From a virus, in IMG/VR virus record IMGVR_UViG_3300034013_000240, positions 1 to 64,000 of that record: a DNA stretch of 64,000 nt, one strand, 5' to 3'. Both the position numbers and the translations under genes were made by a program. Below the pieces are notes generated by a model. The model searched no databases. It was given only the letters and a program-made list of their open reading frames with translations, and was not told the origin of the DNA. Of the stretch, positions 1 through 64,000 are shown piece by piece (position 1 is the stretch's first letter; each line of letters opens with the position of its first letter).

Positions 1-604
1 CCTCAACTTGACTATGCTCAGAATTTCTTAGTCCCTGAAAGTGAGCGAAGCTTCTCCAATTGAATGATACATCCATAGTAATCTGACTATTCATTGTCTT
101 GAAAAACCTAGCTGACTCTTTAGCTCTCTTTCGCCCCAGTATTGGTGTTAGCTCTTCTAAACAATCGTGATACAAAGCATTCGATATAGTTGTAAAATCA
201 TGTAACACGCTCTGCCAATTATCAACTCCTTTTACCCACTTAACATCATTTATTCCGTCATTAATAAATAGATCGTCTTTTATAATAACACTCTCCCAGT
301 CTTTTGGTAGATACGTATTGTCTTCTTTCAGTTCTTTATATCTAGCACTCTCTCCATTTATACTTACACCTATACGATGTTTAAGTAGATGAATATGTGT
401 TGCTTGGTCAACAGTCACTAAGAAATGCAACTGACTTTTCTCGAAAGGTGTGTGATGACCATCTGAAGCAAGCATTTTTAATAGCTTAGGTATCCTCTCG
501 ATTTTTTCATCTGTTAAATCCCTAGACGTTGAGGTCCAGGCGGATTGAGCGTGAATGGAATCAGACCCATAATACCCTAAAAGGGTTACTTTGTTTTCAT
601 TCAT
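1..604 (-). CDS. thyX: Flavin-dependent thymidylate synthase ThyX (3' end cut by window edge)
   Basis: Reading leftwards from ATG at 604 the frame stays open to the window edge, so about 201 residues of the N-terminal part are visible and the C-terminus lies outside. The ThyX signature is clear: HTPFEKSQLHF, then a run QATHIHLLKHRIGVSINGES followed by ARY, which matches the family motif RHRxxSxNExSxRY with Lys for the first Arg. ThyX methylates dUMP to dTMP using FAD and methylenetetrahydrofolate. Phages carry it to raise thymidylate supply for replication, which fits its place at the end of the replication block, 9 bases after the next gene upstream. The missing end cannot be judged. Confidence 0.93.
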   Translation of the reverse strand, partial: MNENKVTLLGYYGSDSIHAQSAWTSTSRDLTDEKIERIPKLLKMLASDGHHTPFEKSQLHFLVTVDQATHIHLLKHRIGVSINGESARYKELKEDNTYLPKDWESVIIKDDLFINDGINDVKWVKGVDNWQSVLHDFTTISNALYHDCLEELTPILGRKRAKESARFFKTMNSQITMDVSFNWRSFAHFQGLRNSEHSQVE

Positions 605-612
605 AATATTAT

Positions 613-903
613 TTATTTTAAAAATATTTTTAAAGTTTTACCGTCATCTTGAATTTGTATATCTACATCTTCAGCATTATAATTCGTAAAAGCTCTTCCA
701 TTATGTGGTGGAGAATGTTGTATTACTTCAACTCTCGTAACTTTTGATGTGTCTCTTTGCTTTTGATACCACTTAGGTACGAACATTCCTCCTCTCCTAA
801 ACCATTTAGCATTGTATCCTGCCGATGCTTGATTAAAATTATTTTGTGATGTCCTATGTAAAGACTCTTTAATTAATAGCTCATCTATTGGTTCTACTTT
901 CAT
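613..903 (-). CDS. Hypothetical protein, 96 aa
   Basis: Small basic protein (MKVEPIDELLIKES start) that I do not recognise. The middle is rich in Arg/Lys and aromatics (KWFRRGGMFVPKWYQKQ), the end is mixed charged (QDDGKTLKIFLK). Its ATG overlaps the stop of the replication initiator upstream by four bases (ATGA type), so the two are very likely co-translated, and thyX follows after 9 bases. Function unknown; a replication or nucleotide-metabolism accessory is only suggested by position. Confidence 0.75.
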   Translation of the reverse strand: MKVEPIDELLIKESLHRTSQNNFNQASAGYNAKWFRRGGMFVPKWYQKQRDTSKVTRVEVIQHSPPHNGRAFTNYNAEDVDIQIQDDGKTLKIFLK

Positions 904-1646
904 TTGATAATTGGTTTTAATTTACCACCATCCATTTGATGCCTCATCTTGTTCATTCTCCAAGACTTCATTTGTTCTGTTGTAAGTAGTTTTATTTGTT
1001 CGTTAGTTAATTCTCTATTAAACCAGTCGTCTGGCAGTTGTGCATTCTTATTATCTGACAAAAGATATTTATCAAACTTATCTGGTCTTGATATAAACTC
1101 AGGAGTTAAATACTTAGGGTTTGCTTTATGATAATCATCGTTACTACAGTTTTGTATAGCTTTTAATATATCGCTCTTAGAATACCCCTCTTTTAGCCTA
1201 TCATTAAATTGTTTTCTTGCCTTACTATTTATAACCTTGAATCCTTTATTTGTTATCTTGTTAAATAACATCAAGAGCGAATCAAAGTCTATCTTCTCTG
1301 TATTTTTATCTTCTTTTTCATCTTTAATTGGTTTTTCATCAATTATCGAGACAGGTACAGAGCCTACTATACTTAAATACCTTCTAAAAATCTCTTTACT
1401 GTTTTCTTTATATTCTAAAACAGATTTTATATACCCTAGTTTTATCAACGAAGACACCCACTTACTTATAGATGTACTTGATACAGAATATAGTTCAGAG
1501 AAATAAGCGTTATTAGCCCAGCAATACCCACTTTTGTCAGATAGAGCTGTTATCTCTCCATACAACAACTTAGCATTCGCAGTAAGTCTTTTATCGTATC
1601 TAACCGTTGCCGGTATCAATGCGTAGAAATTAGGTTTTTCAGTCAT
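900..1646 (-). CDS. Phage replication initiator / replisome organizer with N-terminal helix-turn-helix
   Basis: Starts at ATG 1646 (MTEKPNFYALIPATVRYD); a longer frame would need a TTG start at 1685 and is unlikely. The first ~70 residues match the winged-helix domain found at the start of many Bacteroidota and Firmicutes phage replication proteins (DKRLTANAKLLYGEITAL, then GYCWANNAYFSELYSVSSTS). The C-terminal part (SKSDILKAIQNCSNDDYH ... PKYLTPEFISRPDKFDKYL) resembles the conserved phage replisome-organizer C-terminal domain, which in relatives loads the helicase at the origin. It sits beside SSB, exonuclease and annealing genes. Binding to a specific origin is inferred; candidate origin regions are at 13.1-15.1 kb. 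Confidence 0.85.
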   Translation of the reverse strand: MTEKPNFYALIPATVRYDKRLTANAKLLYGEITALSDKSGYCWANNAYFSELYSVSSTSISKWVSSLIKLGYIKSVLEYKENSKEIFRRYLSIVGSVPVSIIDEKPIKDEKEDKNTEKIDFDSLLMLFNKITNKGFKVINSKARKQFNDRLKEGYSKSDILKAIQNCSNDDYHKANPKYLTPEFISRPDKFDKYLLSDNKNAQLPDDWFNRELTNEQIKLLTTEQMKSWRMNKMRHQMDGGKLKPIIK

Positions 1647-1745
1647 GTTAAATTTATTGGTTAAAAAACCACCTAGAAATGACAAAAACTAGGTGGTTTG
1701 AGGTTGTGTGTTTTATTGTTTAACTAGCTGATAACCAACTATTTG

Positions 1746-2093
1746 CTAAAAAGGCAAATCATCATCTTCATCGTCAGTTTGCTTTTTCTTGCTTGATTTT
1801 TTACTTGATGATTGTGAATCATCCGCACCAGCTACGCAAATATTTCCATCTGTCCAGAAAACTTTTCCGTTACCGACATAGAATTTATCCTTCTTATCTT
1901 CTCTCTCTTCTTTTGATTGAGAAACATAAGCCGATACATTCTGAAAAATGTCGCCTTGATTTCCTTTAAATGTTTTTGAATCGTCGCTTATTGATACGGT
2001 AATATCAATACCTTTGAGCCCCTTTTTGTCAGCTACTTTTAATAAAGTTTCTAACGTTTCTTTTTTCAAGTAAATACTACTTAAACTTCCCAT
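1746..2093 (-). CDS. SSB-like single-stranded DNA-binding protein with acidic C-terminal tail
   Basis: Start placed at ATG 2093 (MGSLSSIYLKKETLE): the frame extends to 2159, but only from a TTG that lies inside a promoter -7 box. The body (KGIDITVSISDD, QNVSAYVSQSKEEREDKKDKFYVGNGKVFWTDG) belongs to a phage family I know only as conserved replication-region proteins. The last residues, after a Ser/Lys-rich linker, are DDEDDDLPF, very like the DDDIPF tip by which bacterial SSB recruits repair and replication partners. SSB function is therefore an inference from tail, size (115 aa) and position between the replication initiator and the exonuclease/annealing genes; an OB fold is not provable by eye. 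Confidence 0.72.
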   Translation of the reverse strand: MGSLSSIYLKKETLETLLKVADKKGLKGIDITVSISDDSKTFKGNQGDIFQNVSAYVSQSKEEREDKKDKFYVGNGKVFWTDGNICVAGADDSQSSSKKSSKKKQTDDEDDDLPF

Positions 2094-2156
2094 AATAAAA
2101 TAATTTAGTTCACCTACTTTTTTGTACTGTTGTTCGGTTTCTTCAGTTTTGAATTG

Positions 2157-2164
2157 CAAATATA
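2157..2164 (-). promoter_or_regulatory. Bacteroidota-type promoter (-7 box TATATTTG) for SSB-like gene
   Basis: On the minus strand TATATTTGC at 2157-2164 is preceded by TTG at 2184-2186 with a 19-base spacer, the classic -33/-7 arrangement. It lies ~65 bases upstream of the SSB-like ATG and explains why the upstream TTG start is false. Confidence 0.6.
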
Positions 2165-2190
2165 TATTTATTTATCCTAAAAACAATTTT

Positions 2191-2862
2191 TTATTTTATT
2201 GTTTCTATGTAATCTCTAGCATTAAGAACTCTTCTAGCTATTTCAGCAATAACCTCTTCGTTTCTCTCCATCTTAAACACCTTGCATCTATCCTTGATTG
2301 GAATGTCTTGAAATGTGTGGCTTTCTTTTACCTCTTCAATAAGAATATCTAAGAAATCATCAGGCAATTGTTCTTTGTACATTATACTCTTAGCTTCTCT
2401 AAGAATTACATCGTCGGGAGAGTCTAATAAAAAGTAAGCTACTTCAGCCTCTTTACACCCAGTTAGCCACATATAAGCTTGCAATTGATAATAATAAGCT
2501 TTTGTAGGCAATTCCTTCTCAAACATAGGAAAGCTAAATGCTGAGAAACTACACTTAATATCAACAATCTTACCGTCTATAATTAAATCTGGAGTTCCTT
2601 GAATGTATTCATTCTCAAAAAACTCATCGTTCTTTTCAGCATTGGTTTTAAATAACTTATTGTAATGCTTAATAGCTTCGTCTTCCAAGTACAATCCCTT
2701 ATCTAAATACCTAGAGATAATTTCTTTTTTTACACCAAACTTTTGCTCTATTACCCATTCTTTTAAATAGCTTTTAGCTGTCTCTGAAATTACCTCTCCC
2801 TTATTTCTTGGATTAGTAAATAAATCACCGAGCTTAGATGCTCTACACTTAAATTTCTTCAT
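2191..2862 (-). CDS. PD-(D/E)XK exonuclease (YqaJ/lambda-exonuclease-like)
   Basis: Start set at ATG 2862 (MKKFKCRASKLGDLF); an extension to 2877 would use TTG. About 223 residues. The catalytic core is visible as GTPDLIIDGKIVDIKCS: Asp of PD, and D-x-K on the following strand, typical of YqaJ/RecB-type phage exonucleases. Downstream LQAYMWLTGCKEAEVAYFL is the usual helix carrying the conserved QLQAY motif. Such enzymes resect double-strand ends 5' to 3' and work with a single-strand annealing protein; an ERF-type annealing gene is two genes upstream. The pair forms a phage recombination module. Confidence 0.85.
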   Translation of the reverse strand: MKKFKCRASKLGDLFTNPRNKGEVISETAKSYLKEWVIEQKFGVKKEIISRYLDKGLYLEDEAIKHYNKLFKTNAEKNDEFFENEYIQGTPDLIIDGKIVDIKCSFSAFSFPMFEKELPTKAYYYQLQAYMWLTGCKEAEVAYFLLDSPDDVILREAKSIMYKEQLPDDFLDILIEEVKESHTFQDIPIKDRCKVFKMERNEEVIAEIARRVLNARDYIETIK

Positions 2863-2866
2863 CTTA

Positions 2867-3424
2867 TTAATTTTCAATAGGTTTTAATTCAGCCCACTCT
2901 CCATCTCTAAATATCAAATTACCACCATAACCATCAGGCATTGTGTATAGTAATCCACCACGACCAGTATCTAAAAATGCAAAATTAAAATCTCTATTAA
3001 AACCCTCTGTACATGAACCACCTAAACATGTGTAATTTCCTTGAGAATAACCCTTCTCTTTAGCTACTCTTATTAAGAACGATCTAATCTCTTCTTCAGT
3101 TGCTTCTACATATAAAGCCCTCTCAGATTCTCTTGATAAACCCCAACCACCATTATCGTACCATGCTTCCGATATATTTGTTGTACCAAAAGCAACTCCA
3201 TCTGATTTATGAAATATAAATCCACCAACACCTTCCGTGTTTCTATACCAAGTGTTGCGTTTTAATTCATTTCCATTTACCTCGTTAACTTGAGTAGGAA
3301 CAGTATCCGAAACCACTACTATTGGAAACCAAGACTTCAACTTACTGTCGATTAAATCTTTATCTCCTACATTAGAGAGCAAGTAATCAACCTGCTCTCT
3401 TGTTATATTATACTTTTGTCTCAT
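2867..3424 (-). CDS. Hypothetical protein between exonuclease and annealing genes, 185 aa
   Basis: Unrecognised. The N-terminal ~40 residues look helical (YNITREQVDYLLSN), the rest is Gly/Trp/aromatic-rich with probable beta strands (GGFIFHKSDGVAFGTTN, GRGGLLYTMPDGYGGNLIF) and a repeated idea of short Gly-rich turns. It is tightly packed between the ERF annealing gene (3 bases) and the exonuclease (4 bases), so it is probably co-expressed with the recombination module, but no catalytic motif is visible. Confidence 0.75.
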   Translation of the reverse strand: MRQKYNITREQVDYLLSNVGDKDLIDSKLKSWFPIVVVSDTVPTQVNEVNGNELKRNTWYRNTEGVGGFIFHKSDGVAFGTTNISEAWYDNGGWGLSRESERALYVEATEEEIRSFLIRVAKEKGYSQGNYTCLGGSCTEGFNRDFNFAFLDTGRGGLLYTMPDGYGGNLIFRDGEWAELKPIEN

Positions 3425-3427
3425 ATT

Positions 3428-3970
3428 TTACAATTGACTTAATTGTTCTTTAGTTAATTCAAAAGCACCTATAAGAGCTTCTTTTGTGTACTTACCCTCT
3501 GATATAGATTTAACCGCTTTGTCGAATCTGTCTTTATTGATTGGCATTTTCTTGTGGTCATTAGTAGCATCTGCATCTTGAGTATCATCAATAAGTAATA
3601 GATTACCTAGCGCATACTTCTTAGCGTAAGAAGAAGCCGAACCATACTGCTGAGGAACAGCCATTCCTTTTTGCATTAAGTCAACACCAACTATGGCTGA
3701 AGAACTAATGTCAGCACCGCTATCTACATCGTGCATTTTAGCTACACTTTCTATTATTGGAGGGTCGCTATTGATTAGCTTCTCTGATATTGTAAAGTAC
3801 ACGTTGTACTCTTTGTTAAATGGTTTCAATCCCTCTAATATATCTTCTGCGCTTCTGAAGTTATACTTAGCAAAAGAATTAAACCTACTTTTGTTAGCTT
3901 TGAATCTAACTTGAATTTCACTTAGTTTTTGAAATGCTGTTAAAGCACTCTGATTTTTTGCTGTCGCCAT
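3428..3970 (-). CDS. ERF-family single-strand annealing protein
   Basis: 180 residues. Family hallmarks are the early helical segment ALTAFQKLSEIQVRFKANKS, the strand-turn region YNFRSAEDILEGLKPF, the segment AKMHDVDSGADISSS and the core AVPQQYGSASSYAKKYALGNLL followed by DDTQDAD, typical of ERF proteins such as P22 Erf. These proteins bind ssDNA and anneal complementary strands in phage recombination and replication. The exonuclease two genes downstream is the expected partner. The C-terminal ~40 residues (DRFDKAVKSISEGKYTKEALIGAFELTKEQL) form the usual small helical tail domain. Confidence 0.9.
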   Translation of the reverse strand: MATAKNQSALTAFQKLSEIQVRFKANKSRFNSFAKYNFRSAEDILEGLKPFNKEYNVYFTISEKLINSDPPIIESVAKMHDVDSGADISSSAIVGVDLMQKGMAVPQQYGSASSYAKKYALGNLLLIDDTQDADATNDHKKMPINKDRFDKAVKSISEGKYTKEALIGAFELTKEQLSQL

Positions 3971-3972
3971 AA

Positions 3973-4560
3973 TTAATTAATTAAATTACTCCCTTTTTTT
4001 AAATTATCACTAGCCCATAAGGGTTGCAGGTTAGTGTAGTGATTAAGTTTAAATACATCCTCTTTTGTTTTAGCGGTTGCTAATGGTATTACATGGTCTA
4101 TATGTATTTCGCTCCCTATTTTGCTCCAACACATACCGTTTGTAAATTTGCTCTCTATATGATTGTATAATACATCGAAGTCGCATCCAAGTATTTCCTT
4201 AGTTTTATTGTTTTTATTCCATTTTTTTACGGAAAAAGAAGCCCTTACTCTAGCCCTAACATTAGAAATAAGCCTCTTCATTGGCTCGTGCTTATATTTG
4301 TTATATGTTTTTCTCTGAGACTCGTTTACTTTATCTCTGTTGTTTAAAACATACTCTCTTCTGTAGTGTAAATCATATTTACGCTTTTTTTCTTTATCTA
4401 TTTTTGATAATATAACCTCCTTATTTTTGTTGTAATGAATTTTACTTTTGCCTGACCTACATTTTTTACATTCGTTTCTATATCCAGAAGTCGAATCTTT
4501 TCTAACTCCGAAAGAATTAATATCTTTCGTTTCAAAGCAGGTTTTACAAAACTTATCCAT
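3973..4560 (-). CDS. HNH homing endonuclease with N-terminal zinc-finger-like motif
   Basis: 195 residues. An N-terminal CKTC..CKKC zinc-binding motif (residues ~6-34) is followed by a long Lys/Arg-rich helical stretch (~36-120) and a C-terminal HNH core: HIDHVIPLATAKTKED, LNHYTNLQPLWASDN. It is clearly paralogous to the gene at 37257-38072, sharing the EILGC box, the H-D-H core and the LNHYTN-QPLWA block. Free-standing HNH genes of this type behave as selfish homing nucleases, inserted beside essential phage genes; here beside the ERF gene. It has its own candidate promoter. Confidence 0.88.
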   Translation of the reverse strand: MDKFCKTCFETKDINSFGVRKDSTSGYRNECKKCRSGKSKIHYNKNKEVILSKIDKEKKRKYDLHYRREYVLNNRDKVNESQRKTYNKYKHEPMKRLISNVRARVRASFSVKKWNKNNKTKEILGCDFDVLYNHIESKFTNGMCWSKIGSEIHIDHVIPLATAKTKEDVFKLNHYTNLQPLWASDNLKKGSNLIN

Positions 4561-4579
4561 AACATTAATTTAAGTTATA

Positions 4580-4587
4580 CAAATATA
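4580..4587 (-). promoter_or_regulatory. Candidate promoter -7 box (TATATTTG) for the HNH gene
   Basis: TATATTTG on the minus strand ends 20 bases before the HNH ATG at 4560. No convincing -33 TTTG at 19 bases. Confidence 0.45.
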
Positions 4588-4602
4588 CTAAATACCAATC
4601 AC

Positions 4603-5013
4603 TTAAACAAACATTTCTTTATTTTTGTTGTGTATGACTAATATTTGTTTACACTTATCTCTATAGAACTCTATAGTTTTATGTGTTTTTTCTATCATTT
4701 TATACCCCATTCTACTAGATGTTAGTAACCTAGTGTACCTACCAATGATTCCGTTATACAATCCGTAACTCATAAGGTCTGATGCCATTATAATACCAAA
4801 TCTCAATATAATATCCATCTCTTCATCAGTTAGTTTTTTATAATGCAATGGTCTTATATTGTAAGCTCTAAAAATTTTAAAGCCATCATCTAGCTCTTCT
4901 TTCTCGAACTTATACCCCTTGTAGAACATACATTTTTTATTCCCAAAGGTATGTACCGGCAATCTCATGTTAAAAGCCTTATCGAAGACCTTCTCTTGAA
5001 TACTTACTTCCAT
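4603..5013 (-). CDS. Hypothetical protein, 136 aa
   Basis: Unrecognised. Mixed basic protein with several aromatic residues (FYKGYKFEKEELDDGFKIF) and a helical C-terminal half (MIEKTHKTIEFYRDKCKQILVIHNKNKEMFV). No transmembrane segment or catalytic motif is evident. It follows a 46-residue gene after 2 bases and is followed, 42 bases on, by the HNH gene, so it probably ends an operon part disturbed by HNH insertion. Confidence 0.72.
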   Translation of the reverse strand: MEVSIQEKVFDKAFNMRLPVHTFGNKKCMFYKGYKFEKEELDDGFKIFRAYNIRPLHYKKLTDEEMDIILRFGIIMASDLMSYGLYNGIIGRYTRLLTSSRMGYKMIEKTHKTIEFYRDKCKQILVIHNKNKEMFV

Positions 5014-5015
5014 GT

Positions 5016-5156
5016 TTAATTATTTAATGCGTTACTATAAATTTTCTCGTAAGCAATACTCATTCTTTTGCTATCCGCTAGATGTATGCTTTTTAGCTTT
5101 AACATCCATTCGTAAAAGTTGGACATTTCTCTTTCTGCAATTTGTTCTTTACTCAT
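5016..5156 (-). CDS. Small hypothetical protein, 46 aa
   Basis: ATG at 5156, TAA ending at 5016. The product begins MSKEQIAEREMSNFYEWMLK and is entirely helical in appearance with alternating charge. The spacing to the next gene is 2 bases, which supports translation coupling. Function unknown. Confidence 0.6.
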   Translation of the reverse strand: MSKEQIAEREMSNFYEWMLKLKSIHLADSKRMSIAYEKIYSNALNN

Positions 5157-5184
5157 CTTTATTTTATTTTTAAATTATTACTTT

Positions 5185-5409
5185 TTAAACAAAACCTAAA
5201 TCTATAGACAAACTTATTGTCATCACCATATTTCTATGCTCTATGTAGTATTTAGGGTGGTATTTCTTGATAAACACTTTTAAACTACCATCACTCTCAC
5301 ATCTTGATAGTACATCTAACTTTTCTTTTTTAGAGTATTTCTCTGTAAATAGGTTTTTAAAAACGTCTGAAACAAACTCTAAATTCTCATGATTGTGAAC
5401 ACTACACAT
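5185..5409 (-). CDS. Small hypothetical protein, 74 aa
   Basis: Begins MCSVHNHENLEFVSDVFKNL. Short, basic, no recognisable domain. The VHNH codons near the start are one exact copy of the 12-base motif that recurs through the window, so part of its N-terminal sequence may be set by DNA rather than protein needs. Gene order: 19 bases after the 75-aa gene. Confidence 0.6.
   Translation of the reverse strand: MCSVHNHENLEFVSDVFKNLFTEKYSKKEKLDVLSRCESDGSLKVFIKKYHPKYYIEHRNMVMTISLSIDLGFV
5389..5400 (+). repeat. Dispersed 12-mer ATGATTGTGAAC, copy 1
   Basis: Exact copy inside the start of the 74-aa gene, read there as VHNH on the minus strand. Confidence 0.85.
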
Positions 5410-5428
5410 TGTAAAACTTATTACTCAG

Positions 5429-5656
5429 TCAATACTCTACTTCCTCTATTATCATTTCTTTTAACCTCTCGTTATCTTCTAGCAACCAAGTAAGGTCAAT
5501 ATCATTCCAAAGAACCTCTGTTATTTTTACAGAGGACCTACTTCCTGGATAACCAGAGCCATCTCCATTGTGCATAACTTGGTTTTCTCCTTGAGTGTAC
5601 TTAAATTCTATGTTTAACCACTCACCTCTATAGTTTAACCTAATTGAACTTTTCAT
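5429..5656 (-). CDS. Small hypothetical protein, 75 aa
   Basis: Starts MKSSIRLNYRGEWLNIEFKY, with likely short beta strands and a Gly/Ser-rich turn (HNGDGSGYPGSRSSVK), then an acidic helical tail (EDNERLKEMIIEEVEY). Its ATG overlaps the stop of the 90-aa gene upstream (ATGA). No family recognised. Confidence 0.68.
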   Translation of the reverse strand: MKSSIRLNYRGEWLNIEFKYTQGENQVMHNGDGSGYPGSRSSVKITEVLWNDIDLTWLLEDNERLKEMIIEEVEY

Positions 5657-5925
5657 AATCCTTTTTCTTTTTTAAACATTTCTAATAGTTCTTCCAATAC
5701 GTAGTATATAGTAGGCTTTTCTCTGCCTACATGCTTCATTACATCAAAATACAAAGACGATGTTTTACTATAATAAGTCTTGTCGCCATACATTAGAAAA
5801 TTATCATCTTTCCACTCTGCAAACTCAATAGCATAATCGTCCGATATAACTTCAAGTTGCTCCTCTCTTATCTGCAATCTAGGATTAGTATCTAGCCACT
5901 GTTTAAACTTTTCTTTTAGCTTCAT
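5653..5925 (-). CDS. Small hypothetical protein, 90 aa
   Basis: Starts MKLKEKFKQWLDTNPRLQIR. Acidic and aromatic with no clear catalytic motif. It overlaps the 75-aa gene by four bases and lies 11 bases after the last member of the MKQETLEEV family, so it appears to be in the same transcript. Function unknown. Confidence 0.68.
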   Translation of the reverse strand: MKLKEKFKQWLDTNPRLQIREEQLEVISDDYAIEFAEWKDDNFLMYGDKTYYSKTSSLYFDVMKHVGREKPTIYYVLEELLEMFKKEKGL

Positions 5926-5936
5926 CTTATTTCTTT

Positions 5937-6212
5937 TTAAATTGTTTTACAATTCCAATGAACCAATCCACCACTTTTAACAGCCATAAACAAATGACTA
6001 TTAATATGTTCAACTGAAATTACTTTCTTACAATTTTTACATATAACTTCTTCGCTATACAATTTCTTGTCTTGTTGTTGTTGCCATTTAGCGCCTTTTA
6101 TAAAATTTCTTTTACAAGCTAACTTAAAACTTTCTTTTGTTGGTTTATAGTTGTTTTCTAATTCATAGATTGCGTGTGATTTAGAAACTTCTTCAAGTGT
6201 TTCTTGTTCCAT
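5937..6212 (-). CDS. MKQETLEEV-family protein with zinc-ribbon C-terminus, 91 aa
   Basis: Start taken at ATG 6212 because MEQETLEEV then aligns with its three neighbours and the gene no longer overlaps the upstream one; the longer frame uses TTG. It shares the family block NFIKGAKWQQQQDKKLYSEE, but then switches to CKNCKKVISVEHINSH and ends HWNCKTI, a likely single zinc site (C-x2-C ... H/C). The last 30 bases still encode QFKKK plus stop in another frame, the family's normal end. So this copy carries an exchanged or frame-shifted C-terminus. Confidence 0.7.
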   Translation of the reverse strand: MEQETLEEVSKSHAIYELENNYKPTKESFKLACKRNFIKGAKWQQQQDKKLYSEEVICKNCKKVISVEHINSHLFMAVKSGGLVHWNCKTI

Positions 6213-6213
6213 A

Positions 6214-6456
6214 TTATTTCTTTTTATAGTTTTCAAACCATTTTTCTAAATATACAATATCGATTGGGTTAACTTCTATAATAGAATCCCTGTACATTTT
6301 TAAAATTTCTTTTACTTCTTCCTCACTATACATCTGTTCTTGTTGCAGTTTAGTAAATAAAGTTACAATTTCAATAGAAGCAGTTTGAGCATCGGTAGAA
6401 GATATTATTCTTTGTATGTCTTTAGGTTTTACTTCTTCAAGTGTTTCTTGTTTCAT
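6214..6456 (-). CDS. MKQETLEEV-family protein, 80 aa
   Basis: One of four tandem relatives: begins MKQETLEEVKPKD, contains LQQEQMYSEEEVKEILKMY and ends WFENYKKK. The family architecture is a fixed start, a variable middle, a WQQEQ-MYSEEEV segment and a Trp-Phe...KKK end. Similar small proteins are common in Flavobacteriia phages and are usually annotated hypothetical (recalled, not checked). Function unknown; the fixed ends and variable middle suggest adaptors presenting different cores. Confidence 0.72.
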   Translation of the reverse strand: MKQETLEEVKPKDIQRIISSTDAQTASIEIVTLFTKLQQEQMYSEEEVKEILKMYRDSIIEVNPIDIVYLEKWFENYKKK

Positions 6457-6459
6457 ATC

Positions 6460-6726
6460 TTATTTCTTTTTAAATTGTTTAAACCAAATATCAATTACTG
6501 CCCAATTTGGTATTTTATTATTTTGGACATCTCGATAAAAATTAACTAGAAACTCTAAAACTTCTTTGTTACTGTACTTATTCTTGTTTTGTTCTTGTTG
6601 CCATTTAGCACCTTCAACAAATCTTTCTCTTTCAAAATCAATTTCACAATTTCTATCAAACACACCATAACCTACTTCGTATGGATATAGTCTTTCAGCA
6701 ACTTCCTCAAGTGTTTCTTGTTTCAT
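6460..6726 (-). CDS. MKQETLEEV-family protein, 88 aa
   Basis: Starts MKQETLEEVAERLYPYEVGY, with a middle ERERFVEGAKWQQEQNKNKYS and an end WFKQFKKK. Three bases separate it from each family neighbour, so all are probably read from one message. The best full-length example of the family pattern here. No enzymatic motif. Confidence 0.74.
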   Translation of the reverse strand: MKQETLEEVAERLYPYEVGYGVFDRNCEIDFERERFVEGAKWQQEQNKNKYSNKEVLEFLVNFYRDVQNNKIPNWAVIDIWFKQFKKK

Positions 6727-6729
6727 ATC

Positions 6730-7521
6730 TCACTTCTTTTTAAATTGTTCGAACCATTTATCAGTTTTAATGTCGCAAACTAAAGTTTCAAAATCATCAT
6801 CTAATTCTGTTGAATTGATAATATCTTTTTTAAATTTTTTCAACAACGTTATTACCTGCTCCTCACTATACATTCCTTCTTGCTTTTCAAAACCATACTT
6901 CTCAATTAATCTAATTGCTTGAGATTCATTACCGCATTCAAGACAAAACTTAATGTGTTGCAATAAATCAAACTCAAGTGTTTCTTGTTTGGGTTCTTGT
7001 AGTTGTTTAGGTTTATCACTCCAAAATTGTTTATCATTTTTAGTCCCAAATACTCTTGTTTTAGGTTCTTCTTTTGGAATGATTTGACCTAATTCTAACA
7101 TATCAATTTCTTTTGGAATGATTATTTCATAATCTTTAGTTGATTTTTCATTAACATACGAAATAAAATTAACAAACTCACAACTTGGATTCTTAACAAA
7201 CCATTCTAAGAACTCATCATCTATAGCTTGTACACCATCTTTGATTAAGTCTTGGTCTGTTGTTAGGATGATTTTTTTTGGTTCATGATTAAAAAATAAT
7301 GCCATTGTATTTTTCCATAGGAAAACTCTTGTTCCTTGTATAACCCAAATGTCATTTTCAAACCCACTAATTTCTTCGTCAGAAGTGATGTAAATGTTTT
7401 GGTTTAAAGATTCTCCTTTCGATGTAGAATATTCTGGTTCAAAAAATAATTGACCTAAATTCATATAAATCCTACTTGGTTTGTCTGTTGGTGTTACCCA
7501 TAAATTTCTTTTCTTTTCCAT
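6730..7521 (-). CDS. 263-aa protein carrying a C-terminal MKQETLEEV-family module
   Basis: Residues ~1-175 form a separate domain that I do not recognise (MEKKRNLWVTPTDKPSRIY, and a segment IWVIQGTRVFLWKNTMALFF with likely beta strands, followed by KKIILTTDQDLIKDGVQAID). From about residue 178 the family begins again inside the protein (EPKQETLEF), then GMYSEEQVITLLKKFKKDI and the end WFEQFKKK. It is a fusion of an unknown domain to the repeat module and stands first in the tandem set. Confidence 0.75.
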   Translation of the reverse strand: MEKKRNLWVTPTDKPSRIYMNLGQLFFEPEYSTSKGESLNQNIYITSDEEISGFENDIWVIQGTRVFLWKNTMALFFNHEPKKIILTTDQDLIKDGVQAIDDEFLEWFVKNPSCEFVNFISYVNEKSTKDYEIIIPKEIDMLELGQIIPKEEPKTRVFGTKNDKQFWSDKPKQLQEPKQETLEFDLLQHIKFCLECGNESQAIRLIEKYGFEKQEGMYSEEQVITLLKKFKKDIINSTELDDDFETLVCDIKTDKWFEQFKKK

Positions 7522-7527
7522 ACAAAA

Positions 7528-7737
7528 TTAATTTATGATTGTGAACAATTCCCTCTCAATTAAATCAAGAGGGTTATTGATTGTATTGTAAATTTTCTCT
7601 GCTTGTTTAAAGGTTAAGTTGCTTTCCATTTGTATCTTTTTTATTTGATTGATACGTTCTTTGTACTCCATTTCTAAAGAGTGTGCAACATCAGCGATGC
7701 ACACTCTGTTTGTACGTGGTCTTTTTTGTTTAATCAT
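7528..7737 (-). CDS. Small basic hypothetical protein, 69 aa
   Basis: Starts MIKQKRPRTNRVCIADVAHS. A helical segment INQIKKIQMESNLTFKQAEKIY resembles ISENNITYQEAKKVL in the 67-aa gene at 12543, so the two may be distant relatives. The C-terminal ELFTIIN is written by an exact copy of the dispersed 12-mer. The ATG overlaps the stop of the 582-aa gene upstream. Function unknown. Confidence 0.68.
   Translation of the reverse strand: MIKQKRPRTNRVCIADVAHSLEMEYKERINQIKKIQMESNLTFKQAEKIYNTINNPLDLIERELFTIIN
7535..7546 (+). repeat. Dispersed 12-mer ATGATTGTGAAC, copy 2
   Basis: Exact copy at the end of the 69-aa gene; read as FTII on the minus strand, a different frame from copy 1. Confidence 0.85.
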
Positions 7738-9478
7738 TAACTAATACCTCCTCTTCTTTCTTCTCATAAACTAATACACCTTCAATAGTTATACTCAATA
7801 TCTCGTCAGTTAACGTGTTTATTATTTGTTGCGCATCCATAGAACCTCTATCTATCTTTGTATCGAATTTGTACCCACCTACATATTCTATACTAACATC
7901 TACCAACTCATCAGTTATAAAGTAGTCTTCATTAGATATATCATTGTAATAAGACTCATCAACATGAACATCTTCCCCTATTGAGTTAATCCACACTGCA
8001 TCATCACATAATACATATTCCCCAACGTATCTTGATTTGCTGAAAGATATATAAGAAGTGTCTTCAAGAAGAACGTATCCAGAACCATCAATATGAACAA
8101 CATCTGTTTTTAAATACCATCTATCATCTCTATCGCTAAAAGCGCAATATCTCTCATTATAATAATCACCATCAATCAGAATGCAATCATCGTCGTCAGC
8201 ATCCATTCTTTCATCGCTTATCGCGCAAGTAACGTAATCACCATCAAATAACTCTGAGTTTCCATCCGTACAAGTTAACTCGTTGTCACCATAACTATTA
8301 TTTAGCTCTATATAATCATCATCTACATTATCTACATACTTAAATGTATCCATATATGGAGCTGTTCTTGCGTTTTTTAATGATATTTTTAATACTCTCT
8401 CGAACTCACTTACTGAGTCAGTTTCCTTAATGTATTGACACCAAGTAATTGGGTCTGAATAACTTTGCTCTGCCTTCCATATAATGTCGTTTTCTTTAGC
8501 GTATTTTATGAATTTATGAATCATTGAGTCACTACCATAAATCCTATCCATATACAATTGACCGCCTATCATCCATAACAAAGCTCTTCCAGTTACTTTG
8601 CCACTTTGATTTAAGTAAGTCAGCATAGAGATTACCTCTGGGTTGATTGAATAAAGACGTAGATAATCTTGGCAACTATCGTATCTCATACAGCTATTAC
8701 CTAAACTACCAGTACTAACCTCGCTTTCTACTTTATCCTCGTGATAATATTTTACTATATCATCCCCAGTAAATACAACAAACTCACCCTTATCAACATA
8801 ATGAGCCACCAACTTATTATTTAGTTCCTCGTAAAAACTATCAGAGTATTTGAATAGTGTTCTTACTTTCTTAATTACTCTTATTGGTTTAGCACTAGTT
8901 CTAGTTTCTTTCTTCCACGCATCGCCACTATCACTCATTATTGTATTCTTGTTTTTAGCTTGATAAGATACTAACAATTCTTGGTCTGTAGTTTTACAAT
9001 GAAAATTTCTATCGTATGTTTTATTAAACACTTTATAGTCGTAAGCTATTAACTCAGCTCTAAACAACGACGACTGAATGTGTTTCATTTCACTAAGAAT
9101 GTCAGTAATTGCAACTTGAAACTTACGGCTAAACAATGAATATTTTATGTGTACGCCTCTATACTCTCTTGTTGTGCAAAAGTGTAATATATCGTTCAAT
9201 GTTAATTCGTTTGGTAGGAAGCTGAGTTCTATTGTGTCAAGACCTATATTGTACCACTCTTTATCTTTAAGTTGATTATAAATATATTCATGTACTAAGG
9301 TTCTATCTGTACTTTCATTACTATAATCAACATAATACATTATTACCTCTCTAAAACCTCTAGGCGAAACTGCCATGACGTTATTCCTTAATAACTCCTT
9401 TAATGATTGTGAAACCTCTTGTTCTCCAAAAGCATCTAGTATTCCTATCGCATCGAATATTGAAAATTTAATGTTCAT
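7730..9478 (-). CDS. Conserved phage protein of unknown function, 582 aa
   Basis: The central part (residues ~240-350) carries a block I recognise as recurrent in unrelated phages: GSLGNSCMRYDSCQDYLRLY, then NQSGKVTGRALLWMIGG and MDRIYGSDS. Its role is not known to me. The C-terminal ~180 residues are highly acidic and contain repeated short units of the type CAISDERMDADDDDCILIDG and CAFSDRDDRWYLKTD, which look like degenerate treble-clef or zinc-ribbon-like beta hairpins. The N-terminal third is helical. No signal peptide or membrane span. It sits between the M20 peptidase and the small 69-aa gene, in the early minus-strand operon. Confidence 0.8.
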   Translation of the reverse strand: MNIKFSIFDAIGILDAFGEQEVSQSLKELLRNNVMAVSPRGFREVIMYYVDYSNESTDRTLVHEYIYNQLKDKEWYNIGLDTIELSFLPNELTLNDILHFCTTREYRGVHIKYSLFSRKFQVAITDILSEMKHIQSSLFRAELIAYDYKVFNKTYDRNFHCKTTDQELLVSYQAKNKNTIMSDSGDAWKKETRTSAKPIRVIKKVRTLFKYSDSFYEELNNKLVAHYVDKGEFVVFTGDDIVKYYHEDKVESEVSTGSLGNSCMRYDSCQDYLRLYSINPEVISMLTYLNQSGKVTGRALLWMIGGQLYMDRIYGSDSMIHKFIKYAKENDIIWKAEQSYSDPITWCQYIKETDSVSEFERVLKISLKNARTAPYMDTFKYVDNVDDDYIELNNSYGDNELTCTDGNSELFDGDYVTCAISDERMDADDDDCILIDGDYYNERYCAFSDRDDRWYLKTDVVHIDGSGYVLLEDTSYISFSKSRYVGEYVLCDDAVWINSIGEDVHVDESYYNDISNEDYFITDELVDVSIEYVGGYKFDTKIDRGSMDAQQIINTLTDEILSITIEGVLVYEKKEEEVLVND

Positions 9479-9508
9479 CTTTTTTTTATTTTATTTGTTA
9501 TTATTATT

Positions 9509-10576
9509 TTAATGTTTCTCTCCGTAAGCTATATCTAGGTACTCATCCATAGTCATTGCGCTACCGCAATTAGAACACTCTATATCATTAGTAAATTCAT
9601 CATGCACAGCTGATGTATATCCGCAATTAAAGCACTCCATTTTACCCACAAAACTAATACCTAAATCTTCTAATTCGTCTCCAAAAACATCATCTACTTC
9701 AATAGATTGGTTTTCTTTTTTCCAATCATCAAAGGTTTTTATGTTTGTATTTGTTAAATACCCCCCAGTTCCATAGCTAGAATATCCATAACCATAACCA
9801 CCGATATAACTCATTCTGTCTTGCTCATTTATTCTCCACAACTTAGTTGATAACTCGTCAAAGAACTCCATGCACATCATGTAGGTATTATAAACATCTG
9901 AAATTGAAACCCACTCGTTATCTGTGTGAGGCAAATAATAACCGCAAGACATATTTGCTACACATATCTCTGTACTCTCGGCAATCATCAACACATCAGT
10001 CATACCTCCATCTACTTCTTGCCTTCCGTATTTAGTTAGTATTGGTTTTATAGCCTCACTAAATTCATCGCTATACAGTTTTGTCCAAGATATTTTACTA
10101 ACAAAATCCTTATTTCCTTTTCTATCGCACTCTAAAACAAAAGAGCAATCGTTAAAGAACGTAAAATCACATTGACTACTACCAACACAACCTATCTCTT
10201 CATCTACGAAAAAAGCAGCTTTAAAGTTATCGTAATGCTTAATCATTTGTAGGGTTATAAAGATACCTACTTTATCATCCCCACCAATACCAAGCCTATT
10301 GCAATCTTTTGTGTCTATTGCAAACAGTTTGTCTTTTGTTTGGTGTACCTCGTAGTTTGGGTTGTACATGTGAACCGTATCTATATGGCAAACCATAGAT
10401 GGGTATATCTCTGCCTCTCCCTTGACTACATAAATATTCCCTACGTGGTCTCTATATGGACTTAAACCCATACTCTCTAGCTCTTTAAATATAAATCTAG
10501 ACATGTGTCTAAATCTACCGCTATACGATTGTATCTGCAATACTTTAATCAATTGTAACTCAAAATGTCTGTTCAT
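9509..10576 (-). CDS. M20-family-like zinc metallopeptidase with C-terminal zinc ribbon
   Basis: 355 residues. Metal-site motifs of di-zinc M20 peptidases are in order: CHIDTVH (H64, D66), GIGGDDKVG (D100/D101), VDEEIGCVGS (E126-E127, general base and ligand), ECDRKG (D151) and HTDNEWV (~H218). This is the pattern of peptidase T-type exopeptidases, but at ~245 residues the catalytic part is short and seems to lack the usual dimerisation lid. A Gly/Tyr-rich linker (GGYGYGYSSYGTGGY) joins it to a four-Cys zinc ribbon (CFNCG ... CSNCG, ~residues 317-340). Substrate unknown: peptide, acyl-amino acid or host protein tag are all possible. Confidence 0.82.
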   Translation of the reverse strand: MNRHFELQLIKVLQIQSYSGRFRHMSRFIFKELESMGLSPYRDHVGNIYVVKGEAEIYPSMVCHIDTVHMYNPNYEVHQTKDKLFAIDTKDCNRLGIGGDDKVGIFITLQMIKHYDNFKAAFFVDEEIGCVGSSQCDFTFFNDCSFVLECDRKGNKDFVSKISWTKLYSDEFSEAIKPILTKYGRQEVDGGMTDVLMIAESTEICVANMSCGYYLPHTDNEWVSISDVYNTYMMCMEFFDELSTKLWRINEQDRMSYIGGYGYGYSSYGTGGYLTNTNIKTFDDWKKENQSIEVDDVFGDELEDLGISFVGKMECFNCGYTSAVHDEFTNDIECSNCGSAMTMDEYLDIAYGEKH

Positions 10577-10790
10577 CTTTTTTTATTTTATTTGTTATTA
10601 TTATTTTTAGCACCCTATTTCTTACACTGGGAAGTGATAGCAGCCTCACTGTTCGTATTCACTGTTCTGAGATAAGAGTAGGGTCAAGCCGAGAACTCCC
10701 AATGGTTTGTAATAGCGTATCTCGTACAGCTATATCCATTCTATATATTACTATATAGTTTCTATCAGGGTTTAGTCTTTCTGATTTTGA
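10577..10790. other. Non-coding, relatively GC-rich structured island
   Basis: No convincing gene. From about 10610 to 10740 the base composition is clearly richer in G+C than surrounding genes and contains the direct repeat CACTGTTC (10647-10654, 10660-10667) and the complementary ends CACTGGGAAGTG / CAGTG. On the minus strand it lies between the 114-aa gene and the M20 peptidase gene, so it would be transcribed as leader of the peptidase gene. It may be a structured leader or small RNA; no known riboswitch consensus was recognised. Confidence 0.4.
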
Positions 10791-11135
10791 TTACTTATCT
10801 AAAGAATCATATTCTCCTTGCAAGAAAGCTATTTTCTCTAAGTGAGAATTAAGAGCGTCTTGAGCATCGGTTAGTACGTTTTTAGCGTCTAAAAGACTTC
10901 TTACATACACATTTCTGTCTGTAATCAATTTACCGTTGTTTACCCTAGCTATTCTAAGGTTTTCTTGAGCGTACTCAACTGTATCTTCTAGTGTGATTGT
11001 ATCACCATTTAAAGATGCAATTTGTGTCTTCAAAGCACTGTCTGCTTGTCTTAGGATTTTTTGACCTGTTGCTTCAGCGTTATCACCTGCGATAATTGCT
11101 ACTACTTCTTTTACGAAACTTTTCATTTTGTTCAT
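10791..11135 (-). CDS. Coiled-coil hypothetical protein, 114 aa
   Basis: Starts MNKMKSFVKEVVAIIAGDN (a second ATG is three codons on). Almost wholly helical with heptad-like spacing (LKTQIASLNGDTITLED; LITDRNVYVRSLLDAKNVL), suggesting a coiled coil. A mildly hydrophobic N-terminus (VVAIIAG) is too short to call a membrane span. Unknown function; precedes the structured island and the M20 gene. Confidence 0.72.
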   Translation of the reverse strand: MNKMKSFVKEVVAIIAGDNAEATGQKILRQADSALKTQIASLNGDTITLEDTVEYAQENLRIARVNNGKLITDRNVYVRSLLDAKNVLTDAQDALNSHLEKIAFLQGEYDSLDK

Positions 11136-11145
11136 GTTTTAAAGA

Positions 11146-12192
11146 TTAAAATTTAATTGATTTATTTTTAGTGCGTAGTTTTAAATTTACAGAGTGCACT
11201 GGCTCTATAAAAGTTTTATGATTGTGAACAATATCACTTTGCTGTTGAGTCTTTTCAAAGTTATAAACTTGTTCGTGTTTATTGTTCTCTGTTATAAATT
11301 GCTTCTCGTACTTATCTTTAGTTGATTTAACCCAACTACTTCCCTCATATTCTTCAAGAACTTTTTTCCAAGTCCACGAACTATGAATATCGACTGAATT
11401 AAAATCAAAATCTGACGTTTTAAATATTGGATAACCATTGTTTGCTTTAATGGTTTTTGACCATCCACTAAGGTTTAAACACTCTACATATTCATAAACA
11501 CTATCATCTGTTGATTCAGGATGATAATCTATAGGCATTAATTCATATCTTATATTTAGATATTTTTCACTTAAAGCACATGTGCAAGTGTATGATTTTT
11601 GACTAGGGAAATCAACGGTACGACTAGACTTGATAATACCTATCTCTCCAGCCCTTACTGAGCCGTAATTTGGATAATTAATTAAAGCTTTTAAGTATCT
11701 ACCTATATGTTGTGATAAGTCATCAAAATACTCTACAACATCGCTAGTCTTAGATACTTGGTCTTCGGGTAGTTTAATTATTGAAGCTCCTTGACGATTA
11801 ACCATATCTATAGAGTAATTATTAAATCTTCCATTTATAACTCCGTAGAATACGTGTATATTATTCGGACTATAAAAATTACCTATATGTCTTCTAGTAT
11901 CAATACCAAGTGATTGAAAATATTTTATTATTCTTTCTCCGTGTTCTTCAGATGTGTTTTCTATAACAATATTATCTACCACCACTTCTTTTTTAACATA
12001 TTCGTTTGCTTTAAACCACCATCCAGACATTCCAAAACCTCTATTCTTATCGCAATGTTCATTATATTCATCAGGTATGTCCGCCCCCATATAAAAACTC
12101 ATGTCAAGAGTCCATGATACAGGTATGCCACGAGAAGTATTTATTTCACTTGCGTCATACTCGTCTAACCTTTTAAATCTATATTTAGCCAT
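11146..12192 (-). CDS. Hypothetical protein, 348 aa
   Basis: Starts MAKYRFKRLDEYDASEINTS. I do not recognise the family. It is rich in Tyr, Asn and Ser, with many probable beta strands (NNIHVFYGVINGRFNNYSID) and a segment KSYTCTCALSEKYLNIRYEL; there are few Cys and no zinc cluster. The C-terminal ~45 residues (HEQVYNFEKTQQQSDIVHNH) look unstructured and contain VHNH written by the dispersed 12-mer. Neighbours are a small membrane protein upstream (2 bases away) and the 114-aa coiled-coil protein. Confidence 0.75.
   Translation of the reverse strand: MAKYRFKRLDEYDASEINTSRGIPVSWTLDMSFYMGADIPDEYNEHCDKNRGFGMSGWWFKANEYVKKEVVVDNIVIENTSEEHGERIIKYFQSLGIDTRRHIGNFYSPNNIHVFYGVINGRFNNYSIDMVNRQGASIIKLPEDQVSKTSDVVEYFDDLSQHIGRYLKALINYPNYGSVRAGEIGIIKSSRTVDFPSQKSYTCTCALSEKYLNIRYELMPIDYHPESTDDSVYEYVECLNLSGWSKTIKANNGYPIFKTSDFDFNSVDIHSSWTWKKVLEEYEGSSWVKSTKDKYEKQFITENNKHEQVYNFEKTQQQSDIVHNHKTFIEPVHSVNLKLRTKNKSIKF
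11218..11229 (+). repeat. Dispersed 12-mer ATGATTGTGAAC, copy 3
   Basis: Exact copy near the 3' end of the 348-aa gene (VHNH on the minus strand). The minus-strand match to copy 4 extends to GTTCACAATCATAAAACT. Confidence 0.85.
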
Positions 12193-12194
12193 AT

Positions 12195-12404
12195 CTAAAA
12201 GTTTTTAGTTTTATGATTGTGAACGTCGTCCAATACTAAAATTAGAGGTATCCACCCAATAAATAGATTTAATCCAATTACAGCATTACAAGTCATTGCT
12301 TCTTTATACGTCATATCAGATAATAGATATACCATAAGACCAAAGAACATCCACGTTATAAGAAGCGTAGATACTCCAACTATTAAAAGTTTAGTATTTT
12401 TCAT
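12195..12404 (-). CDS. Small membrane protein with two transmembrane helices, 69 aa
   Basis: Residues ~5-28 (LLIVGVSTLLITWMFFGLMV) and ~42-58 (VIGLNLFIGWIPLILVL) are hydrophobic spans separated by a short charged loop (DMTYKEAMTC). The tail DVHNHKTKNF is polar and includes an exact copy of the dispersed 12-mer. Localisation to the inner membrane is expected. Upstream (12440-12519) lies one copy of the arm-swapped hairpin element, so its expression may be controlled there. Confidence 0.75.
   Translation of the reverse strand: MKNTKLLIVGVSTLLITWMFFGLMVYLLSDMTYKEAMTCNAVIGLNLFIGWIPLILVLDDVHNHKTKNF
12213..12224 (+). repeat. Dispersed 12-mer ATGATTGTGAAC, copy 4
   Basis: Exact copy at the end of the small membrane-protein gene (VHNH on the minus strand). 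Confidence 0.85.
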
Positions 12405-12439
12405 GTTTATTATTTGGTTTTTAAATTAACATACACATA

Positions 12440-12519
12440 GATATATATATTTATATATATTGTATTAATATCCTTTAACTTTTCTTATATACCCCCTTTA
12501 ACTTTTCTTATAGGGGGTA
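12440..12519 (-). promoter_or_regulatory. Arm-swapped hairpin element, copy A (upstream of membrane-protein gene)
   Basis: In gene orientation (minus strand) the order is TACCCCC, TATAAGAAAAGTTAAA, GGGGGTA, TATAAGAAAAGTTAAA, then GGATATTAATACAATATA and an AT tract. The 7-base arms (12513-12519 and 12490-12496) pair perfectly around a 16-base loop (12497-12512) that is identical to the unpaired copy beside it (12474-12489). Copy B at 45941-46020 has the same architecture with the two arms exchanged. It begins ~35 bases upstream of the ATG at 12404. Role unknown: protein-binding site, riboregulator or phage promoter element. Confidence 0.7.
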
Positions 12520-12542
12520 CACGACATTTTAAAAGCAATACA

Positions 12543-12746
12543 CTAAACCATTCGCATCTCTCTAGCCATACAACTCCATTTAAGGTTGTTTTTAAGGACT
12601 TTCTTTGCTTCTTGGTATGTAATATTGTTTTCTGAAATAATCTCTCTTAAACGCTCCGTAATCAACTCACGTCTTCTAACTTCTTTTTTGTGTAGTTCAA
12701 GACCAATAGCCTCAACATCTACCTTTACTTTTATTCTTGCTCTCAT
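12543..12746 (-). CDS. Small basic hypothetical protein, 67 aa
   Basis: Starts MRARIKVKVDVEAIGLELHK. Very basic N-terminal half followed by a helix RLREIISENNITYQEAKKVL that resembles the 69-aa gene at 7528. Could be a small DNA- or RNA-binding protein, but no defined motif. It lies 3 bases after the 62-aa membrane-protein gene. Confidence 0.65.
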   Translation of the reverse strand: MRARIKVKVDVEAIGLELHKKEVRRRELITERLREIISENNITYQEAKKVLKNNLKWSCMAREMRMV

Positions 12747-12749
12747 AAC

Positions 12750-12938
12750 TTATTCTTTTGAGGTTGCACCAACTACTATACAAGCCAGTAGATTAATCAT
12801 TACTAACAACATGTATATATGCCAGTTTGGGTAGTTTTCCCTACTATTTTCTAAAGTTCCTATGAACATCAAGCATATAAAAGCAATTAGGCTCAAATAT
12901 AGCCACTTCTCCCAAGCATTATAATTAAATTTAAACAT
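12750..12938 (-). CDS. Small membrane protein, 62 aa
   Basis: Two hydrophobic helices (LYLSLIAFICLMFIGTL, residues ~13-29; IYMLLVMINLLACIVVGA, ~41-58) joined by a polar loop ENSRENYPNWH. Probably a two-pass inner-membrane protein. Three bases separate it from each neighbour. Function unknown. Confidence 0.72.
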   Translation of the reverse strand: MFKFNYNAWEKWLYLSLIAFICLMFIGTLENSRENYPNWHIYMLLVMINLLACIVVGATSKE

Positions 12939-12941
12939 AGC

Positions 12942-13139
12942 TTAATCTTTTAGTATGAACATTTTTAATATTTCCAAATCGTGTTGAGTTGCCAACACCT
13001 CATGCGTTAAGTCTGATAATTGTTTTCTAATTCTTTGGTTTTCAGCCACTAGTTTAGTAGTCAATTCAACCAATAGTCCAATAGCTTCTGAACTTAATAA
13101 AACTGCATCTGTTAATTGTTTCTTACTTAATTTATCCAT
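12942..13139 (-). CDS. Small helical protein, 65 aa
   Basis: Starts MDKLSKKQLTDAVLLSSEAI and continues as a single amphipathic helical region with leucine-rich heptads (LLVELTTKLVAENQRIRKQL), so a short coiled coil is likely. It is the first gene of the 13.14 to 10.8 kb minus-strand run; a 14-base perfect palindrome lies 20 bases upstream and may be its operator. Confidence 0.68.
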   Translation of the reverse strand: MDKLSKKQLTDAVLLSSEAIGLLVELTTKLVAENQRIRKQLSDLTHEVLATQHDLEILKMFILKD

Positions 13140-13159
13140 CTTTATATTATTTTAAGTTA

Positions 13160-13173
13160 ATGCAATATTGCAT
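13160..13173. promoter_or_regulatory. 14-bp perfect palindrome ATGCAATATTGCAT (candidate operator)
   Basis: Lies 20 bases upstream of the 65-aa gene. The half-site TGCAAT recurs in the palindrome GTGCAATTGCAC at 13562-13573, suggesting one dimeric regulator could see both. Confidence 0.4.
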
Positions 13174-13175
13174 AG

Positions 13176-13223
13176 TCAATAGAAACGGAATTGAACCGCT
13201 TATGATTGTGAACCTACCTATTG
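13176..13223 (-). ncRNA. tRNA-like mini-element (acceptor stem and T-arm only)
   Basis: On the minus strand 48 bases fold as CAATAGG, TA, a 14-base linker, a 5-bp T-stem AGCGG/CCGTT around the canonical T-loop TTCAATT, then TCTATTG and A. The acceptor stem is 7 bp (one G-U), TA occupies positions 8-9, and the last A is where the discriminator base belongs. D-arm and anticodon arm are missing; in their place is GGTTCACAATCATA, which contains copy 5 of the dispersed 12-mer. No CCA is encoded. It could be a shrunken tRNA relic, an old attachment-site remnant or a genuine tRNA mimic. Confidence 0.45.
13202..13213 (+). repeat. Dispersed 12-mer ATGATTGTGAAC, copy 5 (intergenic)
   Basis: Exact copy between genes, inside the tRNA-like mini-element. 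This copy cannot be explained by protein coding. Confidence 0.85.
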
Positions 13224-13232
13224 AAATATAAA

Positions 13233-13264
13233 AGTCCTTTGCTAAAATTAATTAACAAAGGACT
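13233..13264. terminator. Hairpin AGTCCTTTG/CAAAGGACT, probable terminator
   Basis: Perfect 9-bp inverted repeat around a 14-base loop, flanked by T/A-rich tracts on both sides (TTTATATTT on the minus strand, ATATTTTTATTT on the plus). Could stop transcription from either direction in the control region. Confidence 0.5.
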
Positions 13265-13369
13265 GTATATTTTTATTTATGAATTGAACATTTTTTGCCC
13301 TTACTTTTTTGGTTTTGATAAACCGCATTTATGTAGGTATTGACTAAAACTATACTTAACAATAGTATA

Positions 13370-13490
13370 TAAAAAGCCCTGTAATTTATATGCGTTCCGT
13401 ACTTATATCACTAAGGAGGCTTAACGCTTTACAGCCAATGGACTATGGACGCAAATAACCATGTAATTTTTTCAAATTGCGTCTTTTTTG
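13370..13490 (+). ncRNA. Candidate small RNA with intrinsic terminator
   Basis: In a 565-base stretch without genes, a folded block is visible: CTGTAA (13379) pairs with TTACAG (13429), enclosing GCGTT/AACGC (13392, 13423) and a loop containing AAGGAGG, an anti-anti-SD-like string rare in this genome. It ends in the hairpin GACGCAA (13448) / TTGCGTC (13477) followed by six T, a good intrinsic terminator. Upstream, TTGACT (13340), 17 bases, TAGTAT (13363) looks like a sigma70-type promoter, which is not the usual Bacteroidota form. A small protein cannot be excluded but none is evident. Confidence 0.45.
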
Positions 13491-13561
13491 TACGGTTTAA
13501 AATTATCATATTTTTATAATATTCGTACCAATAAAATCATCATCACTTTATTAAAAAACTT

Positions 13562-13573
13562 GTGCAATTGCAC
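13562..13573. promoter_or_regulatory. Palindrome GTGCAATTGCAC (candidate operator)
   Basis: Perfect 12-bp palindrome within the imperfect longer one ACTTGTGCAATTGCACGAAGT (13558-13578). Shares the TGCAAT half-site with the palindrome at 13160. Confidence 0.4.
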
Positions 13574-13680
13574 GAAGTTACATTTATGCGTTTATACTAT
13601 TGTAATAAACAAATGTTAATAAGAGGTAAAAATTAAGAACGTGCCGAACTCTTCAGGTATAATTTAACGGCTATTATACG

Positions 13681-13700
13681 ACGGCTAAAAATATAGCCGT
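13681..13700 (+). terminator. Hairpin ACGGCTA/TAGCCGT near end of the 181-aa gene
   Basis: 7-bp stem with a 6-base loop, followed on the plus strand by TTTCGATTATTTTTTTG. A third copy of ACGGCTA lies just upstream (13666). The T-rich side suits a plus-strand terminator; it also sits directly after the stop of the minus-strand 181-aa gene. Confidence 0.45.
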
Positions 13701-13705
13701 TTCGA

Positions 13706-14251
13706 TTATTTTTTTGTTTTTAAGGCTTTTTTTGTTTCGTTTACTGTATTTTCAGCTATTACTAAATTAATCGCCGTATTGTAGTCTATATTCTTTTTTA
13801 TAGCCTTACCTACAATTTTTTGCACCAATTGAGAAAATGAATATTCACTATATAAACCCGATTTTGACAATTTTACATTTTTAATAAGGAGCTTCAATAG
13901 TTCCTCGTTTATAAACTCACCTTTTCTAGTTTGCTTCGTAACAAAATTTATAAAGTTCTTACATTTCTCAATTAAATTGATATTTTCAGCGAGAGAATAA
14001 TTTTTATCATTTAACTCTTCTACATACTTCTTGGTATTTAATAGAACTTTTAAACCGTCTTTTTTAAATTCTAAAATAGAACGTTTCTTTTGTTGACTAA
14101 CTAAGTGAGAAAATTGAGGGTTTAACAATCTTTTTTGCTTTGCCTTTTCTTTTGATAGAATAGCTTTGTTAACTTGTTCGGTTGTTAATTCTACTACATT
14201 AGTAGTCATTTCGATTTGATTTTTTGCGATTTGTTTTTTTGTTGTTGCCAT
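13706..14251 (-). CDS. Lysine-rich hypothetical protein, 181 aa
   Basis: Very rich in Lys and Asn, mostly helical (MATTKKQIAKNQIEMTTNVV, LLKLLIKNVKLSKSGLYSEY, VNETKKALKTKK). No known domain recognised. It is transcribed alone leftwards from the 14.25-15.15 kb control region with its own TATATTTG box, and ends at a hairpin. Position and basic charge are compatible with an early nucleic-acid-binding protein, but that is only a guess. Confidence 0.72.
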   Translation of the reverse strand: MATTKKQIAKNQIEMTTNVVELTTEQVNKAILSKEKAKQKRLLNPQFSHLVSQQKKRSILEFKKDGLKVLLNTKKYVEELNDKNYSLAENINLIEKCKNFINFVTKQTRKGEFINEELLKLLIKNVKLSKSGLYSEYSFSQLVQKIVGKAIKKNIDYNTAINLVIAENTVNETKKALKTKK

Positions 14252-14337
14252 TTTTATATTATTTATATTATTAAGTCAAAAATAACTATATATATTTCCA
14301 TTATATATATTTCCGTTTTTTTGATGGTGTAAACGTA

Positions 14338-14345
14338 CAAATATA
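14338..14345 (-). promoter_or_regulatory. Candidate promoter -7 box (TATATTTG) for the 181-aa gene
   Basis: TATATTTG on the minus strand, ~87 bases upstream of ATG 14251. TTG occurs 11 bases upstream rather than 19. Confidence 0.45.
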
Positions 14346-14533
14346 GTTTTGATTGACAATGCACTTTTTTAAACTTTAACATATTACTAAGAATAATTCA
14401 AAGAAAATCTTAATTTATTGCATTATTATCAATTTATTTGTTAAATTATTGAAGCGATTTTTATGTATATTTTTATTTTTATATATATCAATTTAGCATG
14501 TAATCCAGTATTTGCACTATTTTTAAGGTTTAA

Positions 14534-14550
14534 AAACTATAAAAACACAA
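14534..14550 (+). repeat. Direct repeat AAACTATAAAAACACAA, copy 1
   Basis: Seventeen-base exact repeat with the copy at 14625-14641, in the divergent control region; candidate iteron. Confidence 0.8.
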
Positions 14551-14624
14551 ACTATTTTAATAATGTATTTGTATAAATTGTATTGTATTTATTAAGTTGG
14601 TTAACGCATTGGTATTGAATTTAT

Positions 14625-14641
14625 AAACTATAAAAACACAA
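14625..14641 (+). repeat. Direct repeat AAACTATAAAAACACAA, copy 2
   Basis: Exact second copy, 91 bases after the first, same orientation. Confidence 0.8.
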
Positions 14642-14880
14642 TAGTATAAAAGTGCAAAAGTTTAATTAATTACTTTGTAGTTAGTTTGCGGATGTAACTT
14701 CAACTATAAACCTATTCAAAAAAAATAGTCAACATAAAAATAATTTTATAACCAAAGTACAACCCAACAAAACAAATTTTTTTATCTGAAGACGCATTTT
14801 TAAAAATAGTTGTTTTAAACCTTGAAAAAATAATAGTTATAAAAAGGTAAAATGTTTTTTTGATTTTATCAATTTTTTTA

Positions 14881-14938
14881 GGGTGGAGGGATAAAAGGAT
14901 TGGGTTTCTGTGGGGAGATCTGATCGTAGAATGGGGGG
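14881..14938 (+). other. G-run cluster, possible quadruplex-forming block
   Basis: Five runs of three or more G (14881-83, 14888-90, 14902-04, 14912-15, 14933-38) in an otherwise strongly A/T-rich region. Loops between the first four are 4, 11 and 7 bases, so an intramolecular quadruplex is possible but not of the tight canonical type. Confidence 0.45.
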
Positions 14939-15137
14939 ATAACCCAAAATATCCACATATCTCATATCTTTAAAAATAACTGTAGGGGTAAAGTATGTGT
15001 TTATATTGGTTTTAAAAAAAAAACATACAACATCGGTATCAACCATTCTATAAGATTATCTTTATATGATGAGTGACACCAGTCTTGTAGGTTTTAAAAA
15101 AGAATATATTTATATATACAATATGTAAAATATGTTG

Positions 15138-15145
15138 TATATTTG
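15138..15145 (+). promoter_or_regulatory. Promoter -7 box (TATATTTG) directly before the 303-aa gene
   Basis: TATATTTGC ends only 6 bases before ATG 15151. Given the usual few-base distance to the transcription start, the message would be leaderless or nearly so. Flanked by the imperfect inverted repeat ACAATATG...TATGTTGT. Confidence 0.55.
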
Positions 15146-15150
15146 CACTT

Positions 15151-16062
15151 ATGAAAACAGATGATTTAAAAACCAGTGGTGATTACCTATCTAAGTATAA
15201 ACTCGTATTAAGATGGGATGGTATTGATTTAGACGAGGCAAAGAGAATAGGGAAAGAAGTGATCCATAATGGTGGATTGGTCTCTTATTATGTAGAGGAC
15301 GGATACGATTCTTTCTCAGCACATACATCAACATCTAGGGGAAACTTTTCAAACGCGTTTAGAATAGCTGGGGTTATATCTTTATTGAATCCTGATGTTG
15401 AGGAAAGCATTCTTTTTAAATACATGAATTTATTATGCCTTGAGTTCTTTGATACAAAAGAATTAATGGCTGATAGAGGTATCATACTTGATAACATCAA
15501 TAATGTAAGGGGTGGTCTTTATAGTGTACACCCAGTTAAGAAAAAGTTCTTCTGGGTTAAGCCTTATGACAAAATAGGAAAGAAGGATAGGGAAATTGAA
15601 GGAAAGATATACGATGGAAAATCAAAGGTTGTCATGTCTCACTATAATAAATCAAAAAGAATAGAATCAATACACAACATAGAGCGCGCGATTGACTTAT
15701 TAATAGAGCTTGGAAATGATGATAATACGTTTATAACGATAAAAGATATATCTAAAACTAGTGGTGTTTCTGAATCAACAATAAAAAGACTATACTTTAT
15801 GTTTAAAGAAGATATAGATAGCTACAATCTCTCTATGTTCTCAACATCATCTTACCAGGAGTTTATAAAGGGATGTAATGTAATGAAGATAACTCACGCT
15901 ATCTCATCATTTAAAGAGACGCTAGAAAGTAAGATAACTAAAAGAAGCGTATCTGAAAAGTCCGAATTACACATAAACACGGTTTACAATTTATGGGACG
16001 AAGATAGCGTTCAGGATGCTTTAAATGAATACAACAAGTGGATGAAACTAACTAAAAAATAA
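15151..16062 (+). CDS. Helix-turn-helix regulatory protein, 303 aa
   Basis: First gene of the rightward block. Two HTH-like units are visible in the C-terminal half: FITIKDISKTSGVSESTIKR (~residues 195-214) and ITKRSVSEKSELHINTVYNLW (~268-288, shortened here). The N-terminal ~150 residues are unrecognised (SAHTSTSRGNFSNAFRIAGV). It overlaps no neighbour and the GIY-YIG-like gene follows 3 bases after its stop. The promoter box abuts the start codon, suggesting immediate early expression. A role as regulator of the rightward block, or as replication protein acting at the adjacent control region, is inferred. Confidence 0.72.
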   Translation: MKTDDLKTSGDYLSKYKLVLRWDGIDLDEAKRIGKEVIHNGGLVSYYVEDGYDSFSAHTSTSRGNFSNAFRIAGVISLLNPDVEESILFKYMNLLCLEFFDTKELMADRGIILDNINNVRGGLYSVHPVKKKFFWVKPYDKIGKKDREIEGKIYDGKSKVVMSHYNKSKRIESIHNIERAIDLLIELGNDDNTFITIKDISKTSGVSESTIKRLYFMFKEDIDSYNLSMFSTSSYQEFIKGCNVMKITHAISSFKETLESKITKRSVSEKSELHINTVYNLWDEDSVQDALNEYNKWMKLTKK

Positions 16063-16065
16063 ATA

Positions 16066-16668
16066 ATGGTATATTTTATAACAGACGGAACATTTACAAA
16101 GATAGGTAAGGCTGATGATGTAAATAAAAGATTAAGAGAATTACAAACTGGTAATCCTAAAAAATTATCTGTAAAATTATGTATTGAAGGTGATGAAGTA
16201 GAAGAAAAAAAACTTCATAAAATATTTCACAGGAGAAGAATGGTTGGTGAGTGGTTTATAATAGACTTTGATTATGATAAAGAATTTATACAAGAAATAA
16301 TAGATATTAAATTTTCAAATAAAATAAAACTAAATAATGAATATTTAAAAGACTTTATTCGTGAATTAGTAATAAATAAACAAAAACATTCTATATCAGA
16401 AATATCTAAATTAACAGGAATATCGTATAATACAGTTAAAAAGTATTACAAAGAATATATTAAAGAATTTACTTTAGACGAGTATTACTTTATGATTAAC
16501 AAAAACAATAGCCTTAAAGATGAGAAGCTATCTCTTATGAAAGACGCTATTGATAAACTAAATAATCTTGGTCTTAAAGTAAATAAACTTACAGTTAGCC
16601 AATATAGCGGTGTTTCTAGAAACACAGTAAATAAGAGATGGAAAGAACTAATTAAATATACATCATAA
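16066..16668 (+). CDS. T5orf172/MUG113-type GIY-YIG-like nuclease domain plus HTH repeats, 200 aa
   Basis: Residues 1-70 match the T5orf172/MUG113 branch of the GIY-YIG superfamily: VYFITDGTFTKIGKADDVNK, RLRELQTGNPKKL, EKKLHKIFHRRRMVGEWFII. The Tyr-Ile pair, the KIG block, Arg of the second helix and the Glu-Trp near the end are present. The C-terminal part has two HTH-like units, SISEISKLTGISYNTVKKYY and LTVSQYSGVSRNTVNKRW, related in style to the gene upstream. Such nuclease-HTH proteins in phages are either homing nucleases or regulators; activity cannot be judged. Confidence 0.75.
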   Translation: MVYFITDGTFTKIGKADDVNKRLRELQTGNPKKLSVKLCIEGDEVEEKKLHKIFHRRRMVGEWFIIDFDYDKEFIQEIIDIKFSNKIKLNNEYLKDFIRELVINKQKHSISEISKLTGISYNTVKKYYKEYIKEFTLDEYYFMINKNNSLKDEKLSLMKDAIDKLNNLGLKVNKLTVSQYSGVSRNTVNKRWKELIKYTS

Positions 16669-16673
16669 AAACA

Positions 16674-16916
16674 ATGAAAACACAAATTGAGCAGTACATA
16701 GAAATGAGAAACCAAAGGAGATATAATATCAATTGGTTTTACAACCACTACATTGAAAACTCAAAGCATAAAATTAGTATTCAAGACTTTGAACGCATAT
16801 TTAAAATGTCAAATTTAGATTCTATATTATCTCACTTAGACAACAAGTTTCGTCTTGATGTTCTATCTGATAAAAACGGAGTAGTCGTTAAAGTATTTGA
16901 AAACTCTAATCCTTAG
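16674..16916 (+). CDS. Small hypothetical protein, 80 aa
   Basis: Starts MKTQIEQYIEMRNQRRYNIN. Helical first half, then mixed (NKFRLDVLSDKNGVVVKVFE). It follows the nuclease-HTH gene after 5 bases. No recognised domain. Confidence 0.65.
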   Translation: MKTQIEQYIEMRNQRRYNINWFYNHYIENSKHKISIQDFERIFKMSNLDSILSHLDNKFRLDVLSDKNGVVVKVFENSNP

Positions 16917-17072
16917 ACTTATAATCATTAATCTCCTCTAATTCACACTCAATTATATCGTCAAGATATGATGATAAGCTATTAAATAATTCTATCAGGT
17001 ACAATGAATTATTCGTGTTTTTGTAGTTTTCTAGTAGGTTTTCACTACTTTCTATAAAGTTTTTGCACATAT
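16906..17072 (-). pseudogene. Possible small minus-strand gene broken in a six-A run
   Basis: Leftwards from ATG 17072 the frame reads MCKNFIESSEK and hits a stop after 13 codons. Dropping one A of the six-base run (complement of 17039-17044) joins it to a long open frame, LLENYKNTNNSLYLIELF to a TAG at 16906. Length would be about 54 residues. Either a natural one-base lesion, an assembly error in a homopolymer, or chance. It overlaps the 3' end of the plus-strand 80-aa gene. The region up to 17148 has no other gene. Confidence 0.3.
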
Positions 17073-17110
17073 TCTTAATATTTAGGTGTAAATATATGAA
17101 AAAATATTAT

Positions 17111-17118
17111 ATATTTGC
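17111..17118 (+). promoter_or_regulatory. Promoter -7 box (TATATTTG) for the chaperonin operon
   Basis: TATATTTGC lies 30 bases upstream of the groEL-like ATG (17149). No clear -33 element. Confidence 0.5.
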
Positions 17119-17148
17119 AAAATAATTAAAAAACATTAAAATTGAATT

Positions 17149-18717
17149 ATGATAGAAAAAGACATTTATTTTAAAGAACAAGCAAAACTCAAGCTTGTAA
17201 ATGGAGTGAATATTGTGGCTGATGCCGTAAAAGTTACTCTTGGTGCTGGTGGTAGGAATGTTGTAATTGAGGATGCTAGAGGTCTTCCTCATAGTACTAA
17301 AGATGGTGTTACCGTAGCTAACTCAATAACTTTATCAGATCCAGTAGAAAATCTTGGTGCAAGCATCATTAAGCAAGCATCAAACCAGTCTGCTGACAAT
17401 GCTGGGGATGGCTCAACTACCGTTTGTGTATTAACTCAATCTATTATTAACGAGGCAATCGGAATAATCGACGAAAACACAAATATCACTCAATTCAAGA
17501 AAGGAATGGAGAGTGCTGCAAAAGAAATATCACTACAACTAAAAAGAGATAGTAAAAAGGTTAATGCCTCAGCGCTAAAAAGTGTTGCTCGTATTTCCGC
17601 TAATAACGACTACGAGTTAGGTAATATCATTGCAGAGGCTTATAAAAAAGTTGGTGTTAATGGCGTTGTTACGATGGAGGAAAGTATGTCAAGTGAAACT
17701 TATGTAGATGTTATTGATGGTACAAAAATCAATAAAGGATATGCTAGTCCGTACTTAATAACCAATGTAGAGAAGCAAGAATGCGTATTAGATAATCCAT
17801 TAGTATTGGTTTCTGACCAAGAGATTAAGAATATGGAGGATATTTTAGATGTGGCTGAAGTAGCTATGAGAAATAAAAGAAGCCTCTTGATTATAGCTGA
17901 TGTTGAGACTGGGGTTATGAATGCTTTAAATGTAAATAAAGCCAAAGGTAATATCAAAGTAAATGTTATTCAGCCAGAAGGTATAGGTGTTAAAAGATTT
18001 GAACTTCTTCAAGACTTATGCGTTTTAACAGGTGCTAAACTAGCTTCTGATGAAACTGGGGATGACCTATCAATCTTAGACGCATCGTTTCTTGGTGAAG
18101 CTATAAAGTGCATCTCTACTGACTCTAAGACAGTGTTGATTACGGATCGTTCAAAACACAAGGATAACATCTCCGATGTTGTTAAGACAGTTACTGACTC
18201 GATGAATAACAGTGAGAATAAAATGAATATGTGGCATTACAAAGATAGGCTTAGTCGTTTATGTGGTGGTGTGGCTGTGATTAAAGTAGGGGCTAATAGC
18301 GAGGTTGAAATGAAAGAGAAGAAAGATAGAGTAGATGACGCTATCAAATCAACTAGAGCTGCTTTAGAGGAAGGTATTCTTCCGGGTGGAGGAATTGCAT
18401 TACTTAAACAATATCTTTTAAATGATGCAGAGGGAAGCGCTTTTGAGCTAGGCTATAAATGTGTGTTCAATTCGTTATACTCTCCTTTCCATAACATCTT
18501 AAAAAATGCAGGTGTTAATTCTGGTGATGTTTATAAAAAGTTAATTGACGAGAAAGAGAATTTTGGATTTAACGTAGTAACTGAGGAGTTTGGTGACATG
18601 TATAAAATGGGTGTTATTGATGCTACTAAAGTAGTTAGAAACGCAATTGAAAATGCGGTATCTGTATCGTCTATTTTATTAACAACTGAAGCAACTATAA
18701 CAAATAAAAGAGCATAA
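17149..18717 (+). CDS. groEL: Phage-encoded GroEL-type chaperonin (Hsp60), 522 aa
   Basis: Full-length group I chaperonin. Nucleotide-site residues align with E. coli numbering almost one to one: TLGAGGRNV (30-38; the usual P is A), KDGVTVA with D52, GDGSTT with D87 (86-91). Later come the apical segment RSLLIIADVETGVMNALNVN, the EMKEKKDRVDDAIKSTRAAL block (D398 equivalent) and GILPGGGIALL. The sequence ends ILLTTEATITNKRA and lacks the Gly-Gly-Met tail. At 522 residues it is about 25 shorter than bacterial GroEL. A GroES-like gene follows two bases after the stop. It should fold phage (perhaps capsid or neck) proteins in the cytoplasm; ring number is not predictable here. Confidence 0.95.
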   Translation: MIEKDIYFKEQAKLKLVNGVNIVADAVKVTLGAGGRNVVIEDARGLPHSTKDGVTVANSITLSDPVENLGASIIKQASNQSADNAGDGSTTVCVLTQSIINEAIGIIDENTNITQFKKGMESAAKEISLQLKRDSKKVNASALKSVARISANNDYELGNIIAEAYKKVGVNGVVTMEESMSSETYVDVIDGTKINKGYASPYLITNVEKQECVLDNPLVLVSDQEIKNMEDILDVAEVAMRNKRSLLIIADVETGVMNALNVNKAKGNIKVNVIQPEGIGVKRFELLQDLCVLTGAKLASDETGDDLSILDASFLGEAIKCISTDSKTVLITDRSKHKDNISDVVKTVTDSMNNSENKMNMWHYKDRLSRLCGGVAVIKVGANSEVEMKEKKDRVDDAIKSTRAALEEGILPGGGIALLKQYLLNDAEGSAFELGYKCVFNSLYSPFHNILKNAGVNSGDVYKKLIDEKENFGFNVVTEEFGDMYKMGVIDATKVVRNAIENAVSVSSILLTTEATITNKRA

Positions 18718-18719
18718 TA

Positions 18720-18977
18720 ATGAAAGCACACGGAAGAACAATAGTTTTAAAACCAATTAAAGAAGAGGTTAAAAATAAAATCGGTTTGGTTGTAACAGAA
18801 GCTAACGATAGGGAAATTAGATTTAAGTTAGGTGAAGTTTTTGAGAGTGGTGACTTAGTTAAAGACATCAAGAAAGGAGATAAGCTTTACTATGACAAGC
18901 TAAACTCTAGCGAGATAAGAATAGAAGGTGAGAAATACCTTATAATACAAGAAAACGACGTACGAGTAATCCTTTAA
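18720..18977 (+). CDS. groES: GroES-type co-chaperonin, 85 aa
   Basis: Short relative of GroES (usual ~95 aa). The pattern is GRTIVLKPIKEEVKNKIG for the first strand and mobile loop, GEVFESGDLVKDIKKGDKLYY for the central barrel, and KYLIIQENDVRVIL for the end (GroES: EVLIMSESDILAIV). The mobile loop reads KIGLVVTE, replacing the GroES GGIVL tripeptide region. It directly follows the groEL-like gene, so a matched chaperonin pair is made from one message. Confidence 0.85.
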   Translation: MKAHGRTIVLKPIKEEVKNKIGLVVTEANDREIRFKLGEVFESGDLVKDIKKGDKLYYDKLNSSEIRIEGEKYLIIQENDVRVIL

Positions 18978-18987
18978 ATCAAATAAC

Positions 18988-19218
18988 ATGTTCACATTTA
19001 AAACAAATTCAGTAAAATTAAGTAGCAAAAAAAACGGAATCCTTAGTGTATTTAGTAATACATTAAAAGAATTAAATCAACTAAAAGAAGAGCAAGATAA
19101 TTACAGAGTAAAATTGCAATTAAAGGTTGACGAACTAAAGAATGAGTCTAAAGAAATTGATGCTCAATCGTTAGAGACAAAAAAGATAATCAGTAAAATA
19201 TCTGAGTTCTTAAACTAA
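18988..19218 (+). CDS. Coiled-coil small protein, 76 aa
   Basis: Ten bases after groES. Long alpha-helical region (LKELNQLKEEQDNYRVKLQL, VDELKNESKEIDAQSLETKK) with heptad leucines, so likely a coiled coil. Unknown role; being in the chaperonin operon it could be a chaperonin client adaptor, but this is only suggested by position. A bidirectional terminator follows. Confidence 0.7.
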   Translation: MFTFKTNSVKLSSKKNGILSVFSNTLKELNQLKEEQDNYRVKLQLKVDELKNESKEIDAQSLETKKIISKISEFLN

Positions 19219-19221
19219 AAT

Positions 19222-19260
19222 AAAAAAGGGAGTGTAGAAATTAATCTACCTCCCTTTTTT
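19222..19260. terminator. Bidirectional intrinsic terminator between convergent genes
   Basis: AAAAAAGGGAG-(T)-GTAGA, loop AATTAA, TCTACCTCCC then TTTTTT. One bulged base. It serves the chaperonin operon on the plus strand and overlaps the end of the minus-strand 182-aa gene. Confidence 0.85.
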
Positions 19261-19789
19261 CTTTATCTTCAAGTCTTTTCTCGTTCATCTTCTTGATAAG
19301 CTTTGCATACATTTTATCAGAGAATGATGCTGATGTACTAAATAATGGATTCTGAGCTACTCTTGTTGGAACTGGCTCTCCTTCTAAGTGCTTGTAGAAC
19401 TTACTACAAGCCATCTTGTATTTTTGAGTTAAAACATATAAAGACTTATATCCTCTCTCATCCTTCCATGATTTTATTATTTCTTTGTCTTTTAGTCTTT
19501 TTATCCAATCAAATGAAGTAAAACCAAGAGTACAAGAATAAGCATCAAACGTATCTCTATCAAACACAACTTCATCATATAGAAATAATACCATTTCCAA
19601 TTCAGACAAACTAAGCTCGTATTTTTTTTGTATATATTTCCTAACTACTCTAAAGTATTTTAGATAGGTACTAGCCTTGCTTTTAAAATAATAAGTAGGA
19701 GTGACCCCCAAGTCTTTTTTCTTCTCTTGAACTTTAAATCTCCTCTCACCTTTTCGGTGCATCTTTCTGTATTTTAGCTTCCTAGCCAT
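19241..19789 (-). CDS. Lone minus-strand winged-helix-like regulator, 182 aa
   Basis: The only convincing minus-strand gene inside the 41-kb plus block. It begins with a very basic tail (MARKLKYRKMHRKGERRFKV), then a helical segment LSELEMVLFLYDEVVFDRDT, a helix-turn-helix-like piece TSFDWIKRLKDKEIIKSW followed by a beta wing (KSLYVLTQKYKMACS), similar to MarR-like winged helices. Its promoter is divergent from, and overlaps, that of the late genes starting at 19860, a layout typical of an autoregulating switch for late genes. The regulator assignment is inference. Confidence 0.65.
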   Translation of the reverse strand: MARKLKYRKMHRKGERRFKVQEKKKDLGVTPTYYFKSKASTYLKYFRVVRKYIQKKYELSLSELEMVLFLYDEVVFDRDTFDAYSCTLGFTSFDWIKRLKDKEIIKSWKDERGYKSLYVLTQKYKMACSKFYKHLEGEPVPTRVAQNPLFSTSASFSDKMYAKLIKKMNEKRLEDKEKREVD

Positions 19790-19812
19790 GTCTATTGTAT
19801 TAAATTAAGATG

Positions 19813-19820
19813 CAAATGTA
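19813..19820 (-). promoter_or_regulatory. Promoter -7 box (TACATTTG) of the 182-aa gene
   Basis: TACATTTGC on the minus strand, 23 bases upstream of ATG 19789; it lies back to back with the plus-strand box at 19836, only 15 bases away. Confidence 0.5.
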
Positions 19821-19835
19821 AAACAAAAAAATATG

Positions 19836-19843
19836 TAACTTTG
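19836..19843 (+). promoter_or_regulatory. Promoter -7 box (TAACTTTG) for the 19.86 kb late run
   Basis: TAACTTTGC ends 16 bases before ATG 19860. Divergent from the promoter at 19813-19820. Confidence 0.5.
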
Positions 19844-19859
19844 CAGAAATTTAGTCGTT

Positions 19860-20126
19860 ATGGTTGATAAAAAAGAAATGAAATGCAATTCTCCAAAGAG
19901 AACTCCTGGACATCCTAAGAAATCTCACATAGTTAAGGCTTGTTTTGATGGGAAGGAAAAAATCATTCGATTTGGAGAGCAAGGAGCTTCTACGGCAGGC
20001 AAACCTAAAGCTGGTGAGAGTGATAGAATGAAAGCAAAGAGAGCGTCTTTTAAGGCTAGACACGGAAAGAATATCGCTAAAGGGAAGTCAAGTGCTGCAT
20101 TTTGGTCAGATAAAATTAAGTGGTAA
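19860..20126 (+). CDS. DUF6321-like conserved phage protein, 88 aa
   Basis: Very basic protein with the recurrent phage string CNSPKRTPGHPKKSHIVKAC, then KIIRFGEQGASTAGKPKAG and ARHGKNIAKGKSSAAFWSDK. I recall this as a domain of unknown function widespread in podoviruses and myoviruses near structural genes. The basic composition and its place at the head of the late block fit a virion or DNA-associated protein, but no function has been shown to my knowledge. Confidence 0.75.
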   Translation: MVDKKEMKCNSPKRTPGHPKKSHIVKACFDGKEKIIRFGEQGASTAGKPKAGESDRMKAKRASFKARHGKNIAKGKSSAAFWSDKIKW

Positions 20127-20130
20127 AGTT

Positions 20131-20304
20131 ATGAAAAGTAAAGGGTTAGGAGATACGATAGAAAAACTCACTAAGTTTACAGGTGTAAAACCATTAATGA
20201 CTAAAATAAATAATGGTAAGGAATGTTTACCTTGTCAACATAGAAAAAAAATATTAAACAACCCAGAGCTTTTATTTAATAAATTGCTCTATAAACAAAA
20301 ATAA
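20131..20304 (+). CDS. Small conserved phage protein with Cys pair, 57 aa
   Basis: Start set at ATG 20131 (MKSKGLGDTIEKLTKFTGVK), 4 bases after the upstream gene; the frame is open from 20092 but that would overlap. The pattern GLGDTIEKLTKFTG followed by CLPCQHRKKILN recurs in many phages of Bacteroidota and marine hosts. The two-Cys motif might bind a metal with a partner. Function unknown. Confidence 0.7.
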   Translation: MKSKGLGDTIEKLTKFTGVKPLMTKINNGKECLPCQHRKKILNNPELLFNKLLYKQK

Positions 20305-20306
20305 TT

Positions 20307-20462
20307 ATGGCTATTAAGAAAAAAATTACAGAGAAAGCTACTGGTGAGAAATACGCGTCAAAGAAAGCGATGATGAAACACGAGAAGTCTGAGGGAAAAA
20401 AAGTTCAAAGCAAAGAGCAAGCAGCTTTTTTAAAAATGATTGCATCTAAAAAGAAAAAATAA
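20307..20462 (+). CDS. Small lysine-rich protein, 51 aa
   Basis: ATG 20307, TAA ending 20462. MAIKKKITEKATGEKYASKK, then AMMKHEKSEGKKVQSKEQAA and a KKKK end. Nearly a quarter lysine. Stop and next start overlap (TAATG), so translation is coupled to the HNH-like gene. Likely nucleic-acid-binding or virion-internal; unproven. Confidence 0.68.
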   Translation: MAIKKKITEKATGEKYASKKAMMKHEKSEGKKVQSKEQAAFLKMIASKKKK

Positions 20463-20767
20463 TGGGAGAACTAGGTAGAACCGCTAAGTACTACAGAGAA
20501 AATCCAGAGGCTAGAAAGAAACACCAAATCACCTCTAAAAAATGGAATCAATCTGAGGACGGAAAAGCTTATAAGAAAAATAAGAATGCTACCCCTAGTG
20601 AAAAAGCAAAACAAAAAGCTAGAGTAGAGGCTAGATCTAAATTTAAAAACATTCCTGATGGATACGTTGTTGACCACAAAAAGCCATTAGCTAAAGGAGG
20701 GAGCAATCATAAGTCTAACCTTAGAGTTGTTTCAGCTAAAGTAAATAATACTAAAAACAAAAAATAA
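20462..20767 (+). CDS. Small HNH-type nuclease, 101 aa
   Basis: The C-terminal third shows VVDHKKPLAKGGSNHKSNLR followed by VVSAKVNN, the H...N...(H/N) core of small HNH enzymes, lacking the usual Cys zinc knuckles. The N-terminal part is Lys/Arg-rich helical (YYRENPEARKKHQITSKKW). Small HNH proteins close to packaging genes can act with the terminase, but this one is 9 kb from it. Alternative: a homing remnant. Confidence 0.72.
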   Translation: MGELGRTAKYYRENPEARKKHQITSKKWNQSEDGKAYKKNKNATPSEKAKQKARVEARSKFKNIPDGYVVDHKKPLAKGGSNHKSNLRVVSAKVNNTKNKK

Positions 20768-20776
20768 AAAAAAATT

Positions 20777-21034
20777 ATGCCGAATCCAAAATTTCAAGCA
20801 GGTAAAGCTAAAGTAGTAACGCCTAGCAATACAGTTGACATAACAAAAAATGTATCAGATATTAATACTGGTTGCGTTTTGTATATAGGAACTGGTGGAG
20901 ACTTAAAAGTAAAGACTATTGGTGGTGATGAAGTGACTTTCGTAAATATACAAGATGGTTCATTTTTGCCAGTTCAAGTATTGAGAGTCTTTGCTACAGG
21001 AACTAGCGCAACAAACATTTTAGCTCTTTGGTAG
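20777..21034 (+). CDS. Spike base-like structural protein, 85 aa
   Basis: Matches a small family of phage spike-base proteins: SDINTGCVLYIGTGGDLKVK, GGDEVTFVNIQDGSFLPVQV, FATGTSATNILALW. All-beta in appearance. In other phages this protein lies next to tail spike or baseplate genes; here it is directly followed, one base on, by a large fibre-like gene. Virion location is inferred. Confidence 0.75.
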   Translation: MPNPKFQAGKAKVVTPSNTVDITKNVSDINTGCVLYIGTGGDLKVKTIGGDEVTFVNIQDGSFLPVQVLRVFATGTSATNILALW

Positions 21035-21035
21035 T

Positions 21036-22937
21036 ATGTTAAATAGTATAGGTATATTAATAGGTGGGACAAATAAACTTGGCTCGTACTTAAAGAAACT
21101 TATCTTAACCTTTCAGGCTAGAGTCGCTATTGATTCCGGAAGCTTTGAGGGGTATGATTGCATGGAGTCACTACTCAAACAAAATAATAAATCTATATTA
21201 GATAAAGCTTCTTTAGTGATAACACCAAATGCTTACAAAGAGGGTAAGATATATTCTGTCATTCCTACAGATGGAAGCGGTGATTTATCGGTTGTAAGAG
21301 CAACAACTGCTACTCGAGTAAATGGTGCAGGATTGATTGAGGAAACTCCTTATAATTTAGTTAGTTATAGTGAATTATTTACAAACGCAGGTTGGGTTAA
21401 ACAAAGTGCCACAGTTACTTTAGAATCAGGAACAAGTCCTTTAAATACTCCAATATTTAAAATGTTGGCTACAGGTGGTTTTTCTCAAATATATCAATCT
21501 AATAGAGCTACAGTTGGACTTACTTATAGTACAAATGCTTTAGTAAAAAAAGGTAATTGTAGATATATATTTTTTAGAGCGGCAGATATAAGTTATTATG
21601 ACTTTAATACGAATACATTCTTTGGTACTAATGCTTCAAAAATGTCTGCTCAAATACTTTCAGATGGATGGGTTTTAATAACGATATCTCAATATGTTAG
21701 TACTCAAACAGAATTAAATATTTATCAATCAAATACAACTAATCCTTATGCGGCTGTAAGTGGTGATTTCACATTTGTATCTTATTATCAAACTAATTTA
21801 GGTTCTCCTAAACCTTACTTCAAAACGACAGACAGAGCAAACGTACCTCGTTTAGACTACACAAATGCAACTTGTCCGAGTATTTTAGTTGAACCGCAAA
21901 GAACTAATTTATTACAAAGAAGTGAGGAATTTGATAATGCTTATTGGACTAAAGCAGGTTCTACTATTTCTGCAAACGCTATTAATTCTCCTAATGGTAC
22001 TTTAACTGCTGATAGAATGGTTGACAACATAAGTACTGGAGGGCATTTTGTAGAAAAAGTAATTACAACATCGGCGGGAGTAAATACGTTTTCTGTTTTT
22101 TGTAAAAAAGATAATAATAGATATATTGAATTATGCGCCGCATGGAATATATCAGATTCAGCAAGATTTATATTTGATTTTGATACTAAAACAATAACAT
22201 CATTTGGAGCAATAGGACCAACAATTACTTATGTAGGTTCTAATATTACAGAGTTACAAGACGGTTGGTTTAGATTATCTTTAACATTTTCTGTTGTTTC
22301 ATTAACTAATATTTATTATATATTTGCTTTATCAAATTCTCCAAATGTTGGAACTTCAAATTTAGTTTCTTATTTAGGAGATGGCACAAAAGGTGTATTT
22401 ATTTGGGGAGCACAATTAGAAGTTGGCTCAAACGCTACATCATACATTCCAACAACTACTTCTATTGTTACGAGAAATGCAGATGTAATTTCTAAAACAG
22501 GAATAAGTAGTTTAATTGGTCAAACTGAAGGTGTTATTTATTACAATTTAACATTACTAGACAAACAAGACGATATATTATTTGTGAATTTGTATTCCGA
22601 CAACTGTATATATCTACTAATAAACTCAGCAGGAGTGATAAATCCTGTAATAAGAGCATCTGGAGTTAGCTATAGTATTTCAGGTATAAATGTAACTTCT
22701 TTTCCGGCAGATCTTAAATTAGCGATTAAATATAAATCAGGAGATAGTTCTTTTTTTATTAACGGAGTAAAAGTTGGATCTAATTCGTCTAACTTTTCTT
22801 TTAATGCAGGTTTGTCTTCTTTGAATTTAGTTTTTAATCCTGTTGTTTGGAATTTTAAACAAAAAAAAATAAAGGGAGTTTTATTATTTAAAACAGCATT
22901 AACAGATGCAGAGTGCATACAACTAACAACAATATAA
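21036..22937 (+). CDS. Tail fibre/head fibre protein with lectin-like repeats, 633 aa
   Basis: After ~60 residues of basal domain, the protein shows the phage pattern DLSVVRATTATRVNGAGLIE, then LVSYSELFTNAGWVKQSATV and again LLQRSEEFDNAYWTKAGSTI, i.e. two copies of the concanavalin-like domain common in phage fibres, each with a matching beta-rich stretch. The C-terminal third (~residues 480-633) resembles a LamG-like beta sandwich (GVIYYNLTLLDKQDDILFVN, KIKGVLLFKTALTDAECIQL). Probably binds host surface glycans. No enzymatic motif seen. Confidence 0.78.
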   Translation: MLNSIGILIGGTNKLGSYLKKLILTFQARVAIDSGSFEGYDCMESLLKQNNKSILDKASLVITPNAYKEGKIYSVIPTDGSGDLSVVRATTATRVNGAGLIEETPYNLVSYSELFTNAGWVKQSATVTLESGTSPLNTPIFKMLATGGFSQIYQSNRATVGLTYSTNALVKKGNCRYIFFRAADISYYDFNTNTFFGTNASKMSAQILSDGWVLITISQYVSTQTELNIYQSNTTNPYAAVSGDFTFVSYYQTNLGSPKPYFKTTDRANVPRLDYTNATCPSILVEPQRTNLLQRSEEFDNAYWTKAGSTISANAINSPNGTLTADRMVDNISTGGHFVEKVITTSAGVNTFSVFCKKDNNRYIELCAAWNISDSARFIFDFDTKTITSFGAIGPTITYVGSNITELQDGWFRLSLTFSVVSLTNIYYIFALSNSPNVGTSNLVSYLGDGTKGVFIWGAQLEVGSNATSYIPTTTSIVTRNADVISKTGISSLIGQTEGVIYYNLTLLDKQDDILFVNLYSDNCIYLLINSAGVINPVIRASGVSYSISGINVTSFPADLKLAIKYKSGDSSFFINGVKVGSNSSNFSFNAGLSSLNLVFNPVVWNFKQKKIKGVLLFKTALTDAECIQLTTI

Positions 22938-22950
22938 TCATTCCCCACAA

Positions 22951-23223
22951 ATGAATATTTACAAATTAACATTTAAAGACCATGACGAAGCTGAATTAAC
23001 ACTTATGGCAAAATACGTAATTGATATAGATTCTAATTACATAAACGGAACTCAATCAGTAGTTTATTTAGGAGTTATAGACGAATTAAATCCTAAATAT
23101 TGTGTTGATATAATGATAACTGAAGATGTTGACTTTGGAGATAATGAAATAAAACCACTTAATCCTAAACACAATTTTGCAGGACACTTAATAAATATAG
23201 AAACAAATGAAGACATACGTTAA
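22951..23223 (+). CDS. Small hypothetical protein, 90 aa
   Basis: Starts MNIYKLTFKDHDEAELTLMA; mixed alpha/beta, acidic. Repeated use of short beta segments (QSVVYLGVIDELNPKYCVDI). It overlaps the holin start by 17 bases, so it may be translationally linked to the lysis cassette. Unknown function; possibly a fibre accessory. Confidence 0.65.
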   Translation: MNIYKLTFKDHDEAELTLMAKYVIDIDSNYINGTQSVVYLGVIDELNPKYCVDIMITEDVDFGDNEIKPLNPKHNFAGHLINIETNEDIR

Positions 23224-23644
23224 TTACATACTATCTGGTCTTATACTATTTTTTACACCAATACAAGGACTACTTATTGCTGTTGGAATAGGAATTATAC
23301 TAGATACGTTTACAGGTATTTTTAAATCAGTAAAATTAAATGGATGGTCTTCTATTCGTTCACGAAAACTGTCGAATGTAGTTTCTAAAATGTTGCTTTA
23401 TCAAGTTTGTATCGCCTTACTATTTGTTATTGATTATTACGCTTTGAATGAGTTTGTGATACATAGCTTTGGAATAAAATTTATGTTTACAAAGTTAGTA
23501 TCAATCCTCTTGATTTTTATAGAGTTAGTTAGTATTAAAGAAAATATTGAGGAAGCATTAAAGATTAAGGTTTGGACCTTATTAAAAACATTGTTCAATA
23601 GAGCAAAAGAAATTAAAACAGATATAGATGAAATCACTAAATAG
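23207..23644 (+). CDS. Holin (phage holin family 4-like), 145 aa
   Basis: Three hydrophobic segments (YILSGLILFFTPIQGLLIAV, ~7-26; MLLYQVCIALLFVIDYYAL, ~63-81; LVSILLIFIELVSI, ~96-109) with the DTFTGIFKSVK motif that characterises the Holin_4/TcdE-like family between the first two, and a Lys-rich C-terminal tail. It makes the inner-membrane lesion that frees the endolysin. The endolysin gene overlaps its end by 17 bases. Confidence 0.85.
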   Translation: MKTYVNYILSGLILFFTPIQGLLIAVGIGIILDTFTGIFKSVKLNGWSSIRSRKLSNVVSKMLLYQVCIALLFVIDYYALNEFVIHSFGIKFMFTKLVSILLIFIELVSIKENIEEALKIKVWTLLKTLFNRAKEIKTDIDEITK

Positions 23645-24080
23645 TCAAGGATATAAATTAATAACTGGTTTTGAAGGATTCTCTTCAACACCGTATCTAT
23701 GCAGCGCTAAAGTCCCTACAATTGGGTACGGAAGTACTTATTATACAAACGGAAAAAGCGTTACAATGAAAGACAAACCTATAACGAGAGCTGTAGGTTT
23801 TTGGATGTTTCAAAAAATAGCTGACGACTTTGCCAAACATGTAAACAAGTTATTGACTTCAGAGGTTAATCAAGAACAATTCAACTCTCTTGTGTCTATA
23901 TGTTACAACATAGGTAAAACCAACTTCAGCAAATCAACTTTATTAAAGTTAGTCAATATAAATCCGAAAGACCAAAATATTTATAAGGAGTTTTTAAAGT
24001 GGAATAAAGCTAATAAAAAAGTAGTTGATGGATTAACTAAAAGAAGAGAAATTGAGGCTAAATTATATTTTAACAAATGA
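23628..24080 (+). CDS. GH24 endolysin (T4 lysozyme-like muramidase), 150 aa
   Basis: Glycoside hydrolase family 24. The catalytic triad is E16 (GFEGF), C25 (PYLCSAK) and T31 (PTIGYGST), spacing E-8-C-5-T, the Glu/Cys/Thr form seen in P21-type lysozymes, in place of T4 Glu/Asp/Thr. Fold landmarks: SLVSICYNIGKTNFSKSTLL and WNKANKKVVDGLTKRREIEA. It cuts peptidoglycan glycan strands. There is no signal-arrest-release helix at the N-terminus, so it should depend on the holin for access. Confidence 0.92.
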   Translation: MKSLNSQGYKLITGFEGFSSTPYLCSAKVPTIGYGSTYYTNGKSVTMKDKPITRAVGFWMFQKIADDFAKHVNKLLTSEVNQEQFNSLVSICYNIGKTNFSKSTLLKLVNINPKDQNIYKEFLKWNKANKKVVDGLTKRREIEAKLYFNK

Positions 24081-24553
24081 AAAAACTAATATTAATACTT
24101 TTACTATTATTAACTTCTTGTGGGGCTAGAAAAGTATCTAAGATTGAAATAAAAACAATCAAGGATAGTACTTTTACTAAAGTATCCGTAGATACATCTT
24201 TAAGAAGCACAAATGTAATTGATACATCTTACATTGTTAAAGACTTAACTATAGACGAGATAGAAGTTTGTCCTATATCTGATACTATACCTATAATTGT
24301 AAATGGAGTTGTTTATAAAAACGCTCGTTTAAAGATTAAAAAAACAAAAGACAATACTTTATACTCAAATAAAAAGATAGTGTCTGAAATAGAAGATAAA
24401 TCATCTAAAGAAGAGGTTTCTGTTACTAAATCAGAGAAGATAGATGAGTCTATAAAAGATATTGATAGAGATAACACAAAAGGGTTTTTTATAATGATTA
24501 TATTTGTAGTCATTATTATATACTTAATAGACAGATATGGGAAAAATAAATAA
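24077..24553 (+). CDS. Unimolecular spanin (u-spanin) candidate lipoprotein, 158 aa
   Basis: N-terminal lipoprotein signal with lipobox LTSC (C15) directs the mature N-terminus to the outer membrane; a C-terminal hydrophobic helix (GFFIMIIFVVIIIYLI, ~136-151) then sits in the inner membrane, leaving a ~120-residue periplasmic domain rich in Ser/Lys/Glu. This layout is that of T1 gp11-type u-spanins, which fuse the membranes at the last lysis step. It directly follows the endolysin with ATGA overlap and is followed by the fibre gene with a 17-base overlap. Confidence 0.8.
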   Translation: MKKLILILLLLLTSCGARKVSKIEIKTIKDSTFTKVSVDTSLRSTNVIDTSYIVKDLTIDEIEVCPISDTIPIIVNGVVYKNARLKIKKTKDNTLYSNKKIVSEIEDKSSKEEVSVTKSEKIDESIKDIDRDNTKGFFIMIIFVVIIIYLIDRYGKNK

Positions 24554-27119
24554 TTACTCTAAAGATGCAGCAGTAACCGCTAGCGATAAGTGGGTTGGCT
24601 CTGACTTTGAGAATAATGGATCTACTAAAAACTTTACGCCAACATCTATTGCTAAGTATCTTAACGATAACAATGTGATAAATATTGGTTCTGATTTAAG
24701 GTATAGATACCAGACATTAAATCCTGGAGAAGTTAGAGGTGTAGGAACAATATCTTTTGAATCTGAAAGAGGAGCTTCAGTTGCGTTTTCAGGTATAACA
24801 ACATTCTTGCTTTCTAAAAGAACATTAAAGCAAAATGATGTATCTCAGTATCTTCAATTTTTAAATGGAGGAAGCATTATAATAAATAGTGCTGAAAATC
24901 AAAATCTATTTGGATTTTATAATGTAGTTAATTTATCAGAGTACGCTTTAAATAATGATTTTTACTCTGTTGAATTACAGTATATTGCTGGTAATGGAGG
25001 CATATTAGAAGATACTGATTATATATTTTCTTTAATAAAAGATAAGTATTCAAGTACTGGTAAAGAGCAAGTTAATTCGGACTGGAACTCTACAGAGGGA
25101 GTTTCTGAAATATTAAATAAACCAACTTCGTTGTCTGAGTTTACAAATGATGAAGGGTTTATAACTATTGATGATGTTCCAGAAGTTAATGGTATTCCAG
25201 TTGGCGGAACTACTGGTCAGATACTTACTAAAGCTAGTAGTGAAGATTACGATGCTGTTTGGCAAGAAAACTATGCTGATTGGACATCTGTTGTTAAGCA
25301 CACGGTAAAAAACAATGGGGTAGAGGTTTTATTAAAAGGACGACCTGTTTATTGTACTGGTTCTAATGGAACAAATAAACTTGTTGGATATGCAGGAAAT
25401 CAATCAGAAGCTACATCTAGTAAGACTATGGGATTGCTTCAATCTCAATTAAACATTAATGGCTCTCAATCTACTGGATTTGTTATAACCGAAGGGCTTC
25501 TTGGAGGGTTAAACACTTCGTCAGCATCAGCTGGAGATCCTGTTTGGTTAGGACCTACAGGTACTCTTATTTATGGGTTAACTAATAAACCATACGCTCC
25601 AGCTCACCTGGTATTCATAGGTATAGTTACTAAGGTTAGTAGTGGTAACGGAGAGATATTTGTTAATATTCAAAATGGATTTGAGCTCAATGAAATTCAC
25701 GATGTAGATTTAAAGACTACAGTACCTATAAATGGAGATTTATTAGGATTCGATGGTACATTATGGGTAAATAAAACTATTGCTGGATGGTTAGGATATA
25801 CTCCTTTTCAATTACCAGCTTTAACAAATGGTTCAGTATTATTTTCAAACGGCACTACAATTGCTCAAGATAATGCAAACTTCTTTTGGGATAATACAAA
25901 CAAGAGATTAGGTATTGGAACTAATACTCCATCACAATTACTCAGTGTCGCAGGTAATATGAATCTATCAACAGGTGGTTTTATTTACGGAAATACTTTA
26001 GATGCTTCACTTAGGTTAACCAATGGAGGAGGTTCTATTTTAAAATTCGCAAGCTCAAACATAGGATTGTATAGCACCTTAACTGAAATAGTAGCAAGCA
26101 ATAGAGTTACTACTTTAATTGGTGCATCAGAAATAACAAGAGTTACTTCGGCAGGATTAGGTATTGGAACAACAGTGGTAGGCGCTAGACTTGACGTAAG
26201 AGCTCAAGGTGCATTAAGTACTGATATAGCGTTTAGAGTTAGAAATAGTGCGGATACATTAGATACAGTTCAAGTAAGAGGAGATGGGGTTACAAACTTT
26301 AACTTAGCAACAGGGCAAAGTATTTCGTTCACTCATGCAGGTGGAACAAGACTAAACCTAGACGGCACTTCAGTAGCGTACAGAACTGGAAATAGAATTA
26401 TATTAGGTGGAGGAAATGATTTTCTTGATTTTTCAACAGCCAATTCCACTAAAATGACGGTAAATAATTTAGGGAATGTTTCAATAGGTTCAACCACAGC
26501 TGGTGCAAGACTAGACGTAAGAGCACAAGGAGCGTTATCAACAGACATATCTTTTAGGGTTAGAAATAGTGCTGATACTTTTGATACGATTAATGTAAAT
26601 GGAGTACAAGCAACTATAAGAAATAATTCAAGTACATCAAGTACTTTAAGATTACAGAATAGTGGTGGAGGTAGAGTTTTAGAATTTTTAGATATTAACG
26701 GAAATGCTTTTCAATGGATTGACCAATCAGGTACTCGTTTTACCGATGTTTCAGGAAATTATTTCATAGCTAGAACTCAAGGTACAGCAGCTTCACCTTC
26801 ATATACTATAAGTGGACTAGGAGGAATAGGAGGTGTAAACGGAATGATGATGTTTGCAATGGGTGGTAATAGGAGAATGTTCCTTACATCGGATGGGTGT
26901 CTAAGGCTACCAGCATCAAATGATTACGGTGCGGACTTGCCACACGCATCCGCAAAACTTCAATTAGACGCTACAACTCAAGGGTTCCTTCCTCCAAGAA
27001 TGACAAATGCACAACGTTTAGCAATAGCAAGTCCTGCTATTGGATTAATAGTGTATTGTACTGATATGGTAGAGGGATTGTATGTAAACAAGTCCACAGG
27101 GTGGCAATTCATAATTTAA
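24537..27119 (+). CDS. Long tail fibre with internal repeats, 860 aa
   Basis: The first ~45 residues (MGKINNYSKDAAVTASDKWV) resemble the start of the 446-aa collagen-like fibre, a shared virion-anchoring domain. The middle is beta-rich; from about residue 545 a unit beginning GARLDVRAQGALSTDIAFRV is repeated at about 655 as GARLDVRAQGALSTDISFRV, with near-identical DNA (26179-26252 and 26500-26575). The C-terminus (MTNAQRLAIASPAIGLIVYC, then a YVNKSTGWQFII end) is a common capping module of Bacteroidota phage fibres. Likely receptor binding. Confidence 0.8.
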   Translation: MGKINNYSKDAAVTASDKWVGSDFENNGSTKNFTPTSIAKYLNDNNVINIGSDLRYRYQTLNPGEVRGVGTISFESERGASVAFSGITTFLLSKRTLKQNDVSQYLQFLNGGSIIINSAENQNLFGFYNVVNLSEYALNNDFYSVELQYIAGNGGILEDTDYIFSLIKDKYSSTGKEQVNSDWNSTEGVSEILNKPTSLSEFTNDEGFITIDDVPEVNGIPVGGTTGQILTKASSEDYDAVWQENYADWTSVVKHTVKNNGVEVLLKGRPVYCTGSNGTNKLVGYAGNQSEATSSKTMGLLQSQLNINGSQSTGFVITEGLLGGLNTSSASAGDPVWLGPTGTLIYGLTNKPYAPAHLVFIGIVTKVSSGNGEIFVNIQNGFELNEIHDVDLKTTVPINGDLLGFDGTLWVNKTIAGWLGYTPFQLPALTNGSVLFSNGTTIAQDNANFFWDNTNKRLGIGTNTPSQLLSVAGNMNLSTGGFIYGNTLDASLRLTNGGGSILKFASSNIGLYSTLTEIVASNRVTTLIGASEITRVTSAGLGIGTTVVGARLDVRAQGALSTDIAFRVRNSADTLDTVQVRGDGVTNFNLATGQSISFTHAGGTRLNLDGTSVAYRTGNRIILGGGNDFLDFSTANSTKMTVNNLGNVSIGSTTAGARLDVRAQGALSTDISFRVRNSADTFDTINVNGVQATIRNNSSTSSTLRLQNSGGGRVLEFLDINGNAFQWIDQSGTRFTDVSGNYFIARTQGTAASPSYTISGLGGIGGVNGMMMFAMGGNRRMFLTSDGCLRLPASNDYGADLPHASAKLQLDATTQGFLPPRMTNAQRLAIASPAIGLIVYCTDMVEGLYVNKSTGWQFII

Positions 27120-27132
27120 AAACAAATACAAA

Positions 27133-27441
27133 ATGGGATTATTAGTAAAATCAACAAAAGAATCAAAGATTATTATTACTGGCACAACAATTGAAATGCC
27201 AGAGGTTTATTGTAGAATTGAATTTGCTGGTAGAGCAAATGGAACTACTTTAGAAATCGCTTCTTCAAACTATGCAAGCGAGTTGGCTTTTAAAGAAGGA
27301 GCTACTCCTATAACAACAAACGTTCCAAATGGAAACTTAACTGTTGAGTTAAAAAAAGAAGAGATGCAAACAATTGAGACTGCATTGAATTATATAAAAT
27401 CAGCTCTTGAATTATCTGGTTATGAAGTCGAATATATTTAA
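27133..27441 (+). CDS. Small fibre-associated protein, 102 aa
   Basis: Starts MGLLVKSTKESKIIITGTTI; all-beta first two thirds, then a helix (EMQTIETALNYIKSALELSG). I recall similar proteins next to fibre genes in Flavobacteriia phages, but without a function. It follows the long fibre after 13 bases and is followed by a promoter. Could be a fibre trimerisation or assembly factor. Confidence 0.62.
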   Translation: MGLLVKSTKESKIIITGTTIEMPEVYCRIEFAGRANGTTLEIASSNYASELAFKEGATPITTNVPNGNLTVELKKEEMQTIETALNYIKSALELSGYEVEYI

Positions 27442-27458
27442 CGACTTTTTAAAATTAT

Positions 27459-27466
27459 TATCTTTG
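27459..27466 (+). promoter_or_regulatory. Promoter -7 box (TATCTTTG) for the collagen-like fibre gene
   Basis: TATCTTTG 18 bases before ATG 27485. A weak TTTA occurs 18 bases upstream. Confidence 0.45.
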
Positions 27467-27484
27467 TAAAAAAAATAAACTAAA

Positions 27485-28825
27485 ATGGGAAGAATACAAG
27501 ATTATCCAATAGATGCAACTCCTGAAAATGGTGACATACTATTAGGAACAAATGTTTTAGATGCTAAAAAGTCAAAGAATTACTCTATTCAATCAATAGT
27601 GTCTCTAGTTCCTGTAGGTCCTACTGGCTCTCAAGGCATAGCTGGTCCATCAGGTCCAATAGGTCCAGTAGGTCCGTCTGGTCTTAATTGGAAAGGGGTT
27701 TGGAACACCAATACATCTTATGTTAAAGATGATGTTGTTAGTTTTGGAGGGTCTTCATGGTTTTGCATATCTCCAATATCTACATCAGGAAACAACAATC
27801 CTACAATTGATATTTCTACTTGGTCTCTATTAGCTTCTCAAGGAGCGCAAGGTGTTCAAGGTCCTCAAGGTCCTACTGGAGCTCAAGGTATTCAAGGTAA
27901 TGTAGGTCCTGAAGGAGGCATTGGTCCAGTTGGTCCTGCTGGTCTTAACTGGAGAGGCTCTTGGAGTTCAGAAGGAATTTATATTGAGGATGATGCCGTT
28001 GCTTTTGAGGGAGCTTCTTGGTTTTGCATTAACAACGTGTCGGAGAATGATACTCCTCCTCCGGCAGATACTTCTAATTGGGCATTATTAGCTTCTCAAG
28101 GAGCGCAAGGTCCTGCCGGTAGTAATGGTTCTCAAGGAATACAAGGAGTTCAAGGAATACAAGGAATTCAAGGAGTTCCAGGTCCAATAGGTCCTCAAGG
28201 AGTTCCAGGTCCTGCCGGAACAATCACTTTCACTAACGGCTCTGTTTCCGCTACAACTAGTCAATCTTCAGCATCGAATGTATTGTTGTTTGATTTTGTA
28301 ACTGTAACTGGTAATGGAAACCAAAATGTCAGACTTCCTGAAAACCAACCAATAGGTAAGGTCATACAAGTAACTTATAATTCAGTAGGTGTTCAAAAGG
28401 TTCAGATAAACGTTAGAACATTTGACTTACAATCTAAAATATCAATAAATAGTTCTAATTCAAATTCAGCTATTTATTATTTAAGTAATTACGATACCGT
28501 AAAGTTTATTTCAAGAGGTAGTAATTTTTGGACGGCAGAGTATGTTTCTGGAACTAATTTATCATTCAATGATATGCCTATTGTAAATTCAAACAACTAC
28601 AATATAGTTGAAACAATATATAACGGAACAACTTCTGAACTGTCTTTGTCTCAGTTAAATACTACTTATCCTAGTGTTTCGACAATTGTTGATACGCCAG
28701 TCGGACTAAAGGTTTATTGCCCAAATATATCAACTGGAGGTCTTGTTTACGTTAGAGTTGTAAACAACGAACCGCCATTATTGAATGATGTTTGGGTGTC
28801 TATGCCTATAGAAATTGTAGCTTAA
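27485..28825 (+). CDS. Collagen-like tail fibre with two carbohydrate-binding-like modules, 446 aa
   Basis: The N-terminal domain (MGRIQDYPIDATPENGDILL) is related to that of the 860-aa fibre. Three Gly-X-Y collagen segments follow: at ~42-60 (GPTGSQGIAGPSGPIGPVGP), ~120-150 (GAQGVQGPQGPTGAQGIQG) and ~205-245. Between them are two modules of the form LNWKGVWNTNTSYVKDDVVS...WFC and LNWRGSWSSEGIYIEDDAVA...WFC, which resemble CBM5/12 chitin-binding-like modules (W, DDVV, W pattern). The C-terminus is beta-rich. An extended trimeric fibre that binds polysaccharide is the best guess. Confidence 0.8.
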   Translation: MGRIQDYPIDATPENGDILLGTNVLDAKKSKNYSIQSIVSLVPVGPTGSQGIAGPSGPIGPVGPSGLNWKGVWNTNTSYVKDDVVSFGGSSWFCISPISTSGNNNPTIDISTWSLLASQGAQGVQGPQGPTGAQGIQGNVGPEGGIGPVGPAGLNWRGSWSSEGIYIEDDAVAFEGASWFCINNVSENDTPPPADTSNWALLASQGAQGPAGSNGSQGIQGVQGIQGIQGVPGPIGPQGVPGPAGTITFTNGSVSATTSQSSASNVLLFDFVTVTGNGNQNVRLPENQPIGKVIQVTYNSVGVQKVQINVRTFDLQSKISINSSNSNSAIYYLSNYDTVKFISRGSNFWTAEYVSGTNLSFNDMPIVNSNNYNIVETIYNGTTSELSLSQLNTTYPSVSTIVDTPVGLKVYCPNISTGGLVYVRVVNNEPPLLNDVWVSMPIEIVA

Positions 28826-28846
28826 TACATAGTATGTGTTTAAATG

Positions 28847-28878
28847 AAAAATGCCATTGTTAATCTTTGGCATTTTTT
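28847..28878 (+). terminator. Intrinsic terminator after the collagen-like fibre
   Basis: AAAAATGCCA (28847-28856), 11-base loop, TGGCATTTTT (28868-28877) with continuing T. Ten-base-pair stem; it separates the fibre unit from the packaging genes. Confidence 0.85.
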
Positions 28879-28881
28879 GTA

Positions 28882-28889
28882 TAAATTTG
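28882..28889 (+). promoter_or_regulatory. Promoter -7 box (TAAATTTG) for the packaging run
   Basis: TAAATTTGC directly after the terminator, 22 bases before ATG 28912. A TTTG lies 12 bases upstream inside the terminator stem. Confidence 0.45.
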
Positions 28890-28911
28890 CCAATAATTAA
28901 ATTTAATAAAT

Positions 28912-29130
28912 ATGAATGAAATAAGAAAAATAACAATAGGCGTTGATTACAAAAATTCAATGCACTACGTAGTTGGACAGACGGTACTTACGTCTTATGT
29001 TTTACATGCAATTACAATAAATGAGATTGGTAGTTATTTGGTTTGGATAGAAAAAGACCAAGAAATTGTTCTTTGGAAAGAAATAAACAAGAACCTTCCT
29101 ATAGTAATTGAGTTTAATATAAACTACTAA
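28912..29130 (+). CDS. Small hypothetical protein, 72 aa
   Basis: Starts MNEIRKITIGVDYKNSMHYV; mainly beta in appearance with an IEKDQEIVLWKEIN segment. Its stop overlaps the next start (TAATG). Function unknown; first gene of the packaging transcription unit. Confidence 0.68.
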   Translation: MNEIRKITIGVDYKNSMHYVVGQTVLTSYVLHAITINEIGSYLVWIEKDQEIVLWKEINKNLPIVIEFNINY

Positions 29131-29696
29131 TGAAGAGTCCATATAATTTTATTGTATCTCCATCCGGAGAGCAATATAACAACACAAAGAAGATTGGTGG
29201 CGTTGAGTTAATTGTAAATACATCAATGGAGATGGCTAAGTATGTAAATAGAGAGGCTATTGTTATTGAGCTTCCTATATACTATGAAGGAGATATTAAA
29301 GTTGGTGATAAGGTAGTAATACATCATAATATCTTTAGGACCTACTACGATATGAAGGGAAGACAAACAAGGTCTCCTGAGTACTTTAGAGATGATATTT
29401 ACATCGTAAATCCAGAGAGAATATATCTATACAAAAGAGATGGAGTTTGGAAATCTCACCTAAACTATTGCTTTGTAAAACCAATTGGTACAATACAAGA
29501 TTCAAATATGTTTAATACCGAGAAAGAACAAAAACACACTGGGGAATTAGTTTATTTAAGTAAGAAGCAAGAGGAAGAAGGTTTTAATGTTGGCGACATA
29601 ATTGCGTTTACTAAAAATAGTGAATATAGCTTTGAGATAGACGATGAAAAACTTTATAGAATGTACGATAGAGATATTGTAATAAAATTAAATTAA
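29130..29696 (+). CDS. GroES-fold-like protein (second co-chaperonin candidate), 188 aa
   Basis: The N-terminal half can be read against GroES: a first strand FIVSPSGEQ, a loop NNTKKIGGVELIV in place of the mobile loop ETKSAGGIVL, then EGDIKVGDKVVIHHNIF (GroES VKVGDIVIF) and DDIYIVNPERIYLY (GroES EEVLIMSESDILAI). The second half repeats the ending pattern: EEGFNVGDIIAFTKNSEYSF and YRMYDRDIVIKL. So a GroES-like barrel with an extra lobe, possibly like T4 gp31 in role. This is by-eye similarity only. It lies immediately upstream of the terminase genes and could serve the phage GroEL at 17.1 kb in capsid folding. Confidence 0.5.
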   Translation: MKSPYNFIVSPSGEQYNNTKKIGGVELIVNTSMEMAKYVNREAIVIELPIYYEGDIKVGDKVVIHHNIFRTYYDMKGRQTRSPEYFRDDIYIVNPERIYLYKRDGVWKSHLNYCFVKPIGTIQDSNMFNTEKEQKHTGELVYLSKKQEEEGFNVGDIIAFTKNSEYSFEIDDEKLYRMYDRDIVIKLN

Positions 29697-29698
29697 AT

Positions 29699-29995
29699 AT
29701 GCAAGATAATAAACAATTAAAGCAAATGATTATAAGTGCTGCTTATAAATCAGTTACGGAACTTATAAAGGTTTTAGCCGATGAAATCATAACAGACGAC
29801 CCAAATGTTGATATATCGGCAGATAAAATGAGGAATGCTGTTTTAGCAAAAAAGACAGCGTTAGATGATGCTTTCTATATTTTAAATAAAATAGAGAGCG
29901 AACAAGAGATATTAGATGGAACAGAAAAAACAAAGGAAGATGAGCCAAAATTTAAAACATTTGCAGAAGGAAGAAGCAGAGGCAGTAAATCTTAG
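29699..29995 (+). CDS. Hypothetical protein before TerL; possible small terminase, 98 aa
   Basis: Helical protein (LKQMIISAAYKSVTELIKVL, then DKMRNAVLAKKTALDDAFYI) with an acidic then basic tail. Its 3' end overlaps the terminase start by 56-80 bases in another frame. Position and size are compatible with a small terminase subunit, but no HTH is evident and this remains weak. Confidence 0.6.
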   Translation: MQDNKQLKQMIISAAYKSVTELIKVLADEIITDDPNVDISADKMRNAVLAKKTALDDAFYILNKIESEQEILDGTEKTKEDEPKFKTFAEGRSRGSKS

Positions 29996-32210
29996 TATAT
30001 ACAAAGTAATTGATTGTATTCCTCAAAAAGATTTAGATCGTTTAAACCGAAAGAAAGAGTGGAAGTATGGGTATAATCCAGAGTTTGACGTAATAGTAAT
30101 ATCTAAAGATGGAACTGTTGGTGAGGTTTATGATATACAAAATTTAAAAGTAGCTCTTCCATTAGCCCCTAAAGTAATTAAAAAAAGAGATAAGAATACA
30201 TCTGAACAGTACTGGGAGGCTGACGAATATCCGAAAGAATTATCTAAAATAAAGACGATATTTCAATGGAATCAAATGCCATCAGACTTTATAAATAAAT
30301 GGACTCCTTACATTGATAAAGAATTTGACAAAAGAGAGGAGGGTACTTTTTTTATGAACAATGGAAAACCTTCTTATATAACTGGTTCTCATTATATGTA
30401 TTTGCAATGGACAAAAATAGATATTGGTCTTCCTGAGTTTCGTGAGAGTAATAGAATATTTTGGATATTTTGGGAGGCTTGTAAAGCTGACTCAAGATGT
30501 TTTGGTATGTGTTATTTAAAAAATAGACGTTCTGGTTTTTCTTTTATGGGGTCATCTGAATTAGTAAACACAGCTACAATATCAAAAGATAGTCGTCTTG
30601 GTATTTTATCCAAAACTGGTCCAGATGCCAAGAAAATGTTTACAGATAAAGTTGTTCCTATATCAAATAATTACCCTTTCTTTTTTAAACCAATTATGGA
30701 TGGTATGGATAAACCAAAGACTGAATTGTCTTATAGAGTTCCTGCATCTAAAATTACAAAGAACAACATGGGGAATGAAGTTGATGAGATGGAAGGACTT
30801 GATACATCTATTGACTGGAAAAACACTGGGGATAACTCTTATGATGGGGAAAAACTAAAGTTGCTTATTCATGATGAAAGCGGTAAATGGACAAGACCAG
30901 ATAGTATTATAAACAACTGGAGGGTTACGCAAACTTGTTTGAGGGTAGGTAGAAGATTGATAGGTAAATGTATGATGGGAAGTACATGTAACTCACAAGC
31001 AAATGGAGGAGCAAACTTTAAAAAATTATACAGTGATTCTGATGTGGTTAAAAGAGATAAAAACGGTAGGACGGTAAGTGGATTATATTCTTTATTTATA
31101 CCTATGGAATGGAATTTCGAGGGTTACATTGATTTGTATGGTTTCCCGGTATTTAGAACTCCTGAAAAACCAATTAGAGACATTCAAAGTGGTTATATTT
31201 ACGATGGGGTTTTGGATTTTTGGGAAAATACAGTTGAGTCATTAAAGAAAGATTCAGACGCTCTTAATGAGTTTTATAGACAAAATCCAAGAACAGAAGG
31301 GCATGCTTTTAGAGATGAAGCAAAAAACTCTTTATTCGATTTATCTAAAATATACGAGCAAATAGATTTTAATGATGGTTTAGACCACAATAGAATAATC
31401 AATACTGGTAAGTTTTCTTGGAAAAATGGAGTAAAAGATTCTGAAGTTGTGTGGATACCTAGTAGAGATGGTAATTTTAAAATTTCCTGGTTTCCAAATA
31501 AATCATTAACCAATGGAATAGAGATTCGTAATGGTAAAAAATACCCAACAAATTCACACATAGGTGCGTTTGGTTGTGATACGTATGATATATCTGGAGT
31601 TGTTGGTGGCGGAGGCTCAAAAGGTTCTCTACACGGACTAACTAAATTCAATCTTGATGACGCTCCTAGTAATCATTTCTTTTTAGAGTACATTGCTAGA
31701 CCTAGAACGGCAGAGGAGTTTTATGAAGATTGCTTGATGGCTTGTGTTTTTTATGGTATGCCTATACTTATAGAGAATAATAAAGTAGGTCAATTAAAGT
31801 ATTTTTTAAATAGAGGATACTCAGGATTTTCAATGAGGAGACCAGATAAGCACAAGAACGATTTAAACTCCTCAGAAAAAGAATTAGGAGGTATTCCGTC
31901 TTCAATACAGACAATAGAGTTACATTCAAACGGAATAGAAGCTTACATTAATCAGCACGTTGGTATTGACTACAGTGGAGAATATAGAGAGGAGGGTTCA
32001 ATGGGTAATATGTATTTCAATAGAACTCTTCTTGATTGGGCAAATTATGATGTAAATAACAGAACAAAGTTTGATGCAACTATCAGTAGTGGATTAGCTA
32101 TCATGGCTAACCAAACGATAGTTAAAAAGCCTATTAAGAATGATAGTAAAATAATGTTTAATTTTGCAAGATATTCAAATAAAGGAATGCACAGCGAATT
32201 AATAAAGTAA
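29916..32210 (+). CDS. Terminase large subunit (TerL), 764 aa
   Basis: ATPase and nuclease of the packaging motor. A Walker A-like deviant KNRRSGFS lies at ~202-209 (crAss-like and related phages often use Arg here), Walker B with catalytic Glu is LLIHDESGKW at ~316, and the RNase H-like nuclease starts at ~548 with AFGCDTYDISG (first metal Asp). Length is typical for this group (700-780). The start may be ATG 29916 or 29940; both overlap the previous gene. The portal gene follows one base after the stop. Confidence 0.9.
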   Translation: MEQKKQRKMSQNLKHLQKEEAEAVNLSIYKVIDCIPQKDLDRLNRKKEWKYGYNPEFDVIVISKDGTVGEVYDIQNLKVALPLAPKVIKKRDKNTSEQYWEADEYPKELSKIKTIFQWNQMPSDFINKWTPYIDKEFDKREEGTFFMNNGKPSYITGSHYMYLQWTKIDIGLPEFRESNRIFWIFWEACKADSRCFGMCYLKNRRSGFSFMGSSELVNTATISKDSRLGILSKTGPDAKKMFTDKVVPISNNYPFFFKPIMDGMDKPKTELSYRVPASKITKNNMGNEVDEMEGLDTSIDWKNTGDNSYDGEKLKLLIHDESGKWTRPDSIINNWRVTQTCLRVGRRLIGKCMMGSTCNSQANGGANFKKLYSDSDVVKRDKNGRTVSGLYSLFIPMEWNFEGYIDLYGFPVFRTPEKPIRDIQSGYIYDGVLDFWENTVESLKKDSDALNEFYRQNPRTEGHAFRDEAKNSLFDLSKIYEQIDFNDGLDHNRIINTGKFSWKNGVKDSEVVWIPSRDGNFKISWFPNKSLTNGIEIRNGKKYPTNSHIGAFGCDTYDISGVVGGGGSKGSLHGLTKFNLDDAPSNHFFLEYIARPRTAEEFYEDCLMACVFYGMPILIENNKVGQLKYFLNRGYSGFSMRRPDKHKNDLNSSEKELGGIPSSIQTIELHSNGIEAYINQHVGIDYSGEYREEGSMGNMYFNRTLLDWANYDVNNRTKFDATISSGLAIMANQTIVKKPIKNDSKIMFNFARYSNKGMHSELIK

Positions 32211-32211
32211 T

Positions 32212-34635
32212 ATGGATAAAGATTTTTCAATACCTAATGTATATTTTCCAGACCAATTAGCCTCTGACGAAGTAAAAAGGAGCGAGCAATATGGATTGAG
32301 TGTGGGTCATAGCATACAAGGAGAATGGTTTCGCAAGACATCATTGAATGGCTCTAGGTTTTACACCAATAGAGACCATTTTCATAAGTTAAGATTATAT
32401 GCTCGTGGAGAACAATCTGTTCAAAAGTACAAGAAAGAAATGTCAACTAATGGCGATATATCTTATTTGAACTTAGACTGGACACCATTACCTATTATAC
32501 CTAAATTTGTTGACGTAGTTGTTAATGGTATGTCTGGAAGACAGTACGAAGTAAAAGCTGATGCTATAGATAGTATTTCTTCAGATAAAAAAAACAGATA
32601 CAAAGTAGAGATAGAGAAGGCTATGGTTTCCGCCCCTTTATTGAAAGATGCGAAAGAACTTTTAGGAGTTGATATGTATCCAATACCAGAAGAAGAGATG
32701 CCTCAGAACAAGCCTGAGTTAGACCTTCACATGGAGTTTTATAAAGACGAGATTGAGGTAGCTGAAGAAAAAGCTATTGACAACGTGTTAAAAATGAATA
32801 ATTATGATTTAATCAAGAGAAGAATAGATGAGGATGCTACCGTATTAGGTGTGTCTGCCGCTAAACATGCTTTTGATACGCATAATGGAATTAAATTAGA
32901 GTATTGCGATCCAGCAAATATGATATGGAGTCCTACTGAAGACCCTACATTTCAAGATTGTTATTACTTTGGTGAGGTTAAAAATGTAAACATAACAGAA
33001 TTAAAAAAGATTAACCCTAATTTATCTCAAGAAGACATTAAGGAGATAGCTAAAATGGCTTCTAAGTGGGATGCTTATCAAAACATTCAAGGCGGAAATT
33101 CTTTAGGTGGGAATATAAATAATAATAGCGCAACGCTTCTTTATTTTGCTTATAAAACAGATATGAATATTGTTTATAAGAAAAAAAAGAATCAAAATGG
33201 CGGTGATAGAGTTATCAAAAGAGATGATTCATTTGAAGGTCCAAAAACAAATGATGCTCAATTTGATAAATTATCTAAAAGAATAGATGTATGGTATGAA
33301 GGTGTATTGGTTTTAGGAACTAATCACTTACTTAAATGGGATTTAATGAAGAATATGGTTAGACCAAAATCTTCTATCTCTAAGGTTTACCCTCCATACG
33401 TTATGTCAGCACCTAGAATGTATAGAGGAGCTATTGATTCATTAGTTAAAAGAATGATTCCTTTTGCTGACCAAATCCAATTAACTCATTTAAAACTGCA
33501 ACAAGTTATATCCGGGATGAAACCTGATGGTGTTTATTTGGATATAGATGGATTAAACTCTATTAATCTTGGTAATGGAATGGAATACACTCCAGAGCAA
33601 GCTCTTAATTTGTATTTTCAAACTGGTAGTGTTATCGGTAGAAGTTATACTGAAGATGGAGAATATAATCAAGGTAAAATTCCTGTTCAAGAATTAACGT
33701 CTTCAGGAGCTAATGCTAAGATACAATCTATGGTCAGCATGTATAATCATTATTTAGATATGATTAGGTCTGTAACTGGCTTAAATGAAGCGAGAGATGG
33801 TAGTATGCCGGATGAGAATAGTTTGGTTGGTCTTCAAAAATTAGCTGCATTAAACTCAAATACAGCAACAAAGCATATCCTTCAAAGTGGTTTATTCATG
33901 ACGAGAAGATTAGCTGAGTGCATTTGCTATAGAATGTCTGATGTATTGGAGTATTCTGATATGAAAGATGATTTCGCTACAATGATTGGTAGTGGTTCTG
34001 TAGATATGATTGAAAAGATAAAAGAACTTCACTTGTATAACTTTGGTATTTATATTGATTTAATGCCGGATGAAGAAGAAACTCAATTACTTAATCAAAA
34101 CATACAAGCTGCTTTGGCATCTGGTAAAATAGATATTGATGATGCTATTGATATTAGAAACGTTAAGAACGTAAAGATTGCATCTCAATTATTAAAGGTT
34201 AAAAAGAAAAGAAAAGAGGAGAGAGACCAGGAAATGCAAAGTAAGACAATGCAAAGTCAAGCTCAAAGCCAGGCTCAATTAGCTCAAGCTACTTCTCAAT
34301 CTAAAATGCAATTAATCGAGGCAGAGAGTAATGGAGATATTCAATTAGAGCAAATTAAACATCAAAACGAGATGGAGAAAATGCAGATTGAATTTCAAAT
34401 GAAGTCTGAATTAATTAAGTTGCAACAAGGTTTTCAAGGTCAAATGAAACAAAGTGAGATTGAATTAAAAAACCAAAAGGAAGAGGAGAAAGAAGATAGG
34501 AAAGATAAAAGAACAAAAATACAAGCTACTCAACAATCTAAGATGATTAATCAAAGACAACAAGACTTAGATCCTATTGATTTTGACGAAGATGATAATC
34601 TTGGAGAGTTTGATAATTTATTCAAAATTGAATAA
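32212..34635 (+). CDS. Portal protein, 807 aa
   Basis: Follows TerL directly. The early part (FYTNRDHFHKLRLYARGEQS, IIPKFVDVVVNGMSGRQYEV) and the middle (MVSMYNHYLDMIRSVTGLNE, SLVGLQKLAALNSNTATKHI, CYRMSDVLEY) have the layout of P22/crAss-type portals: clip-stem region and the long crown. The last ~130 residues are a Gln/Lys/Glu-rich coiled coil (QSQAQLAQATSQSKMQLIEA) probably forming the barrel. It makes the dodecameric DNA channel at one capsid vertex. Confidence 0.85.
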   Translation: MDKDFSIPNVYFPDQLASDEVKRSEQYGLSVGHSIQGEWFRKTSLNGSRFYTNRDHFHKLRLYARGEQSVQKYKKEMSTNGDISYLNLDWTPLPIIPKFVDVVVNGMSGRQYEVKADAIDSISSDKKNRYKVEIEKAMVSAPLLKDAKELLGVDMYPIPEEEMPQNKPELDLHMEFYKDEIEVAEEKAIDNVLKMNNYDLIKRRIDEDATVLGVSAAKHAFDTHNGIKLEYCDPANMIWSPTEDPTFQDCYYFGEVKNVNITELKKINPNLSQEDIKEIAKMASKWDAYQNIQGGNSLGGNINNNSATLLYFAYKTDMNIVYKKKKNQNGGDRVIKRDDSFEGPKTNDAQFDKLSKRIDVWYEGVLVLGTNHLLKWDLMKNMVRPKSSISKVYPPYVMSAPRMYRGAIDSLVKRMIPFADQIQLTHLKLQQVISGMKPDGVYLDIDGLNSINLGNGMEYTPEQALNLYFQTGSVIGRSYTEDGEYNQGKIPVQELTSSGANAKIQSMVSMYNHYLDMIRSVTGLNEARDGSMPDENSLVGLQKLAALNSNTATKHILQSGLFMTRRLAECICYRMSDVLEYSDMKDDFATMIGSGSVDMIEKIKELHLYNFGIYIDLMPDEEETQLLNQNIQAALASGKIDIDDAIDIRNVKNVKIASQLLKVKKKRKEERDQEMQSKTMQSQAQSQAQLAQATSQSKMQLIEAESNGDIQLEQIKHQNEMEKMQIEFQMKSELIKLQQGFQGQMKQSEIELKNQKEEEKEDRKDKRTKIQATQQSKMINQRQQDLDPIDFDEDDNLGEFDNLFKIE

Positions 34636-34645
34636 ATTTTATTCA

Positions 34646-34653
34646 TAACTTTG
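34646..34653 (+). promoter_or_regulatory. Candidate promoter -7 box (TAACTTTG) before the scaffold-capsid pair
   Basis: TAACTTTGC 30 bases before ATG 34684. It overlaps the end of a small inverted repeat TGAATA/TATTCA. It would allow extra expression of scaffold and capsid. Confidence 0.5.
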
Positions 34654-34683
34654 CAAAAATTTAATTCAATAAACAAATAGATT

Positions 34684-35742
34684 ATGAGTGTTACGTTTAA
34701 AGCGGTTGGTTCTGACGAACAACCATCTATTCAAGAACAAGAAATTCAAATTCAACAAGAGTTTGATGAGCAAAGTTCAGGTGATAGTTTAGAGATTGAG
34801 TCTCAAGATTTAGAGGTTCAAGATAATAGTTCTGATATTGATGATGCAAGAGTTTTAAATTATTTAAAAGATAGGTATCAAAAAGAATATAGCTCGTTAG
34901 ACGAGGTTTTAACAAGTAAAGAAAAAGCCGAGCTACCGGAAGATGTAAAAAAACTAATGGAGTTTGGTGTTGATAATTATATTAAAATCAACAAGGATTG
35001 GGATGCTGCTAAAGATGCTGATGTATTAAAAGAGTATTACAAACAAACAAAGCCGCATCTTGATGACGAAGACGTTAATTATTTATTAGAGGAAGAGTAT
35101 TCTTTTGATGAGGATATTGATGACGAAAGGGATATTAAGAAAAAAAGAGTGGCTTTAAAAGAAGAATTGTTTAGAGCAAAAACTTATCTAAATAATTTAA
35201 AGGAACAATACAAGGTAGATTTAGGGGCTAACTCTGCTGGTGTTACTGAGGATTATAAGAAGGCTTTTGATTTCTATCAAGAATACGAACAACGTTCAAA
35301 TAAAGAGTCTGAAACTGCTCAACAAAAAGCGAGTGTGTTCAACGAAAAAACTGAGAAATTATTTTCTAACGACTTTAAAGGTTTTGAGTTTAATTTAGGA
35401 GATAAAAAACAAGTTTACAAACCAAAAGATGTAAATGAAACCAAAAGGGTTCAATCAGATATATCTAGCGTTATCGGAAAACACATTAGCGAGGATGGAA
35501 CATTGAAAGATGCTCACCAGTATCACAAAGCATTAGCCATGTTTAGAGACCCTGATGGGGTTGCAAAGTTCTTTTACGAACAAGGCAAAGCCGATGCTAC
35601 TGATGGAGTTATTAAAAATGTAAAGAATATCGACATGTCTGTTAGAGATAGAAAAGATGTTTCTGATACAGGTTCTGGTCCTAGAATAAGAGTTGTCAAT
35701 GATGACGATTTTAGCGGAGGTTTAAAGATTAAAAAACGATAA
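34684..35742 (+). CDS. Acidic scaffold-like protein, 352 aa
   Basis: Between portal and major capsid genes, the usual scaffold position. Very acidic and helical, with Gln/Glu-rich start (EQEIQIQQEFDEQSSGDSLE), coiled-coil middle (KKKRVALKEELFRAKTYLNN) and a C-terminal segment RDPDGVAKFFYEQGKADATD that in related phages ends scaffold proteins. No protease motif. Role as internal scaffold for capsid assembly is inferred from composition and order. Confidence 0.7.
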   Translation: MSVTFKAVGSDEQPSIQEQEIQIQQEFDEQSSGDSLEIESQDLEVQDNSSDIDDARVLNYLKDRYQKEYSSLDEVLTSKEKAELPEDVKKLMEFGVDNYIKINKDWDAAKDADVLKEYYKQTKPHLDDEDVNYLLEEEYSFDEDIDDERDIKKKRVALKEELFRAKTYLNNLKEQYKVDLGANSAGVTEDYKKAFDFYQEYEQRSNKESETAQQKASVFNEKTEKLFSNDFKGFEFNLGDKKQVYKPKDVNETKRVQSDISSVIGKHISEDGTLKDAHQYHKALAMFRDPDGVAKFFYEQGKADATDGVIKNVKNIDMSVRDRKDVSDTGSGPRIRVVNDDDFSGGLKIKKR

Positions 35743-35774
35743 ACACAAAAATTAACAATTAAAACAATTAAAAA

Positions 35775-37145
35775 ATGGCATTAGAAACCGTTTCATTTGC
35801 AGGTAATTCAATCTCTGGAGCACCTCAATTAACACCAACGCCTGTTAAGGCTACATTATCTACTAACTATGTAGGTACATTTGACTTTTTGTCACACGAA
35901 CTTCCTGATTTGTACGAAAAAGAATTTGAAAGATTCGGTAATCGTTCTATCGCTTCATTCTTGCGTATGGTAGGAGCAGAAATGCCATCTACATCTGACT
36001 TGATTAAATGGAGTGAGCAAGGTCGTTTACATATTTTTGGTACAGCTACAAAAGCTTCATCTACAACTATCGAGTTCGATGCTGCTCACGGAGTTAGATT
36101 AAACCAAACTATCATCATCCAAGATTCATCAAATTCTGCCGTTGTTAAAGCGTTAGTAACTGGAATCAATGTTGACGGTGTAACTATTACTGTAGCTCCT
36201 TACTCTGCTGCTGACCTAACTGCGTTAACCACAACTGCATCTGCATTGAAAGTTTTCGTTTATGGTTCTGAGTTCAAAAAAGGAACTGCCGGAATGCAAG
36301 GTTCATTAGAGGCTAAATCTGAAATTTTTGACACTAACCCAATTATCATTAAAGATAAATATGAGGTTAATGGTTCAGATATGGCTCAAGTAGGCTGGAT
36401 TGAAGTAACGACTGAAAATGGTGCAACTGGATACCTTTGGTATTTAAAATCAGAGCACGAAACTCGTTTACGTTTTGAGGATTACTTAGAAATGTCTATG
36501 GTTGAAGGAGAGCCTGCTGTTGCTGGATCTGCTGCTACAACTGCTGGATACAAAGGTACTAAAGGTTTGTTCTACGAAGTAGCAAACAGAGGTAATGTAG
36601 GTACTGGTAATATTACTGAGAGAGAAGATTTAGAAAACATTATCAAAGTGTTGGATAAAGAAGGTAGTATTCAAGAAAACGTATTATTCGTTAATAGAAA
36701 AACATCTTTTGAAATTGACAAAGTATTGGCTTCTATTTCTAATGCAAACACGTCTTTAGCATCTTATGGTTTATTCGATAATGATACTGACATGGCATTG
36801 AATTTAGGTTTTAAAGGTTTTAACTTAGGTTATGATTTCTATAAAACTGACTGGAAATACTTAAACGATGCTACAACTCGTGGTCTTGTTTCTGATATTG
36901 ATGGTGTATTAGTTCCTGCTGGTACAATGACTGTTTACGACCAAGTAATGGGTAAAAACGCAAAACGACCTTTCTTACACGTAAGATATAGAAAATCTGA
37001 GACAGAAGATAGAAAATACAAATCATGGATTGTAGGTTCTGCTGGTGGAGCTTCTAACACTGACGTAGATAGTATGTCTGTAAACTTTTTATCGGAAAGA
37101 TGTTTAGTTGTTTTAGGTGCGAACAACTTTATGTTGCTAAAATAA
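35775..37145 (+). CDS. Major capsid protein, 456 aa
   Basis: Size, codon use and a strong terminator after the gene fit the major capsid protein. The N-terminal part (SHELPDLYEKEFERFGNRSI, then ASFLRMVGAEMPSTSDLIKW) and the later part (ERCLVVLGANNFMLLK end) are like those of crAss-like and Cellulophaga podovirus capsids of the HK97 fold. A Thr/Ala-rich insertion at ~90-150 may be a surface domain. It lies behind the scaffold-like gene. Confidence 0.85.
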   Translation: MALETVSFAGNSISGAPQLTPTPVKATLSTNYVGTFDFLSHELPDLYEKEFERFGNRSIASFLRMVGAEMPSTSDLIKWSEQGRLHIFGTATKASSTTIEFDAAHGVRLNQTIIIQDSSNSAVVKALVTGINVDGVTITVAPYSAADLTALTTTASALKVFVYGSEFKKGTAGMQGSLEAKSEIFDTNPIIIKDKYEVNGSDMAQVGWIEVTTENGATGYLWYLKSEHETRLRFEDYLEMSMVEGEPAVAGSAATTAGYKGTKGLFYEVANRGNVGTGNITEREDLENIIKVLDKEGSIQENVLFVNRKTSFEIDKVLASISNANTSLASYGLFDNDTDMALNLGFKGFNLGYDFYKTDWKYLNDATTRGLVSDIDGVLVPAGTMTVYDQVMGKNAKRPFLHVRYRKSETEDRKYKSWIVGSAGGASNTDVDSMSVNFLSERCLVVLGANNFMLLK

Positions 37146-37165
37146 AAAATAACACACGCATTTAT

Positions 37166-37199
37166 AAAAGGAGTAGATTAATTTCTACTCCTTTTTTTT
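37166..37199 (+). terminator. Strong intrinsic terminator after the capsid gene
   Basis: AAAAGGAGTAGA (37166-37177), loop TTAATT, TCTACTCCTTTT (37184-37195) with T tail. Twelve-pair stem. Confidence 0.92.
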
Positions 37200-37227
37200 G
37201 TTTATATAAAAATATTAATTATCTTTG
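37197..37227 (+). promoter_or_regulatory. Full Bacteroidota promoter for the capsid-side HNH gene
   Basis: TTTG (37197-37200), exactly 19 bases, TATCTTTG (37220-37227); ATG is at 37257. The -33 element uses the last base of the capsid terminator tract. Confidence 0.7.
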
Positions 37228-37256
37228 CGGAAGAACTTTTATTAAATAAAAATTAT

Positions 37257-38072
37257 ATGAAAAAATGCAATGCATGCAGAGAAGAAAAAGAAGTCTCTGA
37301 ATTTAATTCAAACAAGAGCAATAAGGATGGTTTGTCTAGGCAATGTAAAGACTGTAAAAAAAAGATAGATAGAGAATATCGATCTAAAAAGAGAGAATAT
37401 AATAGCCTTAATGACGTGAGCTATGAGGGCGTTATTACTTGTCACGTTTGTAAAAATGAAAAGAAAAAAACAGAATTCAATAAAAACAAAAATACATCTA
37501 CTGGATTATCTTACGAATGTAAAAAATGTCAGTCAGAAAGAAGTAATAATTACTACAAAAAAAATAAAGACGAGCAGTTGTTTAAGCAAAAAGAGAGGTA
37601 TTTAAACGTTAGAGAAGAAAAGTTGTTATACCAAAAAATATATCAAAGAAATAATAAAGAAAAAATAAAAAAATATCTCACTGAGTATAATTTAAAAAAC
37701 AAAGATAGAAAAAATGAGAGATCAAGAGTTTATAATGCAAAGAGAAAATCAGAGGATCCAGTGTATAAGTTTAAAGTAAATACTAGAAGTATGATATATT
37801 GTTCTTTTAAAAGATATAATAGTAAAAACTATGTAAAGTCTCAAAAAACAGAAGAGATATTAGGTTGCAGTATGGACTTTTTTGCTGAATACATCTCCTC
37901 TTTATTTCAAGAAGGCATGTCTTTAAGCAATCACGGAGAGTGGCATTTAGACCATATCACTCCTTTAGCGTCTGCAAATACAGAAGAAGAAATAATAAAA
38001 CTAAATCATTATACAAATATACAACCGTTATGGGCAGTTGATAACATGTCTAAAGGTAAAAAAATACTATAA
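37257..38072 (+). CDS. HNH homing endonuclease beside the capsid gene, 271 aa
   Basis: Two zinc-knuckle-like motifs occupy the N-terminus (CNACREEK...CKDCKKKI and CHVCKNEK...CKKCQSER), then a long Lys/Arg-rich helix and a C-terminal HNH core HLDHITPLASANTEEEIIKL followed by NHYTNIQPLWAVDN. It is the paralogue of the 195-aa gene at 3973 and has one more zinc motif. It sits between a terminator-promoter pair and the next structural gene, a typical insertion point for a homing gene. Confidence 0.9.
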   Translation: MKKCNACREEKEVSEFNSNKSNKDGLSRQCKDCKKKIDREYRSKKREYNSLNDVSYEGVITCHVCKNEKKKTEFNKNKNTSTGLSYECKKCQSERSNNYYKKNKDEQLFKQKERYLNVREEKLLYQKIYQRNNKEKIKKYLTEYNLKNKDRKNERSRVYNAKRKSEDPVYKFKVNTRSMIYCSFKRYNSKNYVKSQKTEEILGCSMDFFAEYISSLFQEGMSLSNHGEWHLDHITPLASANTEEEIIKLNHYTNIQPLWAVDNMSKGKKIL

Positions 38073-38082
38073 AATTAATTTG

Positions 38083-38090
38083 TACTTTTG
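38083..38090 (+). promoter_or_regulatory. Candidate promoter -7 box (TACTTTTG) after the HNH gene
   Basis: TACTTTTGC 26 bases before ATG 38117; no -33 element. It may have restored expression downstream of the inserted HNH gene. Confidence 0.45.
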
Positions 38091-38116
38091 CAAAACAATT
38101 TTAATAAAATTTAATC

Positions 38117-38884
38117 ATGGCAAGACCAACTACAAAAGTTGTACAGACAACTAAAGAATTTGAATCAAAAAATAGAGTTTATCTATTAAAAGGAAACACA
38201 ACACCTATTACGTTAATGCTGCGTTCAAAGCATTCTTCTGGAAAACCACTTTTATATTATGATGGAAAAAGCAATAGAGCTTTAAGATGGAGCGACAATC
38301 AATCATCTCCTTTTGTTGATGAGCAAGATGGATTCGCTGTTTGCCCACCAATTGTTTTTGAGAACGGACAACTATCTGTTCCAAAAGAAAGTATTGAGTT
38401 GCAAAGATTCTTATCTATTTATCACCCAGATAGAGATGTGGTTTATTATGAATTTGATGCTGAAGAAAGAGCTGCTGAAGAATATGACAAACTTAATGAA
38501 GAGCTAGAGGCTCAAATTTTAGTAAAAGAAATGTCTATCGAAGATTTAGAAGCTATTGCGAGAGTGGTTTTAAAATCAAAAGTCGATAGAATGGCTTCGT
38601 CTGAAATCAGAAGAGATATGTTATTATTCGCTAAGAACAATCCAAGAGAGTTGAAAGATTTAATTGATGATGATTCTTTGAAATTCAGAAATATTGCGAT
38701 TAGAGCTGTTGATATGGGAATTATTAAAATCAGTAACGATGGTAGAAATATTTCTTGGGGAGGAGCAAAAGGAGAGAAAATTGTAACTATTCCTTTTGGT
38801 GAAAATGCTTATTCTGCATTAGCCTCTTACTTCTTGACCGATGAAGGAATGGATGTGCTTACGGCAATCTCTAATAAACTATAG
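38117..38884 (+). CDS. Structural protein between capsid and connector genes, 255 aa
   Basis: Not recognised in detail. The first ~110 residues look beta-rich (VYLLKGNTTPITLMLRSKHS, GKPLLYYDGKSNRALRWSDN), the rest helical (EQDGFAVCPPIVFENGQLSV then SIEDLEAIARVVLKSKVDRM). Proteins in this position in crAss-like phages include capsid auxiliary or head-vertex proteins, so a virion role is likely, but precise function is unknown. Confidence 0.7.
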   Translation: MARPTTKVVQTTKEFESKNRVYLLKGNTTPITLMLRSKHSSGKPLLYYDGKSNRALRWSDNQSSPFVDEQDGFAVCPPIVFENGQLSVPKESIELQRFLSIYHPDRDVVYYEFDAEERAAEEYDKLNEELEAQILVKEMSIEDLEAIARVVLKSKVDRMASSEIRRDMLLFAKNNPRELKDLIDDDSLKFRNIAIRAVDMGIIKISNDGRNISWGGAKGEKIVTIPFGENAYSALASYFLTDEGMDVLTAISNKL

Positions 38885-38954
38885 GTCTTAGGACAGAACG
38901 AAATCTGGACAGCCTGAAGAGGGCAGGGTTTAGTTTAGACAGTCTTACATTAAA
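38885..38954 (+). other. GC-richer non-coding stretch with repeated GACAG before a terminator
   Basis: Seventy bases between the 255-aa gene and its terminator are clearly richer in G than nearby DNA and hold GACAG three times (38892, 38908, 38938), twice as GGACAG, plus CCTG...CAGG. No start codon-based gene fits. Possibly a 3'-UTR-derived small RNA released next to the terminator. Confidence 0.35.
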
Positions 38955-38984
38955 AGCACTCTCGAAAGGGGGTGCTATTTTTTT
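38955..38984 (+). terminator. Intrinsic terminator with GAAA tetraloop
   Basis: AGCACTCTC, loop GAAA, GGGGGTGCT (two G-U pairs), then ATTTTTTT. Confidence 0.9.
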
Positions 38985-38986
38985 AT

Positions 38987-38994
38987 TAACTTTG
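38987..38994 (+). promoter_or_regulatory. Promoter -7 box (TAACTTTG) for the neck genes
   Basis: TAACTTTGC directly after the terminator, 16 bases before ATG 39011. Confidence 0.5.
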
Positions 38995-39010
38995 CACAAA
39001 ACAATAATTC

Positions 39011-39700
39011 ATGATAAACGACATTTATAACATTGTGCACTTTATAATAAATAAAGAGAGCAGGGGTTACATAACTCCATTTCAATTTAATTCTTTTGCT
39101 AAACAAGCTCAACAAGAGATAGTTGATGGTTATTTCTATGAATATAATAAGTCTATTGCAAACAGAAACTCAAGGGTTGATTATAGGGAGGTTCTTAAAA
39201 AGATAAAAGAAAGTATGGATGTATTTGTAATGCCTCCTACTACATTAATTTACAATACTGTTAGCGGTCTTTTTTCTTCACCCCCTGACTTTTACACTAC
39301 AATTACATTAATGTATAATGGTAAAGAAATAGATGAGGTTTCTAGAGAGAAATTAACTTATCACATGCAAGATGATTTCTCTGGAAATAACATATTCTAT
39401 CCTACGTATGTTAAATATGGTAATGAATATCAAGTAATGCCATCTACAATTACCAGTGAGGTTAAATTGATTTATTTTAGAAATCCTAAAGACCCTAATT
39501 GGACATATCAATTACTTGGAGATGATGCTATATTTAATCCATCAGCACCTGGATACCAAGATTTAGAGGTTGGTGTTGATGATAAATTTAAAATGATAAC
39601 TAAGATATTAAAATACGCTGGACTAAATATAAGAGAGGCTGACGTTGTTCAAGCCGCAGTTACTTTAGATCAACTAAATAATGCAGAACAAAAACAATAA
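39011..39700 (+). CDS. Neck ring/connector protein 1, 229 aa
   Basis: MINDIYNIVHFIINKESRGY start; pattern FQFNSFAKQAQQEIVDGYFY is common to head-tail connector proteins of Bacteroidota podoviruses. In crAss-like virions several such ring proteins line the neck below the portal. Mixed alpha/beta, no enzymatic motif. Ten bases separate it from the next ring-like gene. Assignment rests on order and weak motif resemblance. Confidence 0.65.
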   Translation: MINDIYNIVHFIINKESRGYITPFQFNSFAKQAQQEIVDGYFYEYNKSIANRNSRVDYREVLKKIKESMDVFVMPPTTLIYNTVSGLFSSPPDFYTTITLMYNGKEIDEVSREKLTYHMQDDFSGNNIFYPTYVKYGNEYQVMPSTITSEVKLIYFRNPKDPNWTYQLLGDDAIFNPSAPGYQDLEVGVDDKFKMITKILKYAGLNIREADVVQAAVTLDQLNNAEQKQ

Positions 39701-39710
39701 TTAACAAGAT

Positions 39711-40583
39711 ATGGCTCAATTAACTGATTACGAATACTACGAAAACGAAGGTAACTCTCCTCAAGACGCTAATTTCGGTATCTATCAATACATACACCTT
39801 AAAGATATTATAAATAAATTCTATTTAATGTATGTTGGAGAAGATAAAGTAATAAATGATTGTAAAAGATACGAGATTGTATTTCATGCAAAAAGAGGAT
39901 TACAAGAATTAAATTATGATGTTGCTAGAGAAGTTCAGGCGTTAGAGTTAGATATTCCAGAAAATTTACAATTGCCTTTACCAAAAGACTACGTGAATTA
40001 CGTTAGAATTAGTTGGGTTGATGAAGACGGTAAATTAAGACCTTTAGTCAGAAACAATCAAAGCGCAATAGCTGTTGGATATTTACAAGATAATAATTAT
40101 AATATACTATTCGACAATAACGGAGACGCTTTAGAAGGGACTACAAAGATAGAGACAAACTCATTAAAACCAAAGTCAAACAACATAAATGAGGGGGTTA
40201 CATCTTATTTGTACGGTCAAAGATTTGGTCTTGACGGTAAATCAGCTAATCAAAACGGAATGTTTATGATAGAGAAAAATCTTGGAATTATTAGATTTAG
40301 TTCAGAGCTTCAAGGAAAAACCATCGTTATAGAGTATATTTCTGATGGATTATCTGATATGTCAGAAGATGAGATAAAAGTTAATAAATTAGCTGAAAAA
40401 TTCATATATCATTACATTAAATACGAAATTTTAACAAATAAATACGGTGTTCAAGAATATATAGTGCAAAGAGCTAGAAACGAGTTTAGAGCAATCAGAA
40501 ATAATACTAAAATAAGAATGATGAATTTGAGGTACGATGAAATAATTCAATCTTTAAGAGGTCAAAATAACTGGGTAAAATAA
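39711..40583 (+). CDS. Neck ring/connector protein 2 (gp4-like), 290 aa
   Basis: Early segments IYQYIHLKDIINKFYLMYVG and RYEIVFHAKRGLQELNYDVA, then LPLPKDYVNYVRISWVDEDG, are typical of the second connector protein in crAss-like gene order (tail-tubular gp4-like family). Stop and next start overlap, giving coupling to the neck protein of 1508 aa. Confidence 0.7.
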   Translation: MAQLTDYEYYENEGNSPQDANFGIYQYIHLKDIINKFYLMYVGEDKVINDCKRYEIVFHAKRGLQELNYDVAREVQALELDIPENLQLPLPKDYVNYVRISWVDEDGKLRPLVRNNQSAIAVGYLQDNNYNILFDNNGDALEGTTKIETNSLKPKSNNINEGVTSYLYGQRFGLDGKSANQNGMFMIEKNLGIIRFSSELQGKTIVIEYISDGLSDMSEDEIKVNKLAEKFIYHYIKYEILTNKYGVQEYIVQRARNEFRAIRNNTKIRMMNLRYDEIIQSLRGQNNWVK

Positions 40584-43500
40584 TGGGAGAAATTAAAAAA
40601 AACTTTACGCAAGGAAAAATGAACAAAGATTATGATGTTCGTTTAATTCCCGAAGGAGAATATGTTGACGCAGAAAATCTAATGGTCTTTAATTCTGAAG
40701 GCTCTACTGTTGGTAGTGCTCAAAATTCTTATGGAGTAGATAAAATAACTAATCTAGATATAGACAATAACACGTCGGAAACCATAGGAAGTGTTTCGGA
40801 CGAAGGAAATGAATGTTTATATTGGTTTGTTGCTTCTGAATCTGGAAACTATATATTTGAATACGACCAAAAAAATAACGGATTAATAACTACGGTACTT
40901 GAGGACACTAGAGTTGGAGTAAGTAATGTATTGAACTTTAGTAAACAACACAAGATTACAGGAGTAAATATTGTGTATAATTCTTTTACAAAAAAGAAAT
41001 TATTAGTATGGACTGATGATTTAAACCCTATTAGATGTATTGATATTCAAAGAGCTAAAGGGTATTTACCAAACTCTTTTGACAAGAAAGATATAGGTTT
41101 GTATAAAAGACAACCAACTAATGCTCCAGATTGTAATCCAGTAAATTCTGGAGATGGTTTAGAAAACAATATGAAGGAAAGATTTCTTTCTTTTGGCTAC
41201 AGATATAAGTACTTAGATGGAGAATATAGTGCAATATCTACATTTAGTAATCCTCAATTCTATCCATCTGGATTTAGACTTAACTATGTTACTCATGAAA
41301 ATGAAGGCATGGTTAATACTTTCAATGCTGTAGAAATAAATTTCAATACCGGAGATAAAAACGTAACGGATGTACAGTTAGTTTTCAAGGAAAGTAATAG
41401 TAGTAATATTTGGATAATTGATACATTTAACAAAAACAAACAATACTGGAACTCTAACGAGAGCAGGTCTTTTGTTTTTTTAAATAATAAAATATACTCT
41501 GTATTGCCAGACGACGAGGTTAATAGATTATTTGACAATGTGCCTTTAAGGTCAAAGTCGCAAGAATTTATAGGTAATAGGCTTATATTTGGTAATTATG
41601 TAGAAGGAATGGATATTGTTGATAATAACGGTAATGATATAAATATAAATTATGATTTATCTTTCACGTCAAAATCCATTGAAGAATATTCTTTAAGTTC
41701 AAACATAATAGATATAAATGATAGCGGAGATGGTATTGAAGTGTCTTTTTTAGATGTTGAAATCAAAAAAGGTAATTTATTTTCTTTATTTTTCAAAAGC
41801 AGTAGTGACCATTCAGGTGTTTATTATTGTTCTTTAAATTACTACATACCTCAAGATTTTCCAGACGCTTATTCGTTAAGTTTATCTCCAGGATTTATTG
41901 ACTTCATAGATAATGTAGCCTCAAATAATTTTAAAAATTACGACACAAATAGCACCCCTCCATCAGGAGGTATTCCTACTTCTATTTGTTTTGAAATTAT
42001 TCCTAATGTAAACAATAACGTTATTAAAATAAAAATACCTTACACATCATACGCAATACCTGGACCAGCAACTGAGCTTGAGTTATTTGCAATAGATCCT
42101 GACTATAATTTTGGAGCTACACTTAGCGATGATAGTGCTTTTTTTACATGTAAATCAAATAGAAGTTATGAATCCGGATTGGTTTATTTAGATGATGATG
42201 GAAGATATTCTACTGTTATTACAAATACATTTTTAGATTCAAACAACACTACATTTATACCAATATCAAAATCAATAACTCAAAACAAATTAAAGTTAGA
42301 GATAAAACATAAAGCTCCGTATTGGGCTACAAAATACAAAGTATTTATAAAGGACAATAAGCTTGAATACCAAAACATATTCGGAATATTGGCTTATGAT
42401 GATGGTAACTACATGTGGTTTAAACTAGAGGGTCAAGATAAAAACAAGGTTAAGGACGGAGATTTCTTAATAGTAAAAAAAGATATTTACGGTAGCAAAT
42501 CTGATTTATTAAAAGTACAAGTTTTAGATGTTAAAACTCAATCGGGTAATTTTATAGATGGTAACTTGATAGAGAACTCTACTGATGAGTTAATTGAGAA
42601 GCCTGGTGTATATATGAAAATCAAATCAATGTCTGGATTAGATGTTGTATCTATAGACGATAATGTTATTAACGTTCATAACGAAACGGATAGTAAAGGA
42701 AGTAATTTCTTCATATATCATGGTCCTTTTGGAAGTTTAAATTCTGGCACTTGGTCTGATTATAAAATAACTGGCGGAAGTAAAATAGACTTCAATATTA
42801 TAAATGATAAAAGAGGTAGCAATGGAGGGTTTTTTCAATTTAAAAAGAGCTTCGTAGCTGCTAATGATTATGATAATATAGAAGATTTTTTTGAATCAGA
42901 AGTTGGCAACATGTTTCCATTTACAGAATATAGTTTTGTGAGAGGATTTTCTGGTAGCGGTGGTTTTGTTGTTAATCCAAATGGAGTATTATATTTAAAA
43001 ATAAAGAATATTTTAAATGGTAATGGTCAACATCCATCTTATTTGAACGCAACAACTGAAATATTTACGTCAAAAGGAATGATTGTTTTTGAAACAGACC
43101 CAAAAGATAAATCGTCTGAAGTATATTTTGAAACTGCCGACACTTACGATATATTGAATGGAAATCACCTATCAAATCAATTAACTATTCAAGATGATAA
43201 AGACCAAACCACTGGAGACTCGGCTATTTTAAACTTGTCCTTTTTTAATTGTTATTCTTACGGAAATGGAGTGGAAAGTTATATTGTTAAAGATTTGTTT
43301 AACGGTAATAACTTGTCAACAAACACAAGACCAAATGCTGTTGAGTTAGATGGATACAAACAAAGAAGAAACATTGCTTCATTGACTTATAGTGGAGCTT
43401 TTGAAGAAAGCACTAGTTATAATTCTCTTAATGAATTTAATTTATCAAGAGCAAACTACAAGGATTTAGACGATAAGTATGGTAGTATTCAAAAACTATT

Positions 43501-45109
43501 CTCAAGAGATACTGATTTAATTGTTTTTCAAGAGGATAAAGTTCATAAGGTATTGTACAATAAAAACGTATTAAATGATGCTGTTGGAGGTAGTCAAATT
43601 ATGTCAGTAGAACAAGTTCTTGGTCAAGAAGTACCTTACTCTGGAGAGTGGGGTATAGGCAAAGACCCAGAGAGTTTTTCTAGTTATGCAAATAGTTTGT
43701 ACTTTACGGACAAACCTAAAGGAGTAGTTTTGAGATTGGGCGGAGATGGAATAGAACCTATTTCTAGATATGGCATGAAAGACTGGTTTAGGGATTCATT
43801 TAATAATGATAAAAATAAATTTTTAGTCGGAGGGTACGATCCGTCTTATGATAATTACATTATATCTTTTACTGATGATGTAAAAACTATTGATGAATTA
43901 GATATTAAATGTAATCAGATAATAAATCAATTATCAATACCATCTAATGATTCGTTTTTATATAAAATGAATATTGGAGATAAGATAGGTGATTTCGTTA
44001 TAGAAACTGAAAATTTCTCATCAGTAACTCTTGATGCGTATATAAACATAAACGATAGGGATGAATTTATTAAAATATATCCCGGAATACATACAAATAC
44101 ATTGACTAAGGACACTAGAGTAAATGATGTTACTATAAATATAGTTAACAATAACGAAAGCGAAGCTACATTATCTATAAGAGGTAATTGCCCAGAAACT
44201 CCAGAACTAGATGTTGTTGTATTAGTTGTAAATGATAAGTATGACGATGGAACAAATATGGTTAATAGATACGTATGGAATGATTCTGTTTATGGTTTTG
44301 ATGGTTTTTATTCAAATGTGGATTCTTTTAATTCTTCTGGATTGACTAGATTTCAAACGTTTACTGGGAATGAGACAGATGGTCCAATACCATTAAACGG
44401 TTCTACAATAAGAATGTCCTCTGTTCCTGGAAATGGCAAATTCACCAACTGTAACAGGCTTGGATATTTAGTTAGTTCAAGTGATTACGACGCTCAAGAG
44501 ATACTAGATAACGCAACTTATCTGCCAGTTATTGAGGATGCTGGAGAAAATTACATTGAATTTACATTTTCTAGAACATTAAATCAAAAATTATATCTTG
44601 TGTGGGATTATATTGATAGCATACAATTAGTGTCTGATGGTGAAGTTATAGGGAATATTAATAGTGGCGGATCTTTTACTTTTAGTATTCTTGACTATAT
44701 ACAAACAACCTCTCTAAGCGGTAGTGATGTAGATATTTTTCCAAATTCAGACCCTTCTCATGGAGATTTACTTATAGATGGGTATAATATTACCTACGAT
44801 AACGACATATCAAGCACTAGTACTTTTGATGATTTCTCTATTACAATAAACAGAGATGGTTGTCAAATAGAGTTATCTATATCTATAGTAATAACTCAAC
44901 TGGTATTTGGTAATTGTGTTGAATATTTATTTACAAACTCAAACGACCCTCTTGTTAGTGGTAATGAAATAACTATAGAATATTCAAACTGCGATGGTTT
45001 ATCTGATTTTATTGAATTATCTGGTGGTAGCGGTGGATATGTTTGCGCAATAGAAGGTTCTTATACGTTGCCTAGCGGAGGAGCTGTTAGTTTAATTGGT
45101 GATTGTTAA
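40583..45109 (+). CDS. Very large neck/tail-stabilisation-like protein, 1508 aa
   Basis: Begins MGEIKKNFTQGKMNKDYDVR with the run LIPEGEYVDAENLMVFNSEG, the conserved start of the stabilisation (muzzle-like) proteins that follow the ring proteins in crAss-like phages. Beta-propeller-like repeats of Trp/Gly-rich strands fill the first thousand residues (LYWFVASESGNYIFEYDQKN), and the conserved GIGKDPESFSSYANSLYFTD-type block is at ~1030. The last ~250 residues contain Ig-like strands (TATATTLSIRG-like spacing) and end in a Cys-containing Gly-rich cap. It probably closes the neck/tail channel of a short tail. Confidence 0.72.
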   Translation: MGEIKKNFTQGKMNKDYDVRLIPEGEYVDAENLMVFNSEGSTVGSAQNSYGVDKITNLDIDNNTSETIGSVSDEGNECLYWFVASESGNYIFEYDQKNNGLITTVLEDTRVGVSNVLNFSKQHKITGVNIVYNSFTKKKLLVWTDDLNPIRCIDIQRAKGYLPNSFDKKDIGLYKRQPTNAPDCNPVNSGDGLENNMKERFLSFGYRYKYLDGEYSAISTFSNPQFYPSGFRLNYVTHENEGMVNTFNAVEINFNTGDKNVTDVQLVFKESNSSNIWIIDTFNKNKQYWNSNESRSFVFLNNKIYSVLPDDEVNRLFDNVPLRSKSQEFIGNRLIFGNYVEGMDIVDNNGNDININYDLSFTSKSIEEYSLSSNIIDINDSGDGIEVSFLDVEIKKGNLFSLFFKSSSDHSGVYYCSLNYYIPQDFPDAYSLSLSPGFIDFIDNVASNNFKNYDTNSTPPSGGIPTSICFEIIPNVNNNVIKIKIPYTSYAIPGPATELELFAIDPDYNFGATLSDDSAFFTCKSNRSYESGLVYLDDDGRYSTVITNTFLDSNNTTFIPISKSITQNKLKLEIKHKAPYWATKYKVFIKDNKLEYQNIFGILAYDDGNYMWFKLEGQDKNKVKDGDFLIVKKDIYGSKSDLLKVQVLDVKTQSGNFIDGNLIENSTDELIEKPGVYMKIKSMSGLDVVSIDDNVINVHNETDSKGSNFFIYHGPFGSLNSGTWSDYKITGGSKIDFNIINDKRGSNGGFFQFKKSFVAANDYDNIEDFFESEVGNMFPFTEYSFVRGFSGSGGFVVNPNGVLYLKIKNILNGNGQHPSYLNATTEIFTSKGMIVFETDPKDKSSEVYFETADTYDILNGNHLSNQLTIQDDKDQTTGDSAILNLSFFNCYSYGNGVESYIVKDLFNGNNLSTNTRPNAVELDGYKQRRNIASLTYSGAFEESTSYNSLNEFNLSRANYKDLDDKYGSIQKLFSRDTDLIVFQEDKVHKVLYNKNVLNDAVGGSQIMSVEQVLGQEVPYSGEWGIGKDPESFSSYANSLYFTDKPKGVVLRLGGDGIEPISRYGMKDWFRDSFNNDKNKFLVGGYDPSYDNYIISFTDDVKTIDELDIKCNQIINQLSIPSNDSFLYKMNIGDKIGDFVIETENFSSVTLDAYININDRDEFIKIYPGIHTNTLTKDTRVNDVTINIVNNNESEATLSIRGNCPETPELDVVVLVVNDKYDDGTNMVNRYVWNDSVYGFDGFYSNVDSFNSSGLTRFQTFTGNETDGPIPLNGSTIRMSSVPGNGKFTNCNRLGYLVSSSDYDAQEILDNATYLPVIEDAGENYIEFTFSRTLNQKLYLVWDYIDSIQLVSDGEVIGNINSGGSFTFSILDYIQTTSLSGSDVDIFPNSDPSHGDLLIDGYNITYDNDISSTSTFDDFSITINRDGCQIELSISIVITQLVFGNCVEYLFTNSNDPLVSGNEITIEYSNCDGLSDFIELSGGSGGYVCAIEGSYTLPSGGAVSLIGDC

Positions 45110-45130
45110 AAAAAATAAAAACAAATAAAA

Positions 45131-45886
45131 ATGAGTAAAACAATATCGTTTGACGAAAAAAATAACGGTTGGACATCATTCTGGAGTTACAAGCCAGAAT
45201 GTATGTCTCGATTAAATAATGGGTTCTTTTCTTTTAAGAACGGTCAGCTGTATAAACACCATTCAGAAACATCTCCTAGAAATAGGTTTTACAATGAGAA
45301 TGGAGATTTAGTAATCTATCCATCAACATTGACTTTTGTGTTCAATCAAGAGCCAAGCGATATAAAGCATTTTAAGACACTATCTTTAGAAAGTAATACA
45401 AAGTATTGGAATGCTGATTTAGTTACGAATTTGGACAGCGGACACGTCTTAAACGCTAGCTTTGATAGTAGAGAGGGTGAGCATTATGCTTTTATAAGAA
45501 GAAATTCAAACTCTTTGCTTGATTTAAACCATTTATCGGTTCAAGGAATAGGTGTTAATACGAATGTAGTTTCGTACACTTACACATTTGTAAATGTTCC
45601 TAGTTCAATATCTACAGAAGATACTTTGTGTTTCATAAATAGTGGTGGTCAAATTGTCGTTATACAAAAAGTAATTTCTTACACATCAACAACAATAACT
45701 ACCGCAACACCGATAACTCCAGTTGTAGTTCCTATTGGTGCTTTTATGTTTATAGCTCAAAGCCCAATAGCTGAGAGTAATGGAATAAAAGGAAATCATG
45801 CGCAAATTAAATTAACAACCACAGATAGCTCTAACGAACAAGTACTGTTTGCGGTTAATTCCGAAGTATTTAAGTCATACCAGTAG
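45131..45886 (+). CDS. Virion-associated protein, 251 aa
   Basis: Strong pattern FDEKNNGWTSFWSYKPECMS and LNNGFFSFKNGQLYKHHSET, followed by VFNQEPSDIKHFKTLSLESN. I recall the same block in tail-associated proteins of many podoviruses and some larger phages. The rest is Ser/Thr-rich and beta. It follows the 1508-aa protein in the same direction after 21 bases. Function beyond virion association unknown. Confidence 0.7.
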   Translation: MSKTISFDEKNNGWTSFWSYKPECMSRLNNGFFSFKNGQLYKHHSETSPRNRFYNENGDLVIYPSTLTFVFNQEPSDIKHFKTLSLESNTKYWNADLVTNLDSGHVLNASFDSREGEHYAFIRRNSNSLLDLNHLSVQGIGVNTNVVSYTYTFVNVPSSISTEDTLCFINSGGQIVVIQKVISYTSTTITTATPITPVVVPIGAFMFIAQSPIAESNGIKGNHAQIKLTTTDSSNEQVLFAVNSEVFKSYQ

Positions 45887-45940
45887 TTTTATTATTTCTC
45901 AAATAATCAAAGTATCATTTTAGCGTATCATAGAAGGGGG

Positions 45941-46020
45941 GGGGGTATATAAGAAAAGTTAAATACCCCCTATAAGAAAAGTTAAAGGATATTATTACAA
46001 TATATAATATATATATATAA
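45941..46020 (+). promoter_or_regulatory. Arm-swapped hairpin element, copy B (upstream of GNAT gene)
   Basis: Order on the plus strand: GGGGGTA (45941), TATAAGAAAAGTTAAA (45948), TACCCCC (45964), TATAAGAAAAGTTAAA (45971), then GGATATTATTACAATATA and an AT tract. It has the same loop, repeat and flank as copy A (12440-12519), but with the C-arm and G-arm exchanged, so all seven stem pairs are preserved. It is preceded by a run of ten G. The gene start is ~50 bases further on, with a -7 box at 46049. Confidence 0.7.
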
Positions 46021-46048
46021 TAATATATGTGGTTTTGAATTAAATTAC

Positions 46049-46056
46049 TATCTTTG
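46049..46056 (+). promoter_or_regulatory. Promoter -7 box (TATCTTTG) of the GNAT gene run
   Basis: TATCTTTGC 14 bases before ATG 46071. TATG stands at the position of a -33 element (19-base spacing). Confidence 0.45.
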
Positions 46057-46070
46057 CAAAAACATTTTTA

Positions 46071-46463
46071 ATGGATTCTAGATATTTCGAGAGTAACAAT
46101 TACGAACAATTGGTTGAATGGTGGTCTTTTTGGAGATTTACACCTCCGTCAATAACTAATCTACCTAAGACTGGTGTGATTGTGAACAATGACGGAATAG
46201 ACGTAGCCTCTGGTTTTTTATATTTAACAAATAGCGATATGTGTTGGATTGAGTTCATTGTTTCAAATCCAAATGTAAAAGATAAAAAAGTTAGAGAGAT
46301 GTGTATTAACGAATGTATTAATCAATTATGCTACATAGCAAAAGAGATGGGCTATAGAGTTGCTTATACATCATTAAAGAATGAAAATTTACAAAAGAAA
46401 TATTTATCTTGCGGTTTCATAGAGGGAAGCAAGAATTGTAACGAATATATAAAATTATTATAA
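46071..46463 (+). CDS. GNAT-like acetyltransferase, 130 aa
   Basis: Short GNAT-fold protein: beta strands ASGFLYLTNSDMCWIEFIVS, helix VREMCINECINQLCYIAKEM, then YRVAYTSLKNENLQKKYLSC and a GFIEGSKNCNEY end, as in phage N-acetyltransferases found next to internal virion genes. The canonical Q/RxxGxG/A loop is weak (PNVKDKKVREM), so cofactor binding is uncertain. It overlaps a one-mismatch copy of the dispersed 12-mer (46176). Confidence 0.72.
   Translation: MDSRYFESNNYEQLVEWWSFWRFTPPSITNLPKTGVIVNNDGIDVASGFLYLTNSDMCWIEFIVSNPNVKDKKVREMCINECINQLCYIAKEMGYRVAYTSLKNENLQKKYLSCGFIEGSKNCNEYIKLL
46176..46187 (+). repeat. One-mismatch copy of the dispersed 12-mer (GTGATTGTGAAC)
   Basis: Differs from the consensus at the first base. 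Here the coding strand is the plus strand, read as VIVN. Confidence 0.55.
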
Positions 46464-46465
46464 GT

Positions 46466-47029
46466 ATGGCGGCAGTAACGGCAATGGCAGTAGCTGGAGG
46501 AATCTCCGCATTAGGAGGGGCTTACCAAGCAATACAAGGAGCTAAACAAGCAAGAGATGCTAAGTTAGAGTTAGAGAGATTACAAACACCTGAATTGATG
46601 AATGTAGCTGATAATTTAACAGTTAGCACATTGGGTTCTAATCTACAGAGAGAAGAAGCCTCAAGAAATTACGCTACATCTGTAGATGCTTTAAGAAGCG
46701 CAGGTGCTAGAGGTATTATCGGTGGTCTTGGTGTTTTAAATCAAAACCAAAATACGGTTAACAGACAGATAGCGGCTGATTTAGATACTCAACAAAAAGC
46801 TATAGATATGGCTAGAGCAGAAGATGAGGCTAGAATTAGAGCTATTAAAGAACAAAGATACGCAAATGATGTTGCGGCATTAAGTTCACAAATAAACGCA
46901 GGAGAAGCTTCTAAAATGCAAGGATTAATGGGTATAGGTCAAGGAATATCGAGTGGTGTTCAAGGAGCTGTTTCTCAAAGAAATTTAGAGGGTGGGTTGT
47001 ACGGAAATAATGCTGGTTCAACGATTTAA
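46466..47029 (+). CDS. Internal virion/DNA-ejection-like protein, 187 aa
   Basis: Starts MAAVTAMAVAGGISALGGAY, a Gly/Ala-rich hydrophobic helix (glycine-zipper-like) as in podovirus ejection proteins that insert in membranes. It continues with a long Ala/Arg/Glu/Gln helix (DTQQKAIDMARAEDEARIRA). It directly precedes two larger internal proteins. Likely one of the proteins ejected with DNA; inferred from composition and position. Confidence 0.72.
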   Translation: MAAVTAMAVAGGISALGGAYQAIQGAKQARDAKLELERLQTPELMNVADNLTVSTLGSNLQREEASRNYATSVDALRSAGARGIIGGLGVLNQNQNTVNRQIAADLDTQQKAIDMARAEDEARIRAIKEQRYANDVAALSSQINAGEASKMQGLMGIGQGISSGVQGAVSQRNLEGGLYGNNAGSTI

Positions 47030-47039
47030 AAAATAAAAT

Positions 47040-48668
47040 ATGGCGATAGGACATTCAGGAGGAGCGTTTGCATCAGTTGAAGCACCAAAAGTTGATTTTG
47101 GAGAGATAGCTTTAAATGCTCAGAAATTTAATGAAGCTGATATAGAGAGACAGGAAGCAAAAAAAGCGGCAGTAGCAAAAGCTAAGGCTGAGTCTGCTAA
47201 AGACGCAAAGGAGGTTTTGTTAGACCCAACAACACTAGTTGTAGGAACTCTTAATAAAGCTTCAAATGATTTTATATTAAAAAATCAAGAAAAACTGAAC
47301 TACTACTATCAAGTAGAGAAATCTGGTCAAGAACTTACGTCAGAACAGAGGATGGATAAAAATCAAGCTGTACAGTCGGCTAAGTCTTTAAAAGGGATGC
47401 AAGATCTTTTTAATAACGCGGCTAAGGAAGTTCCTGGAGTTATTCAAGGCAGTAGTATTATATCTGACCCTTATATAAAAGCTTGGGAGAATGCTAGTAA
47501 AGGAGTTGGAGTAGCCTCTATAGATAGAACAGAAAGCGGAGATATCGAGGTTTCTTTTTTCGATACTAAGGATGGTAAATATATACTTGGAGAAGATGGA
47601 AGACCAAAAAAATTAACTGATATTGATGAATATGGAAACGAAGTTCCTGTAAAAATTAGCTTAAACAATATAGCTAGCGGAGATTTTAAAAGTAAGTTTT
47701 ATAAATCAAACGACTTTCCTACAATCATAGGAAAATATGCTAAAACTGTAGGGGCTTATGAAACAAAAATAGAGAATGGAACTGTTACTGAAGGTAAAAA
47801 GTTATTTACTGATGAAAACATATCTTCTCTAAATGAAACTATTAGAACCGATTTAAGAAAAGACAGAAAATATACTGCTGATATTTTATCTCAAATAGCT
47901 GGAGACCCAAAAAACGCAAAGAAGTACGGTCTTGAAGGAGATTATAATCGTATAAAAAAAGAATATACAGATAAAGAATATGAAGCGGCTGAAAAATACA
48001 CTTCAGATAAAGTTAGAGCATCTTTAGATACTGGATACAGCAGGTCTGTTGATGAGCCAACTAAGATTAACATATATACTGGAGACGATAAAAAGAATGA
48101 GGGAGCAATAATATCAAGTACAGCCGCTATTAAACAATACGATGTGAAAGATAAAAGCGGAAATGTTATAGGTAAAAAGACTGACGGATATTTTATTCCG
48201 TTTTTAAGAGCCAACACTATCACAACATTTAAAGGAATACCTACTACGCTAGGGGGAGTTGGAGTTGATAGGAATAAAAACGTGTACGTAGAATTTTCTT
48301 TTGCCGGAGATGATTCTGCGTTTTCTAAATTATCTTCTGAAGACAGAGAACTTCTTGAAAGAAAAAAGATATATTTAGATGGTCCTAAAGCTGATGCTCC
48401 TTCTTTTACTAGCATAATATCAACAGTAAAGCGTTTAAATGGTAAAGGCGCTAAATATGAAAACCCAGCTCAAATGAGAGAAGACATTGCTTCTATATTA
48501 AGAGAATCAGGTCTTGATATAAATAAAATAGGTGGTGTTTCTAATAAAAAAACAACAAGCAGTAGTACTATAAAAAGGAGTGATTTAGCATCTAAAGCGG
48601 CTGCCTCTGGATATACCACTAAAGAATACGAGAAATTATTAAAACAAAAAGGAATTAAAATAGAGTAG
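47040..48668 (+). CDS. Internal virion protein, 542 aa
   Basis: Ala/Lys/Asp-rich helical N-terminus (ADIERQEAKKAAVAKAKAES), then mixed beta-alpha regions with Thr/Lys content (GGVGVDRNKNVYVEFSFAGD). Ends in Ser/Lys-rich linker and SKAAASGYTTKEYEKLLKQK, a small helical tail found on some phage virion proteins. No enzyme motif visible. Placed between ejection-like proteins of 187 and 2488 residues, so likely packaged inside the head. Confidence 0.68.
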   Translation: MAIGHSGGAFASVEAPKVDFGEIALNAQKFNEADIERQEAKKAAVAKAKAESAKDAKEVLLDPTTLVVGTLNKASNDFILKNQEKLNYYYQVEKSGQELTSEQRMDKNQAVQSAKSLKGMQDLFNNAAKEVPGVIQGSSIISDPYIKAWENASKGVGVASIDRTESGDIEVSFFDTKDGKYILGEDGRPKKLTDIDEYGNEVPVKISLNNIASGDFKSKFYKSNDFPTIIGKYAKTVGAYETKIENGTVTEGKKLFTDENISSLNETIRTDLRKDRKYTADILSQIAGDPKNAKKYGLEGDYNRIKKEYTDKEYEAAEKYTSDKVRASLDTGYSRSVDEPTKINIYTGDDKKNEGAIISSTAAIKQYDVKDKSGNVIGKKTDGYFIPFLRANTITTFKGIPTTLGGVGVDRNKNVYVEFSFAGDDSAFSKLSSEDRELLERKKIYLDGPKADAPSFTSIISTVKRLNGKGAKYENPAQMREDIASILRESGLDINKIGGVSNKKTTSSSTIKRSDLASKAAASGYTTKEYEKLLKQKGIKIE

Positions 48669-48670
48669 CA

Positions 48671-51600
48671 ATGGAAGAGTTAGATGAATTTGGTATCCCA
48701 ATAAAAAAAATAGGAGTAGATGAATTTGGTATTCCTTTAAAAAAAAAAGACGTTTCTCAACAAGTTGGTCCAAAAACTGCAAAGGTTTCTACTACTTCGG
48801 TAGGAAAAAAATCTTTATTGGATACCGTAGGTCAAAAGAGGGATGCGGCATCGGTTTCTTCCAATGGAAAATCTAAAATACCAGAGGGTAAACTTTCTAA
48901 ATTAAAAGGAGAGTTTGACGAATCTGTTAGAAACAAACCAAAGACTATAAAACAAAAAATACAAGGAGAGGAGATGGGTTTATTAACTAAACCTAAATCC
49001 TCTATTGGTGTTACTAAGGTTCAAGACCAAAATAGATTTGTAGCTACTAAGAAAAAAGAAGAGGAGCATGATTTCAACTTCTTTGGTGTAGATTCGTTGA
49101 AAAAAATGGATGAAACTGGCAAGATAAAATATGCGAATGACGAAGTAGAGTATGACGTTGATAAAAATAAATTTTATTTCTTTTTAAACGAGAACTTAGG
49201 TAATGCTAAGATGAAAAAGAGAAATGATTATATAAACAACTTTGAACTTCAAGAGATAGAGGATGAGTATAATGAATTAAAAAATGGTGGAGGTTTCTGG
49301 GATAAAACAAAGAAAGTTATAGAGAGTGGTATTGTAAATATGTTTGACGAAGCTTATTCTGACAAATCTAGTTACGAAGAAGCTATAGCTAAGTCTAAGG
49401 ATTTATTCTATGATGAAAGACAAGAGGTGGTGAGTGAGGCTAAAGCAAAAGGAGAGTCTTTAACTCAAGCTCAAATAAATGCTAGAATTGAAAAAACCTT
49501 TAAGGATAGAAGGATTAATGAGATATTATCTAAGAAAAGACAAGATACTGGTAGGAATTTAACTGATGCAGAACAATACGCATTATCTAAAGATGTAATA
49601 TCTAATTCAAGTAAATTATCTGAAAAACATAAAGAGAAGTCTGAAAATGTAAACTCTGTATATGTAACAACAAAAGGTCTTCTTGATGAGAAAAAAAGTA
49701 TAGAGGACATTTATAATTCAGACCCTACACTTATAACAAAAGAACAAGAAGATAGGTATAAGGATATTTCAGAAAAAATACAATTAAACAATGCGTATAT
49801 AAAAGCCACAATGTTAGAATTGAATGATGCTGAGAAAAAAATAAAGACAGCTCAAGAAGAGGTTGCTGATTATACAATAGAAAACAGTAGATTAAACGAG
49901 TTCTTCAAAAGAGTTACTGCTTCTGGTGTTTCATTTCTTGGCTCTACAGCTGAATTTGCTGGAAAATATGGAGGAACAGGATTGTCAATAATGCCTGGAG
50001 GTAAGAATTTAGGAGAGGGTGTTAAGATGCTGTCTGAAAAAGTAAGCGATAAACTATCTGGCTACGCTTCAGACATAAGAACTGGTAAAGATTATGATGG
50101 ATTTAAAATTGGGGGACTACCTGAAACTAAAGAAGTAAATAGTGTTGGTGATTTTGTTAATCAGATTACAGAGGTGGTTGGAGATAATACATTTTTAGTA
50201 GCTGGATTAACGGCAACTGGTCCTACTGGAATTGGTCTTATGGCTGTAGAGATGGCTGGTGATAAATCAAGAGAAATTAGAAATGAAAAACAAGAGTTTA
50301 ATAAGCTATCTGAAGAAGCAAAAGTAAAAGGAGAAAAATCTTTTGATTATAACGGTGAAAAATATAAAGTAGGAGATGAACTGTATGGAGACTTTTCTTC
50401 TTACGCTCTTCCTCTAGCTTGGGGAGCTACATCAGTACTTCCTATGGCTAAACAATTAAAGTATTTAAAAGGAGCTAAATCAGCTATTCAAGCCGTAGAG
50501 AGAGAATCTCCAGAGTTAATAAAAAAATCTCTAATGACCAAAGTAAAAGATGGGACTAAAGATTATATTGGGCACTCTTTATCTTTAGCTAAAGATTTAA
50601 AAATAATGTCTTTATCTCAAGCGGCTTTAGACGATATTGTAGGTAAGGATGTTGATTACTTTAAAGTAGCTTCAGATATGGCTACTATTAGAGATTCTTT
50701 TGTTTTACACGGAATGAATAAGGCTGCGGCTATGTCTGTCTCAAAAGCTGCTAAACCATATATGACTACTGAAGAAGTAAATACCATAGATGGTAACGCT
50801 AACTTGATATTTGATTTGACAAATAGATTAAGAGATCCTTCAATAGAGTCTAGTGATAAAGCTATCATAAAGTCTCAATTAGATAGATTAGTAAAAGAGA
50901 GCGATGGATTCATAGGTGGTGTTTTAGATAGAATGTCTGAAATGAGTGATGTAGATTATAGTAAAGTAATAAGTTTAGCTAAGGAGTCTTCTAATTTAAG
51001 AAAAGAAGCTAGTGATATACAAGCATCTTCATTTACCAAAACAGAAAAAGCTTATGCTTTAGAAAAAGTTAAAAAAGAATATATAGAGAACGAGAAAAAG
51101 TTAAGAGATTTAAGAGTAAACTACACGAAAAGAACTGATGGATTTTATGGTCTTTCTGACCAAGAAAAAATAAAGTTAAAAGAAAGAGCCGCTACTGAAT
51201 TAAAAGAAAAGAGAGGTGATGAAGAAAACTTCACTATCAACGATAGAGAGATAACTATTAAAGCCACAGAGATTTACGATAGAGAAAACAATGTAGAGGA
51301 AAACAAAACAACAGAGGAAGACGATATAGTGAATAATAACATAAATACTGGTCTAGGAATAGCTAAATCTTATTCTAGCTTAGATTCTGTACCTGAATTC
51401 ATGAGACCGTTAGCTAATAAAAGTTCTTTTGGAGAACAAAAAATTGGTATGTTTGGTAAAAAAGAAAAAATACAAATGTATAACGTAACAGCTACTGCTG
51501 AAGAACTTCAAGTAGCTTACGATAATTTTTACGGAAAAAAAGAAATCAATAAAAAGGATAATCCATACTACTATAATACTGACCCAGAGAGAGGAGAATT

Positions 51601-54600
51601 AGAATTAAGACCTCTTTCAATACCAGAAGGATACACGTCAATAAAAGAGATTCAGAATGGATTTGAATTAGATGCTTGGAAAAAACAGAAAACTAAACCT
51701 ACAGAAACTACTATCAATGAAAAAGAAAATGAAGTAGAGAGATTGAGAGATGAGGAGCAAAAAGAATACGAAAGTGTTGACCTAAATGATAAAGTTAAAC
51801 TTGGTGAAATATATAGTAGATACGATAAATTAATATCGCCATTATTAAAAGAAATAGAAGCCTCTAAAGCAAAGGAAGAAACTTCTGTAGAATTACCTGA
51901 AAAAACCACAGAGGAAAAAATAGCGGAACTAGAGACTGAACTTGAGACAATAAAAGACGATAACGACCCAAGAATTACCGAAATAGATAAAGAGATAAGT
52001 GATTTAGAGGAAGTTAAAAACATAGAGGCAAATAAGCCTGAAACTGTAGTTGCTAAAGAAGAACCACTTACCACTCCTGAAGGTATTGATATTGCAACTG
52101 AGAAGTCTAATGAAATAGAATCAACAGAAGCTATCGAATCAACTTCTACTGAAGAGAATATTAATGATTCAAAAGAAGATGTGAAAGAAAGAAAACCTAA
52201 GCAAACAGTAGAGGGTTTAAAAGAAGAAAATATTGATTTAAAAAACCAATTAACCGACTTATTCAAAGGAGCTGTAGATGCTTTAAAAATAACTGAGAGA
52301 AGTTTTAAGGACAAAATAAGAGATGTTAATAATGCTGTGTCAAAAGCTACAGAATTATTTAATGCAGAGCTTAAAAACAAGAAACTAACTCCAGCTCAAC
52401 ATAGAAATATATTGAACAAATTATCTAAGCTATCTAAAAGTAGCAACAGTAAAACATTAGAGAGTAATTTGAATGACGTTGTTAATTCTATAGAAAAAGC
52501 TTCTTATAAGGCTAATAAAGTAGAGTTATTATCTGGAATTAATAGATCCATTAAAAAAGCCATAAGCAACCTGTCTAATACTAGGCTAGGTGGTAATAGT
52601 GGTAATATAGAGATATTTAAAAAATTACTATCTATAGACCCTAAAAACATTAGCGACAGATATGTTCAAGAATACAAAGATGTTGTTGATTTACTTGCTG
52701 ACCCTTTAAAAATAAAGCAATCAGGTATTTCGCTATTAGATATTGAGAGAAGAGCTAGAGAGGTATTGTATGAATATGGTTTTGATAAGACAAATCTTGA
52801 GAACGCTTCTAGCAAGTACTCTGATTACATACATGAGAATGATTTAGAAATGACTAGCGAAGGTTTTGAAGAAGTTATTGGTAAAATGAAGACTAAAGAC
52901 TTGCTGTCTGAAGAAGAATACCAATCTTTATTAGATAATAAGTCAAAAATAATTCCTAGAAAATCCACAGAAAGAACATCAAAAGAACCATATACCTCTG
53001 AAGAAAGAACTGAGATAAAGAAATCAGTTAAGAGCAGTATTAAAGAATACAAGGACGGAGCTGTAAAGGATGTTGATTTTATAAACAACGAAGAAAAAGA
53101 GGTTGTTGATTCTGTATTTAACGCAATGGACAGAATAGGAGATGAGTTCATGGATTCGTTATCAGATAAAGACTTAGCTAGAGTAGAAAACACTATAGCT
53201 CTTTTGAATCAAGGAATTGTTCAAGGCGACTTAAATTTCTTCGTTAATAATAAGATAAAATCTTACGAGAAGTCTCAGAAGGTAAAACCAAAAATAAAAG
53301 AGATAGATACTAAATGGAGGTCTTTAATCATAATCCCAAAAATTAAAAAGACACTATTTGATGTTGTTGATTTTTTAAAGACAGATTACAGAAAAGATAA
53401 AAACCTATCAAAAATAGAGCAAGCTGATAGGGTTTTACAAACGGCTGTTGATAAAGCTTTTGGTATTACTGGAGATGTACTTTATAATAATTTACTAGCA
53501 GAACAAGCTTCAAACGCGGGTAAGGACCAAAACTATAGGCTCGCAATGAAGAATAAGTATGTTAACCCAATAATTAAATTCTTAGACAAGACGTATAGAG
53601 GAGATAAAATCAAACAAGTAGAGTCGATGATGAGAATAGATATGTTTGCTTACCAAAGAATGTTTGAGAATGGTAGTCCTGGAGAAAACCATAGAAAAAT
53701 ATCAGATATAGTTAAATCAATAAAGAGCAAGAGTAATAATCTATACTCTAAAAAAGAGGTTGATTTTATAACGAAAGAATTAGAGAAGTTTGCAGAACTT
53801 GATTTTGATAGCGATAGATACTACGAAACATTAACTGACGCAGAGAAAACTATAATTAGAAAGATGGATGAATTTTATGAGTCAGATATTACAAATAAAG
53901 CTGTAGCAACCAGTAAGTTTGGTTCTGGAAAAACATTAAATCTAGCAAAATTTTATAGACCAGTATCTATGGTTTTTGATGGTGAAACTCAGGTTAGTTT
54001 AGAGGAGGTTATTAAGAATAGTAATGATGAGTTCTTTAAGCCTAGTTTTAAAGCTGGGAACTTGGAGAAGAAAGAGGGAGGTCTTGAAACAGAGGGTATG
54101 ATTATTAACATAAAAGACCCATTATTTGCTATGGAGAAATACATAGACGATATTTCATTAAGATACCATAATTTAGATTCAGTAAGAGTTGTAAATGATG
54201 CTTTAAAGACCATAAGAGAAAGTTCCGACATAAAAGGAGATTCAAAGTCTGAGAGAATTGTAAAGTATTTTCAAGATATTGTAAATAAAGATGTTGAGAA
54301 TTTAGTTGCTGGAAGTGTTGGTGCGCAAATATTCTCTGGTAATTCAGAAGTTGCTATTGCTTCCAATAAGATACTTAGTAACGCTTCTGTTAATAAATTG
54401 ATAGGTATCTCAAAAGTAGTATCTGAGTCTTATTCAAATATAGTTAGAACATCAGCTAGTTTATCAACTTACGTTAAAGGAATTGGCGTATATACTGAAC
54501 TAATTAAAGGTAATTTAGATATAGATAAGATTTTCTATAACATTGGTTTTTCACAAACCGGTAGAACATTTGGAGATATTTTTGATTTTAAAATAAAAAA

Positions 54601-56137
54601 AGATAGTGCTAACGTAGATGTTCCTAAAGATTCTGGAAACAAAGCTCCAAATAGAATACCTTCTGAGATTGTCAATGAAATATATAAAATGTTAAACAAG
54701 ACTGGTATAGAGGATGCTAAGTTGTTATCTGAGGAGATAGCTAAAGCTATGATTGAAACTCCAGACAAGACTATCGCAAAACCACTTTCGTTAGGTATAT
54801 TTGATAGAGTGTTTGAGAAGTTAACTGGAGAAGAGCCAGAATACAGAAAGATAGAGAATGGTGATGTTGATTATTTAGACAAACATAAGGAAAATATTAA
54901 AGAAGCCGTATTCTCTGCTAATAAAACAGTAGCTATGATGATTGGTAGTAAAAATCCATTTGAAATGGTTTCTAATAATATGGTTAATATTAAAGACCCT
55001 ACATATAAAAAACTTTATACTCAATTTAATTCGTTCTTTACAAATCACTCAAAATCACAAGCTACAGCTAATTATGTAGAGATACAAAAACTTTTTAGAA
55101 CGAACGAGTATGAGACTGCGGCAGATAAACTTCAGGCTTATAAAACAATAGCATCTGTTATAGCTTCTCAGTATGCTTATAAGTCAGCAATGAGGGCTCT
55201 TCAAGGATATGTTGGGACTGCTGCTGCTAGAGCATTAGGGTACACTATATTTGAAGACGAGGAAGATAAGGAAGGTATTTTTGCTAGAGAGTTGACAGGA
55301 TCTGTTTTAGATGTGATGAACGCCTCTTCAGGAAATATAAGTAAAATACCTTCTAATATGGCTATTGGTTATTTAGATACAAAGTACGGTAGAGATATTG
55401 GATTAAGACAAGGGTTAAGAGGTTATGGAACTTCAGTAGGTTTTGGGTACGACCCTAAGAAATCTATAGATGATAACGTTAAAAACTCTTTGTTATCCGC
55501 TTCTGGTAGTTATGGTGTGGCTAATAAAGATATTAACTCTTTAGTTGATAGTTTTATGGATGGAGATGTTGCTAATATTTTACTAAAAGGAGCTTCTTTA
55601 GCTTCTCCGATACCGTTATTGAAAGATGTAAACTCAGCTAAATCTTACATAAAGTATAACACAATACCTAGTATTGAAGACCAAAGAGAAATATATAAGA
55701 GTGGTAGCTCTAAAGATATTAAAGAGTTAGAAAACAGTATATCGAATTATGTAAATACAATTGTTTACAATAAATACCTTAAAGCATACAAAGAGCGTGG
55801 AAGATTTAACTCAAGTGAAATGTCTAGTATAAGAAAAGAGTTAGTGGATAATATACACGTATTAACAAAAGGAGATTATGACAAACTATTGAATGATGCT
55901 GGTGAAAAAGCATTAATTAGAATAAAAGTAAGAACTGGGAAAGTAAGTAAAGATGCTGAATCTTATTTACAGATGAAAGACTCGGAAATAAAATCAGATT
56001 TAGTCATTAGATATAGAGATGCTAATGATGAAGAAAAGAAAAAATTAGTTAAGGTTATGAATGAGCTAGCCGACTTGAATAAAATAAGTCAAAGCATAGT
56101 AAATGAAATAAAAAGGATTGAGATAAAATCTAAGTAA
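48671..56137 (+). CDS. Giant internal virion (ejection) protein, 2488 aa
   Basis: Longest gene of the window, the last of the late block. The start holds an internal duplication, LDEFGIPIKKIG and VDEFGIPLKKKD (residues ~4-27). The first ~1000 residues are helical and Lys/Glu-rich; a Gly-rich hydrophobic zone at ~415-460 (SGVSFLGSTAEFAGKYGGTG) and another at ~510-535 (FLVAGLTATGPTGIGLMAVE) may insert in membranes. Residues ~1000-1220 form an acidic Glu/Thr/Lys linker. The C-terminal ~600 residues have LSTYVKGIGVYTELIKGNLD and SASGSYGVANKDINSLVDSF. I looked for a DxDGD RNA-polymerase motif and for a lysozyme motif and found neither. Probably ejected into the host to form a conduit. Confidence 0.72.
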   Translation: MEELDEFGIPIKKIGVDEFGIPLKKKDVSQQVGPKTAKVSTTSVGKKSLLDTVGQKRDAASVSSNGKSKIPEGKLSKLKGEFDESVRNKPKTIKQKIQGEEMGLLTKPKSSIGVTKVQDQNRFVATKKKEEEHDFNFFGVDSLKKMDETGKIKYANDEVEYDVDKNKFYFFLNENLGNAKMKKRNDYINNFELQEIEDEYNELKNGGGFWDKTKKVIESGIVNMFDEAYSDKSSYEEAIAKSKDLFYDERQEVVSEAKAKGESLTQAQINARIEKTFKDRRINEILSKKRQDTGRNLTDAEQYALSKDVISNSSKLSEKHKEKSENVNSVYVTTKGLLDEKKSIEDIYNSDPTLITKEQEDRYKDISEKIQLNNAYIKATMLELNDAEKKIKTAQEEVADYTIENSRLNEFFKRVTASGVSFLGSTAEFAGKYGGTGLSIMPGGKNLGEGVKMLSEKVSDKLSGYASDIRTGKDYDGFKIGGLPETKEVNSVGDFVNQITEVVGDNTFLVAGLTATGPTGIGLMAVEMAGDKSREIRNEKQEFNKLSEEAKVKGEKSFDYNGEKYKVGDELYGDFSSYALPLAWGATSVLPMAKQLKYLKGAKSAIQAVERESPELIKKSLMTKVKDGTKDYIGHSLSLAKDLKIMSLSQAALDDIVGKDVDYFKVASDMATIRDSFVLHGMNKAAAMSVSKAAKPYMTTEEVNTIDGNANLIFDLTNRLRDPSIESSDKAIIKSQLDRLVKESDGFIGGVLDRMSEMSDVDYSKVISLAKESSNLRKEASDIQASSFTKTEKAYALEKVKKEYIENEKKLRDLRVNYTKRTDGFYGLSDQEKIKLKERAATELKEKRGDEENFTINDREITIKATEIYDRENNVEENKTTEEDDIVNNNINTGLGIAKSYSSLDSVPEFMRPLANKSSFGEQKIGMFGKKEKIQMYNVTATAEELQVAYDNFYGKKEINKKDNPYYYNTDPERGELELRPLSIPEGYTSIKEIQNGFELDAWKKQKTKPTETTINEKENEVERLRDEEQKEYESVDLNDKVKLGEIYSRYDKLISPLLKEIEASKAKEETSVELPEKTTEEKIAELETELETIKDDNDPRITEIDKEISDLEEVKNIEANKPETVVAKEEPLTTPEGIDIATEKSNEIESTEAIESTSTEENINDSKEDVKERKPKQTVEGLKEENIDLKNQLTDLFKGAVDALKITERSFKDKIRDVNNAVSKATELFNAELKNKKLTPAQHRNILNKLSKLSKSSNSKTLESNLNDVVNSIEKASYKANKVELLSGINRSIKKAISNLSNTRLGGNSGNIEIFKKLLSIDPKNISDRYVQEYKDVVDLLADPLKIKQSGISLLDIERRAREVLYEYGFDKTNLENASSKYSDYIHENDLEMTSEGFEEVIGKMKTKDLLSEEEYQSLLDNKSKIIPRKSTERTSKEPYTSEERTEIKKSVKSSIKEYKDGAVKDVDFINNEEKEVVDSVFNAMDRIGDEFMDSLSDKDLARVENTIALLNQGIVQGDLNFFVNNKIKSYEKSQKVKPKIKEIDTKWRSLIIIPKIKKTLFDVVDFLKTDYRKDKNLSKIEQADRVLQTAVDKAFGITGDVLYNNLLAEQASNAGKDQNYRLAMKNKYVNPIIKFLDKTYRGDKIKQVESMMRIDMFAYQRMFENGSPGENHRKISDIVKSIKSKSNNLYSKKEVDFITKELEKFAELDFDSDRYYETLTDAEKTIIRKMDEFYESDITNKAVATSKFGSGKTLNLAKFYRPVSMVFDGETQVSLEEVIKNSNDEFFKPSFKAGNLEKKEGGLETEGMIINIKDPLFAMEKYIDDISLRYHNLDSVRVVNDALKTIRESSDIKGDSKSERIVKYFQDIVNKDVENLVAGSVGAQIFSGNSEVAIASNKILSNASVNKLIGISKVVSESYSNIVRTSASLSTYVKGIGVYTELIKGNLDIDKIFYNIGFSQTGRTFGDIFDFKIKKDSANVDVPKDSGNKAPNRIPSEIVNEIYKMLNKTGIEDAKLLSEEIAKAMIETPDKTIAKPLSLGIFDRVFEKLTGEEPEYRKIENGDVDYLDKHKENIKEAVFSANKTVAMMIGSKNPFEMVSNNMVNIKDPTYKKLYTQFNSFFTNHSKSQATANYVEIQKLFRTNEYETAADKLQAYKTIASVIASQYAYKSAMRALQGYVGTAAARALGYTIFEDEEDKEGIFARELTGSVLDVMNASSGNISKIPSNMAIGYLDTKYGRDIGLRQGLRGYGTSVGFGYDPKKSIDDNVKNSLLSASGSYGVANKDINSLVDSFMDGDVANILLKGASLASPIPLLKDVNSAKSYIKYNTIPSIEDQREIYKSGSSKDIKELENSISNYVNTIVYNKYLKAYKERGRFNSSEMSSIRKELVDNIHVLTKGDYDKLLNDAGEKALIRIKVRTGKVSKDAESYLQMKDSEIKSDLVIRYRDANDEEKKKLVKVMNELADLNKISQSIVNEIKRIEIKSK

Positions 56138-56140
56138 AGA

Positions 56141-56170
56141 AAAACCCCTCTATATTGAGGGGTTTAATAT
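56141..56170. terminator. Bidirectional terminator at the late/early junction
   Basis: AAACCCCTC, loop TATATT, GAGGGGTTT with A/T tracts on both sides. It ends the 41-kb late block and the convergent minus operon; it overlaps the end of the 149-aa gene. Confidence 0.88.
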
Positions 56171-56599
56171 TTTAATTACTTCACTTAAAACGAAATCGCA
56201 TTGACCTTGATTTCTAGGTGTGAATAATATGTAATCTAAATTGTTATCAGCTATCCATTTCTTAAATAACTTAAATCTCATTTGAAAAACATCTGTAGCT
56301 AAACCTTTACACTCTATAATTATTCTTTGATTTCCATTCTCAATAATAAAGTCTGGTTTGTAAGTTACGGCTAAATGGTTTTTACCTCCCTTATTAGTAA
56401 GAGATGTTTTACTACTCATAGTTTTTTCGTAAGATGGATTTGGAAAATAAAATTTATCTATGATTGTGAACGATTCTTCTTCATATTTAGCTTTTATACC
56501 ATAATCATCTAATACTTTAAACATGTACATCTCTAGGCGACTTTGAAAGTTCTTGCCTTTGTAGGTTGTTTTTTTTGCGTTTATTAATTTTCTACCCAT
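56150..56599 (-). CDS. DUF1064-like PD-(D/E)XK endonuclease, 149 aa
   Basis: The pattern is: KNFQSRLEMYMFKVLDDYGI (conserved Glu), YKPDFIIENGNQRIIIECKG (P-D ... E-x-K nuclease core), FQMRFKLFKKWIADNNLDYI (C-terminal helix). It matches the DUF1064 phage family, considered Holliday-junction resolvase-like. About 130-150 residues is normal. The stretch DKFYF/FTII contains a dispersed 12-mer copy. Cutting of branched DNA before packaging is the likely role. Confidence 0.8.
   Translation of the reverse strand: MGRKLINAKKTTYKGKNFQSRLEMYMFKVLDDYGIKAKYEEESFTIIDKFYFPNPSYEKTMSSKTSLTNKGGKNHLAVTYKPDFIIENGNQRIIIECKGLATDVFQMRFKLFKKWIADNNLDYILFTPRNQGQCDFVLSEVIKILNPSI
56460..56471 (+). repeat. Dispersed 12-mer ATGATTGTGAAC, copy 6
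   Basis: Exact copy inside the nuclease gene, read as FTII on the minus strand. Confidence 0.85.
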
Positions 56600-56603
56600 A
56601 AGG

Positions 56604-56611
56604 CAAAGGTA
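56604..56611 (-). promoter_or_regulatory. Promoter -7 box (TACCTTTG) next to the nuclease start
   Basis: TACCTTTGC lies only 4 bases before ATG 56599, again implying a leaderless or very short-leader message. Confidence 0.45.
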
Positions 56612-56628
56612 AACATATTTATTATTAT

Positions 56629-57747
56629 TTAATGAGAATCTCCAATATTATTCTTCTCTCCGTATATTAAATAATCTGGATTAATTACTTTAGCTACTTT
56701 TTTACGTTCACCTGAAATATGTTTAATTACAATTCCTTCATGTGGCACTTTTGTTCCCGGAATGAAATTGTTGAATACAAATCCGTCTTGAATTTCTTGA
56801 TTCCATAATCCTTCGTAAAGAACTTCTACATGAGGAAGGTCTAATGCTGCTAGAGTAATAACTTCTGCTACTTCTGTCGCACAATATTCTCCATTTGTTT
56901 TAATATCGAATGCTGCAAATTGAATATCAGTTAAACCATACTCGTAGTTCTTTTGAATACCTGCTCCATAAATTTCTCCGTAAAGAATTAATCCTTCACC
57001 CAATTCAGAACCTTGACGTTTTGCTTCTTGCCAAAGTTTTTCTTTAATACCATACTTATCAGCAACTGTTCTCCAAACATCAGTAGAATAAAATCCTTGA
57101 GAATCACTTCCTTTTTCTACGTTGTGTGAACCATAAATATATTCATAGTCAACTAAAGCATCAGCTATTCTAAAGAATTTTTTTAATTTATCTAAAAACG
57201 ACAATTTACTTTTCTTTACAATACCATACCTAGCATTTGTACCGTGAATCTTTCTAGTAATCTGAACTGTATCTTCTTCTGTAAACATTCCCGCTACGTT
57301 TTTAAGGTTTGGGAATTTATAGTAAACATGGAAGTTTGGATTATCTTTATATTTAATTTTTCTTCCTGAAGAAAGTTGGACTTGTCTAACTGGCGGTTCG
57401 TATTTTGTAATACCTAATTCACTCATTAAATCATCTCCGTCTCTGTGAACAATAGAGCTAAACTTATAAGGAATCAATAAGCATTCAGAGTAAACTCCAC
57501 GTAGTTTTACCGTACGAACTCTTTGTCCTTTACGAAGATAACTAGTTACACCCATTTTATCTGATAATTCTTGAGGAATTACAGCATCAGTAGTAGCTAC
57601 TATTATCAAATCACCATCTTTATATTCTCCTTTTTTAGTGATTGCACTCCATCCACCAACGATTGCTAATTCAATATTATCAGCACCATCAATTGGTTTT
57701 ATTTCTTTAATTGTTGCTGTGTAGCAAACTGAATTTTGATTTTCCAT
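56629..57747 (-). CDS. RNA ligase (DraRnl/Rnl5-like), 372 aa
   Basis: Nucleotidyltransferase ligase with N-terminal OB-like domain (residues ~1-115: CYTATIKEIKPIDGADNIEL) and adenylation domain. Catalytic motif I is TRKIHGTNARYG with K166 as the AMP-accepting lysine; motif IIIa IQFAAFDIK, motif IV HEGIVIKHI and motif V KVAKVINPDYL are in order. N-terminal OB plus ligase, no C-terminal extension, fits the Deinococcus DRB0094-type. It seals 3'-OH/5'-PO4 nicks in RNA, probably repairing tRNA or other RNA cut by host defences. Its neighbours are a kinase and a phosphoesterase. Confidence 0.88.
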   Translation of the reverse strand: MENQNSVCYTATIKEIKPIDGADNIELAIVGGWSAITKKGEYKDGDLIIVATTDAVIPQELSDKMGVTSYLRKGQRVRTVKLRGVYSECLLIPYKFSSIVHRDGDDLMSELGITKYEPPVRQVQLSSGRKIKYKDNPNFHVYYKFPNLKNVAGMFTEEDTVQITRKIHGTNARYGIVKKSKLSFLDKLKKFFRIADALVDYEYIYGSHNVEKGSDSQGFYSTDVWRTVADKYGIKEKLWQEAKRQGSELGEGLILYGEIYGAGIQKNYEYGLTDIQFAAFDIKTNGEYCATEVAEVITLAALDLPHVEVLYEGLWNQEIQDGFVFNNFIPGTKVPHEGIVIKHISGERKKVAKVINPDYLIYGEKNNIGDSH

Positions 57748-57750
57748 TTA

Positions 57751-58140
57751 TTATAAAATTTTTACGTTAAACCTTCTCGCCATTTCTTCTATTTTTTCTT
57801 TAGGAACATTATGAATATTCTCTCCACCATGTCTATTTTCTACTACTAATGAGTACGCTCTATATCCATGTTCTTTAGCTAATTCAAAGTAATAATCCAT
57901 TTCCCAAGTCTGAGTAAATGTGTTTGATACTACAACTTTAGGCACTTGATTTATCATCCAAATCCTTACAGCATTTTGACACCAAGCATGCGCTTCTTTT
58001 AATTTAGACGCATCAAATTCATATTCACCAACTAAATCAGTAAAATACATATCAGCTTCAATATGATTCTCTCCTATTGATTTTGCTAATGTTGATTTAC
58101 CAGCTCCAGGTAATCCTCTTAATAAAAACAACTCCTTCAT
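57751..58140 (-). CDS. P-loop kinase (polynucleotide-kinase-like), 129 aa
   Basis: Walker A at residues 9-17 (GLPGAGKST), then EADMYF/DLVGEYEFD as in zeta-toxin/PNK-type AAA_33 kinases, and the segment KVVVSNTFTQTWEMDYYFEL. It is much shorter than T4 Pnk and lacks its phosphatase domain. Three bases before the RNA ligase start, so a kinase-ligase pair for RNA 5' ends is likely; substrate choice (RNA, DNA) is unproven. Confidence 0.82.
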   Translation of the reverse strand: MKELFLLRGLPGAGKSTLAKSIGENHIEADMYFTDLVGEYEFDASKLKEAHAWCQNAVRIWMINQVPKVVVSNTFTQTWEMDYYFELAKEHGYRAYSLVVENRHGGENIHNVPKEKIEEMARRFNVKIL

Positions 58141-58141
58141 T

Positions 58142-58789
58142 TTAAATTCTTTTTTCGTGGTGGTCTTTTGGTAGAGCTAATTTTTTAATTGGGCGACTAT
58201 CCATTATCTTAAACACTTCATCTAAAGATATAGGCTGTAGTTTGTTTCCATCAACACCAACATCCATCGCTTTACCCTCTGATATTCTTAAATGCAACGG
58301 TAAATGAACATGACCGTGTAAGTGAATAACGCCTTTACTCATATCGTGCCACGAAGCTATTGGATAGTGCATGCACACAAAACTAAACTTCTCAACATTT
58401 TTACCATTTGGTCTCCTTACGTCTAATCTTAAATATTGATTTACAGATGAAAATAATGCTTGAACACCATCTTTATCTTTTTCAATGTGATGGTCGTGAT
58501 TACCTAAAACTAAATGAATGTTTTTACATATTAATTGATTTCTAAATTCCTCAATCTTATCAAAGCCTCCAAACGACCAGTCTCCCAAGTGAATAAGAAT
58601 ATCATTCTCCATAACCACATTGTTTATATTACCTATTAACGATTGATTCATCTCATGAAGAGAATTGAAATCTCTAGCATACCCATTATTTACGGACCAT
58701 GCTGTAGTTGCTCTGCAAATATTTGAGTGTGAATAATGTGTATCACTAGTAAAAAACAATCTTTGTCCTTTCTCTAATACTATCTTCAT
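58142..58789 (-). CDS. Calcineurin-like metallophosphoesterase, 215 aa
   Basis: Full set of di-metal motifs in order: FTSDTHYSHSNI (D16, H18), HLGDWSFGG, LVLGNHDHH, CMHYPIAS and HLHGHVHLPL. It belongs to the small phage phosphoesterases. Directly upstream of the kinase (1 base) and ligase, it may supply the 3' or 2',3'-cyclic phosphate removal needed for RNA healing. Its substrate could also be cyclic nucleotide-type signals of host defence. Ends in a basic tail (KKLALPKDHHEKRI). Confidence 0.85.
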   Translation of the reverse strand: MKIVLEKGQRLFFTSDTHYSHSNICRATTAWSVNNGYARDFNSLHEMNQSLIGNINNVVMENDILIHLGDWSFGGFDKIEEFRNQLICKNIHLVLGNHDHHIEKDKDGVQALFSSVNQYLRLDVRRPNGKNVEKFSFVCMHYPIASWHDMSKGVIHLHGHVHLPLHLRISEGKAMDVGVDGNKLQPISLDEVFKIMDSRPIKKLALPKDHHEKRI

Positions 58790-59205
58790 GACCTATCTAT
58801 TAATGTGTCTAATGTATTTGTTGGTGGAAAAAACCTATCGCTTTTTAGAATTTTTCCTATAGGTCTTCTAGGGTCATAAATATTATCTCCATTTATAATT
58901 GGTTTTCCATTCTCATCCAGTTTGCTCATATTTGAAGAGTGTATTGCTCTAAAAGCTTCTTCAATTATGTTGTGCATTCCGTGTTGAACAGCTGTACCTA
59001 GTATTATGTAAAGACAATCTCCAATAGCGTCTAATACCTCAACTATATTCCCAGAGGAATTAGCTTCTTTATATTCATTTATCTCTTCCAATAACAAGTC
59101 AACTCTTAGTTCTTGAGTTTTGGCATCAACTAAAGTTGGTTTTTTATAGTAATCAATACCAAACGCTTCATTAAACTCGATTAAATTATTTATCTGTGTC
59201 TTCAT
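58786..59205 (-). CDS. MazG-like nucleotide pyrophosphohydrolase, 139 aa
   Basis: All-alpha NTP-PPase pattern: RVDLLLEEINEYKEANSSGN (E-E-x2-E), EVLDAIGDCLYIILGTAVQH (D of the EXXXD type), then FRAIHSSNMSKLDENGKPII. Such phage enzymes hydrolyse NTPs or possibly (p)ppGpp-related nucleotides, thereby shifting the pool or host stress signals. Its stop overlaps the phosphoesterase start (ATGA). Length is typical. Confidence 0.82.
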   Translation of the reverse strand: MKTQINNLIEFNEAFGIDYYKKPTLVDAKTQELRVDLLLEEINEYKEANSSGNIVEVLDAIGDCLYIILGTAVQHGMHNIIEEAFRAIHSSNMSKLDENGKPIINGDNIYDPRRPIGKILKSDRFFPPTNTLDTLIDRS

Positions 59206-59335
59206 TTTTTTTCTCTCTTATTTGTTTTTGAACCTCCCTTAATTTGTCAACAATTTTTTCGTCGTTGCTGCCCTTATCCATAAGCCTATCTAGCTTCTTT
59301 AATAGATACTCTTCTTTTTCTTTTAAATTATTCAT
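59186..59335 (-). CDS. Small coiled-coil protein, 49 aa
   Basis: ATG 59335, stop at 59186. MNNLKEKEEYLLKKLDRLMD, then KIVDKLREVQKQIREKKNED: one amphipathic charged helix. Its 3' end overlaps the MazG-like gene by 20 bases in another frame. Too short for a domain call; the overlap with a tight operon supports it. Confidence 0.55.
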   Translation of the reverse strand: MNNLKEKEEYLLKKLDRLMDKGSNDEKIVDKLREVQKQIREKKNEDTDK

Positions 59336-59372
59336 GTTTATTGAATTTAAAGGCTTGACTAACTCACACTTA

Positions 59373-59412
59373 GCTTATATCCAAATACTACTGATTTCCA
59401 GTAGCGATAAGC
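59373..59412. other. Nested inverted repeat in a non-coding gap
   Basis: GCTTAT/ATAAGC outside and CTACTG/CAGTAG inside around loop ATTTC, between two small minus-strand genes. Could be a structured leader, processing site or weak terminator; no T-tract on either strand. Confidence 0.4.
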
Positions 59413-59424
59413 ACCTATTAATAA

Positions 59425-59520
59425 TTACGCTGGACAACCATCAAACCAATCGTCGTCGTCTCTTGACACCAGTACCGTAAGTGCTATGCAAAAACAAACG
59501 GTTAAAATTAGTAAATCCAT
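59425..59520 (-). CDS. Tiny membrane protein, 31 aa
   Basis: ATG 59520 to TAA 59425: MDLLILTVCFCIALTVLVSR followed by DDDDWFDGCPA. One hydrophobic helix and an acidic tail. Very short, so low certainty, but similar micro-proteins occur in phage accessory operons. Confidence 0.42.
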   Translation of the reverse strand: MDLLILTVCFCIALTVLVSRDDDDWFDGCPA

Positions 59521-59526
59521 TTTAAT

Positions 59527-59694
59527 TTAATTTAATTTGTTAATAATTTTTTTAAAGGGTATAAACATTGGAATTACTATAAGCGCCAACCCAATCCATG
59601 CGCTTATATGATTAAATATTGCTGATATTAAAAATAGATATACAATAACAATAAATAAAACCAGTAATAATAATATTTTAGAATGGTAGTTCAT
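59527..59694 (-). CDS. Small membrane protein, 55 aa
   Basis: ATG 59694 to TAA 59527. Two hydrophobic helices (ILLLLVLFIVIVYLFLI and WIGLALIVIPMFIPF) separated by a short polar loop, then a basic tail FKKIINKLN. Its start overlaps the end of the 104-aa gene upstream by 17 bases, supporting coupling. Confidence 0.6.
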   Translation of the reverse strand: MNYHSKILLLLVLFIVIVYLFLISAIFNHISAWIGLALIVIPMFIPFKKIINKLN

Positions 59695-59992
59695 GTTTTT
59701 TCTTTTTTAGTTGATGGTTTATAATCATTAAATTACAAGCGGCAGCTTCTATGTGACCATTAGCTCTTCCGTCGTCCTCGTAATCTCCTTTCATTATGTT
59801 AATAACATGCCTAAATAGAGATTGTTTAATTAATTCTATATCTATAGGCTTAGTCCAATTAAAAGGCTCGTATTTACCTTTATTTGAGCTCATTCTTTCA
59901 GCTATTTGAGTTATAAACTCAAAGTCTAATTCATAACTTAGTTTGCCAACGACTTCTTTGTGTCCATTGACATTTATTTCATTTACATTCAT
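59678..59992 (-). CDS. Hypothetical protein, 104 aa
   Basis: Starts MNVNEINVNGHKEVVGKLSY. Helical middle (FITQIAERMSSNKGKYEPFN; IELIKQSLFRHVINIMKGDY) and a C-terminal EAAACNLMIINHQLKKKKHE. The pattern YEDDGRANGHIEAAACNLMI suggests a dATP/dGTP-binding-like small fold as in DUF5664/dATP pyrophosphohydrolase-like proteins, but I cannot confirm. It follows the 129-aa gene after one base. Confidence 0.62.
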   Translation of the reverse strand: MNVNEINVNGHKEVVGKLSYELDFEFITQIAERMSSNKGKYEPFNWTKPIDIELIKQSLFRHVINIMKGDYEDDGRANGHIEAAACNLMIINHQLKKKKHELPF

Positions 59993-59993
59993 T

Positions 59994-60383
59994 TTATGAA
60001 AATTCTTGACTTACAGTATTTAAGTAATCTTTACTGAAGCCAGTTAATACTCCTTTATTTATAAAAAGATTTAGCTTTTTATTTTGTATTTTACTTACCA
60101 TTGACTTATAATTATCAATAATTGAGTCACTGAAATGAAATTCAATTATTTTGTCCTCCTTCATTTTTTTCTGACCAAGTATTATGTCAAGATATAAATC
60201 AGTAGGTAATCCGCAATTAGTTATAAAAACATTGTTTGGCTCTAAGTATTTAAAAACCTCGCAAACCATAACGGTTGTTCCGTGAGATATTTGGTCGATT
60301 GGTTTTTTAGATAAATCAATAGATATAACTATGTTTTCTTTTTTATTTTTACTGTTTTCCTCAGCACTAGTGTTGCTTACCAT
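59994..60383 (-). CDS. Hypothetical protein, 129 aa
   Basis: Starts MVSNTSAEENSKNKKENIVI; a charged N-terminal tail then beta/alpha segments (ISHGTTVMVCEVFKYLEPNN; LYLDIILGQKKMKEDKIIEF). Unknown. It overlaps the 91-aa gene start/stop by seven bases, so belongs to the same operon. Confidence 0.66.
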   Translation of the reverse strand: MVSNTSAEENSKNKKENIVISIDLSKKPIDQISHGTTVMVCEVFKYLEPNNVFITNCGLPTDLYLDIILGQKKMKEDKIIEFHFSDSIIDNYKSMVSKIQNKKLNLFINKGVLTGFSKDYLNTVSQEFS

Positions 60384-60652
60384 ACTGTTTTGTCTTGTAT
60401 ATCAACAACTAAATCAACGAGTTGCCTATCTGATATTGTTACATAATCATCGTCCTTGTGTACGATTAAATCATATACATCAATCTTTAGTAATTCATAC
60501 CCTTCTTTTTTATGGTTACAAACAACATTAACAACTACATTGAAGTCGCACTTCATTCCGTTTTTTAATGGAAAGTTAACTACTTTCTCGTCACAATGTC
60601 CAGCTATGCCGTTCCATTTTAAATTTACGTGTAAATCTTTTTTTAATTTCAT
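60377..60652 (-). CDS. Hypothetical protein, 91 aa
   Basis: Starts MKLKKDLHVNLKWNGIAGHC. Cys/His-containing N-terminal part and a beta-rich middle (CDFNVVVNVVCNHKKEGYEL), then DDYVTISDRQLVDLVVDIQD. No clear zinc pattern. Overlaps the next gene by 7 bases. Function unknown. Confidence 0.66.
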   Translation of the reverse strand: MKLKKDLHVNLKWNGIAGHCDEKVVNFPLKNGMKCDFNVVVNVVCNHKKEGYELLKIDVYDLIVHKDDDYVTISDRQLVDLVVDIQDKTVW

Positions 60653-60653
60653 G

Positions 60654-61013
60654 TTATTTTTTTTTATTTATTTTTGATTCTACAATTATACAATTATTGT
60701 TATTCAAGTACTCATTTAATGTTGTGTTTACTCTACTTAAACTCAAATCTAAAGAATGTGCAATATCTATAGATGTATTTGTTTTGTGAGTTAGGAAGAA
60801 ATCTATTATATGTATCTTTTGTTTATTGTATTTAGAGTTTTTGTTGTTATAGGACCTTTTAAAGTTCTCTAATTCAGTAACCTCTTCCTCGTTAAACCAA
60901 AACTTTTTACGTACTAACGTTCCAACACCTAATCTTCTAGCTCTTGACACAATAACTTGCGGACTTGTTTTAAGCATATTGCTTATAGCTCTAGTATCTA
61001 CTAACTCTCGCAT
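60654..61013 (-). CDS. Helix-turn-helix DNA-binding protein, 119 aa
   Basis: Two HTH-like regions: the start LVDTRAISNMLKTSPQVIVS (MerR/excisionase-like, with VRKKFWFNEEEV as the wing) and the C-terminal SIDIAHSLDLSLSRVNTTLN. The linker is basic (KRSYNNKNSKYNKQKIHIID). Likely a regulator of this minus-strand block, or a DNA-targeting partner of the phosphoesterase gene just upstream (3 bases). Confidence 0.7.
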   Translation of the reverse strand: MRELVDTRAISNMLKTSPQVIVSRARRLGVGTLVRKKFWFNEEEVTELENFKRSYNNKNSKYNKQKIHIIDFFLTHKTNTSIDIAHSLDLSLSRVNTTLNEYLNNNNCIIVESKINKKK

Positions 61014-61016
61014 TCT

Positions 61017-62612
61017 TTAAGATTTGAATTTGTTTTTAATTATGTGAACATGTTGAGCTTTACCATTTGGATATATAACTACATTAGAATGCAACCAAGA
61101 ACTAGCTCCTTTATTATAACCCACCCTAAGATGAGTTAGTGTTCCTACGGATAAATGACCGTCCTCTCTGCATGGTTGATGTGTATGCCCAGTAATATTC
61201 TTGGTATTTAAGTTTTTAAACTGGATAACACCACCTCTACTTCCGTTAGACCCGATATGTCCATGTATAGCACATTCAAAACCAGAGATAGTAAGGCTAT
61301 CATTTATACCTAGACAATGAACATTTTTTACCATCCTGGCATTAAGGTATGCCGGTATAACACCTCTCTTGTCTTTTGATTCAATCATTAGATTAACTAA
61401 CTTTATATAAGCCTCTCTATTTGGTGATTTTCTCCAATCAACATCATTCATCCATCTATCTAAAAACTCGTCGTGATTACTTCTTACCATAACGAAGTTG
61501 TAATCATTATACTCGTTAAAGAAATCAACCATCTGAGATAACTCTTTTATTAAGTTATCAGAACCATCTTTCTCTCTCTCTAAAAGTATCAATGGATTTG
61601 CTCTCTCGTGATGAGAAATACTGTGACCATTGAAAACATCATGCACTATAATCTCCTTTGTTTTCACTAAATCAGCTAATTCAAAAGATACCTTTAACAC
61701 ATCTTCGTTTGTCTCTCCAAGATGTAAATCTCCAAATACAATAGCTTCAGCTCCGTTATGATTGTGAACACTACCTTCATCAACAAATAAATTCAAGTCG
61801 TAAAACGATCCATTGTTATCAGCTTGAACTTGTCTAACGTGAAACACATCACCATCTAACTCTACTAAAACAAATCCTAGTGTATGATGAAACTCTCCTT
61901 TTTTACCAGCTTTCGTGTCTGTATAGTTATTGACTGTTACTGCTCCAGTTGTTAATAGTAATTTGTTTGGATAACCATCTAATACCGGTAGGGATTTTAA
62001 ATGTACTCTAGGATGTCCTATAATACAGCTCTCAAGACCAGTTAACCCATTGAACCCTGATAACGGAGTCGAAGCTGTTGGTTGAATCCTAACGTCTGAA
62101 ACCACACATAAATATTCGTGAATATTGTGTCTGTTTGCATCTAAGTAAGGAATCACTCTTTTGTGCCAAGATAATGTTTTATTATCCTCTTTATCTTTCA
62201 TGCTTCTACTAGAATGCAATGATGTTGGATTTCTATACCTACCTGCCGTTATTAATATTTCGGCATCAAGGTATTTTGAATAAGCCTCTATATTATTTAA
62301 AAACCCATGATGAACCTCAGTTTCTGATTGAGCCCAAGAGATGATAAATCTTTTCTTGGTTTTATCGAACTGCTTAATCATAGCGTTTTTAAATTCATCA
62401 GACTCTTCTAAATTACATCCAGCTACATTGTTAGTTATAGCTCTCTTGTGTAACATCTTAGATACTGTTCTTCTTGATGTGTCAGAGTATGTATATCCAA
62501 ACTCTTCACATATTTTTTTAGTGCTTGATGTGATATTCTCACCTTCATCAAGCAAAGTTTTTACTTTAAGTATAAAATCTTTATTATACTTCTTGTCTTT
62601 TTTAAATTTCAT
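61017..62612 (-). CDS. T5 A1-like metallophosphoesterase/DNase, 531 aa
   Basis: N-terminal HTH-like segment (NITSSTKKICEEFGYTYSDT), a middle region with FIISWAQSETEVHHGFLNNI and EILITAGRYRNPTS that matches the N-terminal half of T5 A1-type proteins, then a calcineurin-like domain: VFGDLHLGE (~295), HDVFNGHSISHHE, MVRSNHDEFLDRW, ECAIHGHIGS and ITGHTHQPCRE. T5 A1 is needed for second-step DNA transfer and host DNA breakdown. Whether this protein plays that role is inference, but motif order and length (A1 ~556 aa) agree. Contains a copy of the dispersed 12-mer. Confidence 0.75.
   Translation of the reverse strand: MKFKKDKKYNKDFILKVKTLLDEGENITSSTKKICEEFGYTYSDTSRRTVSKMLHKRAITNNVAGCNLEESDEFKNAMIKQFDKTKKRFIISWAQSETEVHHGFLNNIEAYSKYLDAEILITAGRYRNPTSLHSSRSMKDKEDNKTLSWHKRVIPYLDANRHNIHEYLCVVSDVRIQPTASTPLSGFNGLTGLESCIIGHPRVHLKSLPVLDGYPNKLLLTTGAVTVNNYTDTKAGKKGEFHHTLGFVLVELDGDVFHVRQVQADNNGSFYDLNLFVDEGSVHNHNGAEAIVFGDLHLGETNEDVLKVSFELADLVKTKEIIVHDVFNGHSISHHERANPLILLEREKDGSDNLIKELSQMVDFFNEYNDYNFVMVRSNHDEFLDRWMNDVDWRKSPNREAYIKLVNLMIESKDKRGVIPAYLNARMVKNVHCLGINDSLTISGFECAIHGHIGSNGSRGGVIQFKNLNTKNITGHTHQPCREDGHLSVGTLTHLRVGYNKGASSWLHSNVVIYPNGKAQHVHIIKNKFKS
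61758..61769 (+). repeat. Dispersed 12-mer ATGATTGTGAAC, copy 7
   Basis: Exact copy within the T5 A1-like gene, read as VHNH on the minus strand. Confidence 0.85.
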
Positions 62613-62766
62613 AGTCTTTAGCTATTGAACTTAATAATTGAATTAGTTCGTTTATAGACGATACTAATTCCTCACTACTCTCCTCGAAGAAACCTTCGTA
62701 AATCTTGTCCGTTAAGTCATTGATTTGTTTTATTGTGTGATTAATAAATTGATTTTTGGTACTCAT
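62602..62766 (-). CDS. Small helical protein, 54 aa
   Basis: ATG 62766 to TAA 62602: MSTKNQFINHTIKQINDLTD, then FFEESSEELVSSINELIQLL. Fully helical, acidic C-half. Its end overlaps the start of the A1-like gene by 11 bases, a sign of coupled translation. A -7 box lies 17 bases upstream. Confidence 0.62.
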   Translation of the reverse strand: MSTKNQFINHTIKQINDLTDKIYEGFFEESSEELVSSINELIQLLSSIAKDYEI

Positions 62767-62782
62767 GTCTTAATTTTTTTTA

Positions 62783-62790
62783 CAAATGTA
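62783..62790 (-). promoter_or_regulatory. Promoter -7 box (TACATTTG) for the A1-like operon
   Basis: TACATTTG on the minus strand, 16 bases before ATG 62766, within a palindromic AT-rich stretch. Confidence 0.45.
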
Positions 62791-62821
62791 TAAACATTTA
62801 TGTTAAAAACATGTTTTTTTA

Positions 62822-63679
62822 TTATTTATTTTTCATTTTTGAGAATATATATGTTATTACAGATACTGTCCATCCATTTCCAAGAGCTTTATATCTCTGA
62901 GTATCACTCACTCCTTCGGTGTAATTATCAGGGAAAGTTTGCAGTCTCTCACATTCTATTGGTGTTAATTTTCTTGATAACTCTTTTACAACGCCATAAG
63001 GAACTCCTTTATACATATTGGCAGTTAAACAAGCTGCCTTTCCATTTAATGGGTTTTTGTGATATTCCCATCTAGGTTTTCCGTTACGAAGCCTACCCAT
63101 ATAATCTACACCTTTTTTTGTTAGATAATATTTATTTTTGACTTCATTCTCTTCTATTATATCAGAAAGTAAAATATTTTCATCACTAGGTAAATCTAAT
63201 TTTTCTATATTAGTCCAATAAAGTCTAGGTCTATTTTGTGCCGAAACCAAAGATGAATTAATAAGCATTGGAGGCACACTTAGAAACTTAGATATTACGT
63301 CTTGGTATTCTTGTTTCATTCTAACGTTCTCTAGTACAAATTTAACATTAGGGTTTAATACTTTTATGTGATTTAATATATTTACATAATCAAAGAACAA
63401 CTTACTTCTAGGGTCATCAAAGTTTAATTGTTTTCCTGCAAAGCTAAATCCCTGACAAGGACTTCCTCCTATAACCAAATCTATAGTAGAGAAATCTATA
63501 TCCCACTTATTCCAATCAGTAATACTTCCTAGTTGATTTGTATTTGGAAAGTTTTTATTTGTAATATGTATAGCATACCTATCTATCTCACTAGCATAAT
63601 AATTATTCACATTAATTCCAGATCGTTCTAGAGCTAATTGACCTGCTGATATTCCATCAAACAAACTTAATACATTCAT
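62822..63679 (-). CDS. C5-cytosine DNA methyltransferase, 285 aa
   Basis: Canonical motif order: I LSLFDGISAG (~5-13), IV GGSPCQGFSFAG with catalytic Cys75, VI LENVRM (~116-121), VIII AQNRPRLYW (~148-155), IX/X LTPIECERLQTFPDNYTEGV and ALGNGWTVSVITYIF. At 285 residues the target-recognition region is short (~residues 170-225), as in other compact phage Dcm-type enzymes. Without a partner nuclease nearby it probably protects phage DNA against host restriction. Target sequence cannot be told. Confidence 0.93.
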   Translation of the reverse strand: MNVLSLFDGISAGQLALERSGINVNNYYASEIDRYAIHITNKNFPNTNQLGSITDWNKWDIDFSTIDLVIGGSPCQGFSFAGKQLNFDDPRSKLFFDYVNILNHIKVLNPNVKFVLENVRMKQEYQDVISKFLSVPPMLINSSLVSAQNRPRLYWTNIEKLDLPSDENILLSDIIEENEVKNKYYLTKKGVDYMGRLRNGKPRWEYHKNPLNGKAACLTANMYKGVPYGVVKELSRKLTPIECERLQTFPDNYTEGVSDTQRYKALGNGWTVSVITYIFSKMKNK

Positions 63680-63963
63680 ATTTTATTTTTATTAACTGTT
63701 AATTTATAATACTCAAAACACTTTTTCATAGCATCATATTCATTTAATACCACTCTGTTTTTAGGAGTATCTTTTTCCTCTAAATCTATCCTCATATAAT
63801 TTATTGACTTATAATTTGACGGTTTGTATCTTACAACCCAAAAATATCCAATCATATTAGTTACTTGCTGAATGTAATAAACAATGTCTTTTTCTAGACA
63901 TTTCTTATAAGCATCTAACTCTTCTTGGTTGGGGGTATAGCTTTTTGATTTTGCTTTAGCCAT
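63676..63963 (-). CDS. Hypothetical protein, 95 aa
   Basis: Starts MAKAKSKSYTPNQEELDAYK. Mixed helical, with VTNMIGYFWVVRYKPSNYKS in the middle. ATG overlaps the stop of the gene upstream (TAATG) and its stop overlaps the methyltransferase start (ATGA). Unknown; perhaps a partner of the methyltransferase. Confidence 0.72.
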   Translation of the reverse strand: MAKAKSKSYTPNQEELDAYKKCLEKDIVYYIQQVTNMIGYFWVVRYKPSNYKSINYMRIDLEEKDTPKNRVVLNEYDAMKKCFEYYKLTVNKNKI

Positions 63964-64000
63964 TAACTCATAGATGTTTCTTCAAATTCAACTTCGTAAC
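63963..64000 (-). CDS. 3' end of a gene entering from outside the window
   Basis: The open frame reads YEVEFEETSMS then TAA at 63963-63965, overlapping the next ATG by one base. Only 11 residues visible, so identity is unknown. Confidence 0.4.
   Translation of the reverse strand, partial: YEVEFEETSMS

Follow-up and report, generated by a model that had tools for sequence, protein, structure and literature searches.

Analysis of a 64,000-base stretch of viral DNA, hereafter the window (part of a 67,413-base IMG/VR record), indicated that three minus-strand genes at 56629-58789 probably constitute a phage operon for RNA end-healing and sealing, likely restoring broken RNA of the translation system. 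The order of transcription is phosphoesterase, kinase, ligase, and the trio and its neighbors are located as follows:

58786-59205: MazG/PRA-PH protein, overlapping the phosphoesterase start by 4 bases
58786-58789, minus strand: ATGA, the 4 bases shared by the MazG-like and phosphoesterase ORFs
58142-58789, minus strand: calcineurin-like metallophosphoesterase, 215 aa, phrog_547; metal ligands D16, H18, D70, N97, H141, H160 and H162
57751-58140, minus strand: predicted P-loop polynucleotide 5'-kinase, 129 aa, phrog_2071; Walker A GLPGAGKST, D30, R103
57748-57753, minus strand: kinase-ligase junction, an in-frame tandem stop TAA TAA immediately 5' of the ligase ATG
56629-57747, minus strand: predicted Rnl5-type (DraRnl/NgrRnl) ATP-dependent RNA ligase, 372 aa; N-terminal OB domain, K166 in KIHG
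56150-56599: DUF1064, adjoining the ligase end of the trio

The three ORFs, their coordinates, their spacings (1 base between phosphoesterase and kinase, 3 bases between kinase and ligase) and the position of K166 in KIHG were all as claimed in an earlier note on this DNA. On reading the sequence, the kinase and ligase frames were found to be uninterrupted apart from the TAA TAA at their junction, and the 4-base overlap between the MazG-like and phosphoesterase ORFs suggests co-transcription. The MazG and DUF1064 genes, which the same note had joined with the trio into one block, were rejected as conserved members: among about 220 other trio-family loci scanned, no DUF1064 match was obtained, and MazG matches occurred in two other contigs only, kilobases from the module. 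Their position beside the window trio is incidental.

Elsewhere in the window, a single ORF of 2488 aa (48671-56137, plus strand) converges on the trio operon from the opposite strand, and a T5 A1-like DNA transfer protein is encoded at 61017-62612 (minus strand); in Cellulophaga phi17:2 a related protein and the phosphoesterase are two genes apart, a methylase lying between them. The window also encodes a Cpn60/GroEL-type chaperonin (17149-18717, plus strand; 522 aa, Pfam 1.6e-54) and, in the structural region, a protein that combines collagen-like repeats with a CBM5/12 carbohydrate-binding module (27485-28825, plus strand).

The ligase is confidently predicted to be an Rnl5-type RNA ligase. 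Pfam searches placed an OB-fold (PHA02142, PF21189; 2.4e-15) at residues 12-93 and RNA_ligase (PF09414; 8.4e-17) at residues 160-355; an OB domain ahead of the NTase domain is the Rnl5 architecture, and full-length Rnl5 similarity is present, a profile of 29 ligase relatives matching Naegleria gruberi NgrRnl (5cot) over its whole length (its residues 5-338, E=4e-75). K166, G169 and E258, which include the motif I KxxG lysine and the motif III/IIIa glutamate, are invariant throughout the alignment. Window-like ligases carry an extra charged segment at about residues 177-200, missing from the other Rnl5 ligases aligned.

DraRnl and NgrRnl seal 3'-OH RNA nicks held in duplex. Rnl5 ligases act on paired-strand nicks, and free anticodon-loop ends are the substrate of T4 Rnl1. 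Free anticodon-loop ends would thus be a less likely target of the window ligase than RNA cut in or near paired regions, or tRNA halves that are still together. Defence against PrrC-type anticodon nucleases, as suggested in the earlier note, is possible for the Rnl1 relatives of the module and a conjecture for the window.

Some ligase genes of relatives were interrupted by inserts of about 0.8-1.7 kb (L159:6863-8908, L167:7071-8580, L214:5407-8124 and L124:2665-4661). The last of these is an interrupted Rnl5 gene; in the Rnl1 genes the inserts share one common site, after FEIIY. The inserts carry endonuclease-like ORFs (NUMOD3; DUF559), which suggests self-splicing introns. A group I intron covariance search of the interrupted genes gave no Rfam intron match.

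The kinase was confidently assigned, from profiles and a structure model, to the Pnkp-type fold and is a predicted polynucleotide kinase. It matched AAA_33 in Pfam (4.9e-12) and the polynucleotide kinase family phrog_505 among PHROGs (1.9e-9), and its profile matched T4 Pnkp (1ly1, 1.5e-7) and Pnkp1 (4xrp, 1e-6). The best PDB folds for its AlphaFold model (AF2, pLDDT 82.7) were the kinase of Clostridium Pnkp (CthPnkp) and T4 Pnkp. D30 aligns with the catalytic Asp position of T4 Pnkp, R103 is conserved, and Walker A and D30 are kept in nearly all full-length relatives. A point against the reading is that, in the profile alignment, Phe33 occupies the position of T4 Pnkp Arg38; an arginine there is not known to be required in all polynucleotide kinases. 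A nucleotide kinase was also considered and is disfavored, since CthPnkp and T4 Pnkp were the top folds despite weak P-loop kinase matches. The length of 129 aa given in the earlier note was correct, but its description of the enzyme as minimal implied an unusual reduction, and the family norm is about 126-140 aa.

The phosphoesterase matched Pfam Metallophos (4e-8) and phrog_547 (2e-43). Its profile matched aq_1665 (1xm7, 7e-19), which was also the best PDB fold for its AF2 model (pLDDT 89.7). All seven metal ligands (D, H, D, N, H, H, H) are present in the window protein and intact in 94 of 111 distinct relatives, and also in 3 truncated sequences where these are readable. Sequence kinship to the CthPnkp phosphatase was looked for and rejected: the PDB profile search gave no such match, aq_1665 being the best. 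We propose that the phosphoesterase is a healing enzyme for 2',3'-cyclic phosphate or 3'-phosphate ends.

A group of 14 distinct proteins of the phosphoesterase family share a loss of the metal site (D16N, H18Q, D70N, N97E and H141Y). They occur, mostly close to a kinase and a ligase, in L012, L013, L014, L017, L018, L021, L027, L031, L035, L036, L040, L079, L083 and L169, and an intact phosphoesterase copy is also present in at least the L031 record and L169. By their substitutions these 14 are predicted to be a conserved dead paralogue.

In order to examine the conservation of the trio, which the earlier note had made a test of its reading, IMG/VR was scanned with each of the three proteins. 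The scans yielded 213 loci, reduced by HMM annotation and deduplication to 155 distinct modules; counting was confined to the 71 of these whose flanks were at least 3 kb long on either side. A kinase was present in 56 of these 71. The kinase modules contained a phosphoesterase in 46 cases and a ligase in 48, and the three genes were found together in 44 of the 56. Dozens of further phage loci bring the same three families together, far beyond what chance would give. When 20 long records were searched whole, 19, the exception being G006, contained kinase and phosphoesterase matches each above 129 bits plus a ligase, with the kinase apart from the other module genes in two of the 19 (by about 22 kb in G019 and a few kb in G004). 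By the note's own test, the trio is strongly conserved as a unit, and the fold families of its predicted products are those that healing and sealing of RNA ends would require, as the note had read them.

Gene orders vary (PK5, K5P, PK1 and 1PK, where P is phosphoesterase, K kinase, 5 Rnl5 and 1 Rnl1), and this speaks for selection acting on the set, not for a block simply inherited. Clusters with an Rnl1-type ligase were found in the cultured phages rv5, JG004, phiPsa374, Boevelstad, JSF12, Pontus, ESCO5, KB57 and phiA009, as well as in an Erwinia phage and an Acinetobacter phage. In Caulobacter Cd1 and Vibrio Kuja the kinase occurs with the other trio genes not nearby. Bacterial Rnl5 loci showed a kinase beside the ligase in none of 79 and a phosphoesterase in 1 of 79; the whole trio was present on one MAG contig, L235, which resembles phage and was kept out of the 79. 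The linkage of the trio is phage-specific.

In several phages of Proteobacteria (L005, L223, L224, L229 and L230) the trio is located beside genes for ribose-phosphate pyrophosphokinase and nicotinamide phosphoribosyltransferase; such an arrangement might combine RNA repair and the replenishment of NAD in one counter-defence area.

Kinases partnered by Rnl1 and by Rnl5 were intermixed on the kinase tree, which is poorly resolved: at least 16 partner changes were counted, 4 of them forced by strongly supported branches. The phosphoesterase tree required at least 7 changes between Rnl1 and Rnl5, of which 5 were forced by strongly supported branches. Both ligases occur together in a few loci (L119, L165 and L209). 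Because bacterial Rnl5 loci are without the kinase, whereas partners are mixed in phages, Rnl5 looks like a recruit to a phage module in which Rnl1 is the other common ligase.

Profile comparisons also brought out phrog_8238, a PHROG family of 737 positions labelled RNA ligase. Of 42 kinases, 38 matched it near the N-terminus (positions 1-109 for the window kinase; best 5e-14); of 43 phosphoesterases, 27 matched its middle (193-253 for the window phosphoesterase; best 4e-6); and Rnl1 matched positions 435-683 (1e-17). From these matches the family looks like a natural kinase-phosphoesterase-Rnl1 fusion. The fused protein behind the profile was found neither by tblastn nor in the 20 whole records; in Streptomyces phage Daubenski the ligase and kinase are separate.

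It could be that the kinase and ligase mend RNA and that the phosphoesterase shares their operon as a separate nucleotide phosphodiesterase, acting for example on cyclic nucleotide or small-molecule defence signals. In Flavobacterium phage immuto (76% identical) and in Cellulophaga phi17:2 there is a phosphoesterase but no kinase or ligase near it, so the protein can act alone; many phage phosphoesterases of the same family lie outside the module, and the nearest solved relative, aq_1665, is a protein without known function. Two things nevertheless suggest a joint function: the gene is found again and again with kinase and ligase, in changing order and across unrelated groups of phages, and the phrog_8238 profile holds all three. 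We consider a separate phosphodiesterase quite improbable.

The ligase exchange also bears on whether the module works instead on DNA or RNA-DNA hybrids in replication or recombination. T4-type kinases phosphorylate DNA as well, and Rnl5 enzymes accept a DNA strand at one side of the nick. However, the ligase is swapped with Rnl1, a single-stranded RNA ligase, and a distinct DNA ligase gene is close by in several trio phages, which makes a DNA or hybrid substrate very unlikely.

tRNA genes were present within the locus of about 12 kb in about half of the IMG/VR loci, with a maximum of 24 per locus. Going by the best-scoring tRNA matches listed, 15 of the 20 whole records had tRNA genes no more than 10 kb from the module, against 3.5 expected, and none of 20,000 trials of random placement reached 15; the strength of this linkage is approximate, since the records are related rather than independent and only the best-scoring matches were listed. 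No tRNA gene was found in the window's own 67-kb record. The linkage in relatives favors a general connection with tRNA.

The proximity of some modules to arrays of up to 24 tRNA genes would also be expected if the trio served the phage's own RNA, for example in maturation or quality control of a tRNA array or of RNA processed by phage nucleases, instead of counter-defence. The linkage is, however, equally expected if trio and tRNAs both counter tRNA cutting. The window's record is without tRNA genes, some trio records have just 3-7 among the matches listed, and the maturation of tRNA normally proceeds without end-healing and ligation; service to the phage's own RNA is unlikely.

When RNA is cut by a metal-independent route, a 2',3'-cyclic phosphate remains at one end and a 5'-OH at the other (PMC4411300), and the three predicted activities of the trio match what is needed after such a cut: clearing of the 3' end, phosphorylation of the 5' end and sealing. 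The phosphoesterase would convert the 2',3'-cyclic phosphate (or 3'-phosphate) to a 3'-OH; the Pnkp-type kinase would place a 5'-phosphate on the 5'-OH at the expense of ATP; and the Rnl5 ligase, after adenylating itself at K166, would transfer AMP to the 5'-phosphate and seal. The target would probably be tRNA nicked by host nucleases, its halves still held by pairing. Inference gives good support to a role of the trio in healing and sealing RNA ends; every enzymatic step, the substrate and the counter-defence role, which is plausible, are likewise what we infer. The spread of the trio through many large phages, often close to tRNA genes and with either of two ligases, suggests that it sustains protein synthesis when RNA is cut by the host.

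More tentatively, the kinase and the calcineurin-type phosphoesterase might be a fixed pair served by swappable sealers, Rnl1 for loop breaks and Rnl5 for paired-strand breaks, so that the ligase reports on the RNA-cutting immunity of the hosts; the dead paralogue may be a non-enzymatic subunit in one lineage. This conjecture is less likely than not to be correct.

Ever more bacterial immune systems are known to work by cutting tRNA, and the escape of phages has so far been credited mostly to phage-borne tRNAs or to T4 Pnkp/Rnl1. If the reading as a repair operon is correct, a widespread kit with exchangeable ligases would be a second, testable escape route, functions would be given to genes commonly annotated 'ATPase' and 'phosphoesterase', and the type of break would be predictable from the type of ligase. 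It would also explain 3'-end healing in phages with a kinase and no T4-like phosphatase, a gap noted for Pseudomonas phage Adele, whose kinase was described in a 2025 report as lacking such a phosphatase (PMC12846349). In JG004, of the same genus, a phosphoesterase is located about 1.9 kb from the kinase and could supply the role missing from Adele's kinase.

RNA repair by phages has already been published, and the swappable three-protein form is a variant of it. Iyer et al. 2021 predicted for jumbo phages a pairing of ATP-grasp RNA ligases with polynucleotide kinases and with phosphoesterases, the latter calcineurin-like in a few phages, that would counter attack on translation (PMC7824862), so the general function stands published as a prediction. 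The passages on these sets name Rnl1, Rnl2, rare divergent ligases and RtcB, and an exchangeable Rnl5/Rnl1 three-gene operon is not described in them (PMC7824862). Our literature search found no account of a three-protein module with exchangeable Rnl5/Rnl1, although Burroughs and Aravind 2016 (gkw722) may contain one, and papers naming DraRnl/Rnl5 made only passing mention of this subject.

Among known arrangements, the Rnl1/ATPase/phosphoesterase cluster of rv5-like phages, Pakpunavirus, T5-like Vibrio phages and others has a homologous kinase and phosphoesterase beside an RNA ligase, which is of Rnl1 type there and Rnl5 in the window and many of its close relatives. T4 repairs RNA with a HAD phosphatase-kinase and Rnl1, and bacterial Pnkp unites three kinds of domain in one chain (PMC3400036). 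The trio shares with T4 Pnkp and Rnl1 the chemical logic and a homologous kinase fold, and Rnl1 partners many relatives of the module. As the earlier note had held, it also differs from T4; the T4 phosphatase is a HAD (DxDxT) domain fused to the kinase, whereas the window kinase ends at 129 aa and is accompanied by a separate Metallophos phosphoesterase and by Rnl5.

The closest working parallel, overlooked in that note, is CthPnkp of the bacterial Pnkp-Hen1 system. No Hen1 methyltransferase, of which that system has one, was recognised among the ORFs adjoining the trio. The CthPnkp phosphatase is calcineurin-type, and the trio resembles the bacterial enzyme in combining a Pnkp-type kinase, a phosphatase of this type and an ATP-dependent ligase. 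In CthPnkp, however, these are three domains of a single chain, whereas the window has three separate short ORFs, a ligase of the Rnl5 class and a phosphoesterase nearer to aq_1665. The operon would represent the logic of bacterial Pnkp divided among three polypeptides, with the ligase exchangeable.
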